Shown here: positions 1 through 64,000 of the stretch, one piece after another | Position numbering within the stretch: position 1 is the stretch's first letter | Layout: every line of letters begins with the position of its first letter | Assembly: GCF_000820505.1 (NCBI RefSeq) | Contig: NZ_JWJD01000005.1 | Location: forward strand, 92,323-156,322 | Reading direction: 5' to 3' | Length of the DNA stretch: 64,000 nucleotides | Source of the DNA: Geoalkalibacter ferrihydriticus DSM 17813 | GTDB taxonomy: Bacteria > Desulfobacterota > Desulfuromonadia > Desulfuromonadales > Geoalkalibacteraceae | The notes under the pieces: generated by a model | Told to the model about the DNA's origin: nothing | Databases searched by the model: none | Seen by the model: the letters and a program-made list of their open reading frames with translations, nothing else | Translations under genes and position numbers: made by a program

Positions 1-116
1 GGCGCTGCCTGCGTTGCGCCAACTTGACTTAGCGTACGGCTAGGCCTGCGTTGGCGACGCCTTGACAGCACCAAAAATACCTCAGAATTATTTGACACGA
101 CTAACCGCACGCGACA

Positions 117-965
117 CTAGCGGCTGCTGATCAAGCGCTCCAGGCGTTCGGTGAGCGCGCGCAGGTGAGACTGCTCTTCTTCGGCGAGCCGGGAGAAAAG
201 CTCACGGCTTTTCTCCTCCTTGAGATCGACGCGCAGCAAAAGGTAATGATCGTAGGCGTTGGCCTCCATGCCCATGGCGAACTCCACAATGGCCTCCGGT
301 GACTTGTCCTGCAGCCAGATTAGAACTTCGCTCAGTAGCAGTCCGCCTTCAACATAGACTTCGTCTGCCGCCTCTCCCACCACCGACCGGGGGAAGTCTT
401 CTTCAGGCATGTTGCCTGTCAGCTCTAGAAACGCAGCCGCCAGAGCCGCCTTGTGGTCTGCTTCGACGGCGGCCATGCGGCGCATGAAGTGCGCTGCTTC
501 GAGTTCGTCAATCATTTCGGCCGCAGCGGCGTAAAAGGCGCGGCTGCCTTCTTCGAGCATCCAGGCCAGGGCCAGGTGTTGCACCGGCGTCTGTTCGGAT
601 GAGAACCGCACGCGTTGCGCCGCCGGATCCCCCTCGACGACGGCACCCTGCCAGGCGCGGATGCCTCCATCCATGTTGTATGCTCTGTGGAAGCCTCCTT
701 GGATCAGGGTGGCCGCCGCAGCGCGACTGCGTGGTCCGGCGGTACAATAGGTGATCGCTGTTTTGGCCGCATCAAGTTCCGCGAGGCGTTCGCGCAGCTC
801 ATGAATGGGAATCAGCAGGGCGCCGGGCAGGTGCCCTTGTTCATATTCCCTGGGTTGGCGCACATCGATCAGATAAAACTCCTCGGGATTATGTTCCAGC
901 AGAAACCTGCGAACCTCATCGATGCTCATGTTGGGGATGGGCCGGAAAAAATCGAAAAATCCCAT
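117..965 (-). CDS. Rhodanese-ferritin-like fusion protein
   Basis: A 282-residue cytoplasmic protein with two domains. Residues about 12-108 form a rhodanese fold with the active-site loop YCTAGPRS (Cys74), expected to carry a persulfide. Residues about 125-280 form a ferritin/rubrerythrin-like four-helix bundle with carboxylate and histidine ligands typical of a di-iron site (Glu138 or Glu139, Glu168-x-x-His171, Glu235, Glu264 and His268). GGGAG precedes the ATG. It lies 32 bases downstream of the flavoprotein gene on the same strand, so the two are probably co-transcribed. The substrate is unknown. A role in sulfane-sulfur or peroxide handling is inferred from the domains only. Confidence 0.85.
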   Translation of the reverse strand: MGFFDFFRPIPNMSIDEVRRFLLEHNPEEFYLIDVRQPREYEQGHLPGALLIPIHELRERLAELDAAKTAITYCTAGPRSRAAAATLIQGGFHRAYNMDGGIRAWQGAVVEGDPAAQRVRFSSEQTPVQHLALAWMLEEGSRAFYAAAAEMIDELEAAHFMRRMAAVEADHKAALAAAFLELTGNMPEEDFPRSVVGEAADEVYVEGGLLLSEVLIWLQDKSPEAIVEFAMGMEANAYDHYLLLRVDLKEEKSRELFSRLAEEEQSHLRALTERLERLISSR

Positions 966-997
966 GGTAGTTCTCCCTCTCTCGCCCCCCCCAGGGG

Positions 998-2128
998 TCA
1001 GACGATTTCCGTGGCGTCTTCGGCTTCTCCGCTCACTTGAAAGCGACGCATGAAACGGTGATCGATCCAGTTTTTAAGATACAAGGCGCCGGCGCCGTTT
1101 CCGGTGAAGGGGCCGCGCACGGCAATGCCTGTGCCGTCCCCCATATTGAGTATCACCAGAAAATTTTTCTGCGGACGATATTCCTGTAGTTCCTCGTCCT
1201 CAAGAGCCGCGCGCAGGTTGTGCAACAACACTGGGTTCTGCCGCACGGCATGAACGCCTACCCGAGGTAGCGAGTGACCCTTGAGGCTGATGCAGTCGCC
1301 GCCGCCGAAAATCTGCGGATCCGAGGTGCTTTGCAGAAAGGCGTTGACCTGCAGACCCCCGTCCTCGGCGACGGCCACATCCGAGTGACGAAACACCGGT
1401 GGCGGACGCACGCCGGTGGCGGCGAAGGCCAGATCGCAGGGCAGGGCGCGGCCACTTTCAAGGTGTATTTCGTCGTCGTCGACGGCAACGACGGATTCCT
1501 GCTCAAGAATGCGGATGTCGCGCTTCTCCAGGGAGTGGCGGGCCAGATCACGTGCGCGTCGGGGCAGCTTGCTCAAGAGTCCGCCGCCGGCCACCAGAAG
1601 GATCTCGCCCCGGCATTTTTGGGTGTCCAGCAGGTGGCGCAAGTTGCCGGCAATCTCAACCCCTGCCGGTCCACCGCCCACCACCACGAAACGCAGATTC
1701 TGCGCCGGGCGCGCGAGAATGTCGCGGCGGGCGCGGTAGAGGTTTTCGATGGGCTTGACCGGCACCAGGCGCGCAGAAGACAACCCCGCATCCCAGGCCA
1801 GGGTGCTGCCGATGTTGAAAGACACCAGATCGTAATCAATCCTGTTGCCCGACGCCAGGCACAGGCTGCGCCGACTTGCAGCCACCTCCAGCACCTGGTC
1901 CTGGAGAAAGACTCCGCCGCGCTCTTCAGCCATGCGCTGGATGTTGAACCGGGCTTCGCGGGGGCCAATGCTGCCTCCCAAAAGCCCCGGGCCCATGCCG
2001 GAATAATAGTGAAAGGGCGAAGGGCTGATGAGGGTGACGCGGTGGCCGCGTTTGACGAAAGTGCCCAACTTTAACAGGGTGGTCAGATGAGCATGTCCGC
2101 CGCCGACCAGTACCAAGTGTTTGCCCAT
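998..2128 (-). CDS. FAD-dependent NDH-2/sulfide:quinone-type oxidoreductase
   Basis: A 376-residue flavoprotein of the pyridine nucleotide-disulfide oxidoreductase superfamily. The N-terminal dinucleotide-binding motif LVLVGGGHAHL and a second one, FVVVGGGPAGVEIAG, near the middle bind FAD and a nicotinamide nucleotide. A late GGGDCISL segment completes the FAD site. The sequence resembles type II NADH dehydrogenases, sulfide:quinone reductases and the reductase domain sometimes fused to SelD, and I cannot separate these by eye. I chose the ATG at 2128 because AGGAGA sits just before it. The upstream ATG at 2146 has no ribosome site. It is probably in an operon with the rhodanese-ferritin gene, which suggests sulfur redox chemistry. 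Confidence 0.8.
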   Translation of the reverse strand: MGKHLVLVGGGHAHLTTLLKLGTFVKRGHRVTLISPSPFHYYSGMGPGLLGGSIGPREARFNIQRMAEERGGVFLQDQVLEVAASRRSLCLASGNRIDYDLVSFNIGSTLAWDAGLSSARLVPVKPIENLYRARRDILARPAQNLRFVVVGGGPAGVEIAGNLRHLLDTQKCRGEILLVAGGGLLSKLPRRARDLARHSLEKRDIRILEQESVVAVDDDEIHLESGRALPCDLAFAATGVRPPPVFRHSDVAVAEDGGLQVNAFLQSTSDPQIFGGGDCISLKGHSLPRVGVHAVRQNPVLLHNLRAALEDEELQEYRPQKNFLVILNMGDGTGIAVRGPFTGNGAGALYLKNWIDHRFMRRFQVSGEAEDATEIV

Positions 2129-2293
2129 AAAAACCTGTCTCCTCATGTTATTAGCATAGACAGCAACCCCGGCATGTCAATCGTTCTGCGCCCAGGAGTG
2201 CTGTTCCGGGCAGGGCTTATTGGAAATGGGGATTGACTCGCCGGGGAGATTTGCTACCCTGCCCGAAATCCATGGAGAAGAGGCCCTTTTAGC

Positions 2294-2581
2294 ATGAATC
2301 ACCTGATCATGACAGTCGATGCCGTAACCCAGGTCGCTATGCACCTGTTTGCCCTGACCATTATCTGGATCATCGTCGCGGGCCAGCGGGCCAAGGCCAA
2401 AAACCCGGAAGAACCCAAGGCCGAAGGATTCTGGGGTCGCGTCGACAACCTGTTGTTGTGGCCGCATCGTGAATACGCCCTGCGCAAACCCAACCATCTG
2501 CTGGTCTGGATCAACCTGATCTGTGCGGGGTTGACGCTGTTGGGGTTTGTCTTGCTGCTGCTTGCGCTCATCAGCCGGTAG
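2294..2581 (+). CDS. Small two-helix membrane protein, unknown function
   Basis: A 95-residue protein with a hydrophobic segment near residues 10-29, a central soluble stretch rich in charged residues and containing tryptophans, and a second hydrophobic segment near residues 70-92. GGAGAAGAGG lies upstream of the ATG. It stands alone: divergent from the flavoprotein gene on its left and followed by a terminator at 2692-2723. I do not recognise a family, and no enzymatic motif is visible. Confidence 0.7.
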   Translation: MNHLIMTVDAVTQVAMHLFALTIIWIIVAGQRAKAKNPEEPKAEGFWGRVDNLLLWPHREYALRKPNHLLVWINLICAGLTLLGFVLLLLALISR

Positions 2582-2593
2582 GGTAAAAAAAAG

Positions 2594-2686
2594 CAGGAAC
2601 TGCTTGACGTACCCCAGGCTGCGGCACCATCGCTTGCGGTGAAAGCTTGCTGCGGCGTGATTGGGCATTGCAGCTGAGTGGTTACA
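2594..2686 (-). repeat. GTAAC-terminal palindromic element, copy G (partial, reverse)
   Basis: Read on the minus strand it begins GTAACCACTCAGCTGCAA and continues into a segment matching the right half of the full-length copies at 41265 and 51139 (TTTCACCGCA, then GGTGCCGC). It is shorter and more diverged than those copies. It lies directly after the small membrane protein gene. Confidence 0.6.
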
Positions 2687-2691
2687 AAACA

Positions 2692-2723
2692 CAAAGACCC
2701 CGTTCCGGGGAACGGGGCCTTTG
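2692..2723. terminator. Intrinsic terminator hairpin
   Basis: A nine-pair GC-rich stem, CCCCGTTCC with GGAACGGGG, is extended by CAAAG/CTTTG across one mismatch. It follows the 95-residue protein gene and can act in either orientation. Confidence 0.6.
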
Positions 2724-3025
2724 TCTGAGCTGGTCTCCAGGATGCCGACGGAGTGCTGGAACATCTCGCCCTTCAACCGAAGGACTGGCCTCTAAAAATC
2801 GCTTCAGGCTTCCCGCTACGGGGCGGTCCTGCTCACCACGATTTTACGCGAGGTTAAAAAAAAACAGTGTCGACGAGGGTTTCCTTAACGTCGGTCGCGC
2901 ATCCCAGAGAATCAAAGAGCGATGACTTTTTCTTTCTGAGAACATCTTAACAAAAGTTGAGGCATAAAACAAGGAAATTAATTTCCCCTCTTTTCCACTC
3001 TTTGCAGGAGGTCAAAAAGCACACC
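2724..3025. other. Intergenic region before ettA, no gene seen
   Basis: About 300 bases with no coding pattern, no clear promoter pair and no tRNA. There is a run of nine A at about 2857-2865 and AGGAGG just before the ettA start. In-frame TTG codons upstream of ettA lack a ribosome site. Confidence 0.5.
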
Positions 3026-4705
3026 ATGAGTAACGAAGCCAACAAGATCATCTATTCCATGATGCGGGTCGGCAAGTTCTACAACAAAAAGCCGGTTCTA
3101 AAGGACATCTCCCTGTCGTATTTTTACGGCGCCAAAATCGGCGTGCTTGGTCTCAACGGTTCGGGCAAGAGTTCGCTGCTGCGCATCATGGCCGGCGTCG
3201 ACAAAGAATTCGTCGGCCAGGCGGTGCTGTCGCCCGGCTACAGCGTCGGATTTCTCGAGCAGGAACCGCATCTCGACGAGAATAAGTCGGTGCGCCAGGT
3301 CGTTGAGGAAGGGGTGCAGCAGACCGTCGATCTGCTCAAGGAGTTCGAGGAAATCAATCTTAAGTTCGCCGAGCCGATGTCCGACGACGAGATGAACGAG
3401 CTCATCGAGCGCCAGGGCGAGGTGCAGGAACAACTCGACGCACATGACGCCTGGGATCTCGACAGCCGTCTGGAGATGGCCATGGACGCCCTGCGTTGCC
3501 CGCCCGGCGATGCCTCGGTCAAAGTACTCTCCGGCGGTGAAAAGCGGCGCGTCGCCCTGTGCCGCTTGCTGCTGCAAAAGCCCGACATCCTGCTGCTGGA
3601 CGAGCCGACCAACCACCTCGACGCTGAAACCGTAGCCTGGCTTGAACATCACCTGCAGCGCTATGAGGGAACTGTCATCGCCGTTACTCACGACCGCTAT
3701 TTTCTCGACAACGTTGCCGGCTGGATTCTCGAACTCGATCGCGGCGAGGGCATTCCCTGGAAGGGCAATTACTCGTCCTGGCTGGAGCAGAAGCAGGAGC
3801 GTCTGCGGCGCGAGGAAAAAACCGAGAGCGAGCGGCAGAAGACTCTAGAGCGTGAACTTGAATGGGTGCGCATGGCGCCCAAGGCGCGCCACGCCAAAAG
3901 CAAGGCGCGGATTTCGGCCTATGAAAAACTTTTGAGCCAGGAGGCGGAAAAGCGCGGCCGCGATCTGGAACTCTACATCCCGCCGGGTCCGCGCCTGGGC
4001 GATGTGGTCATCGAGGCGCAGGGCGTGAGCAAGGGTTATGGCGACCATTTGTTGTTCGACAACCTCTCCTTCAGCCTGCCCCCGGGTGGCATCGTCGGCG
4101 TCATCGGACCCAACGGCGCCGGCAAGACCACCCTGTTTCGCCTCATCACCGGCCAGGAGCAGCCCGACGCCGGCACCTTTCGTACCGGCGAGACGGTGAA
4201 GTTGGCCTACGTCGATCAGAGTCGCGCCCTGGATGCCGATAAATCCATCTGGGAAGAGGTCACTGGCGGTCAGGACACTCTGACTCTCGGCAAACAGCAG
4301 GTCAACAGCCGCGGCTACGTGGCGCGCTTCAACTTCTCCGGCGCCGACCAGCAGAAGAAGATCGGCACCTTGTCCGGCGGCGAGCGCAACCGCGTGCATC
4401 TGGCGAAAATGCTCAAGGAAGGCGCCAACGTTCTCCTGCTGGACGAGCCGACCAACGATCTTGACGTCAATACCTTGCGCGCCATGGAAGAAGGCCTGGA
4501 AAACTTTGCCGGCTGCGCGGTGGTCATCAGCCACGATCGCTGGTTTCTCGACCGCATCGCAACCCACATCCTCGCTTTTGAGGGCGACAGCCAGGTGGTG
4601 TACTTTGATGGCAACTACTCGGAATACGAAGCGGACTACAAGAAGAGAAAGGGCGCCGTGGCCGACCAGCCGCACCGTATCAAGTACCGCAAGATGGCGC
4701 GGTAA
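3026..4705 (+). CDS. ettA: Energy-dependent translational throttle protein EttA (ABC-F ATPase)
   Basis: A 559-residue soluble protein with two ABC ATPase domains and no membrane segments, the ABC-F layout. It is close to the 555 residues of E. coli EttA. The first Walker A is GLNGSGKSS near residues 42-50 and the second is GPNGAGKTT near 356. Signature motifs LSGGEKRRVALC and LSGGERNRVHLA and the D-loops PTNHLD and PTNDLD are present. Family knowledge: EttA binds the ribosomal E site and gates entry into elongation according to ATP/ADP. The start at 3026 (MSNEAN) follows AGGAGG. An upstream in-frame TTG would add 23 residues without support. It is monocistronic and ends in a strong bidirectional terminator shared with htpX. 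Confidence 0.95.
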   Translation: MSNEANKIIYSMMRVGKFYNKKPVLKDISLSYFYGAKIGVLGLNGSGKSSLLRIMAGVDKEFVGQAVLSPGYSVGFLEQEPHLDENKSVRQVVEEGVQQTVDLLKEFEEINLKFAEPMSDDEMNELIERQGEVQEQLDAHDAWDLDSRLEMAMDALRCPPGDASVKVLSGGEKRRVALCRLLLQKPDILLLDEPTNHLDAETVAWLEHHLQRYEGTVIAVTHDRYFLDNVAGWILELDRGEGIPWKGNYSSWLEQKQERLRREEKTESERQKTLERELEWVRMAPKARHAKSKARISAYEKLLSQEAEKRGRDLELYIPPGPRLGDVVIEAQGVSKGYGDHLLFDNLSFSLPPGGIVGVIGPNGAGKTTLFRLITGQEQPDAGTFRTGETVKLAYVDQSRALDADKSIWEEVTGGQDTLTLGKQQVNSRGYVARFNFSGADQQKKIGTLSGGERNRVHLAKMLKEGANVLLLDEPTNDLDVNTLRAMEEGLENFAGCAVVISHDRWFLDRIATHILAFEGDSQVVYFDGNYSEYEADYKKRKGAVADQPHRIKYRKMAR

Positions 4706-4727
4706 CAGAAAGCCTTACAACTGAGCT

Positions 4728-4775
4728 GCAACGACAAAGGCCGGATCCCCAGCGGGATCCGGCCTTTGTCGTTGC
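4728..4775. terminator. Bidirectional terminator between ettA and htpX
   Basis: A perfect 21-pair inverted repeat from GCAACGACAAAGG around the six-base loop CCAGCG, between the converging ettA and htpX genes. The AAAGG/CCTTT outer stem suits termination in both directions. Confidence 0.85.
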
Positions 4776-4791
4776 TTGCATCAAGGGTTGA

Positions 4792-5676
4792 TTACTTGTA
4801 ATTCTTGAGTGCTTCGATGCGCTCCTGCAGGGGCGGGTGGGTCATGAACAAGCGCTTAATTCCCTGGCTGCGATTGCCGGAGATGCCGAAGGCGGCCATC
4901 TGATCGGGCAGGTGCGGTTGGTTGACGCTCCTCTGGAGTTTTTCCAGGGCCGAGATCATCTTTTCGCGGCCGGCCAGGTGGGCGCCGCCGGCATCGGCGC
5001 GGAATTCGCGCTGACGGCTGAACCAGAAGACGATGGTGCTGGCGAGAATGCCGAACACGATCTGGGTGACGATGGCCGTGACGTAGAAGGCCGGGCCATG
5101 GCCCTGCTCGGTCTTGAACACCACGCGGTCGATAAAATGGCCCACCACCCGCGAAGCAACGATGACAAAGGTGTTGACCACCCCCTGGATGAGGGCCAGG
5201 GTGATCATGTCGCCGTTGGCCACATGGCTCACCTCGTGGGCCAGCACCGCTTCGGCCTCATCGCGATCCATGGAACGCAGCAGGCCGGTACTCACGGCGA
5301 CTAAAGCGCTGTCGCGACGGGCGCCGGTGGCAAAGGCGTTGACGTCGGGGGCGTCGTAGATGGCGACCTCGGGCATGCCGATGCCGGCGATCTCGGCCTG
5401 CTTGCGCACGGTCTGCACCAGCCAGGCTTCGACGTCGTTGCTCGGCGATTTGATGACCCGGGCGCCGGTGAGGCGCTTGGCCGTCCATTTAGAGATGGCC
5501 AGCGAAATAAGTGAGCCGCCGAATCCGAACACCGCAGCAAAGATGACCAGATTGTACATATCCAGGCCGACGCCCTGCTCATCGAGAATGCGCCCGACCC
5601 CGAGCAGGCTCAGTACCAGGCTCAGGACGAGAACGATCGCCAGGTTGGTAATAACGAACAGCATGATTCTTTTCAT
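4792..5676 (-). CDS. htpX: Membrane zinc protease HtpX
   Basis: A 294-residue inner-membrane M48 metalloprotease, matching the usual size of about 293. Two N-terminal hydrophobic segments (residues about 4-27 and 40-60) are followed by the zinc motif HEVSH at 147-151, then two more hydrophobic segments. Family knowledge: HtpX degrades misfolded membrane proteins in envelope stress. The ATG at 5676 has GGAGGA nine bases upstream. The longer frame reaching 5802 starts inside the promoter and is rejected. A near-consensus sigma-70 promoter lies at 5808-5835. Confidence 0.93.
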
Positions 5677-5807
5677 CTTTTTTCTTCCTCCGTGAAAATA
5701 TTGTCGCGGGCTCGAAGCTAAAACAGGGTGGTACGGCTCCGACGCCGTTGCCGCAAATGGCGAAACCGCCTGTGGCGCATCCCGGGGATGGCACGGCGGC
5801 ACTATTT

Positions 5808-5835
5808 ATTATGGTGTTCGTGGCGCGGGTGTCAA
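5808..5835 (-). promoter_or_regulatory. Sigma-70-type promoter for htpX
   Basis: On the minus strand, TTGACA (plus 5830-5835), a 16-base spacer, then CATAAT (5808-5813), five of six to the -10 consensus. It points into htpX with a leader of about 125 bases. Confidence 0.7.
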
Positions 5836-6287
5836 GAAAAACCGAGATAAGGATGAGGGCGCCTGCTGCCGAGGGGGCTTTGTGCCATCGGGGTGAAGAC
5901 AGTAGGATAACAGTATTTCGGTTCAGCTTAGACAATGAATGTTTTTAAATTTTTTTACCAGGCTGGCCAAATGCCACAAAGACCGGTTAAGGAAGCGAAA
6001 ATACAGCCTATTTATGTATACACCGGTCGACAAGTGCCGACAAAACCTTGTTTAAGAAACTCCGTTAGACGAAAAACCATTGAAAAACAGATGGTTAAGG
6101 GTTGAAGATGATGTGTAGACAAATGTTTCCGGGATGATTTCGACACCCCAAAGGAGTGCGCGATGTTGGAAAGTTTCTCCCTCGCCTTATCGTTTTATAC
6201 TTCTCTCCTGATTCTTTCGCAGATCCTCCGGTGGGCTGAGTGCCGCCGCGTTCTGGGCTGAATCCCTTTCCCCGTTTTGGAGTGGCT
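5836..6287. other. Intergenic region between htpX and nfnA
   Basis: About 450 bases, AT-richer than its surroundings between 5935 and 6100. No gene, tRNA or confident nfnA promoter was recognised. Reading frames here are short and lack codon bias or homology. A GTG at 6240 extends the nfnA frame but has no ribosome site. Confidence 0.5.
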
Positions 6288-7118
6288 ATGTTTGAGGTCC
6301 TGAACAATGAAATTCTCGCCCCGGGGCTGCATCGTATGCTGCTGCGTGCTCCGCGCATCGCCGCCGCGCGTTGCCCGGGGCAGTTCGTCATCGTGCGCAG
6401 CGCTGCGGGTGAAGAGCGCATTCCCCTGACCATCGGCGATGCCGATGAGGATGCCGGAACCATCACCCTGTTCGTGCAGGCCCTCGGCGCCGGTACCCAG
6501 AAGATTGTCGCCGTTGAACCCGGTGGTTATCTGCGTGATGTCGCCGGACCTCTGGGCCTGCCGACCCATATCGAAAACTGGGGACGGGTGGCCTGTGTCG
6601 GCGGCGGGGTCGGCACCGCGGTGCTCTACCCCCTGGCCAAGGCGCTGGCTGCCGCCGGAAACCAGGTGACGACCATCATCGGCGGACGCAGTGCACCGTT
6701 TATCATTCTCGAGGAGGAACTCGCGGCTTTTTCCGCGCAGGTGCGGGTCACCACCGAAGATGGCAGCCGCGGCCGCCAGGGGTTTGTCACCCTTGAGCTG
6801 GAGAACCTTATGGCAAGTTCCGCCAGCCGTCCGGAGGTGGTCTTCGCCATCGGACCCGTGCCCATGATGCGCGCGGTCGCTGAACTGACCCGCCCGCAGG
6901 CGATTCCCACCATCGTCAGCCTCAATCCGATCATGATCGATGGCACCGGCATGTGCGGCGGATGCCGGGTGGTGATTGGTGACGAGGCCAAATTCGCCTG
7001 CGTCGACGGCCCGGAATTTGACGGCCATCTGGTGGATTTCCAGAGTCTCGGCGATCGTCTGAGCATGTACCGTGACCATGAGGATCAGTGCCGTATCGGC
7101 CTGCATCAAGAAAACTGA
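6288..7118 (+). CDS. nfnA: NfnA-like sulfide dehydrogenase/ferredoxin-NADP reductase subunit
   Basis: A 276-residue FAD/NAD-binding protein of the dihydroorotate dehydrogenase electron-transfer (PyrK/SudB) family. The first half is the flavin-binding barrel (CPGQFVIVR). The glycine-rich CVGGGVGTAVLYPLAKAL segment begins the nucleotide-binding domain. The C terminus has a Cys cluster, GMCGGCRVVIG plus a later Cys, that ligates a [2Fe-2S] centre in this family. GGAG precedes the ATG at 6288. It is 12 bases upstream of the NfnB gene. Together they would form the electron-bifurcating NADH-dependent reduced ferredoxin:NADP+ oxidoreductase. The alternative annotation is glutamate synthase-associated SudB. 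Confidence 0.85.
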   Translation: MFEVLNNEILAPGLHRMLLRAPRIAAARCPGQFVIVRSAAGEERIPLTIGDADEDAGTITLFVQALGAGTQKIVAVEPGGYLRDVAGPLGLPTHIENWGRVACVGGGVGTAVLYPLAKALAAAGNQVTTIIGGRSAPFIILEEELAAFSAQVRVTTEDGSRGRQGFVTLELENLMASSASRPEVVFAIGPVPMMRAVAELTRPQAIPTIVSLNPIMIDGTGMCGGCRVVIGDEAKFACVDGPEFDGHLVDFQSLGDRLSMYRDHEDQCRIGLHQEN

Positions 7119-7130
7119 GGGTTTTGAGCT

Positions 7131-8543
7131 ATGTTGAACAATCTGAGCGCAAAAGAGCGCATGGCCATTGCGCGGGAGAAGATGCCTGAGCAGGATGCCG
7201 AAGTGCGCAGCCGCAATTTCACCGAAGTCAACCTCGGCCTCACTCTGGAGCAGGCGGTGCGCGAGGCGCAGCGCTGCCTGATGTGTAAAACTCGCCCCTG
7301 TGTCGCCGGCTGCCCGGTCGCGGTGGATATCCCCGCCTTTGTCACACATCTTGCGCAAGGAGATCTCGCTGAGGCGGCGCGGATTCTCATGCGCGACAAC
7401 GCGCTGCCCGCCGTTTGCGGTCGGGTGTGTCCACAGGAAGTGCAGTGCGAAGCCAAGTGTGTCCGCGCCAATCGTGGTTTGCCGGTCGCCGTGGGTTATC
7501 TGGAGCGCTTCGTTGCCGACTGGGCCATGGCCAATGACGCCGAGTTGGCTGCCGCCGCTCCTGTTGCTCCCAGCGGTAAAAAGGTTGCAGTCGTTGGCTG
7601 TGGGCCGGCGGGGCTGACCGCCGCCGGTGAGTTGGCGGGACAGGGTCATGCGGTCACCATTTTTGAAGCCCTGCACGACACCGGTGGTGTGCTGCGTTAC
7701 GGCATCCCGGAATTCCGTTTGCCGAAGAACATCATTGATGCCGAAGTTGCGCGCCTGGTGCGCACCGGGGTTGACATCGAATGCAATGTCATCGTCGGCA
7801 AGACCTTGACTCTTGGACAGTTGCGTGCGCAGTTCGATGCCGTGTTTATCGGCAACGGCGCAGGACTGCCGGTGATGCTCGGCATTGCCGGTGAGAACCT
7901 CAAGGGCGTCTATTCCGCCAATGAATATCTGACCCGCGTCAACCTCATGGGTGCCGGGCAAATCACCGACAGTGCCACCCCGATCATGCGCGGTCGTCAC
8001 GTGGCGGTGATCGGCGGCGGCAACACCGCCATGGACTGTGTGCGGACCGCGCGGCGTCTCGGCGCGCAGCGCGCGATGATTGTGTACCGCCGTGGCGAGA
8101 GCGAGATGCCCGCGCGGGTCGAGGAAATCCATCATGCCAAACAGGAGGGGATTGAGTTTGTCATGCTCACCGCGCCCCTGGCGGTGCTGAGCGATGATGC
8201 GGGTTGGGCGCGCGCGCTACGCTGCCAGAAAATGGAGTTGGGCGAACCCGACGCTTCGGGACGGCGGCGCCCCATGCCGGTGGCGGGCAGTGACTTCGAA
8301 CTGCCGGCCGAAGTGGTGGTCAATGCCCTCGGAACCCGCGCCAATCCGCTCCTCACAGCGACAGAGCCCGAACTCAAGCTCAACAAGTGGGGCAATATCG
8401 AATCGGACGAAAACGGCGCGACCAGCCTGCCGGGAGTCTTTGCCGGCGGCGATATCGTGCGCGGCGGGGCCACCGTGATCCTCGCCATGGGTGACGGCAA
8501 GCGCGCCGCGGCGGCGATTGACGCCTATCTGAAGCGCGCCTGA
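7131..8543 (+). CDS. nfnB: NfnB / homotetrameric GltA-type NADPH oxidoreductase subunit
   Basis: A 470-residue iron-sulfur flavoprotein of the GltD/NfnB family. An N-terminal domain has two Cys clusters, CLMCKTRPCVAGCP and CGRVCPQEVQCEAKC, that hold two [4Fe-4S] centres. The FAD motif VAVVGCGPAGLTAAGELAG and the NADPH motif VAVIGGGNTAMDCVR follow, and GVFAGGDIVRGG lies near the C terminus. It is often misnamed glutamate synthase small subunit, but no large subunit lies nearby, and pairing with the upstream gene points to NfnAB. In a diazotroph such a complex can balance reduced ferredoxin against NAD(P)H pools. Confidence 0.88.
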   Translation: MLNNLSAKERMAIAREKMPEQDAEVRSRNFTEVNLGLTLEQAVREAQRCLMCKTRPCVAGCPVAVDIPAFVTHLAQGDLAEAARILMRDNALPAVCGRVCPQEVQCEAKCVRANRGLPVAVGYLERFVADWAMANDAELAAAAPVAPSGKKVAVVGCGPAGLTAAGELAGQGHAVTIFEALHDTGGVLRYGIPEFRLPKNIIDAEVARLVRTGVDIECNVIVGKTLTLGQLRAQFDAVFIGNGAGLPVMLGIAGENLKGVYSANEYLTRVNLMGAGQITDSATPIMRGRHVAVIGGGNTAMDCVRTARRLGAQRAMIVYRRGESEMPARVEEIHHAKQEGIEFVMLTAPLAVLSDDAGWARALRCQKMELGEPDASGRRRPMPVAGSDFELPAEVVVNALGTRANPLLTATEPELKLNKWGNIESDENGATSLPGVFAGGDIVRGGATVILAMGDGKRAAAAIDAYLKRA

Positions 8544-8581
8544 ACCTTGGAGGACAAAAAGGCCGAAAGGACTTCAGGTCA

Positions 8582-8610
8582 ACAGGGATGAACAGGATAA
8601 ACAGGATGAA
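8582..8610. repeat. Short imperfect tandem repeat (ACAGGATGA unit)
   Basis: Three adjacent copies of roughly ACAGGATGA (ACAGGGATGA, ACAGGATAA, ACAGGATGA) just after nfnB. This is a simple intergenic repeat of unknown role. Confidence 0.5.
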
Positions 8611-8696
8611 TTTCGCGAGAATAATCTCCGTGTTTTTCTCTGGAAATCTTCTCGGTCCTGCTGAAATAAGCGGCGGGAATTTTTGATTTAGAATAT

Positions 8697-8747
8697 CCGT
8701 TCAGCTGCAAAGGCCGACAGTAGCCTGCGGTGCATGCAGAACAGTTG
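8697..8747 (+). repeat. GTAAC-terminal palindromic element, copy E (short derivative)
   Basis: Starts with CCGTTCAGCTGCAA, contains CGACAGTAGCCTGCGG and ends GCAGAACAGTTGG. Both ends match the full-length copies but the middle is missing, as in an internal deletion. Confidence 0.55.
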
Positions 8748-8782
8748 GGATTTAGAAAGAAATCCCGTCAAGATCGGATGCA

Positions 8783-8820
8783 AAAAGGCCCGTGCAACCG
8801 GATGGTTGCACGGGCCTTTT
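8783..8820. terminator. Bidirectional terminator between nfnB and the OmpA-family gene
   Basis: A perfect 17-pair inverted repeat beginning AAAAGGCCCGTGCAACC around the loop GGAT. The A/T ends give a U tract in either direction. Confidence 0.85.
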
Positions 8821-8843
8821 GTTATGCGCTAAAAGGGTCGGGC

Positions 8844-9494
8844 TCAGCCCTGCGGGGTGATGGTGATTTCCACCCGGCGATTGAGCTGGCGGCCGTAGTC
8901 GGTACTGTTGTCGGCGATGGGGCGGCTTTCGCCGAAGCCGATGGTGTTGATGCGCATGGCGCTGACGCCGTTGCTCACCAAGGCGTTTTTTACGGCCGCG
9001 GCGCGGCGCTCGGACAGTTGTTGGTTGTAGGCTTCGCTGCCGGTGCTGTCGGTGTGTCCGGCGATCATGAGATTGGTCTGGGGATACTGATTCAGCACGT
9101 TGGCGACTCGATTGATTTCGTCGTAAGCCCCAGGTTTCACGCTTGCCGAATTGACATCGAAAAGAATGTCGGATCTGAACGTCAGGGCGATGGTGTTGAC
9201 GTTGCGCTGTACGTTGGCACCCTCGACTCCGGCCACTGCTTGTTGAAGAGCCGCTTCCTGCTGCTCCATGTAGCGTCCGATGGTGCCGCCGGCCATGCCG
9301 CCGACGACCGCGCCGATGCCGGCGCCGATCAAGGTGCCCTTGGTGTCACCGCCGATGGCTTGACCGAGGCCGGCTCCTGCGGCGGCCCCTACGCCGGTGC
9401 CGATGGCGGCGCCGGACTGAGTTTTGGTCGGCGGCTGGGCGCAGCCGGCTGCGGCGAGTGCCGCAATCATCAGTAGAACGATGATTTTTTTCAT
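8844..9494 (-). CDS. OmpA-family lipoprotein with glycine-zipper domain
   Basis: A 216-residue envelope protein. A lipoprotein signal peptide ends in the lipobox AAAGC (Cys about residue 18). Residues about 28-75 are a glycine-zipper segment with repeated GxxxG spacing. Residues about 105-216 form an OmpA C-terminal peptidoglycan-binding domain with GHTDSTGSEAYNQQLS and a terminal NRRVEI motif. The layout is that of YiaD-type outer-membrane lipoproteins that tether to peptidoglycan. AGGAGG lies upstream of the ATG at 9494. The longer frame up to 9683 has no start support. Confidence 0.9.
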   Translation of the reverse strand: MKKIIVLLMIAALAAAGCAQPPTKTQSGAAIGTGVGAAAGAGLGQAIGGDTKGTLIGAGIGAVVGGMAGGTIGRYMEQQEAALQQAVAGVEGANVQRNVNTIALTFRSDILFDVNSASVKPGAYDEINRVANVLNQYPQTNLMIAGHTDSTGSEAYNQQLSERRAAAVKNALVSNGVSAMRINTIGFGESRPIADNSTDYGRQLNRRVEITITPQG

Positions 9495-9542
9495 GGTGGT
9501 TAATCCTCCTGTTAGAATGGTGCTGTGGTCACATTTAAATGT

Positions 9543-9548
9543 ATTATA
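9543..9548 (-). promoter_or_regulatory. Candidate -10 box for the OmpA-family lipoprotein gene
   Basis: A perfect TATAAT on the minus strand about 50 bases before the start codon. No good -35 box was found at 16-18 bases, so this is a weak call. Confidence 0.3.
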
Positions 9549-9720
9549 CTCCGATGTTTCCACGCTGCATAGCACCAATGGTATGGCCGTCGCCCCATAT
9601 CGGTCGATGTCGGGTCGTCGTGGCCCTGCGCATGCCGGTCTTAGTCCTTGATAACCCTGCCCCCGGCATGTTAATTTTCCCATTTTTGCAGGAAATCTTG
9701 TTGCTCAGGAGCGATCAATC

Positions 9721-10008
9721 ATGAAAATTACCTCGGGTGAGGTGGAAAAAGTTGCCGGACTGGCGCGGTTGGCCCTGTCGGCAGACGAGATCCAGGCGCT
9801 TACCAGCCAGATGGACGCTATTTTATCCTATGTCGATAAGCTCAACGAGCTCGACGTGGCCGACATCGTGCCGACCGCTCATGCCGTGCCCGTGGAAAAT
9901 GCCCTGCGCGACGACCAGGTGCGGCCCTCCATCGGACAGGACAAAGCTCTTAAAAATGCTCCGGCGGCGGTCAATGGTTGTTTTCGTGTGCCGCGTGTCA
10001 TCGAGTGA
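9721..10008 (+). CDS. gatC: Asp-tRNA(Asn)/Glu-tRNA(Gln) amidotransferase subunit C
   Basis: A 95-residue GatC with the family's N-terminal pattern, VEKVAGLARLALSADEIQAL, followed by a central LNELDVADIVPTAH and the C-terminal LRDD region that wraps GatA. Usual length is 95-100. AGGAG precedes the ATG. It opens the gatCAB run, with gatA 36 bases downstream. It stabilises the GatA-GatB interface of the enzyme that converts misacylated Glu-tRNA(Gln) or Asp-tRNA(Asn). Confidence 0.95.
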   Translation: MKITSGEVEKVAGLARLALSADEIQALTSQMDAILSYVDKLNELDVADIVPTAHAVPVENALRDDQVRPSIGQDKALKNAPAAVNGCFRVPRVIE

Positions 10009-10044
10009 CGAGGCAAGGATGACAGATGAAATGGAGACTTGTGC

Positions 10045-11502
10045 ATGTCATTGATTGATCTTTCTCTGGTTGAAATGCAGCAACAGCTCGCGGCGCGCAA
10101 GGTGTCTTCCGTAGAGCTGACCCGCGCTTTTCTTGAGCGCATCGCGGTGACCGACGAGCGGGTGAACGCCTTTATAACGGTCTGTAATGAGCAGGCGTTG
10201 CAAGCGGCCGCGCGTGCCGACCGTCGCATTGCGGCGGGAGAGGCAGCGCAACTCACAGGCATCCCTGTCGCCCTCAAGGATATCTTTAACAGCGAAGGGA
10301 TGCTGACCACCTGCGCCTCGAAGATTCTCGCCAACTATGTCGCCCCCTACGATGCCACGGCTGTGGCGCGGCTCAAGGAGCAGGGCATGGTGATTCTCGG
10401 TAAGCTCAACATGGATGAGTTCGCCATGGGTAGCTCCAATGAGAATTCGGCCTACGGTGTGGTGCGCAATCCCTGGAACCTGGAGACGGTGCCCGGTGGC
10501 TCCTCGGGAGGTTCGGCGGCAACCATCGCCGCGCGTCAGGTGCCGGCAAGTCTCGGCACCGACACCGGAGGCTCCATCCGTCAGCCCGCCGGCCATTGTG
10601 GAGTGGTGGGGCTCAAGCCGACCTACGGGCGCGTCTCGCGTTACGGGGTCGTGGCCTATGCCTCCTCTCTTGATCAGGTCGGGCCGCTGGCCGGCAATGT
10701 CGAGGATTGCGCGCTGATGTTGCAGGCGGTGGCGGGTTATGATCCTCTCGACTCGACCTCGGTCGACATGGCTGTTCCAGATTACCGCGCCGGGTTGCGC
10801 GACGGGGTCAAGGGGCTCAAAATCGGTTTGCCCCGTGAGTATTTCATCGAAGGCCTGGATGCCGATGTCAAGCAGGCCCTGGACGAAGCTCTTGCTGTTT
10901 ATCGCGATCTCGGCGCGGAGATCATCGAGATCAGCCTGCCCCACACCGATTATGCCCTGGCCTGTTATTATCTGGTTGCGCCGGCCGAAGCGTCGAGCAA
11001 CCTGGCGCGTTATGACGGGGTGCGCTACGGCGTGCGCGCCGAGCAGGCGCAGAATCTGCTCGAAATGTATACCCAGAGCCGTGCGGCGGGTTTCGGCGCC
11101 GAGGTCAAGCGGCGCATCATGCTTGGCACCTATGCTCTGTCTTCAGGTTATTACGATGCCTACTATCTGAAGGCGCAGAAGGTGCGCACCCTGATCCGTC
11201 AGGACTTTCTCGACGCCTTTGAAAAGTGCGATGTGGTGCTGACGCCGGTGGCCCCGACCCCGGCCTTCCGCATCGGCGAGAAAACCGATGATCCTCTGCA
11301 CATGTACCTCTCGGATATCTTCACCATTCCGATAAATCTGGCCGGTACCTGTGGGCTGGCTCTGCCCTGTGGCTTTTCCGCGACCGGCCTGCCCATCGGC
11401 ATGCAACTGGCGGGCAAGCCCTTCGATGAGGCGACCTTGTTGCGTGCGGGCCATGCCTTTGAGCAGGCGACGGACTGGCACAAGCGCAAAGCGCCGCTGT
11501 GA
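10045..11502 (+). CDS. gatA: Asp-tRNA(Asn)/Glu-tRNA(Gln) amidotransferase subunit A
   Basis: A 485-residue amidase-signature enzyme that supplies ammonia from glutamine for the transamidation. The Ser-cisSer-Lys triad is visible: Lys78 in [10 protein letters not shown], and Ser153 and Ser177 in the GGSSGGSAA and [12 protein letters not shown] segments. The length matches the typical 485. I take the ATG at 10045 (MSLIDLSL) with GGAGA upstream rather than the TTG six bases earlier. It is followed by a palindromic repeat and gatB. Confidence 0.96.
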
Positions 11503-11509
11503 TTGGGCC

Positions 11510-11578
11510 GTAGGGGCGACGCATACGTCGTCCTGACCCTTGCCGCGTCGTCCAGGGCAAGGCATGCCTTGCCCCTAC
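11510..11578. repeat. GTAGGGGC palindromic repeat, copy 1
   Basis: Bounded by GTAGGGGC and GCCCCTAC, with internal palindromes GACGCATACGTC-like and GGCAAGGCATGCCTTGCC. At 69 bases it is longer than the two 49-base copies at 41412 and 47464, owing to an insertion in the left arm. It lies between gatA and gatB. Confidence 0.85.
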
Positions 11579-11598
11579 AATAGATACGAGGAACGAAC

Positions 11599-13047
11599 AT
11601 GTCTTCCAAATACGAAACGGTCATCGGGCTGGAGGTTCATGTCCAGCTTACCACTGCTACCAAGATTTTCTGCGGCTGCTCCACGCGCTTCGGGGAGGCG
11701 CCCAACAGCCAGACCTGTCCGGTCTGTCTGGGCTTGCCCGGGGCCCTGCCGGTTTTGAATCGAAAAGCCGTTGATTTTGCCGTCCTCGCCGGACTGGCCA
11801 CCAGCTGTCGCATTGCGCCGCGTTCCATTTTCGCCCGCAAGAATTACTTTTATCCCGATCTGCCCAAGGGGTATCAAATCAGCCAGTACGAATTGCCTAT
11901 CTGCGAGCATGGCCACCTCGACATCGAGACCGCCGAGGGCGGCAGAAAAACCATCGGCATCACCCGCATTCACATGGAGGAGGATGCCGGCAAGTCCATG
12001 CACGGCGAAACGCCGGAAACGTCCGGCTCATCCCTGGTCGATCTCAACCGCGCCTGCACGCCGCTGCTCGAAATCGTCTCCGAGCCCGACATGCGCTCAT
12101 CCGACGAAGCCATCGCCTATCTCAAGAAGCTGCATCAGATCGTGGTCTACCTTGGGGTGTGCGACGGCAGCATGGAGCAGGGCTCCTTTCGCTGCGACGC
12201 CAATGTCTCGGTACGGCCGCGCGGCCAGGAACGGTTCGGTACGCGCGCCGAAATCAAGAACATCAACTCCTTTCGTTTCATCAAGCAGGCCATCGAGTAC
12301 GAAGTCGAACGCCAGATCGAACTCATCGAAGAGGGCGGCCAGGTGGTGCAGGAAACCCGCCTGTTCGACCCCGGCACCGGGGTGACCCGCTCCATGCGCG
12401 GCAAGGAAGAGGCCCACGACTATCGCTACTTCCCTGATCCCGATCTGGTGCCGCTGGTGGTGGATGAGGAGTGGATCGGGCGCATGCGCGCGCAGATGCC
12501 CGAGCTGCCCGAGGCGCGGCGTGCCCGCTTTGTCAGGGACTACGGTATCCCCGAATACGACGCCGAGGTGTTGACCGCCGAGCGCGCTCTGGCCGATTAT
12601 TATGATGCCTGCGTCAAGTTGCACGGTGCCGCCAAGGTGTGCGCCAACTGGGTGATGGGCGAGGTGATTCGTGGCCTTAACGAGCAGGGCATCGCCATTG
12701 AGGCCTGTCCGGTGACCCCGGCGATGCTCGCCGCCATGCTCAAGCGTATCGATGACAACACCATCTCGGGCAAGATCGCCAAAACCGTTTTCGACGAGAT
12801 GTGGAAGAGTGGCCGCGACGCTGATGCCATCATCGCCGAAAAGGGCCTCAAACAGGTCACCGATACCGGCGCCATCGAGGCGATCATCGACCAGATCCTC
12901 GCCGCCAATCCCGGTCAGGTCGAGGAATATCGCGGCGGCAAGGAAAAGGTGTTCGGCTTTTTCGTCGGCCAGGTGATGAAAGCCAGCAAAGGTAAGGCCA
13001 ACCCGGCGGCGGTCAATGATCTGTTGAAGAAAAAACTCACCAGCTGA
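11599..13047 (+). CDS. gatB: Asp-tRNA(Asn)/Glu-tRNA(Gln) amidotransferase subunit B
   Basis: A 482-residue GatB. The N-terminal catalytic core starts [12 protein letters not shown], has the zinc-ligand region [19 protein letters not shown] and the [10 protein letters not shown] motif. A C-terminal YqeY-like helical tail binds tRNA. It acts with GatA and GatC. GAGGAA lies upstream of the ATG, and the GTAGGGGC repeat separates it from gatA. Confidence 0.96.
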
Positions 13048-13065
13048 AGGCGCAAGGAATCGCTT

Positions 13066-14112
13066 ATGTCCATCAAGCCCATTTTGTTTGAAAACGGCAT
13101 TCTGAAAATGATTGACCAGCGCCTCCTGCCCACCGAGGAAGTCTGGCGCGAATACTCTGACTGCCCCTCGGTCGCCGAGGCCATCACCACCATGGTGGTG
13201 CGCGGCGCACCGGCCATCGGCGTGGCCGCGGCGTTTGGCGCGGCCTTCGGCGCAAGCCACATCCAGGAAGACAACTACGCAGATTTTTTCTCTGAATTTG
13301 AAAAAGCCTGCGCCCTGCTCGCCGCCACCCGTCCGACGGCGGTCAATCTCTTTTGGGCCCTGGAGCGCATGAAGGGTTGTGCGCAAATCCATCGCGACCT
13401 GCCCCTGCCTGAACTCAAGGCGCGATTGTTTGCCGAAGCGCAGGAAATTGCCGTGGAGGACGAGCGACTTAATCGCACCCTGGGTGCCAACGGTGCGCCG
13501 CTCATCGCTGATGGGGCACGGGTGTTGACCCATTGCAACGCAGGCGCTCTGGCCACGGCCGGCTACGGCACGGCTCTGGGGGTGATTCGCGCGGCGGTGG
13601 AAGAGGGCAAAGAACTGCTGGTCTATGCCGATGAAACCCGCCCCTTTTTGCAGGGTTCGCGTCTGACCGCCTGGGAGCTGATGCGGGACCGGATTCCCGT
13701 AACCCTGATCTGCGACAACATGGCCGGCTACCTGATGAGCAAGGGCGAGATTGACTGCGTCATCGTCGGCGCCGACCGGATTGCCGCCAACGGCGATGTC
13801 GCCAACAAAATCGGTACTTACACGGTGGCGGTGCTGGCGCGTGAGCACCAAATTCCCTTTTACGTGGCGGCACCTCTGTCGACCATCGATCTGAGCATTG
13901 CCGACGGCAGCGGCATCCCCATCGAAGAGCGCAGTTCGCGCGAAATCACTCATGTCGGCGAGCAGCGCCTGGCGCCGGACGCCGTTGCGGTACGCAACCC
14001 GGCCTTCGACGTCACACCGGCGCGCCTGGTGAGCGCCATCATCACCGAGCGTGGCGTGGTCACCGGCGACTATTCTCAGGGACTCAAAGCCCTGGCGGCC
14101 AAGGGTGCCTGA
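13066..14112 (+). CDS. mtnA: S-methyl-5-thioribose-1-phosphate isomerase
   Basis: A 348-residue protein of the eIF2B-alpha/MtnA family. It converts methylthioribose-1-phosphate to the ribulose form in methionine salvage. Recognisable motifs are [15 protein letters not shown] near residues 43-57, [18 protein letters not shown] near 150, and the catalytic-region [20 protein letters not shown] near 225. AAGGAA precedes the ATG. Its stop codon directly abuts the GTG of glnE, so the two are translationally adjacent. No other mtn gene is nearby. Confidence 0.93.
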
Positions 14113-17100
14113 GTGAGCGGCGCTTCCTTTTCCGAGGCGATCAAGGCCTGCCTGGCCCGGGATGAAGGACGGCTTGCCACGCTGCTTGCCGAACGCGGCT
14201 ATGAGGACGGGCGGCGCAGTGCCACCAACCTGGTGCTTCTGCACGAAACCTTGGGGCGCGAGGCGCTGCTGGCTCCCTTGCTGGAAGATGCCCTGGAGGC
14301 AGCCTGTGCCGACGATGCCCTCAATCACCTCGAACGGCTTGCCAATGCTCTGTCCGTTGAGGATCTCACTGCCGTCCTGCAGGACGACGAGCTGCGTCGG
14401 CGTCTGCTGAGGATTCTTGGCGCCTCGCCTTTTCTCGCCGGCATCCTGTGCCGCGATGCCCACTACTTTCAACGGCTGCTGGTTGACAAGGATCTGCTAC
14501 GCAGCAGGGGCGCGAGCGAAATGGCGAACGACCTGCGTGCCTCTATCGCCGACGAAGCCGACTTCGATGAGCTGCAAAAGGGGTTGCGCCGCTACAAGCG
14601 TCGCGAGATCCTGCGCATCGGGGGCCGCGATCTGTGTGGACTGGCCGATCTGGTCGAAACCACCGCAGCCCTCTCCGATCTGGCGGGCGCCTGTCTGCAT
14701 CGCGCCTATGAGATCTGCGAGCGGCTGCTGCGGGTTGAGTACGGCGCGCCGCGGCTTGTGTCCGATGAGGGCGGTGCCGCCTCCGAGCCCGAATTCACGG
14801 TGCTCGGCATGGGCAAGCTGGGCGGCCGTGAGCTTAATTTTTCCTCGGATATCGATCTTATCTATATCTATTCTTCCGAGCGCGGCGAAACGGCCGGCAT
14901 TCCCGACGGTCGCGGCGGTGTGCGCAACCGCATCGGCCTGCACCAGTATTACGTAAAGCTCGCCGAGATGCTCACCCGCGCCATCGGTCAGGCAACCGCC
15001 GACGGGTTTGTTTTTCGCGTCGACCTCAACCTGCGTCCCGAGGGCAGTCGCGGCGAGATGGCCATTTCCCAGCGCGGCGCCGAAGTCTATTACGAGAGCT
15101 GGGGACAGAGCTGGGAGCGCGCCGCCTTGCTCAAGGCGCGACCGGTTGCTGGTTCTCGCGAACTCGGCGAGCGTGTGCTCAAGGATCTGGCCCCTTTTAT
15201 CTACCGGCGCTACCTCGATTACGGCATGGTCGAGGACATCAAGACCATGAAGATGAAGGTCGACCGCAACCTGGCGCGCCAGCGCGAAGGCGAACTCAAC
15301 CTTAAACTCGGCCGCGGCGGTATTCGCGAAATCGAGTTTTTTATCCAGGCGTTGCAACTCATTTATGCCGGGAAAAATTCCCATCTGCGCGAACGCAACA
15401 GCCTCAAGGCTCTGGAGCTGCTTCGCCGCGAGGGGTTGATCAAGGACGAAGACCATCGCCAGTTGCACGAGGCTTATGTGTTTCTGCGCACGGTGGAGCA
15501 CCGCATCCAGGTGGTGCAGGAACGCCAGACCCATAATCTGCCCAAAAAAGAAGAGGATTTGCGGCTGCTCGCGCGGCGCAGCGGGTTTGCCGACGAGGCC
15601 GCTTTTAAGCGGGTCCTCGAAGGCCACCGCCAGGGGGTCCAGGCCATTTACCGTGACCTGTTTTTTACCAGCGAGGAAAAAATCCGCGAGGAAGTGCGCC
15701 CCGAAATTCTGTTTCTCTTCGACTCCGCCGCCGAGCCCGATCTGGTCAAGGATCTGCTGGAGGAGAAAGGTTGCAGGAATGTCGAGGGTGCCTATGAGAA
15801 CCTGCTGCTGCTGCGTGACGGGGGCCCGCGTACGCAACTCACCGAACGCGGCCGGCGCATTCTCGAGCGTATCGCACCGCTGCTGTTGCAAGAGGTCGTC
15901 GATTCGCCCGAGCCCGAGATGGCCCTCAACAGTCTGGTACGCTTTCTCGGCGCCCTGCGCGCGCGTTCGACGTTTTATTCCCTTCTGGCGGAAAACCGCG
16001 AAATCATTCGCATGCTGGTCAACCTGTTCGGCACCAGTCGGTTTCTTTCGCGCATTTTCATTCAACATCCGGAAATCCTCGATGTGCTGGTCTCGCGCCA
16101 GGCCGCGGTCATCCGCAAAAATGTGGAGCGCTTGCGCAGCGACCTGCAAGAGCACCTGGCGCGGGTCGATGACTATGAGGGCAAGCTTGAGGCGCTGCGC
16201 CGTTTTCGCAATGAAGAATTCCTGCGCATCGCCCTGCACGACCTGAGCGGCAAACTCAGTTTGGCCGAGGGTACCGAGCAGTTGTCTCTGCTGGCCGATG
16301 TTTGCCTGGAGCAGGCGGTAGAGATCGCGCGCGGTGAACTTCTGCCGCGCTTTGGTATCCCTCAGCTAAGAAAAGAGGGCGAGGCGCCACGCGAAGCCGC
16401 TTTCGCCATCCTCGGCATGGGCAAGCTTGGTGGGCATGAGCTTACCTACCATTCGGATCTCGATATAATTTTTCTTTACGAGGCGGACGGCGGCAACGTG
16501 CCCGCCCCCGGCACCGACCCCGCGCGTTTCCGTGAGCTGACCAATCAGGAATATTTCTCGCGTCTGGCGCAGCGCATCATCTCGGTTCTGACTCTGCAGA
16601 CCCGCGAGGGCCATGTTTATAAGATCGATACTCGCCTGCGTCCGTCGGGCAACCAAGGCCCCCTGGTCACCAGCCTGCCCGCCTTCGAGCACTACCACGA
16701 GGCCAGCGCCGCGCTCTGGGAACGTCAGGCTCTGACCAAAGCGCGGGTGGTGACGGGTCCGCCGGATTTCGCCCGACGTCTGGAGGAAATCCGCACCCGC
16801 CAGGTTTACTGCCGGCCGGTGCCGCCGCAACTCAAGGACGAAATTTATCGCTTGCGCACCCGCATGGAGACCGAAATCGCCCGGGAGCGCGCCGATCATT
16901 TCAACATCAAGACCGGGCGCGGCGGCATGGTCGATGTGGAGTTTCTCGCCCAGTATCTGCAACTGCTTCACGGTGGCGACCATCCTGAGCTGCGTATCGC
17001 CAATACCACGCACCTGCTGGGTGTGTTGAACCGCCTGAAAATTCTTGGAGAAGAGGATTTTCAAGTTCTGGGCAGCGGCTATGTGTTTCTGCGCCGTCTT

Positions 17101-17313
17101 GAAAACAAGCTGCGTCTGGTGCATGATCAATCCATCAACGATCTGTCCGGCGAGCGTGGCTATCTGCTCAAGCTGGCGCGGCGCTTGGGCTATCCCGAGC
17201 GACCGCGCCGCGCCGACCAGGTGTTTCTCGAGGATTACCGAAGGGTGACGGAAAATATCCGCGCCGTTTTTCTGCGCTACCTCGGACCGGAGGCGAACGA
17301 CGGCCAAATCTGA
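14113..17313 (+). CDS. glnE: Glutamine synthetase adenylyltransferase/adenylyl-removing enzyme
   Basis: A 1066-residue bifunctional enzyme that adenylylates and deadenylylates glutamine synthetase in response to nitrogen signals. Two nucleotidyltransferase domains each carry the hallmark: GMGKLGGRELNFSSDIDLIY near residue 231 and GMGKLGGHELTYHSDLDIIF near residue 768. Each is followed by a helical GlnD-regulatory region. The first belongs to the adenylyl-removing half and the second to the adenylyltransferase half in known family members. It starts at GTG immediately after the mtnA stop. It is longer than the E. coli protein (946). Confidence 0.95.
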   Translation: MSGASFSEAIKACLARDEGRLATLLAERGYEDGRRSATNLVLLHETLGREALLAPLLEDALEAACADDALNHLERLANALSVEDLTAVLQDDELRRRLLRILGASPFLAGILCRDAHYFQRLLVDKDLLRSRGASEMANDLRASIADEADFDELQKGLRRYKRREILRIGGRDLCGLADLVETTAALSDLAGACLHRAYEICERLLRVEYGAPRLVSDEGGAASEPEFTVLGMGKLGGRELNFSSDIDLIYIYSSERGETAGIPDGRGGVRNRIGLHQYYVKLAEMLTRAIGQATADGFVFRVDLNLRPEGSRGEMAISQRGAEVYYESWGQSWERAALLKARPVAGSRELGERVLKDLAPFIYRRYLDYGMVEDIKTMKMKVDRNLARQREGELNLKLGRGGIREIEFFIQALQLIYAGKNSHLRERNSLKALELLRREGLIKDEDHRQLHEAYVFLRTVEHRIQVVQERQTHNLPKKEEDLRLLARRSGFADEAAFKRVLEGHRQGVQAIYRDLFFTSEEKIREEVRPEILFLFDSAAEPDLVKDLLEEKGCRNVEGAYENLLLLRDGGPRTQLTERGRRILERIAPLLLQEVVDSPEPEMALNSLVRFLGALRARSTFYSLLAENREIIRMLVNLFGTSRFLSRIFIQHPEILDVLVSRQAAVIRKNVERLRSDLQEHLARVDDYEGKLEALRRFRNEEFLRIALHDLSGKLSLAEGTEQLSLLADVCLEQAVEIARGELLPRFGIPQLRKEGEAPREAAFAILGMGKLGGHELTYHSDLDIIFLYEADGGNVPAPGTDPARFRELTNQEYFSRLAQRIISVLTLQTREGHVYKIDTRLRPSGNQGPLVTSLPAFEHYHEASAALWERQALTKARVVTGPPDFARRLEEIRTRQVYCRPVPPQLKDEIYRLRTRMETEIARERADHFNIKTGRGGMVDVEFLAQYLQLLHGGDHPELRIANTTHLLGVLNRLKILGEEDFQVLGSGYVFLRRLENKLRLVHDQSINDLSGERGYLLKLARRLGYPERPRRADQVFLEDYRRVTENIRAVFLRYLGPEANDGQI

Positions 17314-17323
17314 TACGGAAACC

Positions 17324-19240
17324 ATGTCCAAACCTCTGCTGGTCATTGACGATGATCCCGGTATCTGCCGCTTTTTGACGCGTGCCCTGCAATTGCGGGG
17401 CTACAGAGCCGAGTCTTGCGCCAATGCCGATGAAGGTGTCGATCGGCTTTTGCGCGGCGACTACCAGCTGACCCTGATCGACATTCAGATGCCCGGCTGG
17501 TCTGGAGTTGCGGCCTGCCGCTCGCTGCGCGCTCACGCTGCGACGCGCTCCCTGCCGGTCATTCTTATGACCGCTTTTTATCAGGATGACCAGGATCTGC
17601 GGCGGGCCCTGGAACAGGCAGGCGCCAGCGCCGTTTTGCTCAAGCCCTTTACTTTGGAAGATCTATTATCGCGCATTGAAGCTCTCATCGGTCCGCCACT
17701 GGATCCGCCCGCTTCCGCGGCGACTGCCATCGACGGCGATCTCGCCGAGACCTCGCTGCCGCAACTGCTGCACAATCTCTATTCGCTCAAAGCCACCGGC
17801 CTGCTTTACCTCGAAAACCGCGAGGTGCATAAGGTTGTTTATTGCCGCAATGGCTATCCAATCTTCGCGCGCTCCAATCTGGTGCGCGAGTGTTTGGGCA
17901 AGATGCTGATACGGGAAAAACTTCTCACCGAGGAGGAATGCCGACAATCTCTGGCGGGCATGAAGGAATCGGGTCGTTTGCAGGGAACGGTATTGATGGA
18001 GATGGGCCTGCTTTCACCCTATCTCTTGCACGAGGCCCTGCAGCGTCAGGTCACGGAGAAGCTGCTGGAGGTTTTTTCCTGGCCGGACGGCACGTATAGG
18101 TTTTTACCGGCGCGTCGTTTCAAGCAGGGCATCACCGCTATTGAACTCTCACCCGCAGCGCTTATTCTGCAGGGCGTGCAAAGGCACTGGTCGACACTGA
18201 AAGCCTCTGAATTTCTGTCGGCCTACCTTGAAAATTACCCCGTGGTTACGGCCAATCCCCATTACCGTTTTCAGAGTCTGGACCTGAGCGATGCCGAAGC
18301 GCGTCTGCTGGCACAATGCCGGGGCGACCTGAGTGTCGCGGCTCTGCTCGATCAGCATCCGCTGGTGCGCTCTGATTTGGAAAAGCTGCTGGCGGCCCTC
18401 ATTTTGGGGCGGGTGATTGAGCCCCTGGAGCAACCCCGGCAAGCAGTTAAGGCTGAGGAACCCGCGAGGGCTGCGCCCCGCCCCTCCGGCACCGGCACGC
18501 GCAGCGAGATTTTGCGGGATTGCCGGCGGATGCTGGCACAGGATTACTTCTCTCTGCTGGGAGTGACGGCGGAAACCGACAGCGAAGGTTTGCGCCGTGC
18601 ATATTTTGCATTAGCCAAGCGTTATCACCCGGATCGTTTTCGTCATGAGCATCTCACCCCGGATTTGCAGGCGCGGGTAGATGAAGTTTTTCAGCGTCTG
18701 CGTTTGGCCTATGAAACACTCAGCGACCCATCACGGCGCCGCGCCTACCTTGACCGGCCGCAGGGCGAGGCGCCGAGCGAAGGGGTGGAGACGCGGGAGT
18801 CGCAAAATTTGATGCAGGCCGAGGTCGCGTTTCGCAAGGGTCAGGCGCTGCTGCGCGAGGGACACACCGCCCGGGCGCTGAAGCTTTTGCAATCGGCGGT
18901 CGCCATTCGTCCGGACGATCCGGAATACCTGAGCGCCTGCGCCTGGGCGTTGCACCGACTGCGGCCCGAGGATCGGGTGCAGGCCACCGCTGCCCGGGAT
19001 ATGCTGCTGCGCGCCGCCGAACTCAATCCCGCCGCGGATGTCACGCAGCTGCGTTTGGGATATTTGTTGCGCCTTGAGGGGCGGGAGAGCGAAGCTGAGC
19101 GGCGCTTCGAGATCGCGGTTATGTGCAACCCCGATTGTGTCCCTGCCTTGCGTGAATTGCGCCTTATTGAAATGCGCCGCGCAAATGAGCGCCCGAACCG
19201 CGGCCTGCTGCGGCGTTTGTGGCGGAGAAAAAAGGACTGA
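17324..19240 (+). CDS. Response-regulator/PATAN/J-domain/TPR protein
   Basis: A 638-residue multidomain protein. Residues 1-118 are a receiver domain with Asp10, Asp11, phospho-acceptor Asp53 and Lys107. Residues about 135-260 are a PATAN (DUF4388) domain, seen in gliding and surface-motility regulators. Residues about 405-465 are a J domain with the HPD motif at 435-437. The C terminus has TPR-like helices from about 490 to 610. The last residues are basic (RRLWRRKKD). Such a protein could link a phosphorelay to Hsp70 recruitment, but its target is unknown. It follows glnE by 10 bases. No histidine kinase is adjacent. Confidence 0.85.
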   Translation: MSKPLLVIDDDPGICRFLTRALQLRGYRAESCANADEGVDRLLRGDYQLTLIDIQMPGWSGVAACRSLRAHAATRSLPVILMTAFYQDDQDLRRALEQAGASAVLLKPFTLEDLLSRIEALIGPPLDPPASAATAIDGDLAETSLPQLLHNLYSLKATGLLYLENREVHKVVYCRNGYPIFARSNLVRECLGKMLIREKLLTEEECRQSLAGMKESGRLQGTVLMEMGLLSPYLLHEALQRQVTEKLLEVFSWPDGTYRFLPARRFKQGITAIELSPAALILQGVQRHWSTLKASEFLSAYLENYPVVTANPHYRFQSLDLSDAEARLLAQCRGDLSVAALLDQHPLVRSDLEKLLAALILGRVIEPLEQPRQAVKAEEPARAAPRPSGTGTRSEILRDCRRMLAQDYFSLLGVTAETDSEGLRRAYFALAKRYHPDRFRHEHLTPDLQARVDEVFQRLRLAYETLSDPSRRRAYLDRPQGEAPSEGVETRESQNLMQAEVAFRKGQALLREGHTARALKLLQSAVAIRPDDPEYLSACAWALHRLRPEDRVQATAARDMLLRAAELNPAADVTQLRLGYLLRLEGRESEAERRFEIAVMCNPDCVPALRELRLIEMRRANERPNRGLLRRLWRRKKD

Positions 19241-19279
19241 GCCCGTTCTGCTGCATGGATCGAAAGCGGATGGATTCCC

Positions 19280-19307
19280 CAGGCCGCGGACAGGTGTCCG
19301 CGGCCTG
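19280..19307. terminator. Hairpin between converging genes
   Basis: A perfect 12-pair stem, CAGGCCGCGGAC with its complement, loop AGGT, located between the converging 17324-19240 and 19310-20104 genes. There is no clear U tract, so termination strength is uncertain. Confidence 0.5.
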
Positions 19308-19309
19308 TG

Positions 19310-20104
19310 CTATTCGGGCAAGTTCTCGGGTTTTGACATCGGTGCCATGAAGGGATGAAAGTCGATGACGATGGCGGTGCAGTCGTCCTGAGGCGGGTTG
19401 CAGGCGCCGAAGCGCTTTAATTCGGCGAATATTTCGTCGAGAAATTCAAGGTAATTGAGATCGCTGGTCATCAGCAACTGGCTTAGGCGCCGCAAGCCGA
19501 ACATCACCCCTTCGGCGTTGACGGCCTCGGAAATGCCGTCGGTGTAAAGTAAGAGGCGATCGTCTTTTTCGAAACGAAAAGAGCGCATTTCGATGTCCGG
19601 ATGGTCGAAAAAGCCGATGGGTGGTCCTGTCGAATTCAAGGTGAACAACTGGTCGCCGCGGCGCACCATGGGTGGCAGGTGTCCGCAGTTGATGTAGTGC
19701 ATTTCCAGGGTTTCGGGGTGAATGCTGCCAAAAAAAAGCGTGGACGAAAAAAAGTGATCATATTTCTGTGAGCGCTCGGCGAATGACTGGAGAAATTCGT
19801 TGGTCTCAAGCACCGCTTCGAGGGGCACGCAGCTTTTCAGACAGGCGCGGTGAATAAAGCCGTAGAGCAGACTCATGACCACCGACGCGTGCAGGCCGTG
19901 GCCGGTGACATCGCCGAGAAAAACCGACTGGCTGCCGTCAGGCAGGGTGAGAAATTCGAAGAAATCGCCTCCCACACCGTTGGCCATATGGTTTTTCACG
20001 CCAAAACAGCACCAGTGACAGCTGGGCGAGCTTTTCGGAAAGAGCAGTTGTTGGACATTGCGCGCCAGGGCAAACTCGAATTCACCCCCGCATTGGCATT
20101 TCAT
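19310..20104 (-). CDS. SpoIIE/RsbU-type PP2C serine phosphatase
   Basis: A 264-residue stand-alone phosphatase domain. Metal-binding motifs of the PPM/SpoIIE family are visible: VGGDFFEF, LGDVTGHGLHASV, LLYTDGISEAVN and PQDDCTAIVI. Four cysteines (CQC near residues 3-5 and CHWCC near 29-33) at the N terminus are unusual for the family and may bind metal. Family knowledge: such enzymes dephosphorylate anti-sigma-factor antagonists. No STAS or anti-sigma partner is adjacent. The ATG at 20104 is preceded by GGGAG. Confidence 0.85.
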   Translation of the reverse strand: MKCQCGGEFEFALARNVQQLLFPKSSPSCHWCCFGVKNHMANGVGGDFFEFLTLPDGSQSVFLGDVTGHGLHASVVMSLLYGFIHRACLKSCVPLEAVLETNEFLQSFAERSQKYDHFFSSTLFFGSIHPETLEMHYINCGHLPPMVRRGDQLFTLNSTGPPIGFFDHPDIEMRSFRFEKDDRLLLYTDGISEAVNAEGVMFGLRRLSQLLMTSDLNYLEFLDEIFAELKRFGACNPPQDDCTAIVIDFHPFMAPMSKPENLPE

Positions 20105-20241
20105 GAATGTTCTCCCGGATCGGCAATGTGCATATTGTAGCGGAAATCCTGTCCCGCGCTAGTCCCTTCGCAGGTGAAAAGAAGAAGCTGATCAGGAAAT
20201 TCTGAGCAAGATCCGTTCCCTGGCGTGGGTCAAAAGTTTGG

Positions 20242-20383
20242 GTGACTGTTTCAGTGTGCACCGCAGGGTGCGGCGGCATCGTGTGCGGCAAAAACTCGCC
20301 TGCGGCTCAAACATTTGCCACTGCACTCAACCGCGGCACCCCGCCGCACTGTCGCACTGTTGCACGTTGGGGTTGAATTGTTA
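20242..20383 (-). repeat. GTAAC-terminal palindromic element, copy C (reverse, diverged)
   Basis: Its reverse complement contains the same central AATGTTTGAGCCGCAGGCGA block as copies A and B and ends in degenerate inverted repeats (GTGACTGTTTCAG on one side, the complement of TTAACAATTCAAC on the other). The right edge runs into the ttcA stop codon. Confidence 0.75.
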
Positions 20384-21142
20384 AAAATTCTGCAGTTTTT
20401 TGTCCAGTAGGTGTCCGGGATGCACATTGCTCAGCGCGCCGATCATGCTGCTGCGTATGTGCGGAATTTCCGCCGCCAGGTCGCGAATCAGCCGCTTCAT
20501 GCGTTTGCGCTTCTGATCCACCACTCCGCAAACTGGACAGGCACAGCAGATGATGGGCAGTTGATTGGCCCGCGTAAAGCTGATGATGTCCTGCTCTTCC
20601 ACGTAGAGCAGGGGCCGAATCACGGTATGCCTGCCGTTGTCCGCTGCAAGTTTGGGGCTCATGGCGGCCAGGGTGCCGACGTAGAACTGGTTGAGGAGCA
20701 GGGTTTCAATGAAGTCGTCGAGGTGGTGCCCCAGGGCGATCTTGTTGCAGCCGAGTTCATCGGCCAGGGTGTAGAGGACTCCGCGGCGCAGGCGCGCACA
20801 GAAGGAACAGTAGGAGGAACCGGGGCGGCGTTTTTCCTCGATGATGGCGTAGCTGTCGGTGCTTTGCATGCGATAGACAAAGCCGCGGGCGCGCAGGTGT
20901 TCCTCGACCACCTCCTTGCGGTAGCCGGGATACCCGGCGTCAACGTTGACAGCGACCAGATCGAAGCGGATGGGCGCCTTGCGGCGCAAGGATTCAAGCA
21001 CATGCAGCAGGGTGTAGGAATCCTTACCGCCGGAAACGCCCACGGCGATGCGATCCCCCTCTTCGATGAGATTGAAATCGCCGATGGCGCGGCCGGCCAG
21101 TTTGCGGATGCGGCGAAACAGGTTGTCTTCGCTGTAAGGCAC
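20381..21142 (-). CDS. ttcA: tRNA 2-thiocytidine(32) synthetase TtcA
   Basis: A 253-residue PP-loop ATPase. The PP-loop SGGKDS is at 37-42. The Cys pair Cys112/Cys115 (CSFC) and a later cluster CCACPVC near residue 200 hold the iron-sulfur cluster and carry sulfur for thiolation of cytidine 32 in tRNA. The GTG start at 21142 follows GGAGGG. The stop codon lies at the edge of a repeat element, so the C terminus may have been trimmed or replaced by that insertion. Confidence 0.92.
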   Translation of the reverse strand: MPYSEDNLFRRIRKLAGRAIGDFNLIEEGDRIAVGVSGGKDSYTLLHVLESLRRKAPIRFDLVAVNVDAGYPGYRKEVVEEHLRARGFVYRMQSTDSYAIIEEKRRPGSSYCSFCARLRRGVLYTLADELGCNKIALGHHLDDFIETLLLNQFYVGTLAAMSPKLAADNGRHTVIRPLLYVEEQDIISFTRANQLPIICCACPVCGVVDQKRKRMKRLIRDLAAEIPHIRSSMIGALSNVHPGHLLDKKLQNF

Positions 21143-21327
21143 AAGTCCCTCCGTGAAAGCGCTTAATTGCGAAGGACTTTTTTAAGTCAACTCCAAGGTT
21201 CAAAGCAAGTGCTTTTGTAACGCGCCTCAGGTCAGCGCACCGCGGTTCGCCTCAGGAGGTTGACAGAGGTGGGACGGGCGGGGTATCAACGGCAGAACGC
21301 ATTATTTTAAGAAAAGGGAGAGCCTTT

Positions 21328-21783
21328 ATGATTCGAGCAGATCAGGGAGATATCGTCAAAGTTCACTATACCGGACGTCTCAATGACGGCACGGTTTTCG
21401 ACGCCTCGCCGGCGGATCGGCCACTGCACTTCATCGTCGGCCGCAAGGAGGTGATCCCCGGTTTCGAAGAGGCGGTCATCGGCATGTATCAGGGCGGCAA
21501 AAAGACCGTAACCGTCAATCCGGAGCAGGCTTACGGACCCCATCGCACTGAACTGGTGGAAGAAATGAAACGCAGTCTGCTGCCTGCGGACTTGGCTCTG
21601 GAACCCGGTCGTCAGTTGGAAGTTGATCCGAATGAAGGGGAAAAGTTCGTGGTTTTGGTCAAAGAGGTGAGCGATGAGACCGTGACCCTGGATGCGAACC
21701 ATCCTTTGGCTGGCCGCGAGCTTATCTTCGACATCGAGCTGCTTGAAGTCAAAAAAAGCGAGAATAAAAAGGCGGCTCATTGA
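21328..21783 (+). CDS. SlyD-like FKBP peptidyl-prolyl isomerase
   Basis: A 151-residue cytoplasmic FKBP with the flap-domain layout of SlyD. The N-terminal FKBP segment VKVHYTGRLNDGTVFDAS and VIPGFEEAVIGM is followed by an inserted chaperone domain (residues about 70-125) and the closing strand LAGRELIFDIELLEV. The His-rich tail of E. coli SlyD is absent. GGGAG precedes the ATG. It is divergent from ttcA and convergent with the RND pump gene. Confidence 0.9.
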   Translation: MIRADQGDIVKVHYTGRLNDGTVFDASPADRPLHFIVGRKEVIPGFEEAVIGMYQGGKKTVTVNPEQAYGPHRTELVEEMKRSLLPADLALEPGRQLEVDPNEGEKFVVLVKEVSDETVTLDANHPLAGRELIFDIELLEVKKSENKKAAH

Positions 21784-21885
21784 GTCCGCCGAATTCCATC
21801 CCCCACAGGGTTGCCAGGCCGTTATCGCAGCGCGCCGAGTCCAGATGGAGCGCAGGACGGACCGCCAGAACCAGGGGGCTTTTTT

Positions 21886-24800
21886 TCAGGTCTGGGGCGA
21901 TTCCAGATCGCTCTGGTGGTCGCCGTGGGTGGGACGCAGGCCGAACAGCCCGCGAATATCTTCCAGCACTACATACAGGCAGGGCAGCAGCAACAGGGTG
22001 ATGCCTGTGGAAAACAGCACGCCAAAACCCAGAGAAATGGCCATGGGGATGAGAAACTTGGCCTGCACGCTGGTTTCAAGAATCATCGGCGCGAGGCCGA
22101 AGAAGGTGGTGAGTGAGGTGAGCAGGATGGGCCGAAAGCGCCGCTGGCTGCCTTCGATGACCGCCTCCAGGAGATCCTTGCCGTCGCGGCGACTGCGGTT
22201 GATGCGGTCGATGAGCAGCAGCGAGGCATTGACCACCACGCCCGAGAGGGCGACGATGCCGAACAGGCTCAAGATGGTGAGATCATAGCCCATGAGCAGA
22301 TGCCCGAGGATCGCGCCCACCGCACCGAAGGGAATCGCGCTCATGATCAGCAACGGCTGGCTGTAGCTGCGAAAGGGAATGGCAAGCAGGGCATAGATGC
22401 CGAACAGGGCCAGGGCAAAGCCCTGACGCATGCTGCCCACCGAGTCGCGCCGCTCCTTTTCCTCGCCTTCAAGGTCGAAATTCAGTCCGGGAAACTCGGC
22501 GCGCAGTTGCGGCAGGAAACCCGCTTGCAAATCCTGCAGGATCTGGTTGGCGTTGGCGGTTTTTTCGTCGACGTCGGCGCTGATGTTGATGACCCGCTTG
22601 CGGTCGCTGCGGTTGATCTGGCTGTAGCCGCGCCCCTCGCTGACGAATGCCGCACGATCCAGGGGCAGCTCTCCCCCGTCGGGGGTGCGAATGCGCATCT
22701 GCTCAAAATCCCAGAGGCTGCGGCGATCTTCTTCGGGGTAGCGCACCATGACCCGAACTTCGTTGCGGCCGCGTTGCAGGCGCAGCGCCTCGGCGCCATG
22801 AAAAGCGGCACGCACCTGGCGCCCCAGGTCTTCCTCGGTGATTCCCAGGGTGAGGGCCTCGGGGGTGAGGCGCAACTTGAGTTCGCGCTTGCCGGGGGCG
22901 TAATTGTCGACAATGTCGCTCACCCCGGGATAGCCGGCCAGAGCCTCCTTGAGATGCGCCGCGGCCTGCTGGAGCACGTTGAAGTCCTGGTGGGCGAGCT
23001 GCACGTCGATATTGGCGCCGAGCATCATCAGGTTGGATTTGAAGGTCAAGTTGCGCGCGCCGGGAACCTCGCCCACCAACCGGCGCCAGCGCTGGGAGAT
23101 TTCCGTGGCGGCGATGTCGCGCTCTTCGCTGGGCTGAAGGAACAGGGCGATGTCGGCCAGGTGCGCGCCGCTGCTGGTGTCGCCGGGGTTGGGGCCGCCC
23201 TGGTCCATGGTGGTCCCAACCAGGGCGTAGATGTTGCGCAGAATGCTCGGTTTGCCGGGGTTGGCCTGGTCATGCTCGGCGATCACCGCATAGGCCTGAT
23301 CGACGATGTGCTCTTGCACTTCGCGAGTGATTTCCACCGGGGTGCCCGGCGGCATTTCCACACTGACCAGAATCACGTCGCCGTCCACCACAGGCATGAA
23401 GAGAAAGCGGATGAAGCCGCCGCCGACCAGCCCGACGCTCAACAGCAGGCAGGCGATGGCCGCGGCCACCGTGGCGTAGCGAAACCTCAGACACGCAGTC
23501 AGCACCCGGCGGTAGGGTCCGGCGATGAACCTGTCCAAGGCACGTCCGAAGCGGCGCCGCGTGCGGTCGACGCTGCCGAGGATGCCTCCCGGCGCACTGC
23601 GCGGTCCACCCAGGGAGAGATGGGCGGGCAGCACGAAGAGCACCTCGATGAGAGACACCACCAGAATGGATATCACCACCAGCGGAATCACGCCGATGAA
23701 CTTGCCCATCATGCCGCTGACAAACACCAGGGGCATAAAGGCGGTAATGGTGGTCAGCACTGAAAAGATCACCGGCCGACCAACCTCCACCGCGCCGTCC
23801 ATGGCCGCCTTCAGATAGGGTTTGCCCATCTGGCGGTGATCGAAGACGTTTTCCCCCACCACAATGGCATCATCCACCACGATTCCCAACGCCATGATAA
23901 AGGCGAACAGAGAGATCATGTTGATCGACACGTCCATGGCGGGCATGAAAAGCATTGCGCCGAGAAAGCTGACGGGAATTCCGAGCATGACCCACAGGGC
24001 CAGGCGGATCTCGAGAAACAGCCCGAGGATAATGAACACCAGGACCAGGCCGATCAGGGCGTTTTTGATCAGCAGGTTCATGCGGCTTTCGAGCAGCTCC
24101 GAAGTGTCGTTCCAGATGCCCAGGCTTACGGACGGAGGCAGCTCCAGGCGTTTGTCCGCGACGTAGCGGGTGACGATCTCGGAGATCTCCGTCGGTTTCT
24201 GCTCGCCGACCCGATAGACTTTGATCATGGCGGCCGGCTGATCGTCAAAGCGTGCGAAGGTATCTGTTTCGCGAAAATCGTCGCGCACCTCGGCAAGGTC
24301 GCCGAGGCGCACCTGGGTGCCGTCGGGACGGGTGATCAGGCTGATGTCGGCATAGCCCGGACCGAAATAGCGGCGCTCCATGGTGCGCAGCAGGATCTCG
24401 CCGCCGGCGGTTTTGATGGCGCCGCCCGGCAAATCAAGGGAGGCCCGCCGCACGCGTTGCGCCACCTGGTCGAGGGTGAGATCGTAGCGGCGCAGGTTCT
24501 CTTCGCTGATCTCAATGGAAATCTCATAGGGCCGCATCCCGCCGAGTTCGACCTGGGTGATCTGTTCGAAATCGAGCAGTTCGTCGCGGATGAGTTCGGC
24601 GCGTTCGCGCAGGCTGTGATCGGAAAGCTCACCGTAGACCACCACCGACACGACTTCACGGCGGTTGAGCAGCTTGGTGATGACCGGACGCTCGGCGTCT
24701 TCGGGAAAGGTGATGATGCGGTCGACGGCACTTTTGACATCCTGCAGGATGATGTCTGGATTTTCCCCGGTGCGCAGCACGGCGTTGACCATCCCCATGC

Positions 24801-25062
24801 CTTCGATGGCCGTGGCGCGGATTTCGCGAATGCCGTCGACTTCGGTGAGAACGTCTTCGATTTGCAGCAGGATACCGTCCTCGATTTCCTCGGGGCCGGC
24901 GCCGGGGTAGGCGACGGAGACCTGGATGGTGTCCAGGGATACCTCGGGAAAAATTTCCTGCTTGATGGAAGTGGCCATGATTAGGCCGCCAACCACAAAA
25001 ATCAGCATCAACAGGTTGGCGGCCACATGGTTACGGGCCATCCAGCGGATCGGGCCGTTCAT
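21886..25062 (-). CDS. RND-family efflux pump permease
   Basis: A 1058-residue inner-membrane proton-driven exporter of the AcrB/MdtB/HAE superfamily. It begins with one hydrophobic helix (residues about 11-31), then the first large periplasmic domain, the TM2-6 block with GIVVDDAIVVGENVF around residue 400, and a second half repeating the fold up to GVVVNASLLLIDRINRSR. The Asp-Asp pair of TM4 needed for proton relay is present. Its ATG overlaps the adaptor stop (ATGA). It is the last gene of a tetR-OMF-adaptor-RND operon. The substrate is not predictable from the sequence. Confidence 0.93.
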   Translation of the reverse strand: MNGPIRWMARNHVAANLLMLIFVVGGLIMATSIKQEIFPEVSLDTIQVSVAYPGAGPEEIEDGILLQIEDVLTEVDGIREIRATAIEGMGMVNAVLRTGENPDIILQDVKSAVDRIITFPEDAERPVITKLLNRREVVSVVVYGELSDHSLRERAELIRDELLDFEQITQVELGGMRPYEISIEISEENLRRYDLTLDQVAQRVRRASLDLPGGAIKTAGGEILLRTMERRYFGPGYADISLITRPDGTQVRLGDLAEVRDDFRETDTFARFDDQPAAMIKVYRVGEQKPTEISEIVTRYVADKRLELPPSVSLGIWNDTSELLESRMNLLIKNALIGLVLVFIILGLFLEIRLALWVMLGIPVSFLGAMLFMPAMDVSINMISLFAFIMALGIVVDDAIVVGENVFDHRQMGKPYLKAAMDGAVEVGRPVIFSVLTTITAFMPLVFVSGMMGKFIGVIPLVVISILVVSLIEVLFVLPAHLSLGGPRSAPGGILGSVDRTRRRFGRALDRFIAGPYRRVLTACLRFRYATVAAAIACLLLSVGLVGGGFIRFLFMPVVDGDVILVSVEMPPGTPVEITREVQEHIVDQAYAVIAEHDQANPGKPSILRNIYALVGTTMDQGGPNPGDTSSGAHLADIALFLQPSEERDIAATEISQRWRRLVGEVPGARNLTFKSNLMMLGANIDVQLAHQDFNVLQQAAAHLKEALAGYPGVSDIVDNYAPGKRELKLRLTPEALTLGITEEDLGRQVRAAFHGAEALRLQRGRNEVRVMVRYPEEDRRSLWDFEQMRIRTPDGGELPLDRAAFVSEGRGYSQINRSDRKRVINISADVDEKTANANQILQDLQAGFLPQLRAEFPGLNFDLEGEEKERRDSVGSMRQGFALALFGIYALLAIPFRSYSQPLLIMSAIPFGAVGAILGHLLMGYDLTILSLFGIVALSGVVVNASLLLIDRINRSRRDGKDLLEAVIEGSQRRFRPILLTSLTTFFGLAPMILETSVQAKFLIPMAISLGFGVLFSTGITLLLLPCLYVVLEDIRGLFGLRPTHGDHQSDLESPQT

Positions 25063-26249
25063 GGCTGCTCTTCCCGCGCGTCGCGCGGACGCAGCTTCAT
25101 GCCCTCGGCGGCACCCATGAGGTGAGTCAGCACCAGCCGCTCCCCGCCCTCAAGGCCCGCGCCGATGATCAGTGTCTGTTGTTCGCGGCGCAGAACCTCC
25201 ACGGGACGGATATGCAGGCGTTCGTCCGCGGTCAGCAGCCAGACCTGGTCGCCCTCGCGCAGGGCGCTGCGCGGAATGCTCACCACCTGCTCCAGGGTTT
25301 CGCCCTGCAGATCAACCTGCACGAACAGACCCATTTCCAGGGCGGGGTGGGAGTCCGGCCAACTGCCCTTGAGATTGTAGGGGTCGTCGACGGCGACCAC
25401 CACCCGTGCCATGCGCCCGCGGGCATCGACCTCGCCCAGGGATCGGATAACCCGACCCTGCCAGGTGAAGTGGCGCTCGCCGAGGCTCAGGCGGATTTCC
25501 ACGGGGGCGCCCGCCTGCCTGCCGCCGGCACGCGGCACCTGGATGCGCGCCAGTTCGTCCAGGGGCAGAGGGACGATGATTTCGGCGCGGTCCGTGCCGA
25601 TCAGGGTCGCCACCGGATTGCCGGCGCGGACGTACTGGCCGCGCTCCACCGGGGCACTGCGGATCAAGGCGTTGAAGGGGGCACTCAGGCGTGTGCGCTC
25701 AAGATCGAGGCGCGCTTGTTCCAGTTGCGCGCGTGCCGAGGCCACGCCGGCCCGGGCACTGGCCAATTGGGGTTCGAAGAGCACCAGAGGACTGGGCTCC
25801 TCTTCGCCGGGCAGATCCAGTCGTAGCCACTCGGCGCGGGCCACCCGCGCCTGTCCCTCGACCATTTGCAGATCGAGTTCGGCGCGCACCAGGGCGGCCT
25901 GTGCGCGTTCGACGCCCAGCCGATAGTCGACGTCCTCGACGGCCAACAATCTCTGTCCCTCGGCAACCAGGCCGCCGGGTACCAGCTGAGTATCGATTTC
26001 CACCACCTGGCCGCTGACCTGGGGGGTGATAACCACTTCGTGGCGCGGTTGAACCGTGCCGGTGGCGAGGATGCGTACCTGGTGATCGGCGCGCGCGACC
26101 GGCATGAATTCGACCAGGACGCCCGGAATTTCGGAGATTTCCCGCGCCGGCGGCTGACGGCTCATGACCAGCAAGGCCATGCCCGCGGCGCCGCAGGCGA
26201 GGATGATGAACGGCAGGACGACTTTCAACAAAAGAGTTTTGCGGCTCAT
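25059..26249 (-). CDS. RND efflux periplasmic adaptor (membrane fusion) protein
   Basis: A 396-residue HlyD/AcrA-type adaptor. An N-terminal membrane anchor (residues about 8-28) is followed by a lipoyl-like half, VVITPQVSGQVVEIDTQLV, a helical hairpin of about residues 105-185 rich in Ala, Glu and Arg, the second lipoyl half with SAPFNALI, and a beta-barrel domain. I start at the ATG at 26249, which overlaps the outer-membrane factor stop as ATGA. The longer frame to 26312 lies inside the upstream gene. Confidence 0.92.
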   Translation of the reverse strand: MSRKTLLLKVVLPFIILACGAAGMALLVMSRQPPAREISEIPGVLVEFMPVARADHQVRILATGTVQPRHEVVITPQVSGQVVEIDTQLVPGGLVAEGQRLLAVEDVDYRLGVERAQAALVRAELDLQMVEGQARVARAEWLRLDLPGEEEPSPLVLFEPQLASARAGVASARAQLEQARLDLERTRLSAPFNALIRSAPVERGQYVRAGNPVATLIGTDRAEIIVPLPLDELARIQVPRAGGRQAGAPVEIRLSLGERHFTWQGRVIRSLGEVDARGRMARVVVAVDDPYNLKGSWPDSHPALEMGLFVQVDLQGETLEQVVSIPRSALREGDQVWLLTADERLHIRPVEVLRREQQTLIIGAGLEGGERLVLTHLMGAAEGMKLRPRDAREEQP

Positions 26250-27676
26250 GGTTGATGAATTCCTTGATTCGTGATGCCGGTGAGGTGGCGTTCCAGCTCT
26301 TGCGCCATCCATATGCCGCCCAGGGCCCGCGCCAGGCTGATGCGGTCGCTGATGAGCCGGCGGCGGGCATTGAGCAGCAGGCTCTGGCTTTCGACATGGG
26401 CGCTCTGCGCCGCAAGTACCGGCAAATAGTCCGCGAGGCCCGCCAGATAGCGATCGAGGGCCAGGCGCAGGGCGGCCTCGGTGGACCGGTTCTGGTCTTC
26501 CAGGTGCATGATCTGCTCTTCGCCGGCGAAATTGGCCGCGAGTGCGTCCTCGACCTCCTGGAAGGCGCCGATCACACTGCCGTGATAGGCGGCCAGCCGT
26601 TCGCGAAACAGCGCTTCGTTGCGCTCTACTTCAGCCTTGCGGCGGCCGCCGTCAAACAGGGGCTGTGCGGCATTGAGAATGAGATTCCAGAAAGCTCCGG
26701 AAATGTCGCCGGTGATGAAGGCGTTACGTGAATATCCATAGGCGGCCAGCAGGTTGAAGGTCGGGAAACGCTCGGCGACGGCGGCGGCGATGCGGGCATC
26801 GGCCGCTTCCAGGCGCAGCAGTGCCGCGCTGACGTCCGGGCGCTGGGCGAGAAGCTCCGACGGCAAGCCCGCCGGAAAAGCCTCCGGCGCCGCGGGCAGG
26901 GTCATCAGGGTGCCTGTCGGCAGATCGCCCGGGTAGCGCCCAAGCAGCACCGCCAGTGCATGCTCGGCCTGGGCCAGACCGCGCTCATATTGGGGACGAC
27001 GGGCGCGGGCGGCCTCAAGGTTTTGGCGCGCCTGATAGACATCGAGGGCCGGCACCAGTCCCTGGCGGTAGCGGCTCTCGACCCTTTGCAGAATGTCGGT
27101 GAATGCGGCGATGTTGTCATCGGTCAGGTCGCGTTGGCTGCGTTGCTCGGCGGCCAGATAGTAGAAATCGGCGATCCGCGCCGAGAGGCTCAGGAGCAGA
27201 GTCTGGGCATCGGCGCCTGCCGCGCGCAGATCGAGGTCGGCGGCGCGTTCATGTTTTGAAAGTTTCTGCCAGAGGTCGACCTCGTAGGCGGCCGCCAGAG
27301 ACAGGTTGTAGCTGGTACCGGTGTGCTCGCCGAAAATGCCGGGACTCTTTTCTCTGCGTGTCTGGCCCTGCAGATCCAGTCGCGGCAGGCGCGCGGCTCC
27401 GGTCGTGCGCCTGAGGGCTTCGGCCTGTTCCAGGCGGGCGAGGGCCTGGGCCAGATCGAGGTTGTGGGCAAAAGCTTCGTTTATCAGCTCATCCAGAGCG
27501 GGATCGGCGAAAATCGTCCACCAGGGCTGAGCAGGTGATGGGCGCATCCCTTGCGCCTGGGGTTGGTGAAAAGTTTCGGGAAGGTTTCCGGGCAATTCGA
27601 CGGACTGCGGGCGATGCAGGCTGCATCCGGTTAACAAGATCAGCAGCAGGGCGGCAAGCAGATAACGCAAACTCAT
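26246..27676 (-). CDS. NodT/OprM-type outer-membrane efflux lipoprotein
   Basis: A 476-residue outer-membrane factor that would form the exit channel of the RND system. A lipoprotein signal peptide, LLLILLTGC, gives an N-terminal acylated Cys. Two repeats with long Ala/Gln/Arg-rich coiled-coil helices follow, with the TolC-family signatures DLAQALARLEQAEA and LLAQRPDVSAALLRLEAA. The ATG at 27676 overlaps the TetR stop as ATGA. The upstream in-frame extension to 27868 is inside tetR and is rejected. Confidence 0.92.
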   Translation of the reverse strand: MSLRYLLAALLLILLTGCSLHRPQSVELPGNLPETFHQPQAQGMRPSPAQPWWTIFADPALDELINEAFAHNLDLAQALARLEQAEALRRTTGAARLPRLDLQGQTRREKSPGIFGEHTGTSYNLSLAAAYEVDLWQKLSKHERAADLDLRAAGADAQTLLLSLSARIADFYYLAAEQRSQRDLTDDNIAAFTDILQRVESRYRQGLVPALDVYQARQNLEAARARRPQYERGLAQAEHALAVLLGRYPGDLPTGTLMTLPAAPEAFPAGLPSELLAQRPDVSAALLRLEAADARIAAAVAERFPTFNLLAAYGYSRNAFITGDISGAFWNLILNAAQPLFDGGRRKAEVERNEALFRERLAAYHGSVIGAFQEVEDALAANFAGEEQIMHLEDQNRSTEAALRLALDRYLAGLADYLPVLAAQSAHVESQSLLLNARRRLISDRISLARALGGIWMAQELERHLTGITNQGIHQP

Positions 27677-28308
27677 CTTTCCGCCTCCATGCCCGCAATG
27701 AGAAAGGGCAAAATCTCGGCCAGCAGCGCATCGCTTTCTTTGAGCGGGGCGACGCCCGCAGGCCAGGCAAGTGGCTTGTCGCTCAGACAGATGGTTTGAG
27801 CCGTGGCGGAAAGGGCAAAGAGCAGCCGCCAGAAGGCCGTGTGCGCGCTCAGTGCCGGCAGGGCGCAACGGATCATTTCCAGAAGGTAGGCGAACAAGGG
27901 TTGCATGTGGCGCATGAAGGTGGTGCGGACCACGCCCTCGGGTTCGCTCAGAGCGCGGCCCACCAGCGAGATGAATGAGCAGGCGCCTGGTCCTGAGTCG
28001 CGAAAGGCGAGGGTTGGCTCGATGAAGGCGCGCAGCACCTCTTCGACGGTTGGTGCGCGCCCTGCCCCCCGGGCGGTATCACGCACCGCGTCGAGGTGCC
28101 TGCGACGAGCGGCGTTGAGCGGTGTCAGTCGCCGCTCAAAGACAGCCTCAACCAGGGCCTCTTTGCCGCCGAAGTGGTAGTTGACCGCTGCCAGATTGAC
28201 TCTGGCTTCACGCGTGATGGTGCGCAGGGAGGTGTTGTGAAAGCCGTCACGGGCAAAGAGTTGCTCGGCGGCATCGAGGATGCGTTGCTTGGTGTCGGGT
28301 TGACTCAT
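27673..28308 (-). CDS. TetR-family transcriptional repressor of the efflux operon
   Basis: A 211-residue repressor. The N-terminal TetR DNA-binding domain reads RILDAAEQLFARDGFHNTSLR with the recognition helix around NLAAVNYHFGGKEAL. The C-terminal half resembles the CecR-type effector domain (DUF1956). It is the first gene of the efflux operon and so probably autoregulates. A perfect inverted repeat overlapping the -10 box of its promoter lies at 28337-28355. Confidence 0.9.
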   Translation of the reverse strand: MSQPDTKQRILDAAEQLFARDGFHNTSLRTITREARVNLAAVNYHFGGKEALVEAVFERRLTPLNAARRRHLDAVRDTARGAGRAPTVEEVLRAFIEPTLAFRDSGPGACSFISLVGRALSEPEGVVRTTFMRHMQPLFAYLLEMIRCALPALSAHTAFWRLLFALSATAQTICLSDKPLAWPAGVAPLKESDALLAEILPFLIAGMEAER

Positions 28309-28336
28309 GTTTCGCCTCGGAATTTTACGTTTCTAT

Positions 28337-28355
28337 CATTCGATTTAAACGAATG
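28337..28355. promoter_or_regulatory. Candidate TetR operator
   Basis: A perfect palindrome CATTCG-ATTTAAA-CGAATG, 19 bases, overlapping the -10 element of the tetR promoter. The position fits autorepression of the tetR-efflux operon. Confidence 0.65.
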
Positions 28356-28372
28356 TATGATTCTTCTGTCAA
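28344..28372 (-). promoter_or_regulatory. Sigma-70-type promoter for the tetR-efflux operon
   Basis: Minus-strand TTGACA (plus 28367-28372), 17-base spacer, TTTAAA (28344-28349). The -10 is four of six and sits inside the palindromic operator. Confidence 0.65.
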
Positions 28373-28461
28373 GCCCAATTTTGCCGATAAGCTGCCCACC
28401 CTGGCCGGGAGGGCGCGCGCGACCTCCCTGTCGAAGGTCGCATGAAACCCTCCCTGGGGCT

Positions 28462-28488
28462 TGTCCGGTGCCATCCGGGCGCCGGACA
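28462..28488. other. Stable hairpin in the tetR-MFS intergenic gap
   Basis: TGTCCGG and CCGGACA flank an inner GCC/GGC pairing, giving a strong stem-loop. There is no U tract and no coding content. The rest of the 28309-28633 gap holds the two promoters and nothing else I can identify. Confidence 0.4.
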
Positions 28489-28557
28489 CCTTCGCCATGG
28501 ATGCCGCGAGCCCCCGCGCCGAATCGTTAATTTTACCTTTCCTGCGGTGCTGGACAA

Positions 28558-28586
28558 TTGACAGTGCGCGCTGCCGGGGAGATGAT
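28558..28586 (+). promoter_or_regulatory. Candidate promoter for the MFS exporter
   Basis: TTGACA, 17-base spacer, GATGAT (four of six), about 48 bases upstream of the MFS start codon. Confidence 0.4.
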
Positions 28587-28633
28587 GTCGGCGAACCCAT
28601 ACTCCGAACCCGCACCCTGAAACTCATCCGCCT

Positions 28634-30019
28634 ATGTCGAGCCCCGTCGTGATTCATCCCCATTTTCAACGCCGTATTGTCGCCCTCATGGCGTTCACGG
28701 TCTTTTTTTCCGTACTCAACGGCACCATGTTCAATGTGGCGGTCCCCGATATCCAGCAGCAGTTCGATCTCTCGCCGACCGAAGTGAGCTGGGTGGTAAC
28801 CGGCTTCATCGTGGTTTTTGCCCTGGCGGCGGTGACCTACGGCAAACTGGCGGATATCTATCCGCTGCGACGGCTCATCACCATCGGCCTGCTGTTGTTC
28901 AATGCCGGGGCCATTCTGGGGTTTTTCGTTGCCGCGAGTTACCCTGTGGTGGTCTGTGCGCGGCTGCTGCAGGCGGCGGGCGGGGGGGCGATTCCTGCCC
29001 TGTCACTGCTGGTCGCTACGCGTTTTTTTGGTCCGGAGTTGCGCGGGCGGATGCTGGGGGCCATGGCTTCGACCGTGGCCTTTGCCGCAGGAATGGGCCC
29101 TTTGATCGGTGGTTTGATCGGCGGACGTTTTCACTGGCGCTATCTTTTTTTGCTGTCTCTGGCGACCCTGGTGGCGCTGGTGCTGTTTCGCCGTCTGTTG
29201 CCCGATGAGCCGCGGCGCGCCGATGGCTTTGATCTGGGCGGGGGATTGCTGCTGGCGGCAGCGGTTGCGGTCCTGCTGGTGTTCGTCACGCAAGGTCGGT
29301 TGTTGCTTCTACCCCTGGGCGTGTTGCTCGGGGTGCTTTTTTTCGTCCATATCCGGCGTGTGGCGAGCCCCTTCGCCCCGCCGCGTCTGTTTGCCGGGCA
29401 ACTCTATCGCAACGGACTGTTGACGGTTTTTCTCGCCGTAGGCCCCGTGTTCGGCATGCTCTTCGCGGTGCCATTGATGTTGCGTGATCTCTATGGACTC
29501 TCCACCTGGCATATCGGTCTGGTTATTTTTCCCGGGGCGGTCAGCGCGGCATTTTTCGGCTTTTTGGGCGGACGACTGGCCGATCGGCGGGGCAGCGTTT
29601 TCGTCATTCATTTGGGCCTGGCCTTGTTGCTGCTGAGTTTTGTCGGCCTGGCCCTGGCGACTGGAGCCGACACGCGCCTGGTTTCGCTGGTGCTGATTGT
29701 CTGCTACACGGGATTCGCTTTTCTGCAATCGGCCCTGGCCAAGGCCGTTTCCACGACTCTGGCGCCGCGGCACAGCGGGGTCGGTATGGGATTTTACAAT
29801 CTGGTCTTTTTCACCGCCGGGGCCTTCGGCGCGGCAATGTCCGGGCGCTTCATCGAGTTGCTGATGTACTTTGATCCGGCAGCTCAGGTCGTTGCGCACA
29901 GCCGCCACTATTCCGGAGTCTTTGTGCTTTCGGCGGCGACGGTGCTGGTCGCTGCCTGGGTGTTTCACCGCGCCTATCGTCATCATGGCGGCCCCGATCA
30001 GGATCGCTCCGGAGGTTGA
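28634..30019 (+). CDS. MFS drug exporter, EmrB/QacA (DHA2)-like
   Basis: A 461-residue multi-pass membrane protein. Its start, FNVAVPDIQQQFDLSPTEVSW, matches the DHA2 family first helix. A motif-A-like loop, YGKLADIYPLRRLITIG, follows helix 2 and a second copy, GGRLADRRGSVFVI, is in the second half. Twelve to fourteen hydrophobic segments are visible. It is divergent from the tetR-RND operon, so it may share that regulator. The ribosome site is weak. It is followed by a small palindrome, CACTGC-TTGT-GCAGTG, at 30025-30040. Confidence 0.85.
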   Translation: MSSPVVIHPHFQRRIVALMAFTVFFSVLNGTMFNVAVPDIQQQFDLSPTEVSWVVTGFIVVFALAAVTYGKLADIYPLRRLITIGLLLFNAGAILGFFVAASYPVVVCARLLQAAGGGAIPALSLLVATRFFGPELRGRMLGAMASTVAFAAGMGPLIGGLIGGRFHWRYLFLLSLATLVALVLFRRLLPDEPRRADGFDLGGGLLLAAAVAVLLVFVTQGRLLLLPLGVLLGVLFFVHIRRVASPFAPPRLFAGQLYRNGLLTVFLAVGPVFGMLFAVPLMLRDLYGLSTWHIGLVIFPGAVSAAFFGFLGGRLADRRGSVFVIHLGLALLLLSFVGLALATGADTRLVSLVLIVCYTGFAFLQSALAKAVSTTLAPRHSGVGMGFYNLVFFTAGAFGAAMSGRFIELLMYFDPAAQVVAHSRHYSGVFVLSAATVLVAAWVFHRAYRHHGGPDQDRSGG

Positions 30020-30094
30020 CGCGGCACTGCTTGTGCAGTGGAACAGGACAGCTAGGTTCAGCAATCCCCAAATTAACCTCAGGGAGGTGTCCCG

Positions 30095-30658
30095 ATGAAA
30101 ACCGCGCTCGTCGTCGATGACGAACCCATGATTCGCCGCCAGGCGGCGGAAACTCTGGCCCATTATGGCTTTGACGAAGTCGTCGAAGCCGCCAACGGGC
30201 AGGAGGCCGTGAATTTGGCCCTGGCCAAACGCCCCCTGCTGATCGTGATGGACGTCACCATGCCTGTTCTTGACGGCATCAGCGCTGCTGAAAAAATAGG
30301 CAGTCAGGCGCCGACGCCCATCGTGCTGCTCACCGGCAACGCCGATGTCGCCACCATTGAACGCGCGCGCCTCGCCGGAGTCATGAGCTACGTCGTCAAG
30401 CCCTTTCGCAGTGAGCAGTTGTTGCCCGCAGTGGATCTGGCCATCCATCATTTCATGGAAGTCACGACTTTGCGCGAAGAAGTGGCCGGCCTGCGCGACA
30501 CTCTTGAGTCGCGTAAGATCATCGAAAAAGCCAAGGGCATGCTGATGAAGAAGGGGATGAGTGAACCCGAAGCCTATCGCCGCATGCAGAAACTGGCCAT
30601 GGATAAGCGCAAATCCCTCAAGGAGGTGGCGGAGGCAATTCTGCTCATGGAAGGCTAG
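30095..30658 (+). CDS. ANTAR-domain response regulator (candidate nif antiterminator, GnfR-like)
   Basis: A 187-residue two-domain regulator. Residues 1-118 are a receiver domain (VVDDEPMIRR, phospho-acceptor Asp in VMDVTMPVLDG, Lys in YVVKPF). A short coiled coil leads to a C-terminal ANTAR RNA-binding domain (about 125-185) with the family's AKGMLMKKGMSEPEAYRRMQ pattern. Family knowledge: phosphorylated ANTAR proteins dimerise, bind paired hairpins with hexaloops having A1 and G4, and stop terminator formation. In Geobacter the ANTAR regulator GnfR acts on nif genes. GGGAGGTG precedes the ATG. draT is 12 bases downstream. The leaders of nifH, nifB and nifV in this window carry matching RNA motifs. 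The cognate kinase is not here. Confidence 0.9.
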   Translation: MKTALVVDDEPMIRRQAAETLAHYGFDEVVEAANGQEAVNLALAKRPLLIVMDVTMPVLDGISAAEKIGSQAPTPIVLLTGNADVATIERARLAGVMSYVVKPFRSEQLLPAVDLAIHHFMEVTTLREEVAGLRDTLESRKIIEKAKGMLMKKGMSEPEAYRRMQKLAMDKRKSLKEVAEAILLMEG

Positions 30659-30670
30659 GGGGGGGCTGGA

Positions 30671-31471
30671 ATGCGCCCTTATGCCATGAATCTGTGCAAC
30701 CTGCCGCCCTGGGTCATTGCCTCGCGCCAGTACAACGCTTATCCGCAACCGCTGGAGATACAGGGGGTGCGCCAGGCCAATGGCCTCCTGTTTGAGCGCC
30801 TTTCCGGGTTGATGGACCCACGGGCGCGGGCGTTGCAGTTTCATGACTACATGGATGTGACTTTTCAGCTCCACCAGTGGCAGCAGGAAACCTCGCCCAA
30901 GGGACGAAAAAGCCTCAAGAACAGTTATTTGCGCTTTCTGCGCGGCTGGATGTTCGACAGCAATTCTCTGGAGGGCGCGGTGCTCAAGGGCTGGGTGGAG
31001 AGCCGTTTCGGCCTGCCGCCGACCTTCCACCACTCACCCATTTGCGACCTCAATTCCCACGCCTACTATGTTTATCTGGTCGATCGCATGAAGGGCGCGG
31101 CGCGCACCAATGCCATCAATGCCCAGCTCGATGTGCTCTTTGAATTCGTGCAGGAAGAACTCGCGCGTTCTTGCCCGGAGCGCAGCCACTACGTTCTTTA
31201 TCGCGGGGTCTACGATTTTCATGAATATCCCCTTGTCGAAGATCTGGGACAAAACCGCTTTGTCGTGCGGCTCAACAATCTCAATTCCTTCACCAGTGAT
31301 TTCGAGCGCGCCTGGGAATTCGGCAGCAAGGTGATGAAAACGCGGGTGCCGCGCGGCAAAATTTTTTATCAGGCCGGCATCCTGCCGACCAGCCTGCTTA
31401 AAGGTGAGGAAGAGGTTCTGGTGCTGGGCGGCGAATTCGAGGTCGAGGTGCTGACGGGTGGTTTTGGATGA
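30671..31471 (+). CDS. draT: NAD+--dinitrogen-reductase ADP-ribosyltransferase DraT
   Basis: A 266-residue enzyme that transfers ADP-ribose from NAD+ to one Arg of NifH, switching nitrogenase off under ammonium or energy stress. The N-terminal signature CNLPPWVIASRQYNAYPQPL is characteristic of DraT, and the length fits. Its expected target, the Arg in GCAGRG (Arg104 of the NifH encoded at 46576), is present in this window. A second ATG at 30686 (MNLCN) is an alternative start. It overlaps draG as ATGA and lies 12 bases after the ANTAR regulator gene. Confidence 0.92.
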   Translation: MRPYAMNLCNLPPWVIASRQYNAYPQPLEIQGVRQANGLLFERLSGLMDPRARALQFHDYMDVTFQLHQWQQETSPKGRKSLKNSYLRFLRGWMFDSNSLEGAVLKGWVESRFGLPPTFHHSPICDLNSHAYYVYLVDRMKGAARTNAINAQLDVLFEFVQEELARSCPERSHYVLYRGVYDFHEYPLVEDLGQNRFVVRLNNLNSFTSDFERAWEFGSKVMKTRVPRGKIFYQAGILPTSLLKGEEEVLVLGGEFEVEVLTGGFG

Positions 31472-32367
31472 GTGAGGTTCTGTCTCGGGCTCAAGGTGCT
31501 TTTCTCGGGTTGGCCCTGGGCGACGCTCTGGGTGCGACCACCGAGTTTATGACTCCGGGAGAGATCCGCTCTCGTTTTGGCGTGCACCGCAAGATCATCG
31601 GCGGTGGCTGGCTGCACCTCAAGGCGGGACGGGTCACCGACGACACGGAAATGTCCCTGTGCATCGCCCGCGCCCTGGTGGCCGCGGGCGACTGGGATCT
31701 CAATGCGATCGCTGATAATTTTGTCGCCTGGATGCGTTCCAAGCCCATCGACATCGGCGCTACCTGTCGCCGCGGTATTCGCGATTACATGCTCAAGGGG
31801 CAGATGGAGTGTCGCCGCAACGAGTGGGATGCGGGCAACGGGGCCGTCATGCGCATGCTGCCCGTGGCGCTGTTTACCCTGGGTGACGAGCAACTGCTCG
31901 CGCGCTGCGCCCTGGAGCAGGCACGCCTGACACATAACCACCCCCTTTCCGACGCGGCCTGCATCACCGTGGGACGCATGGTGCAACAGGCACTGGCCGG
32001 CGCCGACCGGCAGACGCTGCACGCCCTAAGCCGCGAATTGGTCGCGGCTCACCCCAATTTCCGCTTTAATGATTATCGGGGCCATGCCGGCGGTTATGTG
32101 GTGGAAACTCTCCAGACCGTGTTCCATTACCTGTTTACCACCGCAACCTTCGAAGAATGTCTCGTCGGCGTGGTCAACCAGGGCGGCGATGCCGATACCA
32201 CCGGAGCGATCGCCGGCATGATCGCCGGCGCCTTTTACGGTCCCGAGGCGCTGCCCGGCTCCTGGCTGCGACGTCTGGATGCTGGGGTACGCAGCGAGAT
32301 TCTCGCCCTCGCCCCGCAATTGGTGGGTTTGTCACCCAGGGCTCACGGACGGAGCCCGTCGCCCTAG
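31468..32367 (+). CDS. draG: ADP-ribosyl-dinitrogen reductase hydrolase DraG
   Basis: A 299-residue ADP-ribosylglycohydrolase that removes ADP-ribose from NifH and restores activity. Dinuclear metal ligands of the family are visible: GDALGATTEF near residue 18, TDDTEMSLCIARAL near 53 and the C-terminal QGGDADTTGAIAGMIAG near 235. It overlaps draT by four bases, so it is translationally coupled. The pair is controlled in other diazotrophs by PII proteins and AmtB, neither of which is in this window. Confidence 0.93.
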   Translation: MSEVLSRAQGAFLGLALGDALGATTEFMTPGEIRSRFGVHRKIIGGGWLHLKAGRVTDDTEMSLCIARALVAAGDWDLNAIADNFVAWMRSKPIDIGATCRRGIRDYMLKGQMECRRNEWDAGNGAVMRMLPVALFTLGDEQLLARCALEQARLTHNHPLSDAACITVGRMVQQALAGADRQTLHALSRELVAAHPNFRFNDYRGHAGGYVVETLQTVFHYLFTTATFEECLVGVVNQGGDADTTGAIAGMIAGAFYGPEALPGSWLRRLDAGVRSEILALAPQLVGLSPRAHGRSPSP

Positions 32368-32679
32368 ACCCGTGCGGTTTTGCTGCGGCCAATTTGTGGA
32401 AGATGGCCACAGGGGGTATTTTCTCGCCACCTTTGGCGGCGCGGCGCCTTGTGCCAGAGTGCGGGGGAATTCTTTCGGGGTTGGCTCGGGTATGGCTTTT
32501 TGTGTAAACAATATCAAAAGGTTAGGGGAGTTTTTCCGAGGCGTCTCGGGTAGCGGCAGGTTGTGGCACTGCTGTTGCAATCACTTTCTTCCGGCTGGGC
32601 GGCAAAGCTTCCGGGCTGGCGCCAAGATTGGCCTGGTTTTTTGTTAAAACAATGGTCGGACCAATTTACAAATAAAGGC

Positions 32680-32709
32680 TTGACATTTTGATTTCAGTTA
32701 CGTTAGAAA
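32680..32709 (+). promoter_or_regulatory. Candidate promoter for the nuo operon
   Basis: A perfect TTGACA at 32680-32685 and TAGAAA (four of six) at 32704-32709 with an 18-base spacer, in an AT-rich stretch. This would give a leader of about 165 bases before nuoA that includes repeat copy F. Confidence 0.45.
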
Positions 32710-32756
32710 CTTTATGCTTGTATACGCAAAAATTTTAGTCGCGGTAAAAAAACGCT

Positions 32757-32820
32757 GTAGTTCTTCAGTCGCAACATCCAACAGTGTCGCCGCGCCCTGC
32801 GGCGCATATTGAACGGTTAA
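32757..32820 (+). repeat. GTAAC-terminal palindromic element, copy F (short derivative)
   Basis: Starts GTAGTTCTTCAGTCGCAACA, contains CCGCGCCCTGCGGCGC and ends TTGAACGGTTAA. This matches the two ends of the full-length element with the centre deleted. Confidence 0.5.
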
Positions 32821-32881
32821 AAATTCCATTGGTTTTCGTTTTTCCGGGCAAGAGCGTCATTGTCTGCAAAGGATCGCGCTT

Positions 32882-33274
32882 ATGGCCGAGAGCCAGCTTC
32901 TCGATTTAATCTATGTTTTCGTCTTTCTCATGGTCGGGGTTTGCACCGCCCTGGGGCCGTTCGTCCTGTCGAACCTGGTCAATCCACGTTCAGTTCTTAA
33001 AACCACTCTCGATCCCTATGAGTGCGGCATGGATATCTTCGGTGATGCCCGGGATATCCGTTTTCATGTCAGCTACTACCTCTACGCCCTGATCTTTGTC
33101 GCCTTTGCCGTCGACATCCTCTTTCTGTTTCCCGTGGCAGCGGCCTATCACCTGGTTTCCGGTGCGCACGGCATCATCGTGCTGTTCATATTCGTTTTCG
33201 TCCTGTCTCTGACCGTTGTCTATCCCTGGGCCAAAGGAGTTTTTACATGGCCGAAGAGAAAAAAGATCTCCTGA
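32882..33274 (+). CDS. nuoA: Complex I subunit A
   Basis: A 130-residue NuoA with three hydrophobic segments and the conserved loop [21 protein letters not shown], whose Cys and acidic residues face the quinone pocket. It is the first gene of the nuo operon. Its end overlaps nuoB by 28 bases. Confidence 0.95.
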
Positions 33275-33828
33275 CGGTACACACCCAGACCGAGGAGGCG
33301 CGCCGTCGCGAGCTTGACGGTCATCCTCCCGATGGTCTCGGTTCCGTCGTTCAGTTTGCCCAGGTCGAAAAGGTACTCAATTTCTGCCGGGCCAACTCAC
33401 TGTGGCCGCTGACCTTCGGCTTGTCGTGTTGCGCCATCGAAATGATGAGTGCCGGGATGGCCCGCTTTGACCTGGCGCGCTTCGGCGCCGAGGTGTTTCG
33501 CCCCTCGCCGCGCCAGTGCGACCTGATGATCGTCGCCGGGACGGTGAACAAGAAGATGGCGCCGGTCGTGTTGACCCTCTACGAACAAATGGCCGCGCCG
33601 CGTTATGTGATCGCTCTGGGCAACTGCGCCATCGCCGGAGGGCCCTTTGCGGTGGAGGAAAACTACAACGTCATCGAGGGGGTCGATCGCCTCATTCCCG
33701 TCGATGTCTATGTGCCGGGCTGCCCGCCGCGCCCCGAAACCCTCTTTGAGTCGATTTTCAAGTTACAGGAAAAGATTGCCGGCACCCGCTTCCCGGTGCC
33801 CATGAACAAGATGCCCGAAGGAGCCTGA
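33247..33828 (+). CDS. nuoB: Complex I subunit B (N2 cluster)
   Basis: A 193-residue NuoB that holds the terminal [4Fe-4S] cluster N2. Ligands are visible in [19 protein letters not shown] and [16 protein letters not shown] lies upstream of the ATG inside nuoA. The N terminus is longer than in E. coli numbering, with about 30 polar residues. Confidence 0.96.
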
Positions 33829-33832
33829 CCCC

Positions 33833-34351
33833 ATGGAATCTCGTGATTCCGTCATCGCGGAACTGGAAAAGGTGCCGGCCAGGGTGCAAGAGGTCGATTA
33901 CCGGCAGCGCGGCTACCACCTGGAGGTTTTACTGGAGTCCGAGCACCTGCGTGCTTTTGCGCAAGCGCTGCGCACGGGCGACTTCTACCTGAGCTTTGTG
34001 TCCGGCCTGCATGTGCGCCCCGCCATCGAGGTGAGCTACCAGTTCGCCAACTACAGCTTTCCCTGTCGCCTTCTGGCCCGCGTTGCCGTCGATGAGGACA
34101 ATTCCCTGCCGACCATCTCGGATATTTTTCAGGGCGCGGACTGGCACGAGCGCGAAACCAAGGATTTTTTCGGGGTCGTGTTTCGCGGCCATCCCAATCT
34201 CAAGCCCCTGCTGCTGGCCGAGGACATGGAAGATCTCAAGCCGTTGCTCAAAAAAGACGAGAAACTCAAGGATCGCGCCGCGGTTACCCGCGCCGAGCAG
34301 AGCGGTGACGAACAGTCCCCGGCCCCTGGCGGCGGGGAGGAGGGCGCATGA
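33833..34351 (+). CDS. nuoC: Complex I subunit C
   Basis: A 172-residue hydrophilic NuoC with the 30-kDa-subunit signature ERETKDFFGVVFRGHPNLKPLL near its C terminus. It is a separate gene, not fused to nuoD as in E. coli. The acidic C-terminal tail after about residue 145 is variable. It overlaps nuoD as ATGA. Confidence 0.92.
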   Translation: MESRDSVIAELEKVPARVQEVDYRQRGYHLEVLLESEHLRAFAQALRTGDFYLSFVSGLHVRPAIEVSYQFANYSFPCRLLARVAVDEDNSLPTISDIFQGADWHERETKDFFGVVFRGHPNLKPLLLAEDMEDLKPLLKKDEKLKDRAAVTRAEQSGDEQSPAPGGGEEGA

Positions 34352-35460
34352 GTACGACGCCGCAGACCAACGACCAGCGTTACGTTCTCAACATGGGGCC
34401 GCAGCACCCGAGTACCCACGGGGTGTTGCGCGTCATCCTCGAGATGGAGGGCGAATACGTCATGGACCCGCAGCCGGTACTCGGCTACGGCCACCGTATG
34501 CAGGAAAAGATGGCCGAATCGCGCTCCTGGCCGGGTTTTCTGCCTAATGCGGCACGCATGGACTATCTCGCCGCGCTGATCTACAACCACGGCTATGTCG
34601 GCGTGGTCGAGCGCCTGGCCGGCATCGAAGCGACGCCACGGGCCGAGTACATTCGCGTCATCACCTCCGAACTCAACCGGCTGCAGAGCCACCTTTTGTG
34701 GCTGGGGGTGCTGGTGCTCGATCTCGGCGCCTTTACGCCCATCATGTACACTTTCGAGGATCGGGAAAAAATCCTCGACATTCTTGAGGATGTCACCGGT
34801 TCGCGCCTCACCTACTGCTACATGCGCGTCGGCGGGGTGGTGCGTGATATCGACGAAAAATTCGTCGAGCGCACTCGCGAGTACATCAAGTGGCAGCGCT
34901 CGCGCATGCCCATGTACGACAAACTGGTCACCGGCAACATCATCTTCCGCAAGCGTATTGAGGGCATCGGCGAATTTACCCCCGATCTTTCCCGGCGCTA
35001 CGGACTCACGGGCCCCTGCCTGCGCGGCACCGGCGTGGCCTATGATATCCGGCGCGCCGAGCCCTATTCGGTCTATCCCGAGCTGGACTTCGAAATCCCC
35101 ACCGAAAGCGCCGGCGATTGCATGGCCGCCTATCTGGTGCGGGTGCGCGAAATCGAGCAGAGCCTGCGCATTCTCGAGCAGGCTCTTGAGCGGCTGCCTG
35201 AAGGTGCGTTTCGTGCCAAGACGCCCAAGAAGATCAAGCTGCCGGCCGGTGACGCCTCCTATGCGGTGGAGTCGCCTCGGGGTGAGCTGGTCTACCATCT
35301 GACGGCGGACGGCAGCGAGGTTCCCTATCGCATGAAGATCCGGGTGCCGTCCTTTTCCAACCTGAGTATTCTGCCCGAGATTTGCAGCGGGATGCTCCTC
35401 TCCGACCTCTGTGCCTGCATGGGCACTCTGGACCTGGTGATCCCGGAGATTGACAGGTGA
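34348..35460 (+). CDS. nuoD: Complex I subunit D (49-kDa homologue)
   Basis: A 370-residue NuoD. It starts with NMGPQHPSTHGVLRVIL, including the His residues at the quinone head-group site, and ends in the conserved SICSGMLLSDLCA-like region and DLVIPEIDR. Together with NuoB it forms the quinone-reducing module. Length is at the short end for the family. Confidence 0.95.
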   Translation: MSTTPQTNDQRYVLNMGPQHPSTHGVLRVILEMEGEYVMDPQPVLGYGHRMQEKMAESRSWPGFLPNAARMDYLAALIYNHGYVGVVERLAGIEATPRAEYIRVITSELNRLQSHLLWLGVLVLDLGAFTPIMYTFEDREKILDILEDVTGSRLTYCYMRVGGVVRDIDEKFVERTREYIKWQRSRMPMYDKLVTGNIIFRKRIEGIGEFTPDLSRRYGLTGPCLRGTGVAYDIRRAEPYSVYPELDFEIPTESAGDCMAAYLVRVREIEQSLRILEQALERLPEGAFRAKTPKKIKLPAGDASYAVESPRGELVYHLTADGSEVPYRMKIRVPSFSNLSILPEICSGMLLSDLCACMGTLDLVIPEIDR

Positions 35461-36449
35461 GCGGCATGATGACTGACTCTTTCCTTCCCCCCGAGCTGCT
35501 GCGCATGGTTTTCGCCGTGGTCTGCGCCATTGTCATTGTCTTCGGCAATGCCGTGGTCATGGGCTATCTGGAGCGCAAGCTCGCCGGGCGCTTTCAGCGT
35601 CGCCCCGGCCCCATGGAAGTTGGCTGGCACGGCATTCTGCAGCTGGCGGTCGACGGCGTCAAGCTGGTCGGCAAGCAACTGGTCGTTCCGCGCCAGGCGG
35701 ACAAGATCCTCTATCGCATCGCGCCCATCGTTTCCTTTGCGCCGGCGGCGCTGCCCCTGCTCGTCATTCCCTTCAGCCCCAAGCTCCAGGGGCGTGATTT
35801 TGATATCGGCCTCATTTTCATCCTGGCGGTGGTGGCGATCAACGTCCTGGCCATCCTCATTGCCGGATGGGGTTCCAACAACAAGTATTCCCTGCTGGGC
35901 GCCATGCGTTCGGTGGCCCAGAACGTCGCCTATGAAATCCCCATGCTGCTGACGTTGTTGTCGGTCATCCTGGTGACCAACACCTTCAGCCTTAAGGGGA
36001 TCGTTGCCGCGCAGGAGGGTCTCTGGTTCATTTTTCTGATGCCGGTGGCGTTTCTCATTTTTTTCATCGCCACCGTTGCCGAAACCAACCGTGCACCCTT
36101 CGACCTGCCGGAGGCCGAGAGTGAGCTGACCGCCGGATTTATGACCGAGTACAGCGGCATGGGCTTCAGCCTGTTCTTTATGGCTGAATACACCTACATG
36201 TTCATCGCCTGCTCGCTCACCGTGATCCTGTTTCTCGGCGGCTGGCAGGGACCGCCGCTGCCCTATGCCGAGTACACCTCGGCCCTGTGGTTCTTCTTCA
36301 AAGTCTACGCCCTGCTCATTATCATGATCTGGATCCGCTGGACCTTTCCGCGGGTGCGTTTTGATCAGCTGCTGAATTTCTGCTGGAAATATCTCGTTCC
36401 CTTTTCCCTGGTTCACCTCCTGGTGACCGCCGTGGTGCTCAAGATATGA
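35457..36449 (+). CDS. nuoH: Complex I subunit H
   Basis: A 330-residue membrane protein with about eight hydrophobic segments and the conserved loops RKLAGRFQRRPGP and ETNRAPFDLPEAESELTAGF that line the quinone channel. The annotated GTG start overlaps the nuoD stop. ATG codons at 35466 and 35469 are alternatives that would shorten it by three or four residues. Confidence 0.95.
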   Translation: MSGMMTDSFLPPELLRMVFAVVCAIVIVFGNAVVMGYLERKLAGRFQRRPGPMEVGWHGILQLAVDGVKLVGKQLVVPRQADKILYRIAPIVSFAPAALPLLVIPFSPKLQGRDFDIGLIFILAVVAINVLAILIAGWGSNNKYSLLGAMRSVAQNVAYEIPMLLTLLSVILVTNTFSLKGIVAAQEGLWFIFLMPVAFLIFFIATVAETNRAPFDLPEAESELTAGFMTEYSGMGFSLFFMAEYTYMFIACSLTVILFLGGWQGPPLPYAEYTSALWFFFKVYALLIIMIWIRWTFPRVRFDQLLNFCWKYLVPFSLVHLLVTAVVLKI

Positions 36450-36889
36450 AAGATTATTTCGTCGAGATATTCACGGGGGGCAAGAGTCTGATCATCGGCA
36501 TGCTGGTCACCCTGCGCGAATTCTTCCGCCCTGTGGTCACCGTGCAGTACCCCCGCGAAACACTCCCCCTCTCTCCCAACTACCGGGGGCACACCTACCT
36601 GGTGCGCGACGAGGACAAACCGCTCAAGCATCGCTGCATTTCCTGCAAAATGTGCGAGCGCGAGTGTCCCTCCGACTGCATCAGCCTGCGGGGCGAAAAG
36701 CGCGAGGGAGTCAAGGGACTGGTGCTGGTCAGCTATCAGCTTGATTTCACCAAGTGCAGCTTGTGCGGTACCTGCGTGGAAGTGTGTCCGACCGATGCTC
36801 TCGACTACTCCAACGAATACCGCCAAGTAGGCTTTCGTCGCGAAGACTTCCATTACGATCTGCTTGCCATGGTGGAGGAAGAGAAATGA
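36446..36889 (+). CDS. nuoI: Complex I subunit I (8Fe ferredoxin-like)
   Basis: A 147-residue protein with two CxxCxxCxxxCP cluster motifs, CISCKMCERECP and CSLCGTCVEVCP, that hold clusters N6a and N6b. Both motifs are intact. In this operon it would be the entry point for electrons because NuoEFG are missing. It overlaps both neighbours as ATGA. Confidence 0.95.
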   Translation: MKDYFVEIFTGGKSLIIGMLVTLREFFRPVVTVQYPRETLPLSPNYRGHTYLVRDEDKPLKHRCISCKMCERECPSDCISLRGEKREGVKGLVLVSYQLDFTKCSLCGTCVEVCPTDALDYSNEYRQVGFRREDFHYDLLAMVEEEK

Positions 36890-37410
36890 TCGTTTACAGG
36901 TTTCTCGCCGAAGCCATTTTCTTCGGTTTTGTCGTGCTGATCCTCTTCGGCAGCCTGCTCACGGTGCGGGCGCGGCAGCTGATGCATGCGGTTCTGGGTT
37001 TGGCGGTCGCTTTCATCGGCGTCGCCGGGCTCTTCTTTCATCTCGGCTCGCCCTTCATGGCGATGATGCAGATTCTGATCTATGTCGGAGCGGTCTGCGT
37101 CATGCTTGTCTTCGGCATCATGGTCGGCAACGCGCCGACGCAGAGCGCCGAGGTACGCGGCCGCGGCAACAACCGCTATCTTGCCGTGGGCACCTGCGGC
37201 GCGGGCTTCGTCCTGTTGAGCGCCACCCTGATCCGCACCCAATGGGCCGCCGCTGCCGAGCGTGTCGGCGACTTTTCCGTGCAGCACCTCGGTGAGAGCT
37301 TCCTTCACCAGTTTGTTCTGGCCTTCGAGCTCATTTCCGTCGTGTTGCTTATCGCTATTCTCGGCGCCATCATCATCGCGCGTAGTCCCGAGGAGAGTCA
37401 TAAGTCATGA
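36886..37410 (+). CDS. nuoJ: Complex I subunit J
   Basis: A 174-residue membrane protein with five hydrophobic segments. The third, YVGAVCVMLVFGIMVG, carries the pi-bulge helix region conserved in NuoJ. I start at the ATG at 36886, which overlaps the nuoI stop. The longer frame from 36754 runs through nuoI and is not credible. Confidence 0.93.
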   Translation: MIVYRFLAEAIFFGFVVLILFGSLLTVRARQLMHAVLGLAVAFIGVAGLFFHLGSPFMAMMQILIYVGAVCVMLVFGIMVGNAPTQSAEVRGRGNNRYLAVGTCGAGFVLLSATLIRTQWAAAAERVGDFSVQHLGESFLHQFVLAFELISVVLLIAILGAIIIARSPEESHKS

Positions 37411-37724
37411 TGCCGAGCGATAATCTCACAACCTATCTGGTCATCGGCGCCTTCCTCCTCTTCGTCGGCCTCTACGGGATGATCCGGCATCGCTCACTCA
37501 TCGGCATGCTGATCTCCGTCGAGTTGATGCTGGCCGGCGCGGGAGTCAACTTCATGGCATTCAATCGCTTCACGGCACCGGATCCGGCCGTCGGTCAGGC
37601 CTTCACCCTCTTCGTCATGGGGATCGCCGCGGCCGAGGCTGCTATCGTCATCAGTCTCGTCATCGCCATCCATCGCCGCTTCCACAGCGTCGATCCCCAG
37701 GCCATCGACGATTTGCGCGGCTAA
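37407..37724 (+). CDS. nuoK: Complex I subunit K
   Basis: A 105-residue three-helix membrane protein. The conserved Glu residues of helices 2 and 3 (SVELMLAGAGVNF and AAAEAAIVISLVI) that relay protons are present. It overlaps nuoJ as ATGA. Confidence 0.95.
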   Translation: MMPSDNLTTYLVIGAFLLFVGLYGMIRHRSLIGMLISVELMLAGAGVNFMAFNRFTAPDPAVGQAFTLFVMGIAAAEAAIVISLVIAIHRRFHSVDPQAIDDLRG

Positions 37725-37746
37725 ATTCTTAGGACCAGGCGAATAC

Positions 37747-39237
37747 ATGGAACCCATAATCACGTCCAAAGTCCTGCTGGCAACCCTCATCCCCATGGTG
37801 ACGGGGGCACTCGTCATGGCCACGGGCCGCAGCCCCAATCTGCGCGAGAGCTGCTCTTTCGTGGGAGCGGTGCTCACCTTTATTTCGGTGCTGATGCTGG
37901 CGCCTACGGTTCTCGCCGGCGGCGGCTACGCCCTGACCCTGGTGACGCTCTATCCGGGCATCAGCGTTAGTTTTTACCTCGATCCCCTCGGCCTGATCTT
38001 CGCCGGCACCGCGTCGTTTCTGTGGATCCTGGCTTCCATTTACTGCATCGGCTACATGCGCGGCCTTAACGAGCACGCGCAGACGCGCTTCTACGTGTGC
38101 TACGCGGTGTCGGTGGGCGCGGCCATGGGCGCGGCTTTTTCCGCAAACCTCTTCACTCTCTACCTGTTTTACGAGATCGTCTCGATTTTCACCTATCCTC
38201 TGGTCATGCATCATCAGGACAAGGAGGGCTACGCCGGGGCGCGCAAGTATTTAATTTACTTGATGTTCACCTCCAAGGCCTTTCTGTTGCCGGCCATGGC
38301 CCTGGTCTACGTGCTGACCGGCACCCTTGATTTCAACATGGCCGGGATCGCAAGCGGTATCTTCCCCGCCGAGGCGGACCGCCTGCTGGTGATCGTTGCC
38401 TATCTGCTGTGCCTGTTCGGGTTCGCCAAGGCCGGTATCATGCCTTTCCACAACTGGCTGCCCGATGCCATGGTCGCGCCGACTCCGGTCAGCGCCCTGC
38501 TCCATGCGGTGGTGGTGGTCAAGGTCGGGGTGTTCTCCATCTGCCGGGTGATGCTCTCGGTGTTCGGTATCGACCTGCTCGATGTCACCGGCCTGGGCAT
38601 GTTCACCGCGTATTTCGTTTCCTTTACGATTCTGGCCGCCTCGGTCATTGCCCTGACCCAGACCAATCTCAAGGCCCGGCTCGCCTATTCGACGGTCAGC
38701 CAGCTCTCCTATATCGTCCTCGGTGTGGCCATGCTCACCCCTCACGCCATCACCGGTGGGCTGCTGCATATCGCCAACCACGCCTTTGCCAAGATCACGC
38801 TGTTCTTTGCTGCCGGTGCCATTTACGTGGCCTCAGGCAAGAAGGATATCTCCGAACTGGGCGGCCTGGGTTGGCGCATGCCCCTGACTCTCATCGCTTT
38901 TGGCCTGGCGTCGCTGAGCATGATCGGCGCGCCGCCGGTGAGCGGCTTCGTTACCAAGTGGTATCTGGCTCTGGGAGCTATGGATGCCGGCAGTCTGGTG
39001 CTGCTCGTGGTGTTGCTGGCGAGCGGTCTGCTCAATGCCGGCTATTTCGTGCCGATTTTTTATAAAGCTTTTTTTGCCAAGCCGCTTCCCGGGGATGAGG
39101 CGACGGGCAGTCTGGAGAGACAACCGCTGGTTCTGCTCATGGTCGTACCCTTGGTGATAACGGGTCTTATTTCGGTGCTGATCGGTATCTGGCCCGATCT
39201 TTTCTTAAACACGATCAAGCTGATGGTGGGCTCATGA
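37747..39237 (+). CDS. Extra antiporter-like subunit (MrpD/NuoM-type)
   Basis: A 496-residue protein of the proton-conducting NuoL/M/N-MrpA/D superfamily with about 14 hydrophobic helices. Superfamily landmarks are visible: an early Glu helix (NLFTLYLFYEIVSIFTY), the motif KAGIMPFHNWLPDAMVAPTPVSALLH with its conserved Lys, and LLHIANHAFAKITLFFAAGAI. By similarity it is closest to MrpD-like antiporter subunits. Standing between nuoK and the NuoL-like gene, it would be a fourth pumping module. Confidence 0.85.
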   Translation: MEPIITSKVLLATLIPMVTGALVMATGRSPNLRESCSFVGAVLTFISVLMLAPTVLAGGGYALTLVTLYPGISVSFYLDPLGLIFAGTASFLWILASIYCIGYMRGLNEHAQTRFYVCYAVSVGAAMGAAFSANLFTLYLFYEIVSIFTYPLVMHHQDKEGYAGARKYLIYLMFTSKAFLLPAMALVYVLTGTLDFNMAGIASGIFPAEADRLLVIVAYLLCLFGFAKAGIMPFHNWLPDAMVAPTPVSALLHAVVVVKVGVFSICRVMLSVFGIDLLDVTGLGMFTAYFVSFTILAASVIALTQTNLKARLAYSTVSQLSYIVLGVAMLTPHAITGGLLHIANHAFAKITLFFAAGAIYVASGKKDISELGGLGWRMPLTLIAFGLASLSMIGAPPVSGFVTKWYLALGAMDAGSLVLLVVLLASGLLNAGYFVPIFYKAFFAKPLPGDEATGSLERQPLVLLMVVPLVITGLISVLIGIWPDLFLNTIKLMVGS

Positions 39238-39482
39238 TGGCACGCTGGATCGGATATCTGCGCGAGCGCGTAGCTGTACTCAAAGGCATTTTCTTTGTCT
39301 TTCTGGTGTTTGCGGTGGCCTTTGACTTTGTGATTGAACGTCATGACCCTCACTTCTGGGGTGATCAGATCATCGGTTTCTGGTCCCTGTTCGGGTTGCT
39401 GGGCTGCTTGGCGCTGATCGTAATATTCAAAGGACTCTCCCACGTCCTGTTGGAGCGGGAGGAGGATTATTATGACCGCTAG
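39234..39482 (+). CDS. Small two-helix membrane protein in the nuo operon
   Basis: An 82-residue protein with hydrophobic segments near residues 17-31 and 45-67 and a charged C terminus (EREEDYYDR). It overlaps the genes on both sides, so it is almost certainly translated with them. I do not recognise a family. By position it could be an accessory subunit joining the extra antiporter module. Confidence 0.75.
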   Translation: MMARWIGYLRERVAVLKGIFFVFLVFAVAFDFVIERHDPHFWGDQIIGFWSLFGLLGCLALIVIFKGLSHVLLEREEDYYDR

Positions 39483-41235
39483 CATCTTCATCCACCCGGC
39501 GAGCTGGTTCATCCTCGGCGCATTGCTTATGCCCCTGTCTCGGCGTCTTGGGGTGCAGAAGGTCTGGCTGGTGCTCATCCCCCTCATCGCCCTGGCCCTC
39601 ATTCATTTCCTGCCGGAAAGTTTCGGTCGGGTGTCCTATCTCGGCTTTGAACTGCAATTCGGCCGGGTCGACCGGCTGACCTTTATCTTTCTTCACGTCT
39701 TTGCGCTGATGGCCCTGATGGGCAGCATTTTTGCCTTGCAGGTCAAGGAGAGCGGCCAGCATATCGCCGCCTTTCTCTATGTAGCCGGCTCCTTCGGCGT
39801 CACGCTGGCCGGAGATTATCTGACGCTGTTCATTTTCTGGGAACTGATGGCTTTTGCCTCGACTTTCCTCATCTGGTATCGCAAGAAGCAGCGCTCCATC
39901 GAGGCCGGATATCGCTATCTGCTGGTCCATGTTGCCGGTGGCCTGGTGCTGCTGGCGGGGATTTTTCTGCTGTATCAGAGCGGCCATGATCTGTCCTTCG
40001 GCATGTTCACCCAGGAGGGCGCGGGCTGGGCCGAATACCTGGTGATGATCGGCTTTATCCTCAACGCCGCGGTGCCGCCGATTCACGCCTGGCTGCCCGA
40101 CGCCTATCCCGAGGCCACCGTGACCGGCGCGGTGTTCATGTGCGCCTTCACCACCAAGACTGCGGTCTACGTGCTGGCGCGAGGTTTTCCCGGATTTGAG
40201 GTGCTGGCCATTCTCGGCGCTGTCATGGCCCTCTACGGCGTCGCCTACGCCGTCATCGAAAACGATGCGCGGCGCATTCTTGCCTATCACGTGGTCAGTC
40301 AGGTCGGCTACATGGTGTGCGGGGTCGGCATCGGCACCGCCATGGCCCTCAACGGCACGGCCGCCCACGCCTACGCTCATATCGTCTACAAGGCGCTGCT
40401 CTTCATGGGCGCGGGCGCGGTTCTGGAAATGACCGGACGCTCCAAGCTCAGCGAACTCGGCGGACTCTATAAATACATGCCGTGGACGATGGTGTTCACC
40501 GTCATCGGCGGCCTGGCCATTTCGGGCTTCCCCCTGACCAGCGGCTTCATCAGCAAGTCTATGATCGTCGCCGCAGCGGGCGAGAATCATCAGATCATCT
40601 TGCTGATTATGCTGACCCTGGCCGGGGTCGGTACCTTTCTCTCCGTCGGCATCAAGCTGCCGTATTTCATCTGGTTCGGCCGCGATTCGGGCGTGCAGGC
40701 CAAGGAGGCGCCCTGGAACATGCAACTCGCCATGGCCATGGCGGCCTTTGTCTGCATTTTCCTCGGGATGTTTCCCGGGGCGCTCTACAGCATGCTGCCC
40801 TATCCGGTGGAGTATCAGCCTTACACCGCTTACCATCTTTCGGAGACCTTCCAGATTTTCGGCTTCACCGGTTTGGGTTTTTATCTGATGGTTAAATATC
40901 TTAAACCCCACAGCGTCTATGTTCTGGATATCGACTGGTTTTACCGCAAGGGTTCGCTGCGTTTCATGCGCTTTGCCGCGGGTCCGGTGGTTGCGGCCAA
41001 CGAATGGGTGAGCAACGTTTATCGCACCATAGGTACGCGCCTGACCATGGCGGCGGCACGTGCTTTCACCTGGTTTGACCGCGAGGGCATCGACTGGACC
41101 ATCGACGGCGCCGCGCGTGGCGTGGTCGACGGCGGCGACCGGCTGCGTCGCCTGCAGACCGGGCGCATCCAGCAGTACATCGGCGGCGCGGTGCTGGCGC
41201 TGCTGGCGGTGCTGGTGGTAGTGCTTTTTATTTAG
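39472..41235 (+). CDS. NuoL-like proton-translocating subunit
   Basis: A 587-residue antiporter-like protein. Helix landmarks are FIFWELMAFASTFLIWYRKK, NAAVPPIHAWLPDAYPEATV and AHIVYKALLFMGAGAVLEM. A C-terminal extension of about 120 residues, ending in RRLQTGRIQQYI and a final hydrophobic helix, resembles the end of NuoL that forms the lateral helix. I therefore read it as the NuoL equivalent. It is often annotated Na+/H+ antiporter subunit D. It overlaps the 82-residue gene by 11 bases. Confidence 0.85.
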   Translation: MTASIFIHPASWFILGALLMPLSRRLGVQKVWLVLIPLIALALIHFLPESFGRVSYLGFELQFGRVDRLTFIFLHVFALMALMGSIFALQVKESGQHIAAFLYVAGSFGVTLAGDYLTLFIFWELMAFASTFLIWYRKKQRSIEAGYRYLLVHVAGGLVLLAGIFLLYQSGHDLSFGMFTQEGAGWAEYLVMIGFILNAAVPPIHAWLPDAYPEATVTGAVFMCAFTTKTAVYVLARGFPGFEVLAILGAVMALYGVAYAVIENDARRILAYHVVSQVGYMVCGVGIGTAMALNGTAAHAYAHIVYKALLFMGAGAVLEMTGRSKLSELGGLYKYMPWTMVFTVIGGLAISGFPLTSGFISKSMIVAAAGENHQIILLIMLTLAGVGTFLSVGIKLPYFIWFGRDSGVQAKEAPWNMQLAMAMAAFVCIFLGMFPGALYSMLPYPVEYQPYTAYHLSETFQIFGFTGLGFYLMVKYLKPHSVYVLDIDWFYRKGSLRFMRFAAGPVVAANEWVSNVYRTIGTRLTMAAARAFTWFDREGIDWTIDGAARGVVDGGDRLRRLQTGRIQQYIGGAVLALLAVLVVVLFI

Positions 41236-41264
41236 GCACATACCGGCACTGTAAATACACGAAC

Positions 41265-41398
41265 GTAACTATTCAGCGGCAATGCTCAGTCGTGCCGCAG
41301 GCCGTGGCGGTTGCGTGTCACGGTGAATGTTTGAGCCGCAGGCGAGTTTTCACCGCAGGCGGTGCCGCCGCGGCCTGCGCTGCATGCTGAACAGTTAC
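41265..41398 (+). mobile_element. GTAAC-terminal MITE-like element, copy A (full length, 134 bp)
   Basis: Begins GTAACTATTCAGC and ends GCTGAACAGTTAC, so the ends are near-perfect 13-base inverted repeats. It shares the internal AATGTTTGAGCCGCAGGCGA block with copies B and C, and is exactly the same length as copy B. There is no coding capacity. It sits in the gap between the NuoL-like gene and nuoM. Confidence 0.75.
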
Positions 41399-41411
41399 CA
41401 GGAAGCAAACC

Positions 41412-41460
41412 GTAGGGGCGGCGCATGCGCCGCCCTGGGCAAGGCATGCCTTGCCCCTAC
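41412..41460. repeat. GTAGGGGC palindromic repeat, copy 2
   Basis: 49 bases bounded by GTAGGGGC and GCCCCTAC with inner palindromes GGCGCATGCGCC and GGCAAGGCATGCCTTGCC. It lies 13 bases after element copy A and just before nuoM. Confidence 0.9.
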
Positions 41461-41475
41461 ATCCAAGGAACCATC

Positions 41476-43092
41476 GTGGAACAGTATCTGATCTTCAATG
41501 ACCTGAGCTACCCCATCATCTCGGTGCTGTTATTGCTGCCGCTGATCGGCGCGCTGCTGGCGCTGCTGTTCAAGAGCGACCGGGCGCTGCTGCTCTGGGG
41601 GTTCGCGGTGACCCTGGTGACGGCCCTGGCTTCCTTGCCCCTCTACACTCAGTTCGATGCGTCCACCGCCCAGTACCAGTTCGTCGAACTGCGTACCTGG
41701 CTGCCGGCCCTGGGGCTCGATTACGTGGTTGGAGTCGACGGCATCAGCATGCTCCTGGTCATGCTCACCACGTTTGTCATGCCCCTGTGCGTGCTCTGCT
41801 CCTGGAGCTACATCAAGGAGCGCATGAAGGAATTCATCTTCGTGCTGCTGGTCATCGAAACCGCCATGATCGGGGTGTTTGTCAGTCTCAACACGCTGCT
41901 GTTTTTCCTGTTCTGGGAAGCCATGCTGATTCCCATGTATTTGATGATCGCCATCTGGGGCGGACCGCGCAAGGACTACGCCTCCATCAAGTATTTCCTT
42001 TACACCTTCGCCGGCAGCATCTTCTTTCTGGCATCGATCATCGCGCTCTACGTGCATACCGGCACCTTCTTTATCCCCGAACTCATGGGGCAGCCCTACA
42101 GCTTTACCTTCCAGGCCTGGATCTTCCTCGGCTGCACCCTGGCCTTTGCCGTCAAGGTGCCCATGTTTCCCCTGCACACCTGGTTGCCCGCCGCCCACGT
42201 TGAGGCGCCCACCGCCGGCAGTGTGATTCTGGCGAGCATCATGCTCAAGTTGGGCGGCTACGGATTCTTGCGTTTCTGCCTGCCCATGGCACCGGAAGCG
42301 ACCTACTATTTCATGCCCTGGCTCCTCGCCCTGTCGCTGATCTCCATTGTGGTCGGCGGTTATCTGGCCCTGGGTCAGACCGATATCAAAAAGCTGATCG
42401 CCTATTCAAGCGTCGGTCACATGGGTTTTGTCACCCTGGGGATCTTTCTGCTCAACGACCAGGGCATCAAGGGTGCAATGCTGCAGATGATCAACCACGG
42501 CATCACCACCGGCGCCCTGTTTATCCTCATCGGCATTATCTACGAGCGCACCCACAGCCGCGAGATCAGTGTCAATTCGGCCCTCGGCGCGATGATGCCG
42601 ATTTTCGTGCTGTTCCTCGGTATTTTCAGTCTCTCATCCTTCGGCTTCCCCGGCACCAACAGCTTCGTCAGTGAGTTCCTGGTGCTGCTTGCCGCTTTTT
42701 CCAAGTATCCCCTGGTCGGCGCTCTGGCGGTGGTCGGTGCGATTCTCGCCGCCGCCTATATGCTGCGCCTTCTGCAGCGCATGGTGTGGGCCGATTCGGA
42801 CGGCCACGGGCATCATGCCGAGGATTCCCAGGAAGGGCAGGAGGGTGGTCACCACGTGCTGCGCGACCTCAATCTGCGTGAGATCGGCACCCTGAGCTTT
42901 CTGACGATCTTCGTGTTCTGGATCGGCTTTTATCCCGCCCCCCTGCTCGACGTCATGGATGCCAGCGTCGCCCATCTGCTGCAGCAGATGGAGGCCGGCG
43001 TGGGCGAGGAAACCCTGCATGTCATGAGCGGGCTAGGCGACAAGCTGGGAGAGCTGTTCTCTTCATCGGCGCCGCCCGCGGCCAACTTCTGA
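41476..43092 (+). CDS. nuoM: Complex I subunit M
   Basis: A 538-residue NuoM with the key Glu helix LFFLFWEAMLIPMYLMI, the Lys-bearing KVPMFPLHTWLPAAHVEAPT and the MINHGITTGALFILIGIIYER segment. A His- and Gln-rich cytoplasmic-type insertion lies near residue 455. I start at the GTG at 41476 with AAGGAA upstream. The frame reaching 41425 would translate the palindromic repeat and is rejected. It is one of the three canonical proton-pumping subunits. Confidence 0.93.
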   Translation: MEQYLIFNDLSYPIISVLLLLPLIGALLALLFKSDRALLLWGFAVTLVTALASLPLYTQFDASTAQYQFVELRTWLPALGLDYVVGVDGISMLLVMLTTFVMPLCVLCSWSYIKERMKEFIFVLLVIETAMIGVFVSLNTLLFFLFWEAMLIPMYLMIAIWGGPRKDYASIKYFLYTFAGSIFFLASIIALYVHTGTFFIPELMGQPYSFTFQAWIFLGCTLAFAVKVPMFPLHTWLPAAHVEAPTAGSVILASIMLKLGGYGFLRFCLPMAPEATYYFMPWLLALSLISIVVGGYLALGQTDIKKLIAYSSVGHMGFVTLGIFLLNDQGIKGAMLQMINHGITTGALFILIGIIYERTHSREISVNSALGAMMPIFVLFLGIFSLSSFGFPGTNSFVSEFLVLLAAFSKYPLVGALAVVGAILAAAYMLRLLQRMVWADSDGHGHHAEDSQEGQEGGHHVLRDLNLREIGTLSFLTIFVFWIGFYPAPLLDVMDASVAHLLQQMEAGVGEETLHVMSGLGDKLGELFSSSAPPAANF

Positions 43093-43105
43093 TTTCGGAC
43101 GCATT

Positions 43106-44524
43106 ATGGAAACCATGCTTTTTCTGCCCGAACTGCTGCTGATCCTGCTCGCCCTGATATGCTTCTTCGCTTCCCTGGGACGGCCGCGCACCGGTTTTCT
43201 CCAGGGGGCGGTCATGGTGTTCTCGACCCTGGCCCTGCTTGCCTCCGCCGTCACCTTCAATCAGGCGGGAAGGCTGTTCTACGACGCCTACCAGATCGAC
43301 ATGCTCTCCCAGTTGTTCAAAATGATTCTCTGCGCCGGGCTGGTGCTGGTGGCCTGGGCGGGGCCTGGGCTGCGCGGCATCGAACAGCGCCTGCGCCCCG
43401 AATACTACTTTTTCCTCACTCTCAGCACCCTGGGGCTGGTCATGCTGAGCAGCGCGGTGGAGTTGGTGACCATCTTCCTCGCCCTGGAAATCTCTTCCTA
43501 CGCCCTGTTTGTCGCCATTCCTTTCCGCCAGCCGCAGCACAGCCGCGAGCAGTACGAGGCGGGCATCAAGTACGTCCTGTTTGGCGCCGCGGCTTCGGGC
43601 CTGAGCCTGTTCGGCATGAGCTACATCTTCGGTCTGAGCGGGACCACCTATCTTGCCCAACTTGGTCCTCTGCTGCCCGAGTTGATCGCCTCCCAGCCCC
43701 TGGCGGTGCCGGGCATGGTGCTGCTGCTGTGCGGATTTTTCTATAAACTGGCGCTGTTTCCCATGCATTTCTGGACACCCGATGTCTACCAGGGCGCGGC
43801 CAATGAAACGGCTGGTTTCGTCGCCACCCTGCCCAAGCTGGGCGCGGTCATTCTGTTGCTGCGCCTGGTGAGTCTTGCCGGGGTAGACATCACGCAATTG
43901 ACCTGGGTTCTGGGAATTCTCGCAGTGCTGTCCATGACCGTCGGCAATCTGGCCGCTCTGGTGCAAAACGATATCAAGCGCCTGCTCGCCTATTCGAGCA
44001 TCGCCCATGCCGGCTATATGCTGCTTGGCATCCTCGCCGGCAATCCACTCGGTCAGGCGGGAGCCATTTATTACGCACTGGGCTATCTGCTGATGAATCT
44101 GGCCTGCTTTTTCGTTCTCTATCACCTCAGCGGCGATAGCCGCAATCTGTCCCTGGACGACCTCAAGGGTCTTTATCGGCGCTCTCCTCTGCTCGCCTTC
44201 ACTCTGGCCGCTGGCGCATTCAGCCTCGCCGGAATTCCGCCGACCATCGGTTTTACCGGCAAATTCGTGGTGTTCACCGCCGCTTTCCAGCAGGGTTTCC
44301 ATGGGCTGGTGGTTCTCGGCCTGGTCAATGCCGCGATTTCCATTTTCTTCTATCTGAAGATTGTGCGTGCCGCCTACCTGAGCGCGGAAGAGGGTGGCGA
44401 AACTCTGTCCCTGGGATTCGGCACCCGCCTGCTCGGCTATGTGCTGATTCTGGCCATCGTCCTGCTGGGTGTGTTGCCCCAGGGTTTTCTGGCCCTGGCC
44501 AAGGCGGCGGTGGCGATTTTATAG
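43106..44524 (+). CDS. nuoN: Complex I subunit N
   Basis: A 472-residue NuoN with 14 hydrophobic helices. Landmarks are LVTIFLALEISSYALFVAI, KLALFPMHFWTPDVYQGA and the GIPPTIGFTGKFVVF loop. It is the last nuo gene and follows nuoM by 13 bases with only a weak ribosome site. Confidence 0.94.
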   Translation: METMLFLPELLLILLALICFFASLGRPRTGFLQGAVMVFSTLALLASAVTFNQAGRLFYDAYQIDMLSQLFKMILCAGLVLVAWAGPGLRGIEQRLRPEYYFFLTLSTLGLVMLSSAVELVTIFLALEISSYALFVAIPFRQPQHSREQYEAGIKYVLFGAAASGLSLFGMSYIFGLSGTTYLAQLGPLLPELIASQPLAVPGMVLLLCGFFYKLALFPMHFWTPDVYQGAANETAGFVATLPKLGAVILLLRLVSLAGVDITQLTWVLGILAVLSMTVGNLAALVQNDIKRLLAYSSIAHAGYMLLGILAGNPLGQAGAIYYALGYLLMNLACFFVLYHLSGDSRNLSLDDLKGLYRRSPLLAFTLAAGAFSLAGIPPTIGFTGKFVVFTAAFQQGFHGLVVLGLVNAAISIFFYLKIVRAAYLSAEEGGETLSLGFGTRLLGYVLILAIVLLGVLPQGFLALAKAAVAIL

Positions 44525-44701
44525 CTTTTTACCCCCCCCTAACCAACGTCATTGCATCCCTGGGCCAGTGCGCTTTGGCCGCTGGCTGCAGCGTTGCAGC
44601 AATCTTTGGCCATAAAAATTACCGTCGATGTCCCCCTCTCTCGACGCATCATGGCGCAAGATCTGAAAAATATTCTGCAGCTTATTTTCCGCGTTTGCCG
44701 G

Positions 44702-44707
44702 TATAAT
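44702..44707 (+). promoter_or_regulatory. Candidate -10 box for the radical SAM gene
   Basis: A perfect TATAAT 43 bases before the start codon. No clear -35 box at the usual distance. Confidence 0.3.
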
Positions 44708-44750
44708 TCGCTTCACCTTAGGGCCATTTCGACTGTTTTCATGGAGGTCT

Positions 44751-46130
44751 ATGGAGCGAGATCAGATCATTGCCCGCAATCGCGAGGAATACGGCGAGCG
44801 TTACGCGCTGCTGAAATTTCCCACTGCGGAACAGGCCGCCGCGGCGCGTGCCCGGCGCGACGAACTTCTCAACGCGCTGGCGGGCAAGGCGGCCATCGGT
44901 TGTGGCGGCACCAAGCTCGACTGCAACCGCCTCGCGCCCGGTTGTGCTATTTGCGTAGCGGGCGCCTGGTCGTGCCTGTTTATCAACGGCAAGTGCAATT
45001 GCACCTGTTTCTATTGCCCCTCCGAACAGGAGCAGATTGGGCGACCCATCACCAACTCCCTTGAATTTCCCGAGCCTCAAGACTATGTCGATTATATCGC
45101 CACCTTCGGCTTCCGCGGTGTGAGTTTCAGCGGCGGGGAACCTCTGCTCACTCCCGAGCGCACTCTGAGTTATCTCAAGGCGGTCAAGAAGCGCTTCGGC
45201 GGCGTTGTCCACACCTGGCTCTACACCAACGGGACCTTGCTTACTGGGGAGATTCTTGGGCAGCTGCGCGACGCGGGTCTCGACGAGATCCGTTTCGATA
45301 TCGGCGCCACCGATTATCATCTCACCAAGGCCGCGTCTGCGGTGGCGATGATTCCCACCGTGACGGTGGAAATTCCCGCAGTACCTGAAGAAAAGGAACA
45401 GCTCCGCGTCAAAATCAGGGAAATGGCCGCGCAAGGCATCGCCCACCTCAATCTGCACCAACTGCGTTTGACCCCGTATAGTTTCGATAAATTTCAGGGA
45501 CGCGGCTACACCTTTCTGCATGGCGAAAAGGTTACCGTCCTTGAATCGGAACTCACCGCCCTGGAATTGCTGCGCGACAGTCTCGCCGGCGACATCGACC
45601 TGCCCATCAACTACTGCTCTTTTGTCTACAAAAATCGCTGCCAGGCCCAGGCGGCGCGTCGACGCAACGGTCCATTCGTCAAAAAGGAACATGAGGCTTT
45701 AAGTACGGCGGGATACATCCGCAGCCTGGCGTTGACCGGCAGCCCAGAAGGGCTCCAGCGCCGGTGCCGGGATTTTGAGCAACACGGCGCCGCCGCCGGG
45801 ATGTGGAATCTGAGCCGCGCCAAGGACCGTCTGTTCTTTCACCCCGACCTGGTGCACCTGGTGGCCGTGGATGAGCAGGAACTGCGCGTGAGTTATGCTG
45901 AGGCGGCGCAGCGGGCGGCGGTCAGCTACCGCAACCCTTTTACCGAGGTGCGTATCAATGGGGGACGCAAGATCATTATCGAGCGCCGCGCGGTTTGCAA
46001 CGAAACCACTCTGACCGGCGGCAAGGCAATGGATTTTCTTCACAATTTGCGGAATGGGGGGGATTTCTCGCAATTTTCCGCCATCCAGCCCTATGAGGTT
46101 CTCAAGGAGGGGCTGCAGGATTACTTTTGA
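44751..46130 (+). CDS. Radical SAM protein of unknown function beside nif
   Basis: A 459-residue radical SAM enzyme. The cluster motif CNCTCFYC supplies a CX3CX2C set near residue 82-89, preceded by other Cys (GCGGTKLDC and GCAICVAG) and followed by SFSGGEPLL, the SAM-binding GGE motif. A later Cys in INYCSFVYKNRC could hold a second cluster. The C-terminal 150 residues match nothing I know. GGAGG precedes the ATG. It lies 445 bases upstream of nifH on the same strand but before the nifH sigma-54 promoter, so it is likely a separate unit. Confidence 0.8.
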   Translation: MERDQIIARNREEYGERYALLKFPTAEQAAAARARRDELLNALAGKAAIGCGGTKLDCNRLAPGCAICVAGAWSCLFINGKCNCTCFYCPSEQEQIGRPITNSLEFPEPQDYVDYIATFGFRGVSFSGGEPLLTPERTLSYLKAVKKRFGGVVHTWLYTNGTLLTGEILGQLRDAGLDEIRFDIGATDYHLTKAASAVAMIPTVTVEIPAVPEEKEQLRVKIREMAAQGIAHLNLHQLRLTPYSFDKFQGRGYTFLHGEKVTVLESELTALELLRDSLAGDIDLPINYCSFVYKNRCQAQAARRRNGPFVKKEHEALSTAGYIRSLALTGSPEGLQRRCRDFEQHGAAAGMWNLSRAKDRLFFHPDLVHLVAVDEQELRVSYAEAAQRAAVSYRNPFTEVRINGGRKIIIERRAVCNETTLTGGKAMDFLHNLRNGGDFSQFSAIQPYEVLKEGLQDYF

Positions 46131-46159
46131 GAGCGTTGCTGATTGTTTGCTGCGCAGGG

Positions 46160-46180
46160 GGTGCTCAAGATGTAAGCACC
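46160..46180. other. Hairpin downstream of the radical SAM gene
   Basis: GGTGCT and AGCACC around a nine-base loop, 30 bases after the stop codon. There is no U tract, so it may be a weak terminator or a transcript end stabiliser. The rest of 46131-46264 shows nothing recognisable. Confidence 0.35.
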
Positions 46181-46233
46181 TGTTGGGTGCGGCGGGAACC
46201 GTGAGGCACCTGCGATCTTTTGAAAAACCTTGA

Positions 46234-47454
<1,221 letters not shown>

Positions 47455-47463
47455 CGCGGCTTT

Positions 47464-47512
47464 GTAGGGGCGACGCATGCGTCGCCCAGGGCAAGGCATG
47501 CCTTGCCCCTAC
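47464..47512. repeat. GTAGGGGC palindromic repeat, copy 3
   Basis: 49 bases bounded by GTAGGGGC and GCCCCTAC with GACGCATGCGTC and GGCAAGGCATGCCTTGCC inside. It lies between nifH and nifD, where it could form a strong RNA hairpin affecting the NifH:NifDK ratio. Confidence 0.9.
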
Positions 47513-47550
47513 GGGAAACATGGATCAACACCCACAAACAGGAGCTGCTT

Positions 47551-49020
47551 ATGTATCAGCCTGGTGATAAAGACCCTAAGGTCAAGCCCGAAGTCGAGGG
47601 CCTGAGCAAGGAAAAAGCCGCAAAGCTTATCGAGGAAACTCTCGAGCTCTACCCGGCCAAAGCCAAGAAAAAGCGCGCGCCTCATCTCGCCGCCAACGAT
47701 CCGGAGGATAAGGGTTGCGCGGTGCGCTCCAACAAGAAAACCGTGCCCGGCGTCATGAGCGCGCGCGGCTGCGCCTACGCCGGAGCCAAGGGCGTGGTGT
47801 GGGGGCCGATCCGCGACATGGTGCACATCAGCCACGGACCGGTGGGTTGCGGCTGGTACAGTTGGGGCACGCGCCGCAACCTGACCAAGGGTGTGCCGGG
47901 CGTTTCGACCTTTTCCGGCATGCAGTTCACCTCGGACTTTCAGGAAAAAGACATCGTTTACGGCGGTGACAAGAAGCTTGAAAAAATCTGCCGCGAGGTC
48001 ACCGAGCTTTTCCCCCTGGCCAAGGGCGTTTCGGTACTCTCGGAGTGCCCGGTGGGCCTCATCGGTGACGACATCAACGCCACCGCCAAGAAAATGGCCG
48101 GCGAACTCGAGCTGCCGGTAATCCCCTGCAATTGTGAAGGATTCCGCGGCGTGTCCCAGTCCCTGGGCCACCACATTTCCAACGACAGCATCCGCGACCA
48201 TGTCATCGGCACCCGCGAATTCGAGGAAGAGGCGGGGCCCTACGATATCGCCCTGATCGGCGACTACAACATCGGCGGAGATATCTGGGCGGCGGTCAAG
48301 GTCCTTGAAGAGATCGGTCTTAACGTCAAGGCCCAGTGGACCGGCGACGGCCAGATCGAGCACATCGCCGCGACCCACAAGGTCAAGCTCAACCTGATCC
48401 ATTGCTACCGTTCCATGAACTATATGTGCAAGGTCATGGAAGAGAAGTACGGCATTCCCTGGCTCGAATTCAACTTCTTCGGCCCGACCAAGATCAAGGA
48501 AAGCCTGCGCGCCATCGCCGAGCGCTTCGACGACAAGATCAAGGAAAACGTCGAGCGGGTCATCGCCAAGTACGATCCCATCATGCAGGCGATCATCGAC
48601 GAATACCGCCCACGTCTCGAGGGCAAGAAGGTCATGATCTTTGTCGGCGGTCTGCGGCCGCGTCACACTATCGGCGCCTACGAAGATCTGGGGCTGGTCT
48701 GTGTCGGTTCGGGTTATGAATTTGCCCATACCGACGACTACGACCGCACCTATCCCGAAATGCCCAAAGGTTCTCTGGTGTTCGACGACGCCTCGGAGAT
48801 GGAGCTGGAAATCTTCGCCAAGGAGATCAAGCCCGATCTGGTCGCTTCCGGCATCAAGGAAAAGTACGTCTTCCAGAAGATGGGGCTGCCCTTCCGCCAG
48901 ATGCACAGCTGGGATTATTCGGGGCCTTATCACGCCTATGAGGGTTTTGAAATCTTCGCCCGTGATATCGACATGGCCATCAACAGCCCGACCTGGAACC
49001 TGGTGAAGTCACCGTTCTAA
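47551..49020 (+). CDS. nifD: Nitrogenase MoFe protein alpha chain NifD
   Basis: A 489-residue subunit carrying FeMo-co. P-cluster ligands are Cys74, Cys100 and Cys166 ([11 protein letters not shown]). FeMo-co ligands are Cys285 in [11 protein letters not shown] and His452 in [12 protein letters not shown]. All are offset by a constant 10-12 from Azotobacter numbering. CAGGAG precedes the ATG at 47551. The ATG at 47503 lies in the repeat and is rejected. The molybdenum rather than vanadium or iron-only type is supported by length and by the nearby modABC. Confidence 0.98.
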
Positions 49021-49027
49021 AAAATTA

Positions 49028-49117
49028 TTCACCGCTGAGAGCGCAAAGAGCGCAGAGAAAAATAGAAATATTAATCTCAAAGTCTTGCTCAGCGATCTCG
49101 GCGTTCTCGGCGGTGAA
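49028..49117. repeat. TTCACCGC-terminal intergenic repeat, copy 1
   Basis: Begins TTCACCGCTGAGAGCGCAAA and ends TCTCGGCGGTGAA, forming an imperfect long inverted repeat around an AT-rich centre. It fills the nifD-nifK gap. A second copy is at 51282. Confidence 0.75.
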
Positions 49118-49136
49118 AATAAAAAGGAGTCATGCC

Positions 49137-50594
49137 ATGAGCGAAGCCGTTAAAAAAGTCACCGAAATCACCCCCGAAGAAGAAGCGCGGGTGCTGGAAT
49201 GGACCAAGTCCAAGGACTACCTTGAAAAAAACCTGGCGCGTGAGGGGACGGTCATCAATCCCGCCCATGGTTGCCAGCCGGTCGGTGCCCAGCTTGCCGC
49301 GCACGGTTTTGAAGGCAGCTTGCCATTTGTGCACGGCTCTCAGGGCTGCGCCTCCTATTACCGCTCGACTCTCAATCGCCATTTTCGCGAGCCGGCGCCG
49401 GCCGTGTCCGACTCCATGACCGAGGACGGCGCCGTGTTCGGCGGCCAGAACAACCTGTTCGAAGGCCTGGAAAACGCTTATGCCCTCTATAAGCCGAAAA
49501 TCATGCCGATTTTCACCTCGTGCATGCCCGAGATCATTGGTGACGACCTGACCGCCTTCATCAGGAACGCGCGGAACAAAGGCCATATCCCCGAAGATTT
49601 TCCGGCGCCTTACGCCAATACGCCCAGTTTCAACGGGACCCACATCCATGGCTACGACGCCATGCTCAAAGCGATTCTTGAGGACCTGACCGCGGGCAAG
49701 CGCGTCGATGGCGCCTGCACCGGCAAGCTCAACCTGATCGCGGGCTTTGACGCCTGTACCGGCAACTATCGCGAATACAAGCGCCTGCTCGATGAGATGG
49801 ACGTACCCCATACCATCCTCGCCGATATTTCCGAGGTTTTCGATTCGCCCCTGGACGGCGAGTACCATATGTACCCCGGCGGCACGCCCCTGGAAGATGC
49901 GGCCGCGTCCGTCAACGGCAAAGCGACCATCTCTCTGCAAAAGTACGCAACCGCCAATACCATGAAGTTCGTCAAGCAGGAGTATGCCGGCAAGCATGAA
50001 GTGCTGCCCATGCCCATCGGCGTGCAGGCCACAGACACTTTCCTGCTCAAAGTGTCCGAGCTGTTCGGCAAGCCGGTGCCCGAGTCCATCAAGGCCGAAC
50101 GCGGCCGCTTGGTCGATGCCATGACCGACGCTCATCAGTATCTGCACAACAAGAAATTCGCCATTTACGGCGACCCTGATCAGTTGCTGGCCCTTGCGGG
50201 CTTTCTGCTGGAAATGGGCGCCAAGCCCTACCACGTGCTCTGCTCGCGCGCCACCAAGAAATTTGAGAAGGAGATGCGTGAGCTGCTCGACGCCTCGCCC
50301 TACGGTAAGGGCTGCCATGTGTGGGTCAACAAGGATCTCTGGCACCTGCGCAGCATTCTGTTCAACGACCCCGTGGACATGATGATTGGCGACACCCACG
50401 GCAAACTCGCCGCCCGCGATACCGGCACGCCGCTGATCCGCGTTGGTTTCCCCATTATCGATCGGGTCAACATTCATCGCTATCCCGTTATCGGCTATCA
50501 GGGCGCCCTCAACCTGCTGACCTGGATCGCCAACAAGTTTCTCGACATCAAGGATGACACCTGCGAAGACCAGTGGTTCGAGATGATGAGATAG
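49137..50594 (+). CDS. nifK: Nitrogenase MoFe protein beta chain NifK
   Basis: A 485-residue subunit that completes the alpha2beta2 MoFe protein. P-cluster ligands Cys46 (GCQPVG), Cys71 (GSQGCASYY) and Cys129 (FTSCMPEIIGDD) are all present and offset by 24 from Azotobacter. It lacks the longer N-terminal extension of the 523-residue Azotobacter protein. AAGGAG precedes the ATG at 49137. The GTG at 49113 lies in the repeat. Confidence 0.98.
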   Translation: MSEAVKKVTEITPEEEARVLEWTKSKDYLEKNLAREGTVINPAHGCQPVGAQLAAHGFEGSLPFVHGSQGCASYYRSTLNRHFREPAPAVSDSMTEDGAVFGGQNNLFEGLENAYALYKPKIMPIFTSCMPEIIGDDLTAFIRNARNKGHIPEDFPAPYANTPSFNGTHIHGYDAMLKAILEDLTAGKRVDGACTGKLNLIAGFDACTGNYREYKRLLDEMDVPHTILADISEVFDSPLDGEYHMYPGGTPLEDAAASVNGKATISLQKYATANTMKFVKQEYAGKHEVLPMPIGVQATDTFLLKVSELFGKPVPESIKAERGRLVDAMTDAHQYLHNKKFAIYGDPDQLLALAGFLLEMGAKPYHVLCSRATKKFEKEMRELLDASPYGKGCHVWVNKDLWHLRSILFNDPVDMMIGDTHGKLAARDTGTPLIRVGFPIIDRVNIHRYPVIGYQGALNLLTWIANKFLDIKDDTCEDQWFEMMR

Positions 50595-50612
50595 AACACA
50601 CGGGACGAGAAT

Positions 50613-50647
50613 CGCGGGACGCGGAACCTGAGCTGCCGCGTCCCGCG
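50613..50647. other. Hairpin after nifK
   Basis: A perfect 12-pair stem, CGCGGGACGCGG with its complement, around an 11-base loop, 18 bases after the nifK stop. There is no U tract. It may stabilise the nifHDK mRNA end or attenuate read-through into nifX. Confidence 0.5.
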
Positions 50648-50737
50648 AAAACTCGGCCTTTAGCGCAGGCAGGATTCTGAATGTTTCGGATGCGCCGCTT
50701 CGAGGTGATAGTTGGATCAAAAAAGCGAGGTCTCAGC

Positions 50738-51124
50738 ATGAAAGTCGCATTTGCAAGCACGGACAAGACCCATATCGACGAGCATTTCGGTCAGGCCGAG
50801 CATTTTTATATCTGGGACGTAGGGCCTGAGAGCGCTGAGTTTTCCGGCGTGGTTCAGGTCAAGGCTGACGCTGACGCCCTGGGCCATTCCGACGATAAAA
50901 TCGAGGCCCGCGCCGCGGCCCTGAATGACTGCGCCCTGGTCTATGTCGCCGAGATCGGCGGGCCGGCGGCGGCGCGCCTGGTGGCCAAGAAAATCCATCC
51001 CGTCAAGAGCAAGGACCGCGAGGCGATCTCGGTAGTCGTCGAAAAATTGCAGGACGTTCTGCGCAGCAGCCCGCCGCCCTGGCTGCGTAAAGCCATGCTC
51101 AAGGGTGAGCGGCCCGCGATATAA
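50738..51124 (+). CDS. nifX: NifX-type FeMo-co biosynthesis/carrier protein
   Basis: A 128-residue protein of the NifX/NafY/dinitrogenase FeMo-cofactor-binding family. The N-terminal KVAFASTDKTHIDEHFGQAE with the conserved HFG motif binds NifB-co or FeMo-co precursors. The C-terminal PPPWLRKAM ending is typical of NifX. I start at the ATG at 50738. The longer frame to 50681 lacks a ribosome site. Confidence 0.85.
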   Translation: MKVAFASTDKTHIDEHFGQAEHFYIWDVGPESAEFSGVVQVKADADALGHSDDKIEARAAALNDCALVYVAEIGGPAAARLVAKKIHPVKSKDREAISVVVEKLQDVLRSSPPPWLRKAMLKGERPAI

Positions 51125-51138
51125 AATCAAAAAAAATC

Positions 51139-51272
51139 GTAACCATTCAGCTGCAACGTCCGACAGCACCGCAGGGGGCGGCGGCTGAGTGCTTCGGCAA
51201 ATGTTTGAGCCGCAGGCGAGTTTTTGCCGCACGCGATGCCGCCGTCCCCTGCGGCGCCTGCTTAACAGTTAC
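51139..51272 (+). mobile_element. GTAAC-terminal MITE-like element, copy B (full length, 134 bp)
   Basis: Begins GTAACCATTCAGC and ends GCTTAACAGTTAC, near-perfect inverted ends. Same length and same internal AATGTTTGAGCCGCAGGCGA block as copy A. It lies between nifX and the ferredoxin gene. Confidence 0.75.
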
Positions 51273-51281
51273 ATAAAATCA

Positions 51282-51392
51282 TTCACCGCAGAGAGCGCGA
51301 AGAACGCGGAGGCAGGCCTGGGGTAAATCCTGAAAAGGGACATGGCCTTCTTTGGGATTTTTCTCGGCGTTCTTTGCGCTCTTTGCGGTGGA
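51282..51392. repeat. TTCACCGC-terminal intergenic repeat, copy 2
   Basis: Begins TTCACCGCAGAGAGCGCGAA and ends TTTGCGCTCTTTGCGGTGG. It is an imperfect inverted repeat related to the one between nifD and nifK. It begins ten bases after element copy B. Confidence 0.7.
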
Positions 51393-51428
51393 AAATCTTC
51401 TCGCATCCATCGAAAAAGGAGAATCACC

Positions 51429-51698
51429 ATGGCTTATCTGACCGGAAAAACCAAAGGGGGCAAGGACTGGACCCCCAACTTTATCGAAGCCATCGATGCG
51501 GAAAAGTGCATCGGTTGCGGCCGCTGTTACAAAGCCTGCTCGCGCAACGTGTTCGCGCCGGAAGATTTCGAGGATGAAGAAACGGAATCCCTGCGCATGA
51601 TCATGACCATCGCCAATGACCAGAACTGCATCGGCTGCGTGGCCTGTGGCGTGGCCTGCTCCAAAAAGGCTTTCAGCTTTAAGCCGCTGGCCATCTGA
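51429..51698 (+). CDS. nif-associated 2[4Fe-4S] ferredoxin (FdxB/ferredoxin III type)
   Basis: An 89-residue ferredoxin with two Cys motifs, [11 protein letters not shown] and [11 protein letters not shown], separated by about 35 residues, which is the nif-specific ferredoxin III layout. It may supply electrons to nitrogenase or to the radical SAM step of cofactor assembly. I start at the ATG at 51429 with AAAGGAG upstream rather than the ATG at 51342 inside the repeat. Confidence 0.9.
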
Positions 51699-51713
51699 CC
51701 CGGGGAGGCACCT

Positions 51714-52079
51714 ATGCTCATCGCCGTTGCATCAAAATCCGGTACGCTGGTCGACCAGCATTTCGGCCACGCCGAGCGCTTTCTCATTTATGATTGCGCC
51801 GGCGGAAAACCGCAGCTGGTGGACCAGAAACCCGTGGAGAAATACTGTTCCTTCGACCCCGACCACCCGTTTCGCGAAGACAAATTCAGCGCCATCCTCG
51901 CCGCCCTCGCGGGCTGCCGCGCCGTGGTCAGCGCCCAGATCGGCGAGCTGCCCAGGCAGGAACTGGAAAAACGCGGAATCTCCGCCATCAGCGCCGTCGG
52001 TCCCATCGACCAGGCGATCCTGGCGGCCCATGGCACCCTGTGCGGCTGCGGCGGTGGTTGCGGGCCTAACAACTGCTGA
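51714..52079 (+). CDS. NifX/NafY-family cofactor-binding protein with Cys-rich tail
   Basis: A 121-residue protein of the dinitrogenase iron-molybdenum cofactor family (LIAVASKSGTLVDQHFGHAE, with the HFG motif), resembling the C-terminal NifX-like domain of long NifB proteins. The C terminus ends in CGCGGGCGPNNC, suggesting a metal or cluster site. GGGGAGG precedes the ATG. Because the NifB encoded next is short and lacks this domain, this protein may supply it in trans. Confidence 0.85.
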   Translation: MLIAVASKSGTLVDQHFGHAERFLIYDCAGGKPQLVDQKPVEKYCSFDPDHPFREDKFSAILAALAGCRAVVSAQIGELPRQELEKRGISAISAVGPIDQAILAAHGTLCGCGGGCGPNNC

Positions 52080-52128
52080 GTTTCTGCACAAATTCGATTC
52101 ATCCTGAGAGTGCAATTGCCCAAGGCTT

Positions 52129-52171
52129 GGGCAGGCTGGTTTTTGCGAGATTCCAGCCTGCCCATTTTTTT
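52129..52171 (+). terminator. Intrinsic terminator of the nifHDK-nifX-fdx transcript
   Basis: A perfect 11-pair stem, GGGCAGGCTGG with CCAGCCTGCCC, followed by A and seven T. It lies between the NifX-like gene and the nifB sigma-54 promoter, closing the upstream operon. Confidence 0.88.
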
Positions 52172-52206
52172 ATGTAAAAACGGCCTGTTAGCCGTTTTGT
52201 CCAGGT

Positions 52207-52222
52207 TGGCACAGCCAATGCA
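52207..52222 (+). promoter_or_regulatory. Sigma-54 (-24/-12) promoter of nifB
   Basis: TGGCAC-AGCCA-ATGCA with the ten-base GG-GC spacing. It restarts transcription after the terminator at 52129, giving a leader of about 150 bases. Confidence 0.87.
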
Positions 52223-52234
52223 GTTAAGGAAGTC

Positions 52235-52303
52235 GACACAAGGTTGTGTCACTCATAACAGGCAACGAAGCCCCGCATCTCAAGCTGAGATGGCGGGGCT
52301 TTA
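52235..52303 (+). promoter_or_regulatory. nifB leader antiterminator (ANTAR-type hairpins plus terminator)
   Basis: Hairpin 1 is GACAC[AAGGTT]GTGTC at 52235-52250, hexaloop A1 and G4. After ten bases comes GGC[AACGAA]GCC at 52261-52272, also A1 and G4. Its GCC starts the terminator stem GCCCCGCATCTCA with TGAGATGGCGGGGC, followed by TTTAT. The U tract is short. Confidence 0.75.
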
Positions 52304-52382
52304 TCGTTACGGACCAGGCAAGGGCGCTTTCCGCACAACGGAAGAGCGCCCTTGCGCGTTTTTACTTATAAGGAGACCGATC

Positions 52383-53252
52383 ATGAGCAAATCCTGCCCG
52401 ATGATGGCCATGAAGAAACAGAGTGAGCATCCCTGCTTCGGCGGCGACCATGACAAGGCCGGGCGCGTGCATCTGCCCGTGGCGCCGGGCTGCAACATCA
52501 AGTGCGGGTTCTGCGAGCGCAAGTTCGACTGCGCCAACGAAAGCCGCCCCGGCGTCACCAGCCGGCTTCTCACGCCCGCCGAGGCCCTGGAGCGGGTGCG
52601 GCTGTTGCTGCGCCACCCCAAGGTCGGCGACAAGTTGCGCGTGGTCGGCATTGCCGGCCCCGGCGATCCGCTGGCCAATGAAAAGACCTTTGAAACCTTC
52701 CGGCTGGTCAAGGATGCCTATCCTGACATGATGCTGTGTCTTTCCACCAACGGCCTGCTGTTGCCCGAACGCATCGATGAGATTGCTGCCCTCGACGTGC
52801 ACAGTCTCACCGTCACCATCAACGCCCTCACCGCCGAGACCGGCGCCAGGGTTTATGAATGGGTGCGCTATCAGGGCGCGGTGCTGCGCGGCGAGCAAGG
52901 CGCGGCCCTGCTTCTCGAAAAACAGCTCGCCGGACTTGAAGCGGCCGCGGGGCGCGGCCTGTTGGTCAAGGTCAATCACGTCTACATCCCCGGCGTCAAC
53001 GATCATGAAACTCTCGATCTGGCCGTTAAGGTACGCAATCTCGGCGCGACCCTGATGAACATCATCCCGGTCATCCCCATCGGCCTGTTCAAGGACATCA
53101 AGCCGCCCTCCGATGCAGTGATGGAGATGGTACGCAACCAGGCTGAATTGATTCTCTCCCAGGCCCGCCACTGCCGCCAGTGCCGCGCCGATGCCGCCGG
53201 GCTGGTGGGCCAGGACATCGATCTGACGGAGTTGCATGCGCAGGCCGGTTAA
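52383..53252 (+). CDS. nifB: Nitrogenase cofactor biosynthesis radical SAM protein NifB
   Basis: A 289-residue radical SAM enzyme that fuses two [4Fe-4S] clusters and inserts carbide to make NifB-co. The SAM cluster motif CNIKCGFC is at Cys37, Cys41 and Cys44, preceded by the family's HPCFGGDHDKAGRVHLPVAPG. Other conserved motifs are NESRPGVTSRLL, GIAGPGDPLAN and the C-terminal CRQCRADAAGL. The C-terminal NifX-like domain of long NifB is absent. AAGGAG precedes the ATG at 52383. It is the first gene of a nifB-modABC operon. Confidence 0.96.
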   Translation: MSKSCPMMAMKKQSEHPCFGGDHDKAGRVHLPVAPGCNIKCGFCERKFDCANESRPGVTSRLLTPAEALERVRLLLRHPKVGDKLRVVGIAGPGDPLANEKTFETFRLVKDAYPDMMLCLSTNGLLLPERIDEIAALDVHSLTVTINALTAETGARVYEWVRYQGAVLRGEQGAALLLEKQLAGLEAAAGRGLLVKVNHVYIPGVNDHETLDLAVKVRNLGATLMNIIPVIPIGLFKDIKPPSDAVMEMVRNQAELILSQARHCRQCRADAAGLVGQDIDLTELHAQAG

Positions 53253-53268
53253 AAATAGGAGAAGGATT

Positions 53269-54051
53269 ATGCGCCTTGGGGTCGGGTTGTTGGGATGTAC
53301 GTTGTTGTTCCAGTTGTTTTGCGCAGGGGCGGTTAGGGCAGCTGAAGTGCGGGTGTCGGCGGCGGCGAGCATGGCCGAGGCCCTCAGGGAAATCGCCGCC
53401 GCTTACACGCAGATGTCTCCCGCTGAGGTGGTGATCGCCAATTTCGGGGCATCAGGCGCTCTGGCGCGGCAAATCGAGCAAGGTGCTCCGGCCGATCTTT
53501 ATCTCTCGGCGAATGCGCAGTGGGTGGAGTATCTGATCGCCGCCGGCCGAATCGCAGGTGAGGATGTTCGCACCCTGGCCGGAAACTCCCTGGTGTTCGT
53601 GGGGCGTTCAGGTCTCGAAGTCACCACCCTGGCGGATCTCTCCGCGCTGGGGCGCATCGCCCTGGTCAACCCGCGCAGCGCGCCCGCCGGGGAATATGCC
53701 CAACAGGCCCTGGATGCCGTCGGCGTCTACGCCGCCCTTGCCGGCAAGCTGGTCATGGCCCAGGATGTACGCCAGGCCGTCGTCTACGCCGATCGCGGTG
53801 AAGTCGACGGCGCACTGGTCTATAAATCCGACGCTCTCCTTGCCCGCCAGGCCGTCATTCTTCACGAAGTGCCGGCTCATCTTCATAACGAAATCAGCTA
53901 CCCTGCGGCCCTCACCACCAGCGGCCGCAATAATCCCAACGCCGTTGCCTTCTTCAATTTTCTGCAAAGCGACACGGCTCGCCGAATCCTGCACAGTTAC
54001 GGTTTCATCGTCGAAGAAGAGGTTCTCCCGCAAATGACCAAGGACCAATGA
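53269..54051 (+). CDS. modA: Molybdate ABC transporter substrate-binding protein
   Basis: A 260-residue periplasmic protein. A signal peptide ends near AGAVRAAEV (cleavage about residue 25). The mature start VRVSAAASMAEALREIAAAY and the segment ANFGASGALARQIEQGAPADL are ModA hallmarks that contact molybdate. It follows nifB by 16 bases with AGGAGAAGG upstream. The downstream permease and ATPase complete the transporter. Confidence 0.95.
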   Translation: MRLGVGLLGCTLLFQLFCAGAVRAAEVRVSAAASMAEALREIAAAYTQMSPAEVVIANFGASGALARQIEQGAPADLYLSANAQWVEYLIAAGRIAGEDVRTLAGNSLVFVGRSGLEVTTLADLSALGRIALVNPRSAPAGEYAQQALDAVGVYAALAGKLVMAQDVRQAVVYADRGEVDGALVYKSDALLARQAVILHEVPAHLHNEISYPAALTTSGRNNPNAVAFFNFLQSDTARRILHSYGFIVEEEVLPQMTKDQ

Positions 54052-54066
54052 CAAGGGACGGTTTTC

Positions 54067-54756
54067 ATGTTCGATTTCACCCCCACGGACTACCAGGCCA
54101 TGGCCCTTTCAGCGAAGGTGGCGCTTGTCGCGACCATGCTTTCGCTGCCTTTGGGCTTTGCCGCCGCCTGGCTGCTGGTGTTCAGTCGCGTACCCGGCAA
54201 GGCGCTCATCGACGGGATCATCAACTTGCCTCTGGTGCTGCCGCCGGTGGTGGTGGGCTACCTGCTGCTGCTCACCCTGGGCAGCCAGGGGTGGCTGGGC
54301 GGATTGCTCGACGCTTGGGGGATTCGCGTTATTTTCACCTGGAAGGCGGCAGTGCTGGCCTCCATGGTGGTGGGTTTTCCCCTGCTGGTGCGCTCCATCC
54401 GCCTCGGCATGGAGAGCATCGACGAGCGTTTGATCCAGGCCTCGCGGACCCTGGGGGCGCCTTGGTATGATACGCTCCTGACCGTGATCCTGCCCCTTTC
54501 GACCCGCGCCCTGATTGCCGGTGCGACCCTGATGTTCGCCCGCAGCCTCGGAGAATTCGGCGCCACCATCATCGTCGCCGGCAACATCCCCGGCGTGACC
54601 CAGACCATCCCTCTGGCCATTTACGATTACACCAACACCCCGGGCGGCGACCGCATGGCTCTGGCCCTGTGCGCGGTGTCCATCCTGCTGGCCCTTGCGG
54701 TACTGTTGTTCAACGAGGGCCTGGTCAAACGCTTCAAGCGGGGAGAACTGCGATGA
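54067..54756 (+). CDS. modB: Molybdate ABC transporter permease
   Basis: A 229-residue inner-membrane permease with five to six hydrophobic segments and the EAA-type loop DERLIQASRTLGAPWYDTLLTVILPLS that docks on ModC. LPLVLPPVVVGYLLL is typical of ModB. It overlaps modC as ATGA. Confidence 0.95.
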   Translation: MFDFTPTDYQAMALSAKVALVATMLSLPLGFAAAWLLVFSRVPGKALIDGIINLPLVLPPVVVGYLLLLTLGSQGWLGGLLDAWGIRVIFTWKAAVLASMVVGFPLLVRSIRLGMESIDERLIQASRTLGAPWYDTLLTVILPLSTRALIAGATLMFARSLGEFGATIIVAGNIPGVTQTIPLAIYDYTNTPGGDRMALALCAVSILLALAVLLFNEGLVKRFKRGELR

Positions 54757-55811
54757 AGCTCGAGGTGTCGGTGCGCAAACGCTATGAAAACTTTTCCTTT
54801 GAAGCTGATTTTTCCGTGCAGGGCGCGCGCATCGGCGTGTTCGGTCCCTCGGGCAGCGGCAAATCCACCCTGATGCATCTGCTTGCCGGGCTGCTGCCCG
54901 CCGACGCGGGCTTCATCCACCTGGACGGGGTGCCCCTGTATCAGAGCGCGCGCGGTATTGAGGTGCCCGCGCGCAAGCGGCGCATCGCCGTGGTGTTTCA
55001 GCATGCCCATCTGTTTCCCCATCTGAGCGTGCGCGCCAATCTTCTGTACGGCTACAAGCGCATTGCCCGGGCCGAGCGGCGCATCGACCCCGACACCCTG
55101 TGCGAGGTGCTTCACCTTGGGCCGCTACTCGGGCGTGGCGTCAATGCTCTTTCCGGAGGCGAGCGCCAGCGCGTGGCCCTGGGGCGGGCGGTGCTTGCCC
55201 ATCCGCGCCTGATCCTCATGGATGAGCCTGTGACCGGGCTCGACGAGGGGCTCAAGTACCAGATTTTGCCCTATCTCAAGCAGACCTTCGCCGCCTTCGG
55301 CATCCCCCTGATCTTCATCAGTCACTCTCTCACCGAAATGCGCCTGATGACCGACGAGGTGCTGGAGTTCGAGGACGGGCGCCTGACGGCCCAGTCCGGC
55401 GTGGAAGACCTGGCGCGGCGCCGCCTGGCCTCAAGCCCGGTGGGTTACATCAATCATCTGCGGCTCGAAGACGGCCGTGCCCAGAGCGATCTGTGGGATT
55501 ATCGCTGGGGAGAGAATCGTCTGATTCTCTCCAGCGGCAACGGTGTTGGGGGCGGAGGGGTTTTCGAGCTCTCCTCCAAGGATGTCACCCTGTTCAAACA
55601 GCATCCGGAGGCCACGAGCGCGCGCAACATTCTGCGCTGTCGGGTGAGCGGGATTTTCCCGGCCGGCAACCGGGTGGGCGTTGATCTTGACTGCGGCGGC
55701 GCGAAGCTTGTATCTCAGGTGGTGGGGGAGGCGGCGCGGGATCTGGAGCTGCATCCCGGGCGCGAGTTGTTCGCCGTGATCAAGGCGTCGGCGTTCCGGC
55801 GTCTGTGTTAA
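54753..55811 (+). CDS. modC: Molybdate ABC transporter ATPase
   Basis: A 352-residue ATPase. Walker A GPSGSGKST is near residues 30-38, the signature is LSGGERQRVALGRA and Walker B is LILMDEPVTGLD. The C-terminal third contains a Mop/TOBE-like regulatory segment (NILRCRVSGIFPAGNRVGVD). The ATG at 54753 overlaps the modB stop. The longer frame from 54669 lies in modB. Confidence 0.95.
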   Translation: MKLEVSVRKRYENFSFEADFSVQGARIGVFGPSGSGKSTLMHLLAGLLPADAGFIHLDGVPLYQSARGIEVPARKRRIAVVFQHAHLFPHLSVRANLLYGYKRIARAERRIDPDTLCEVLHLGPLLGRGVNALSGGERQRVALGRAVLAHPRLILMDEPVTGLDEGLKYQILPYLKQTFAAFGIPLIFISHSLTEMRLMTDEVLEFEDGRLTAQSGVEDLARRRLASSPVGYINHLRLEDGRAQSDLWDYRWGENRLILSSGNGVGGGGVFELSSKDVTLFKQHPEATSARNILRCRVSGIFPAGNRVGVDLDCGGAKLVSQVVGEAARDLELHPGRELFAVIKASAFRRLC

Positions 55812-55829
55812 CACTGGGGAGGTCGAAAG

Positions 55830-56513
55830 ATGATACTCATCGTCGAGCCGGATGCGCACTGTCCCGCCGGGTTTTACGGCGCATTGCTCAACGCCTGGGC
55901 GGTGCCTCAAGAGACCTGGCGGCCCTATGTCGACGCACGGGTCCCCTCGCCGGCGGCCGCGCGCGGGGTCATCGTCCTCGGTGGGGCCATGGGCGTGCAT
56001 GACGAGGCGCAATATCCCTTCCTGCCTTTGGTGAAGCAGATGCTCTGGGACGTCATCCGTCGGGATATTCCCTGCTTGGGCATTTGTTTGGGCGGACAGT
56101 TGTTGGCGCAGGTGCTGGGCGCGAAGGTTCATTCGCAACGCCATGGCGAGCACGGCTGTGCCAGCGTTCAACTCACCGCTGCCGGCCGCCGCGATCCGTT
56201 GTTCGGCGGTTTGCCTTCTCCCTTTTCCACCTTCCACTGGCACAACGACAGCTTCGAAATTCCCCAGGGTGCAACGCACCTGGCCTTTACGCCAACCTGC
56301 GCCGGCCAGGCTTTCCGTCGGAGCAACGCCTGGGGCGTACAGTTTCACCCCGAGGTTGATGCCGCCATCGTCGACGACTGGCGGCAACGGATTCACGCCG
56401 ATCCAGCCGTTGTCAACGCGTTCTGCAGCCGGCAGGCGCGGTTGCAGGCCGTGGGCGAACATCTGCTGCGCAATTTTGTGCAAATCACCGACTCCCTACC
56501 GCCAATTGCCTGA
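55830..56513 (+). CDS. Class I glutamine amidotransferase-like protein
   Basis: A 227-residue stand-alone GATase1 domain. The nucleophile elbow GICLGGQLLAQVLG (Cys near residue 89) and the C-terminal VQFHPEVDA with catalytic His and Glu form the triad. GGGAGG precedes the ATG, 18 bases after modC, so it is likely the last gene of the nifB-mod operon. The acceptor substrate is unknown. Relatives are annotated as GMP synthase-like. Confidence 0.85.
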   Translation: MILIVEPDAHCPAGFYGALLNAWAVPQETWRPYVDARVPSPAAARGVIVLGGAMGVHDEAQYPFLPLVKQMLWDVIRRDIPCLGICLGGQLLAQVLGAKVHSQRHGEHGCASVQLTAAGRRDPLFGGLPSPFSTFHWHNDSFEIPQGATHLAFTPTCAGQAFRRSNAWGVQFHPEVDAAIVDDWRQRIHADPAVVNAFCSRQARLQAVGEHLLRNFVQITDSLPPIA

Positions 56514-56784
56514 ATCCTGGGCGAACTTTTTGTCATTTCACCGGGATTGCCAGGCCCTCCCCTGTGGCTGCGGCGAATAAAACCGACCAAGAAAAAAATA
56601 TTTTAATTGCTTTTAATTTTTAAATTTATTTTAAATTCCGGGATTTGCGGGCTAACTATGACAAAGTTGGTAATCATCCGGGCCTTTCCTCTGTTGTATA
56701 CGTGCGCGATTGGTGTGTGTTTTGCAAAATGCCTGACGCTGCCTTTTTTTAGACATCTATCGGTAATTTAACGCGGAGGATGGC
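56514..56784. other. AT-rich intergenic region before the first chemoreceptor
   Basis: 271 bases. 56581-56640 is strongly AT-rich against the surrounding GC-rich DNA and ends the mod operon. Possible promoter elements for the chemoreceptor are weak and no terminator hairpin is obvious. Confidence 0.4.
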
Positions 56785-58956
56785 ATGAAGGATTTCAGGT
56801 TGGGCGTAAAGTTGATGAGCGGGTTTGTTCTAGTCGGCTTGATCACCCTTGCCGTCGGCGGCATTGGTGTCAACGGCCTCAAATCATTACAAGGCGATAT
56901 CGAAATTCTGGGTCGGGAGAAACTGCCGTCTGTTGAACATCTCTATACCATCAAGGAAGCCGCCCAGGGATCGACCATCGTTCACCGCTCTCTGCTCAAT
57001 CCAGGGTTTACTTTGGCTGAACGCGAGGCCCTCTACGAGGAGAACGCGCGAACCCGTGGCGTCATCCAGGCGGCGCGCGAAGCTTATCTGCAGTTGCCTC
57101 TGGGCACCGCCGAACGTGCGCTTTATGATGAACTCATGGGGGCCTGGCGGGTGCGCGCCGAGGCGGTGAACCGCTTCACGGATTTGTCGCGTCGCCTCGA
57201 CCAAACCGGCATCCTCAATCCTGCGCGCCTGCGCGCCGATCTGGAAAAATTTCGCGGCGACCATTATCGCGCCGCAGTTCAGACGCAAGACCTGATTCAT
57301 TCCGGCGCCGACTTTCAGGGCGGGGAGGACCCGAGCCTGTGCGCCTTCGGTCGCTGGCTGCCGACCTTTGAAACAACCAACTCACAACTGCAAGATCTGC
57401 TTCACCAGGTGCGCGGCGTGCACCATGAGTTTCACGGTAACGTCGCGCGCATTAAAGATCTCGCCCGGCGCGGCTACACCGAGCAGGCTCAGGAACTCTA
57501 CCGCACAGCCATGATGCCCGCGGTGGACAGAACCCTAGCAGTGTTCGGCGAAATGATTCAGGTGGCGGGCCGTGCCGAAGTTCTTCATGCCGAGATGTCT
57601 GATTTGCTCATGGGCGACGTTGCGCGGCACAGCGCGCGCACCTATGAACTGCTCGACCAACTTATCGGACTGACCAAGGCCAATGCCGAAGAGGCGGTTG
57701 TCGTTGCCGAAAGCGAGGTGCGACAGGCGGTTCAATGGAGTCTGTTCGGCAGCATCCTGGGCGTTTTTCTGGCGCTTTTATTCGGCGTACTGCTCACGCG
57801 CAGCATCACCCGCCCCCTTGGCCGGGCCCTCGAAATGATACAGGATTTGGCCGCAGGTCGCCTCGGCAGACGCTTGAATCTCAAGCGTCAGGACGAAATC
57901 GGGCAGATGGCCCTGGCCATGGATGGATTTGCCGACAACCTGGAGAAGGAAGTGCTGGAGGCCTTTAAACGCCTGGCCGACGGTGATTTTACCTTTGAAG
58001 CGCAGGGACTGATCCGAGAGCCCCTGGCGCAGACCAACCACAGCCTTAACGCTCTGGTCGGCGAGCTTCAGCAGGTGGCCAACCAGATTGCCGGTGCCGG
58101 TGGCGAGGTGGCCGACGCCAGCCAGTCCCTGTCCCAGGGCGCCACCGAGCAGGCCAGTTCCCTGGAGGAGATCTCGGCATCGATGAACGAGATGGTCTCC
58201 CAGACGCGGCAAAGCGCCGAGAACGCAGGGCAGGCGAATCATCTCTCCGACGAGGCACAAAAAGCGGCCGAGCAAGGCAATCGAAAAATGGGTGATATGA
58301 CACAGGCCATGGCCGAGATTTCCGAGGCCGGTCAAAGCATCTCTAAAATCATTAAAACCATCGAGGAAATCGCTTTTCAAACCAATCTGCTCGCGCTGAA
58401 TGCCGCCGTCGAGGCGGCGCGCGCCGGTCAGCACGGCAAGGGATTTGCGGTGGTGGCCGAGGAGGTGCGCAATCTGGCGGCGCGTAGCGCCAAGGCCGCA
58501 GGAGAGACCGCCGAACTGATTGAAGGCACGGTGGAAAAAACCTCCCGTGGCACGCAAATTGCGAATGAGACCGCTCAGGCCCTCGACACGATCGTTGGGG
58601 GGGTTCGCAAAGTCACGGATCTGATCGGGGAAATCGCCACGGCGGCCAACGAGCAGGCCGAGGGTATCGGCCAGGTCAATTCCGGCCTCTCCCAGATTGA
58701 TCAGGTAACGCAGCAGAATACCGCCAACGCCGAAGAGAGCGCGGCGGCCGCCGAGGAGCTTTCCGCCCAGGCCATGCAGCTCAAACAAATGCTGGCGCGT
58801 TTTCGTTTGAGCGCAGCCGTGCCGGATGTATCCGCGCCAAGTGAAAAAACTCAGCCTGCGGCTTTTGCCGCGCCGCAGGATGTCTGGCCGGCTGCACAAC
58901 CCGCCGCCAAAACAACAGCCATCGCTCTCGACGACGATGAGTTCGGACGTTATTGA
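56785..58956 (+). CDS. Methyl-accepting chemotaxis protein with CZB-like domain in the sensory part
   Basis: A 723-residue chemoreceptor. TM1 is at about 9-30 and TM2 at about 318-338. Between them the presumed periplasmic region has a helical bundle and a segment resembling the chemoreceptor zinc-binding (CZB) domain: His160, Cys186 in LCAFGRWL, then His213/214 and His217. HAMP follows TM2, then the kinase-control tip [20 protein letters not shown]. The C-terminal tail is disordered and ends [11 protein letters not shown] domains usually sit in the cytoplasm, so this placement is notable. GGAGG precedes the ATG. Confidence 0.88.
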
Positions 58957-59041
58957 CCAGGAGGCAACCACGTCGGCAATCCGACAACCTGAGGTGTCGG
59001 AACCTTGACTCAACCCCAGCTTAAAAAAGGAGGATCTCTTC

Positions 59042-59773
59042 ATGCGACATCTGTTTATTTGTCTGGCGCTGCTCGGAGCCCTGGCCCTGAGTGGACCCGC
59101 GGCGGCATCCGAGGATCCGCCCGAAATCAACGCGGCGGATCTCAAGGCCCTGATGGACAAGGGCGAGGCCAAGGTCATTTTTCCTCTGAGTCTTATCGAA
59201 TTCAACAGCCTGCACATTGCTGGTTCCGTGCATATCGAACTCGGCAATATCCCCGACCAGTTGCCGGCGGACAAGAACCAGACCCTGGTCTTTTACTGTC
59301 TGGGCCGAACCTGACTGGCCGCACCCGCAGCCGCCCGTCGGGCGGCCGAAGCTGGTTTCCAGAATGTTCACACTTTCCGTGACGGCCTGCCTGCCTGGAT
59401 AGGAGCAGGCTATCCGGTCAATGCGCCCGAGCCCCTGCCACGCGTGGATATCCCCGTGCTGGTCTCCGCCGAAGTCAAGAGCGCCCTGGATTCGGGCGAA
59501 GACCTGGTTCTTTTGGATATCCGCATTCAGCAGGAGATTGACAAATATTATATCGACCATCCCAAGCGCATGGTGGTGCCCTTCAACAGCCTGCTTGAGC
59601 GGGTCGGCGAAATTCCTCAAGGCAAGAAGATCATCATCGTGGATGTCAACGGGCAGCGCGGGCCGACCGCCGGCCGCTTCCTGACCGCCCGTGGTTTTTC
59701 CGACGTGGCCTTTCTCAACGGCGGCATGCAGCGCTGGGTCGTAGAGGGCATGCCGACCAAGGCCGGCAATTAA
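59042..59773 (+). CDS. Exported double-rhodanese protein, probable selenoprotein (in-frame TGA = Sec91)
   Basis: The frame runs from the ATG at 59042 (AGGAGG upstream) to 59773, interrupted only by TGA at 59312-59314. Both sides are in the same frame and together give a 243-residue protein. It has a signal peptide (residues 1-23, ending GPAAAS), a first rhodanese domain (about 28-135) and a second one (about 140-243). The TGA falls in FYCLGRT-TGA-LAA, which matches the FYCxGxxC active-site pattern of related periplasmic rhodaneses, so selenocysteine would replace the second, catalytic Cys. Fifteen bases after TGA a perfect GCCGCCC-GTC-GGGCGGC hairpin (59330-59346) has a G in its loop and lies at SECIS distance. 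The second domain has VDVNGQRG with no Cys, so it is probably inactive. The alternative is a nonsense mutation or sequencing error. Confidence 0.72.
59330..59346 (+). promoter_or_regulatory. Candidate bacterial SECIS hairpin
   Basis: Seven-pair stem GCCGCCC/GGGCGGC with three-base loop GTC. The loop begins 22 bases after the TGA codon and its first base is G, which fits the general bacterial SECIS rules (loop within about 16-37 bases, G among the first two loop bases). Confidence 0.6.
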
Positions 59774-59840
59774 CCAGTGGGGCGCGGGGTGTGCCCCGCG
59801 CCCTTGCTTCAAACCTTTGCCTGTTGTTTAGGGAGACGCC

Positions 59841-62009
59841 ATGCGCCTGATCGACAATCTGAAAATTTCGGCCAAACTTTTTGTGTCTTTCGGCGCAGTT
59901 TTGGCGCTTTTCCTGGGTTTCTCGCTGCTGAGCTACCTCAACGCCGAGCGTATCGGCGCCGAGGCGACGGTTCTCAAGGAAGAGCGTTTTACCCACGCCA
60001 TCGCATCTCTGGAACTGGTCAATCGGGCCGACGGCGTGGCTAACTCCCTGGTTGCCGCGGCCGACGCGCAGCGCCAGGATTTGCTCAGACAGGCCGAGGA
60101 GCAGCTGGTGCACTACCAGGAAGCTCTGGCGCAGTTGCGCGAGTTGCACCTATCCCCAGCTCTGAATGGCGCTCTGGCCGCTTTGGACGCGAGTTTTCTC
60201 GCCATGTTCGAGGCGGGCAAAAGCATGGCCCGCTATGCCATCGCCCAGGACTTCATTGGCATGATGGAAGCGCGCCCCGCCTTTGCCGAGGCCCAGCAAG
60301 CCTTTGTCGCGCAGGCCGAGGAGCTCAAGCAGACGGGCTCCGCCGAGTTGCATTCCGGGCTTGAGGGCATCGATGCCCTGGCCGCGCAGACGGCACGCAC
60401 CGGCCTGATCGTTTCGCTGTTCGCCCTGGTCTTTGCCGTATTGTTGGCCGTGCTTATCACGCGCAGCATCGCTCGGCCACTCAAAAGCACTCTGGCGATG
60501 CTTCATGAACTGGAGAAAGGGCATCTGGAGCATCGCCTCAAGATGGGCCGCAAGGATGAGATCGGCGACATGGGGCGTGGTCTCGACGCCTTCGCCGAAA
60601 GCCTTGAGACGGAAATCGTCGCCGCCATGGAATCCCTGGCCCAGGGTGATCTGACCTTCACCGCCCAACCGCGCGGGCAATCCGACCGCTTGCGCAATGC
60701 GCTGCAAACCGTGGCGCTTGACCTCAACAGTATTCTGCACGAGATCCGCAACGGTGCCGAGCAGATCACCAGCGGTTCCAATCAGGTCTCGTCCTCCAGC
60801 CAGTCGGTGTCTGATATGGCGACGCGTCAGGCCGGTGCCTTGCAGGAAATCGGCAGTTCCATCAACGAACTCGAATCCCAGACGCGGCTCAACGCGCAAA
60901 ATTGCGGGCAGGTCAACCGGCTGGCCGCCGAGGCGCGCGACGCCGCCGCAGCCAGCAATGGGCATGTGGGCAAGATGGTCGGCACCATGAACGAGATTGC
61001 CGCCGCCGGGCAGAACATCTCCAAAATCATCCGCACTATCGACGAAATCGCTTTTCAAACCAACCTGCTGGCCCTCAACGCCGCGGTCGAGGCGGCGCGC
61101 GCCGGTCAGCACGGCAAGGGTTTTGCCGTGGTCGCCGAAGAGGTGCGCAACCTCGCGGCGCGCAGCGCCAAGGCCGCTCAGGAAACCAGCGAACTGATCA
61201 CCTCGTCCATCGACAAGACGGGCGCGGGAGTCGAAGTCGCCGAACAGACCGCTACGGCTCTTAACGATCTTGCCGAGCGCATCGCCAAGGTCAGTAACTT
61301 GGTGGATGAAGTGACGGTGTCTTCGCGCGAACAAGCCGAGGGCATCAAGCAGATCACTCTCGGCGTGGATCAGGTCGACATCGCCGTGCAGCAAAACACC
61401 GCTAACGCCGAGGAAAGTGCGGCGGCCGCCGAGGAACTTTCGGCCCAGGCCGAGCAGCTCAAGCAGATGATCAGCCGCTTTCGCCTCGACAATGCGTCCG
61501 CGCCTCGCCCGGCGACGCCCGCCCCTGTCGCGCAACGATCCCTCGGCGCGCCGCAACCTGCGGTGCAATCCAAAAGGCAACCCGCCGCGCACGGCGGCGA
61601 GCACGTGCTGATGCGCTGGAGCGAGGATCTGAGCGTCGGCATCGAGCATCTCGATCGTCAGCATCAGCAGTTGGTGGCCATGGTCAACGAGATGTTCGCC
61701 GCCTTGAAAACCGGCCAGGGCGATAAGGTGCTGAGCGACATCCTTGACCGGCTGGTTAATTACACCCAGCGGCATTTCTTCGAGGAAGAACGCATGATGA
61801 AGTCCCACCAGTATCCGGACCAGGAGGCGCATAAGGCGGCTCATGCCCAGTTGGTGGCGCAGGTGGCGGATTTTCAGACAAAATTCAAGGCCGGCAAGGT
61901 CTCCGTGTCCAGCGATTTGTTCAACTTCCTTAAAGGCTGGCTGATCAATCATATCCAGGGTGAGGACAAAAAGTACGGCCCCTATTTCAACGGGCGCGGC
62001 GTTTACTAG
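59841..62009 (+). CDS. Methyl-accepting chemotaxis protein with C-terminal hemerythrin domain
   Basis: A 722-residue chemoreceptor. TM1 is at about 12-32 and TM2 at about 190-210, around a short helical periplasmic region. HAMP, the signalling tip [20 protein letters not shown] and a flexible linker follow. The C-terminal 130 residues are a bacteriohemerythrin domain: [30 protein letters not shown] and [13 protein letters not shown] supply the His/Glu/Asp ligands of an O2-binding di-iron site. DcrH-type receptors of this design sense oxygen or redox. It follows the rhodanese gene by 67 bases with GGGAG upstream. Confidence 0.93.
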
Positions 62010-62088
62010 CGAGTTTTTATCCGGAGTTTCCGGATGGACGTATTCGCTCCGGATGCGTATCTGCAAGCCGGTTAGAAAAACGGGCAGC

Positions 62089-62113
62089 CCTGCCTAAAAG
62101 AGCGGCAGGTTTT
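62089..62113 (+). terminator. Weak terminator-like hairpin after the hemerythrin chemoreceptor
   Basis: CCTGCC and GGCAGG around a nine-base loop, then TTTT. The short stem makes this a modest call. Confidence 0.4.
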
Positions 62114-62158
62114 CCGGTCGCACGCACCTTCCCCCTGGATCCAAGGGGCTTTGTTCGT

Positions 62159-62174
62159 TGGCACGAACACTGCA
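62159..62174 (+). promoter_or_regulatory. Sigma-54 (-24/-12) promoter of nifV
   Basis: TGGCAC-GAACA-CTGCA with ten bases between GG and GC, about 115 bases before nifV. Confidence 0.87.
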
Positions 62175-62208
62175 TAAGCTAAGGCATAGGCAAAATCCGC
62201 AATTTTCA

Positions 62209-62274
62209 CCGGCAATGCCGCCGGCAACCAGGCAACGAAGCCCCAGGGACGAGATCTCTGGGGCTTTTCTTTTT
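62209..62274 (+). promoter_or_regulatory. nifV leader antiterminator (ANTAR-type hairpins plus terminator)
   Basis: Hairpin 1 is CCGGC[AATGCC]GCCGG at 62209-62224, hexaloop A1 and G4. After six bases comes GGC[AACGAA]GCC at 62231-62242, the same hexaloop as in the nifB leader. Its GCC begins the terminator GCCCCAGGGA with TCTCTGGGGC (62240-62264), followed by TTTTCTTTTT. Confidence 0.78.
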
Positions 62275-62287
62275 AGAGAGGTGCACC

Positions 62288-63442
62288 ATGGCGTTTCATT
62301 CTATGCAGATGCCGATCGAGAAGCCCATCGTCATCGACGACACCACTCTGCGCGATGGGGAACAGACCGCCGGGGTGGCCTTTTCCCTGGAGGAAAAAAT
62401 AACCATCGCCCGCATGCTTGATGAAATCGGAGTGGGCGAACTCGAATGCGGCATCCCCGCAATGGGCGCGATCGAACAGGCAAGTGTGCGGGCTCTCGTC
62501 GATCTGGGGCTGAAGGCGCGGCTTATTACCTGGAACCGCGCCCTGGTCAGCGATATTCAGGCGTCTTTGGACTGCGGTATCCGCGCGGTGGACATCAGCC
62601 TGTCGGTGTCCGATATTCATATCACCCACAAGCTGCGCAAGACCCGCCAGTGGGTCAGGGAGCAGCTCAGGCGGGCACTGGATTTCTGTGCCAAGCACGA
62701 TCTCTATGTGTCGGTGGGTGGTGAGGATTCCAGCCGTGCTGATCCGGACTTTCTCGTGGAGTTGATGCAGATCGCCAAAGAGATGGGTGCCGACCGTTTT
62801 CGTTTCTGCGATACTCTGGGAATCCTTGATCCCTTTTCCACCTACGAAAAGATCACCTACCTGCGCAGCCATGTGGATTTGGATCTGGAGGTGCATACGC
62901 ACAACGACCTGGGCATGGCCACCGCCAATGCCATCGCCGGAGTCAGGGCCGGAGCGCGATTTGTCAACACCACGGTCAACGGCCTCGGCGAGCGGGCCGG
63001 AAACGCCGCTCTGGAAGAGGTTATCATGGGCCTTAAGTACGCTTGCGGCCTGGATCTCGGCCTGGATACGCGGCGCTTTGTGGATATCTCAAAATTCGTC
63101 GGTCGTGCCAGTTGCCGGCCGGTGCCCGAGTGGAAGGCGGTGGTGGGTGAACGCGTGTTTTCCCATGAGTCGGGTCTGCATGCCGATGGGGTGCTCAAGA
63201 ATCCGCAAAATTATGAAGGGTTCGATCCTGGTGAAGTCGGTTTGGGGCGGCACTTGGTGCTGGGCAAGCATTCGGGCAGTCAGGCGCTGGTGCACCGGCT
63301 CAAAGAACTGGGCGTGGAATTAAGTCGTATTGAGGCCGTGGCACTGCTCGATCGGGTGCGCAGCATGTCCCAGCGCAACAAGCGCGCACTGACCGATAGT
63401 GAATTGCTCCTCCTGGCACGACGTCACGCCGAGGTGGCCTGA
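62288..63442 (+). CDS. nifV: Homocitrate synthase NifV
   Basis: A 384-residue enzyme that condenses acetyl-CoA with 2-oxoglutarate to make homocitrate, the organic ligand of FeMo-co. The DRE-TIM signature IDDTTLRDGEQTAGVAF is at the N terminus. The metal-binding HTHNDLGMATANA and the NGLGERAGNAALEEV segment are intact. Length and the nif promoter distinguish it from LeuA. GAGAGGTG precedes the ATG. It has its own sigma-54 promoter and antiterminator leader. Confidence 0.95.
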   Translation: MAFHSMQMPIEKPIVIDDTTLRDGEQTAGVAFSLEEKITIARMLDEIGVGELECGIPAMGAIEQASVRALVDLGLKARLITWNRALVSDIQASLDCGIRAVDISLSVSDIHITHKLRKTRQWVREQLRRALDFCAKHDLYVSVGGEDSSRADPDFLVELMQIAKEMGADRFRFCDTLGILDPFSTYEKITYLRSHVDLDLEVHTHNDLGMATANAIAGVRAGARFVNTTVNGLGERAGNAALEEVIMGLKYACGLDLGLDTRRFVDISKFVGRASCRPVPEWKAVVGERVFSHESGLHADGVLKNPQNYEGFDPGEVGLGRHLVLGKHSGSQALVHRLKELGVELSRIEAVALLDRVRSMSQRNKRALTDSELLLLARRHAEVA

Positions 63443-63479
63443 TAGAAATTAAAGCCGTCATCGCCCTTCATGGCAGGGG

Positions 63480-63539
63480 CGGTCAGAGTGATGTCGCCGC
63501 ACCCTGCGGAACTGTGGAATGTTACCGCTGAACAGTTAC
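63480..63539 (+). repeat. GTAAC-terminal palindromic element, copy D (partial)
   Basis: Only the right end is clear: GCCGCACCCTGCGG and the terminal GCTGAACAGTTAC, identical to the end of copy A. The left end has diverged or been lost. It lies just after nifV. Confidence 0.55.
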
Positions 63540-63553
63540 AATAAAATTACAAT

Positions 63554-63588
63554 AAAAAAAGGGTCACGACCGTCCTGGTCGTGACCCT
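63554..63588 (-). terminator. Intrinsic terminator of the tRNA-fMet gene
   Basis: On the minus strand an 11-pair stem GGGTCACGACC with GGTCGTGACCC is followed by a run of seven T, about ten bases after the tRNA CCA end. Confidence 0.85.
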
Positions 63589-63597
63589 TGGCTATTT

Positions 63598-63675
<78 letters not shown>

Positions 63676-63687
63676 ACAAGAGGGCGA

Positions 63688-63716
63688 ACTATATTCTTTC
63701 CTGGGAGAGATGTCAA
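63688..63716 (-). promoter_or_regulatory. Sigma-70 promoter of tRNA-fMet
   Basis: Minus-strand TTGACA (plus 63711-63716), 17-base spacer, TATAGT (63688-63693, five of six), ending 13 bases before the mature tRNA. Confidence 0.85.
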
Positions 63717-63832
63717 GGTTTTTTCCGAGGAATTTTTTGCTCCGGACGAGACGGGAAGATTGGTTGTCAGACGTTCTCGGAAGTGGTAGAAAATCTGAAG
63801 TTTATTCATCTCTTCACGGATTCTCGTCTGAT

Positions 63833-64000
63833 ATGACCAACCTTTTGATCGATCTTGACGCAGCGCTCGTCTTGCGGGAGCGTGGGGCGCTTTTCATCGA
63901 TGCCCGTTCCCCCGCGGAGTTTGCCGAAGCGACGGTGCCAGGTGCCGTCAACCTGCCCCTGCTGTGCAATGAAGGCCGCGCACGGGTCGGTTTGGCGTAC
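63833..64000 (+). CDS. mnmH: tRNA 2-selenouridine synthase MnmH (5' part, cut by window end)
   Basis: The first 56 codons of a gene running off the window. The translated start has the rhodanese segment FIDARSPAEFAEATVPGAVN followed by LPLLCNEGRARVG, the MnmH/SelU signature that precedes its catalytic Cys. MnmH uses selenophosphate to replace sulfur by selenium at U34 of Lys, Glu and Gln tRNAs. Its presence implies selenium metabolism in this organism, which fits the candidate selenoprotein at 59042. The catalytic Cys and P-loop domain are beyond the window. Confidence 0.85.
   Translation, partial: MTNLLIDLDAALVLRERGALFIDARSPAEFAEATVPGAVNLPLLCNEGRARVGLAY

Follow-up and report, generated by a model that had tools for sequence, protein, structure and literature searches.

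A predicted selenocysteine-containing double rhodanese encoded beside a chemoreceptor gene in Geoalkalibacter ferrihydriticus

Between two chemoreceptor genes of Geoalkalibacter ferrihydriticus DSM 17813 lies a rhodanese reading frame that is interrupted by a single TGA codon. Is this TGA read as selenocysteine (Sec, U), and does the encoded protein have any part in the work of the chemoreceptors around it? We examined the locus within the window, by which we mean the whole stretch of 64,000 nucleotides that was analysed, and compared it with related loci in other genomes. The reading that we prefer is that of an exported selenocysteine double rhodanese that works with the adjacent chemoreceptor, and we give it a probability of roughly 0.58.

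The gene lies on the forward strand at 59042-59773, as do both chemoreceptor genes, the two hairpins and the selenouridine synthase match described below on that strand, and encodes 243 residues followed by a TAA stop. As the original prediction had stated, translation gives one frame whose sole interruption is the TGA at 59312-59314, corresponding to residue 91. The strong ribosome-binding site that had been noted upstream of the ATG can be read from the sequence as GGAGG at 59029-59033, eight bases ahead of the start. Gene callers had been expected to break the gene in two, and mechanical ORF calling indeed returned 59042-59314 (90 aa) and 59444-59773 (109 aa). Judged by eye, residues 1-23 (59042-59110) form a likely signal peptide with a basic start, a hydrophobic stretch and an AAAS end, and the 243-residue product would be exported to the periplasm.

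Two rhodanese domains had been proposed, and Pfam gave two Rhodanese stretches with a whole-protein E of 2.7e-22 (PF00581, 79.6 bits vs a cut-off of 22.2). The predicted structure had a pLDDT of 92.6, and its best structural matches were rhodanese-fold chains, among them the rhodanese domains found in persulfide reductases and the polysulfide-sulfur transferase of Wolinella. Domain 1, which spans about residues 27-131 (59120-59434) according to Pfam, the structural model and the alignment, keeps a cysteine at the catalytic position: Cys86, encoded at 59297-59299, aligns with the rhodanese catalytic Cys. The TGA at residue 91 follows five residues later in the active-site loop, where translation and the alignment of homologues give the motif FYCLGRTU. 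Domain 2 covers about residues 136-240 (59447-59761; Pfam, model and structure match), and in the alignment its catalytic Cys position is taken by Asp201 (59642-59644). Because the catalytic Cys is replaced, domain 2 is probably non-catalytic while retaining the rhodanese fold.

A homologue search of 136 genomes of the order was positive in 30 at an E of 1e-12 or better. Of the 34 matching places, 25 in 24 genomes, the window included, counted as full-length (110 bits or more); the nine that we left uncounted scored 68 bits or less, being either shorter or more remote, and TGA occurs in some of these. The 25 full-length members scored 257-366 bits against their own subfamily profile. The TGA had been placed at the second Cys of an FYCxGxxC motif, and the alignment bore this out: at the same column, 13 of the 25 copies have TGA (spread over 12 genomes) and Cys replaces it in the other 12. 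Neither TAA nor TAG was found at this column in any of the 25 full-length copies, and frameshifts and unrelated stops were likewise absent from it.

The continuation of the rhodanese frame past the TGA, also part of the original prediction, was examined against the congeneric genome, which has the same TGA in a protein of 84% identity. The dN/dS ratio was 0.084 after the TGA and 0.134 in the mature part ahead of it, and 57 of the 80 differences after the TGA fell at third codon positions; this comparison shows that purifying selection acts on the frame beyond the TGA. Between two genomes with 53% of codons in common, a run of 17 identical codons spans the TGA; when the codon matches were shuffled 20000 times, a run at least as long came up 94 times.

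The genome also has the means to insert selenocysteine. A tRNA-Sec with anticodon TCA (75 bits), selA (615.7 bits), selB (392.8 bits) and selD (370.7 bits), which has an in-frame TGA of its own, were all present, as the prediction needs, and selD, selB and selA are grouped on contig C1 at 138.6-143.0 kb. The nearby tRNA 2-selenouridine synthase gene was recovered as well (TIGR03167, 314.5 bits); its match starts at 63890, about 4.1 kb from the rhodanese gene, and runs off the window at 64000. Given the conserved column and this machinery, the TGA at residue 91 is almost certainly read as selenocysteine. A sequencing error for TGC, TGT or TGG at codon 91 would agree with Cys being the usual alternative at this column, but the TGA recurs in the separate congeneric genome and, elsewhere in the order, at eleven further places spread over ten more genomes, which makes such an error extremely improbable.

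A 7-bp hairpin with a G-first loop had been described 15 nt downstream of the TGA, and we found it there at 59330-59346, with stem strands at 59330-59336 and 59340-59346 and the loop GTC. In the 13 Sec copies, the 7-position stem always has its start 15 nt past the TGA, and its 3-nt loop reads GTC, GTT, GTG or GGT. The mean number of stem pairs was 6.8 of 7 in the Sec copies (each had 6 or 7) vs 4.9 in the 12 Cys copies. When synonymous codons were resampled (with a codon pool of 200 bases only for the second G013 copy), the Sec set reached a mean of 5.07 pairs and none of 500 replicates attained the observed pairing; in the Cys set, 126 of 500 did so. Three pairs had changed on both sides, amounting to 9 cells; no shuffle out of 500 scored as high in cells, and 67 of 500 were as high by the number of such pairs. 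Shifting the stem by 1-3 columns lowered the pairing from 96% to 54% or less. Sec copies found later (one in G512, two in G417 and two in G566) also folded a hairpin in that position or immediately beside it; the Sec copy of G536 was left out of this folding set. The fold energy of the hairpin region in the window, taken as a single sequence, was not unusual for its GC-rich composition (z -0.85), and no Rfam family matched 58900-59900 at E up to 10, so the case for a SECIS rests on comparison. On that comparative footing, we consider the downstream stem-loop to be conserved as a SECIS-like element in the Sec copies.

These observations bear directly on the possibility that the TGA is a genuine stop, leaving either a pseudogene or two separate proteins. 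The two ORFs returned by mechanical finding and the lack of a significant single-sequence fold would agree with a genuine stop. The same TGA, however, is found 13 times across 12 genomes of the order, with TAA and TAG never in its place, selection is purifying past it, the stem is conserved, and tRNA-Sec and selA, selB and selD are present. This explanation is already contradicted by the comparative sequence data and we regard it as very improbable.

The location between two chemoreceptors was as predicted, with methyl-accepting chemotaxis proteins (MCPs) encoded at 56785-58956 and 59841-62009. They turned out to be more than a mere location and are the most informative feature of the locus. 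The upstream receptor has a 4HB_MCP_1 domain, a sub-threshold CZB match, HAMP and MCPsignal (Pfam and neighbour clustering). Among the loci examined, this CZB-like receptor adjoins the gene only in this genus, and we set it aside as a candidate partner. The downstream receptor, which we take as the partner from Pfam, alignment and a sensor search, has HAMP, MCPsignal and a C-terminal hemerythrin domain. Its counterpart in the congener (L130:3782-5434) has 551 aa and lacks a hemerythrin match.

The sensor part of the partner (residues 1-205) is common to receptors next to other Sec rhodaneses, and in the alignment these N-terminal 205 residues have a GxxM...IDQEF-like stretch in common. Run against the 136 genomes, the aligned sensor part gave nine matches at 229-266 bits, all of which adjoin a rhodanese; eight of the nine were query rows, and the one in G051 was not. 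The other ten matches, at 50-77 bits, had no adjoining rhodanese within flanks of roughly 1.5 kb. Near one of these weaker matches (L152), an antisense frame fits a loose rhodanese motif, which we took as chance. The aligned receptor sensors have no conserved Cys, and a disulfide contact between rhodanese and receptor is therefore unlikely.

A 10-bp GC-rich hairpin at 59780-59803, between the rhodanese and partner receptor genes, is a possible terminator, and the congener has an equivalent intergenic hairpin followed by a T run. Such a terminator would argue against simple co-transcription of the two genes and not against joint function. As read from translations, the gene pair is flanked on one side by nitrogen-fixation/molybdate-transport-like genes (about 49113-55811) and on the other by a homocitrate-synthase-like gene (62288-63442).

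How general is the pairing? When neighbours were clustered across 16 stretches, MCPs were the only widely shared family besides the rhodanese, in 8 of 16. All ten neighbouring MCPs that were scanned with Pfam had HAMP and MCPsignal; those beyond the ten were recognised from the signalling motif only. With larger flanks in the order, a same-strand MCP adjoins 9 of the 11 informative Sec loci (the window, G001, two copies in G013, G050, G051, G052, G080 and G100), and no receptor lies beside the gene in G030 and G085; contig ends made G014, G076 and L087 uninformative. The Cys copies that also have a Cys in domain 2 had no receptor beside the gene in any of 12 cases, three of which (G103, G022 and G007) offer well under 5 kb on one side. 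Among Cys copies from named organisms that keep the Asp, a receptor stands beside L084, L085, L086 and L089 and none beside L088. The scan of named organisms used a Cys-codon pattern and could find Cys forms only.

We extended the comparison to a sample of 395 genomes of the phylum, in which 19 had matches at E 1e-38 or better. A Sec copy in G512 has a receptor, whose ORF starts 48 nt past the match end, and so do the Cys/Asp copies of G417 and G566. No receptor adjoins the tandem Sec pairs of G417 and G566, nor the lone Sec copy of G536. Loci with the Cys/Asp motif FYC[LK]GPKC had a receptor in six of seven informative cases, and eight distant Asp-type relatives (seven CESxxC and one CESxxG) had no MCP motif within about 5 kb on either side. 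Conserved pairing of the two genes is thus a property of the subfamily of the window gene, a 25-row clade with a receptor at 10 of 11 informative Sec loci vs 0 of 12 Cys loci, and does not extend to all wider relatives: among the distant ones, six Sec and nine non-Sec copies lack a receptor and six Cys relatives have one. Since the species counted are related, these numbers are not independent of one another. The receptor gene lies upstream of the rhodanese in the clade of G050, G051, G052 and G080 and downstream elsewhere, so the pair has survived rearrangement. The genome of the window has 20 places with an MCP signal, a number at which chance adjacency would be rare for any one locus.

To place these states in order, we built three trees, the final one with 47 rows besides the outgroup family. 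L058, L059 and L090 were absent from the first tree, and the later two also omitted L076-L083, which were taken as duplicates of genomes already included, their sequences being identical or nearly so; the eight CESxxC/G relatives were missing from the second tree and are included in the final one. Among the Sec/Asp rows of the final tree, 10 have a receptor, 7 lack one and 2 are of unknown state; the corresponding numbers for Cys/Asp rows are 6, 8 and 1. The single Gly/Asp row and the 12 Cys/Cys rows are all without a receptor. The 25-row clade that holds the window gene had support of 99/97. Within it, the 12 Cys/Cys proteins formed one clade nested among Sec/Asp proteins in all three trees (100/97 in the final one). 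On the Cys/Cys branch, Sec gave way to Cys, Asp201 gave way to Cys and the receptor link disappeared; since all three changes fall on one branch, they amount to one coincidence and not to repeated evidence. The state of residue 91 changed at least five times in the second tree. In the final tree, the two receptor-linked groups are separated by the CESxxC/G relatives and the tandem Sec clade, and the link was accordingly either lost several times or arose twice.

Each of the 19 Sec rows in the core tree has Asp201. A general rule that Sec goes with Asp201 nevertheless failed on two counts: a sister family (L138, G478 and G630) combines Sec with a domain-2 Cys, and Cys91/Asp201 proteins also exist. 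A rule that Asp201 goes with a receptor failed on the eight distant Asp-type relatives without one.

The preferred reading can be set out as a sequence of steps. Sequence comparison supplies four elements of it: selenocysteine at residue 91, a SECIS-like stem-loop, Asp201 and the conserved pairing of the genes. SelB would insert selenocysteine at the TGA, aided by the hairpin just downstream, and the 243-residue product would pass to the periplasm. There the Cys86-x4-Sec91 pair in the active-site loop of domain 1 would be the working part and domain 2 would be structural. The thiol/selenol pair may take up sulfane sulfur or oxidise to a selenenylsulfide, and the helical sensor that the receptor has in the periplasm would register the altered state of the rhodanese through physical contact. 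As a chemical signal of this kind reached it, the receptor would then steer motility, the presumed behavioural output.

A functional partnership of rhodanese and receptor is, from the loci compared, somewhat favoured; we rated it lower once the eight Asp-type relatives without a receptor had joined the count. That the signal is a sulfur or redox species, with sulfane sulfur or an oxidant as the putative ligand, is a tentative suggestion against which the odds lean.

The strongest competing explanation is that the protein is a Sec-containing periplasmic sulfurtransferase or thiol-oxidoreductase that serves sulfur metabolism or oxidant defence, with the chemoreceptors functionally unrelated to it. 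Every argument for Sec fits this explanation equally well. The structure is best matched by rhodanese folds, such as those of persulfide reductase domains and of the polysulfide-sulfur transferase from Wolinella, and some Sec copies as well as the eight distant Asp-type relatives have no adjoining receptor. It accounts poorly, however, for the contrast within the subfamily between Sec loci, of which 10 of 11 informative ones have a receptor, and Cys loci, of which 0 of 12 do, seen across several families and in two gene orders, and for the loss of the catalytic Cys from domain 2. We judge it to be a serious contender that nonetheless falls short of an even chance.

Taken to its full extent, the partnership reading would describe a two-gene sensory module, in which a Sec double rhodanese with one dead domain acts as a detachable ligand- or redox-sensing subunit of a chemoreceptor and selenium chemistry steers cells to or from sulfane sulfur, polysulfide, selenium oxyanions or oxidants. 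In one lineage, what had been a sensor would then have become an ordinary sulfurtransferase, as it jointly gave up Sec, Asp201 and its link to the receptor and acquired Cys at a second catalytic position. We put this fuller version forward as a possible scenario, one that we would not yet bet on.

If the partnership is real, a selenoprotein would have a part in how bacteria behave, and a function could be assigned to one branch of the Sec rhodaneses, which are given as predicted in the available text of a 2026 catalogue (PMC13188914). The pairing with a receptor makes the function of the rhodanese testable, and a natural experiment is offered by the single branch of the tree that has lost Sec together with the domain-2 Asp and the link to a receptor. 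Annotators gain a subfamily whose Sec members are split by mechanical ORF finding.

Several other Sec rhodaneses came to light alongside this gene. The same genome has a second one on contig C3 at about 305.6-306.0 kb (L022), with the motif LYCAU; from its sequence it is probably a member of NF041203. A multi-domain rhodanese from a genome of the same family (L011/L016, G004) has an in-frame TGA in FYCGGPTU at the homologous site, and paralogues with Sec at that site occur in this class. In G417 and G566, tandem Sec rhodaneses with the motifs CMGxDU and CLSxRU stand without a chemoreceptor (L213 and L214), and the Cys/Asp copy beside a chemoreceptor is encoded elsewhere. L142 (G237) is a single-domain rhodanese with a signal-like N-terminus and an in-frame TGA in FYCSGSTUGQS, which also fits UxxS. 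The sister double-rhodanese family (L138/L231 in G205, L224 in G478 and L229 in G630) has FYCNG or FYCSG and combines Sec with a Cys at the catalytic position of domain 2. The hairpin with a fixed 3-nt loop was not seen in the folds of L138 and of the G478 and G630 copies of this family, nor in that of L142.

A rhodanese with Sec in its active-site loop is in itself no new kind of selenoprotein; the double-rhodanese subfamily is one more of this kind. In the accessible portion of the 2026 catalogue, five rhodanese-like selenoprotein forms are listed as predicted, among them form 1 (UxxS, WP_010941598.1), form 3 (NF041203, CxU) and form 5 (TsoB, UxxxxU) (PMC13188914). Related rhodanese selenoprotein entries also appear in the available parts of a 2022 catalogue (PMC9312934) and of the Sargasso Sea study (PMC1088965). 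The selenoproteins of three Geobacter species, as far as the accessible text of PMC1794560 gives them, include no rhodanese, and the main text of the deep-Sep paper (PMC12013277) does not contain the word.

With none of the NCBIfam models that it matched did the subfamily protein reach the cut-off. Form 1 resembles the window protein in having Sec in a rhodanese domain. The residues after Sec give ULAA in the window protein and UVAS or UTAS in some relatives. A multi-rhodanese protein of about 490 aa in G159 and G175, which belong to other families of the same class as the window genome, has Sec at a homologous site in the motif FCAGVTUALS and fits UxxS; by this motif it may be form 1. It stands apart from the subfamily, whose profile gave a best match of 82.6 bits in four genomes of the genus of G159 vs 257-366 bits for members. 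NF041203 (rhodanese_LYCAU) is also a Sec rhodanese, but its Sec comes two residues after the Cys and that of the window protein five; with 57.9 bits vs a cut-off of 115 and the motif CxxxxU, the window protein is not a member.

The closest parallel in the active-site loop is TsoB (NF045694), whose rhodanese stretch aligns with residues 69-128 of the window protein (E 7.2e-12). From the spacing of the motifs, its two Sec residues would correspond to Cys86 and Sec91. TsoB is a rhodanese/DsbD fusion with a model of 572 positions, against which the window protein reached 44.2 bits vs a cut-off of 805, and the latter is not a member. For TsoB, the 2026 catalogue cites Haft and Tolstoy 2025.

What is new here is the genomic surroundings, that is, the receptor link. 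A literature search on rhodanese-chemoreceptor pairs, combined with selenocysteine, periplasmic or polysulfide, gave none, judged mostly by listings, and the accessible part of PMC3543383 describes no such pair. We know of no rhodanese or selenoprotein that serves as a periplasmic subunit of an MCP. The arrangement as such is a familiar one: soluble periplasmic proteins do report to MCPs, for example the maltose-binding protein to Tar, and the proposed pair would likewise join a soluble periplasmic protein to an MCP.
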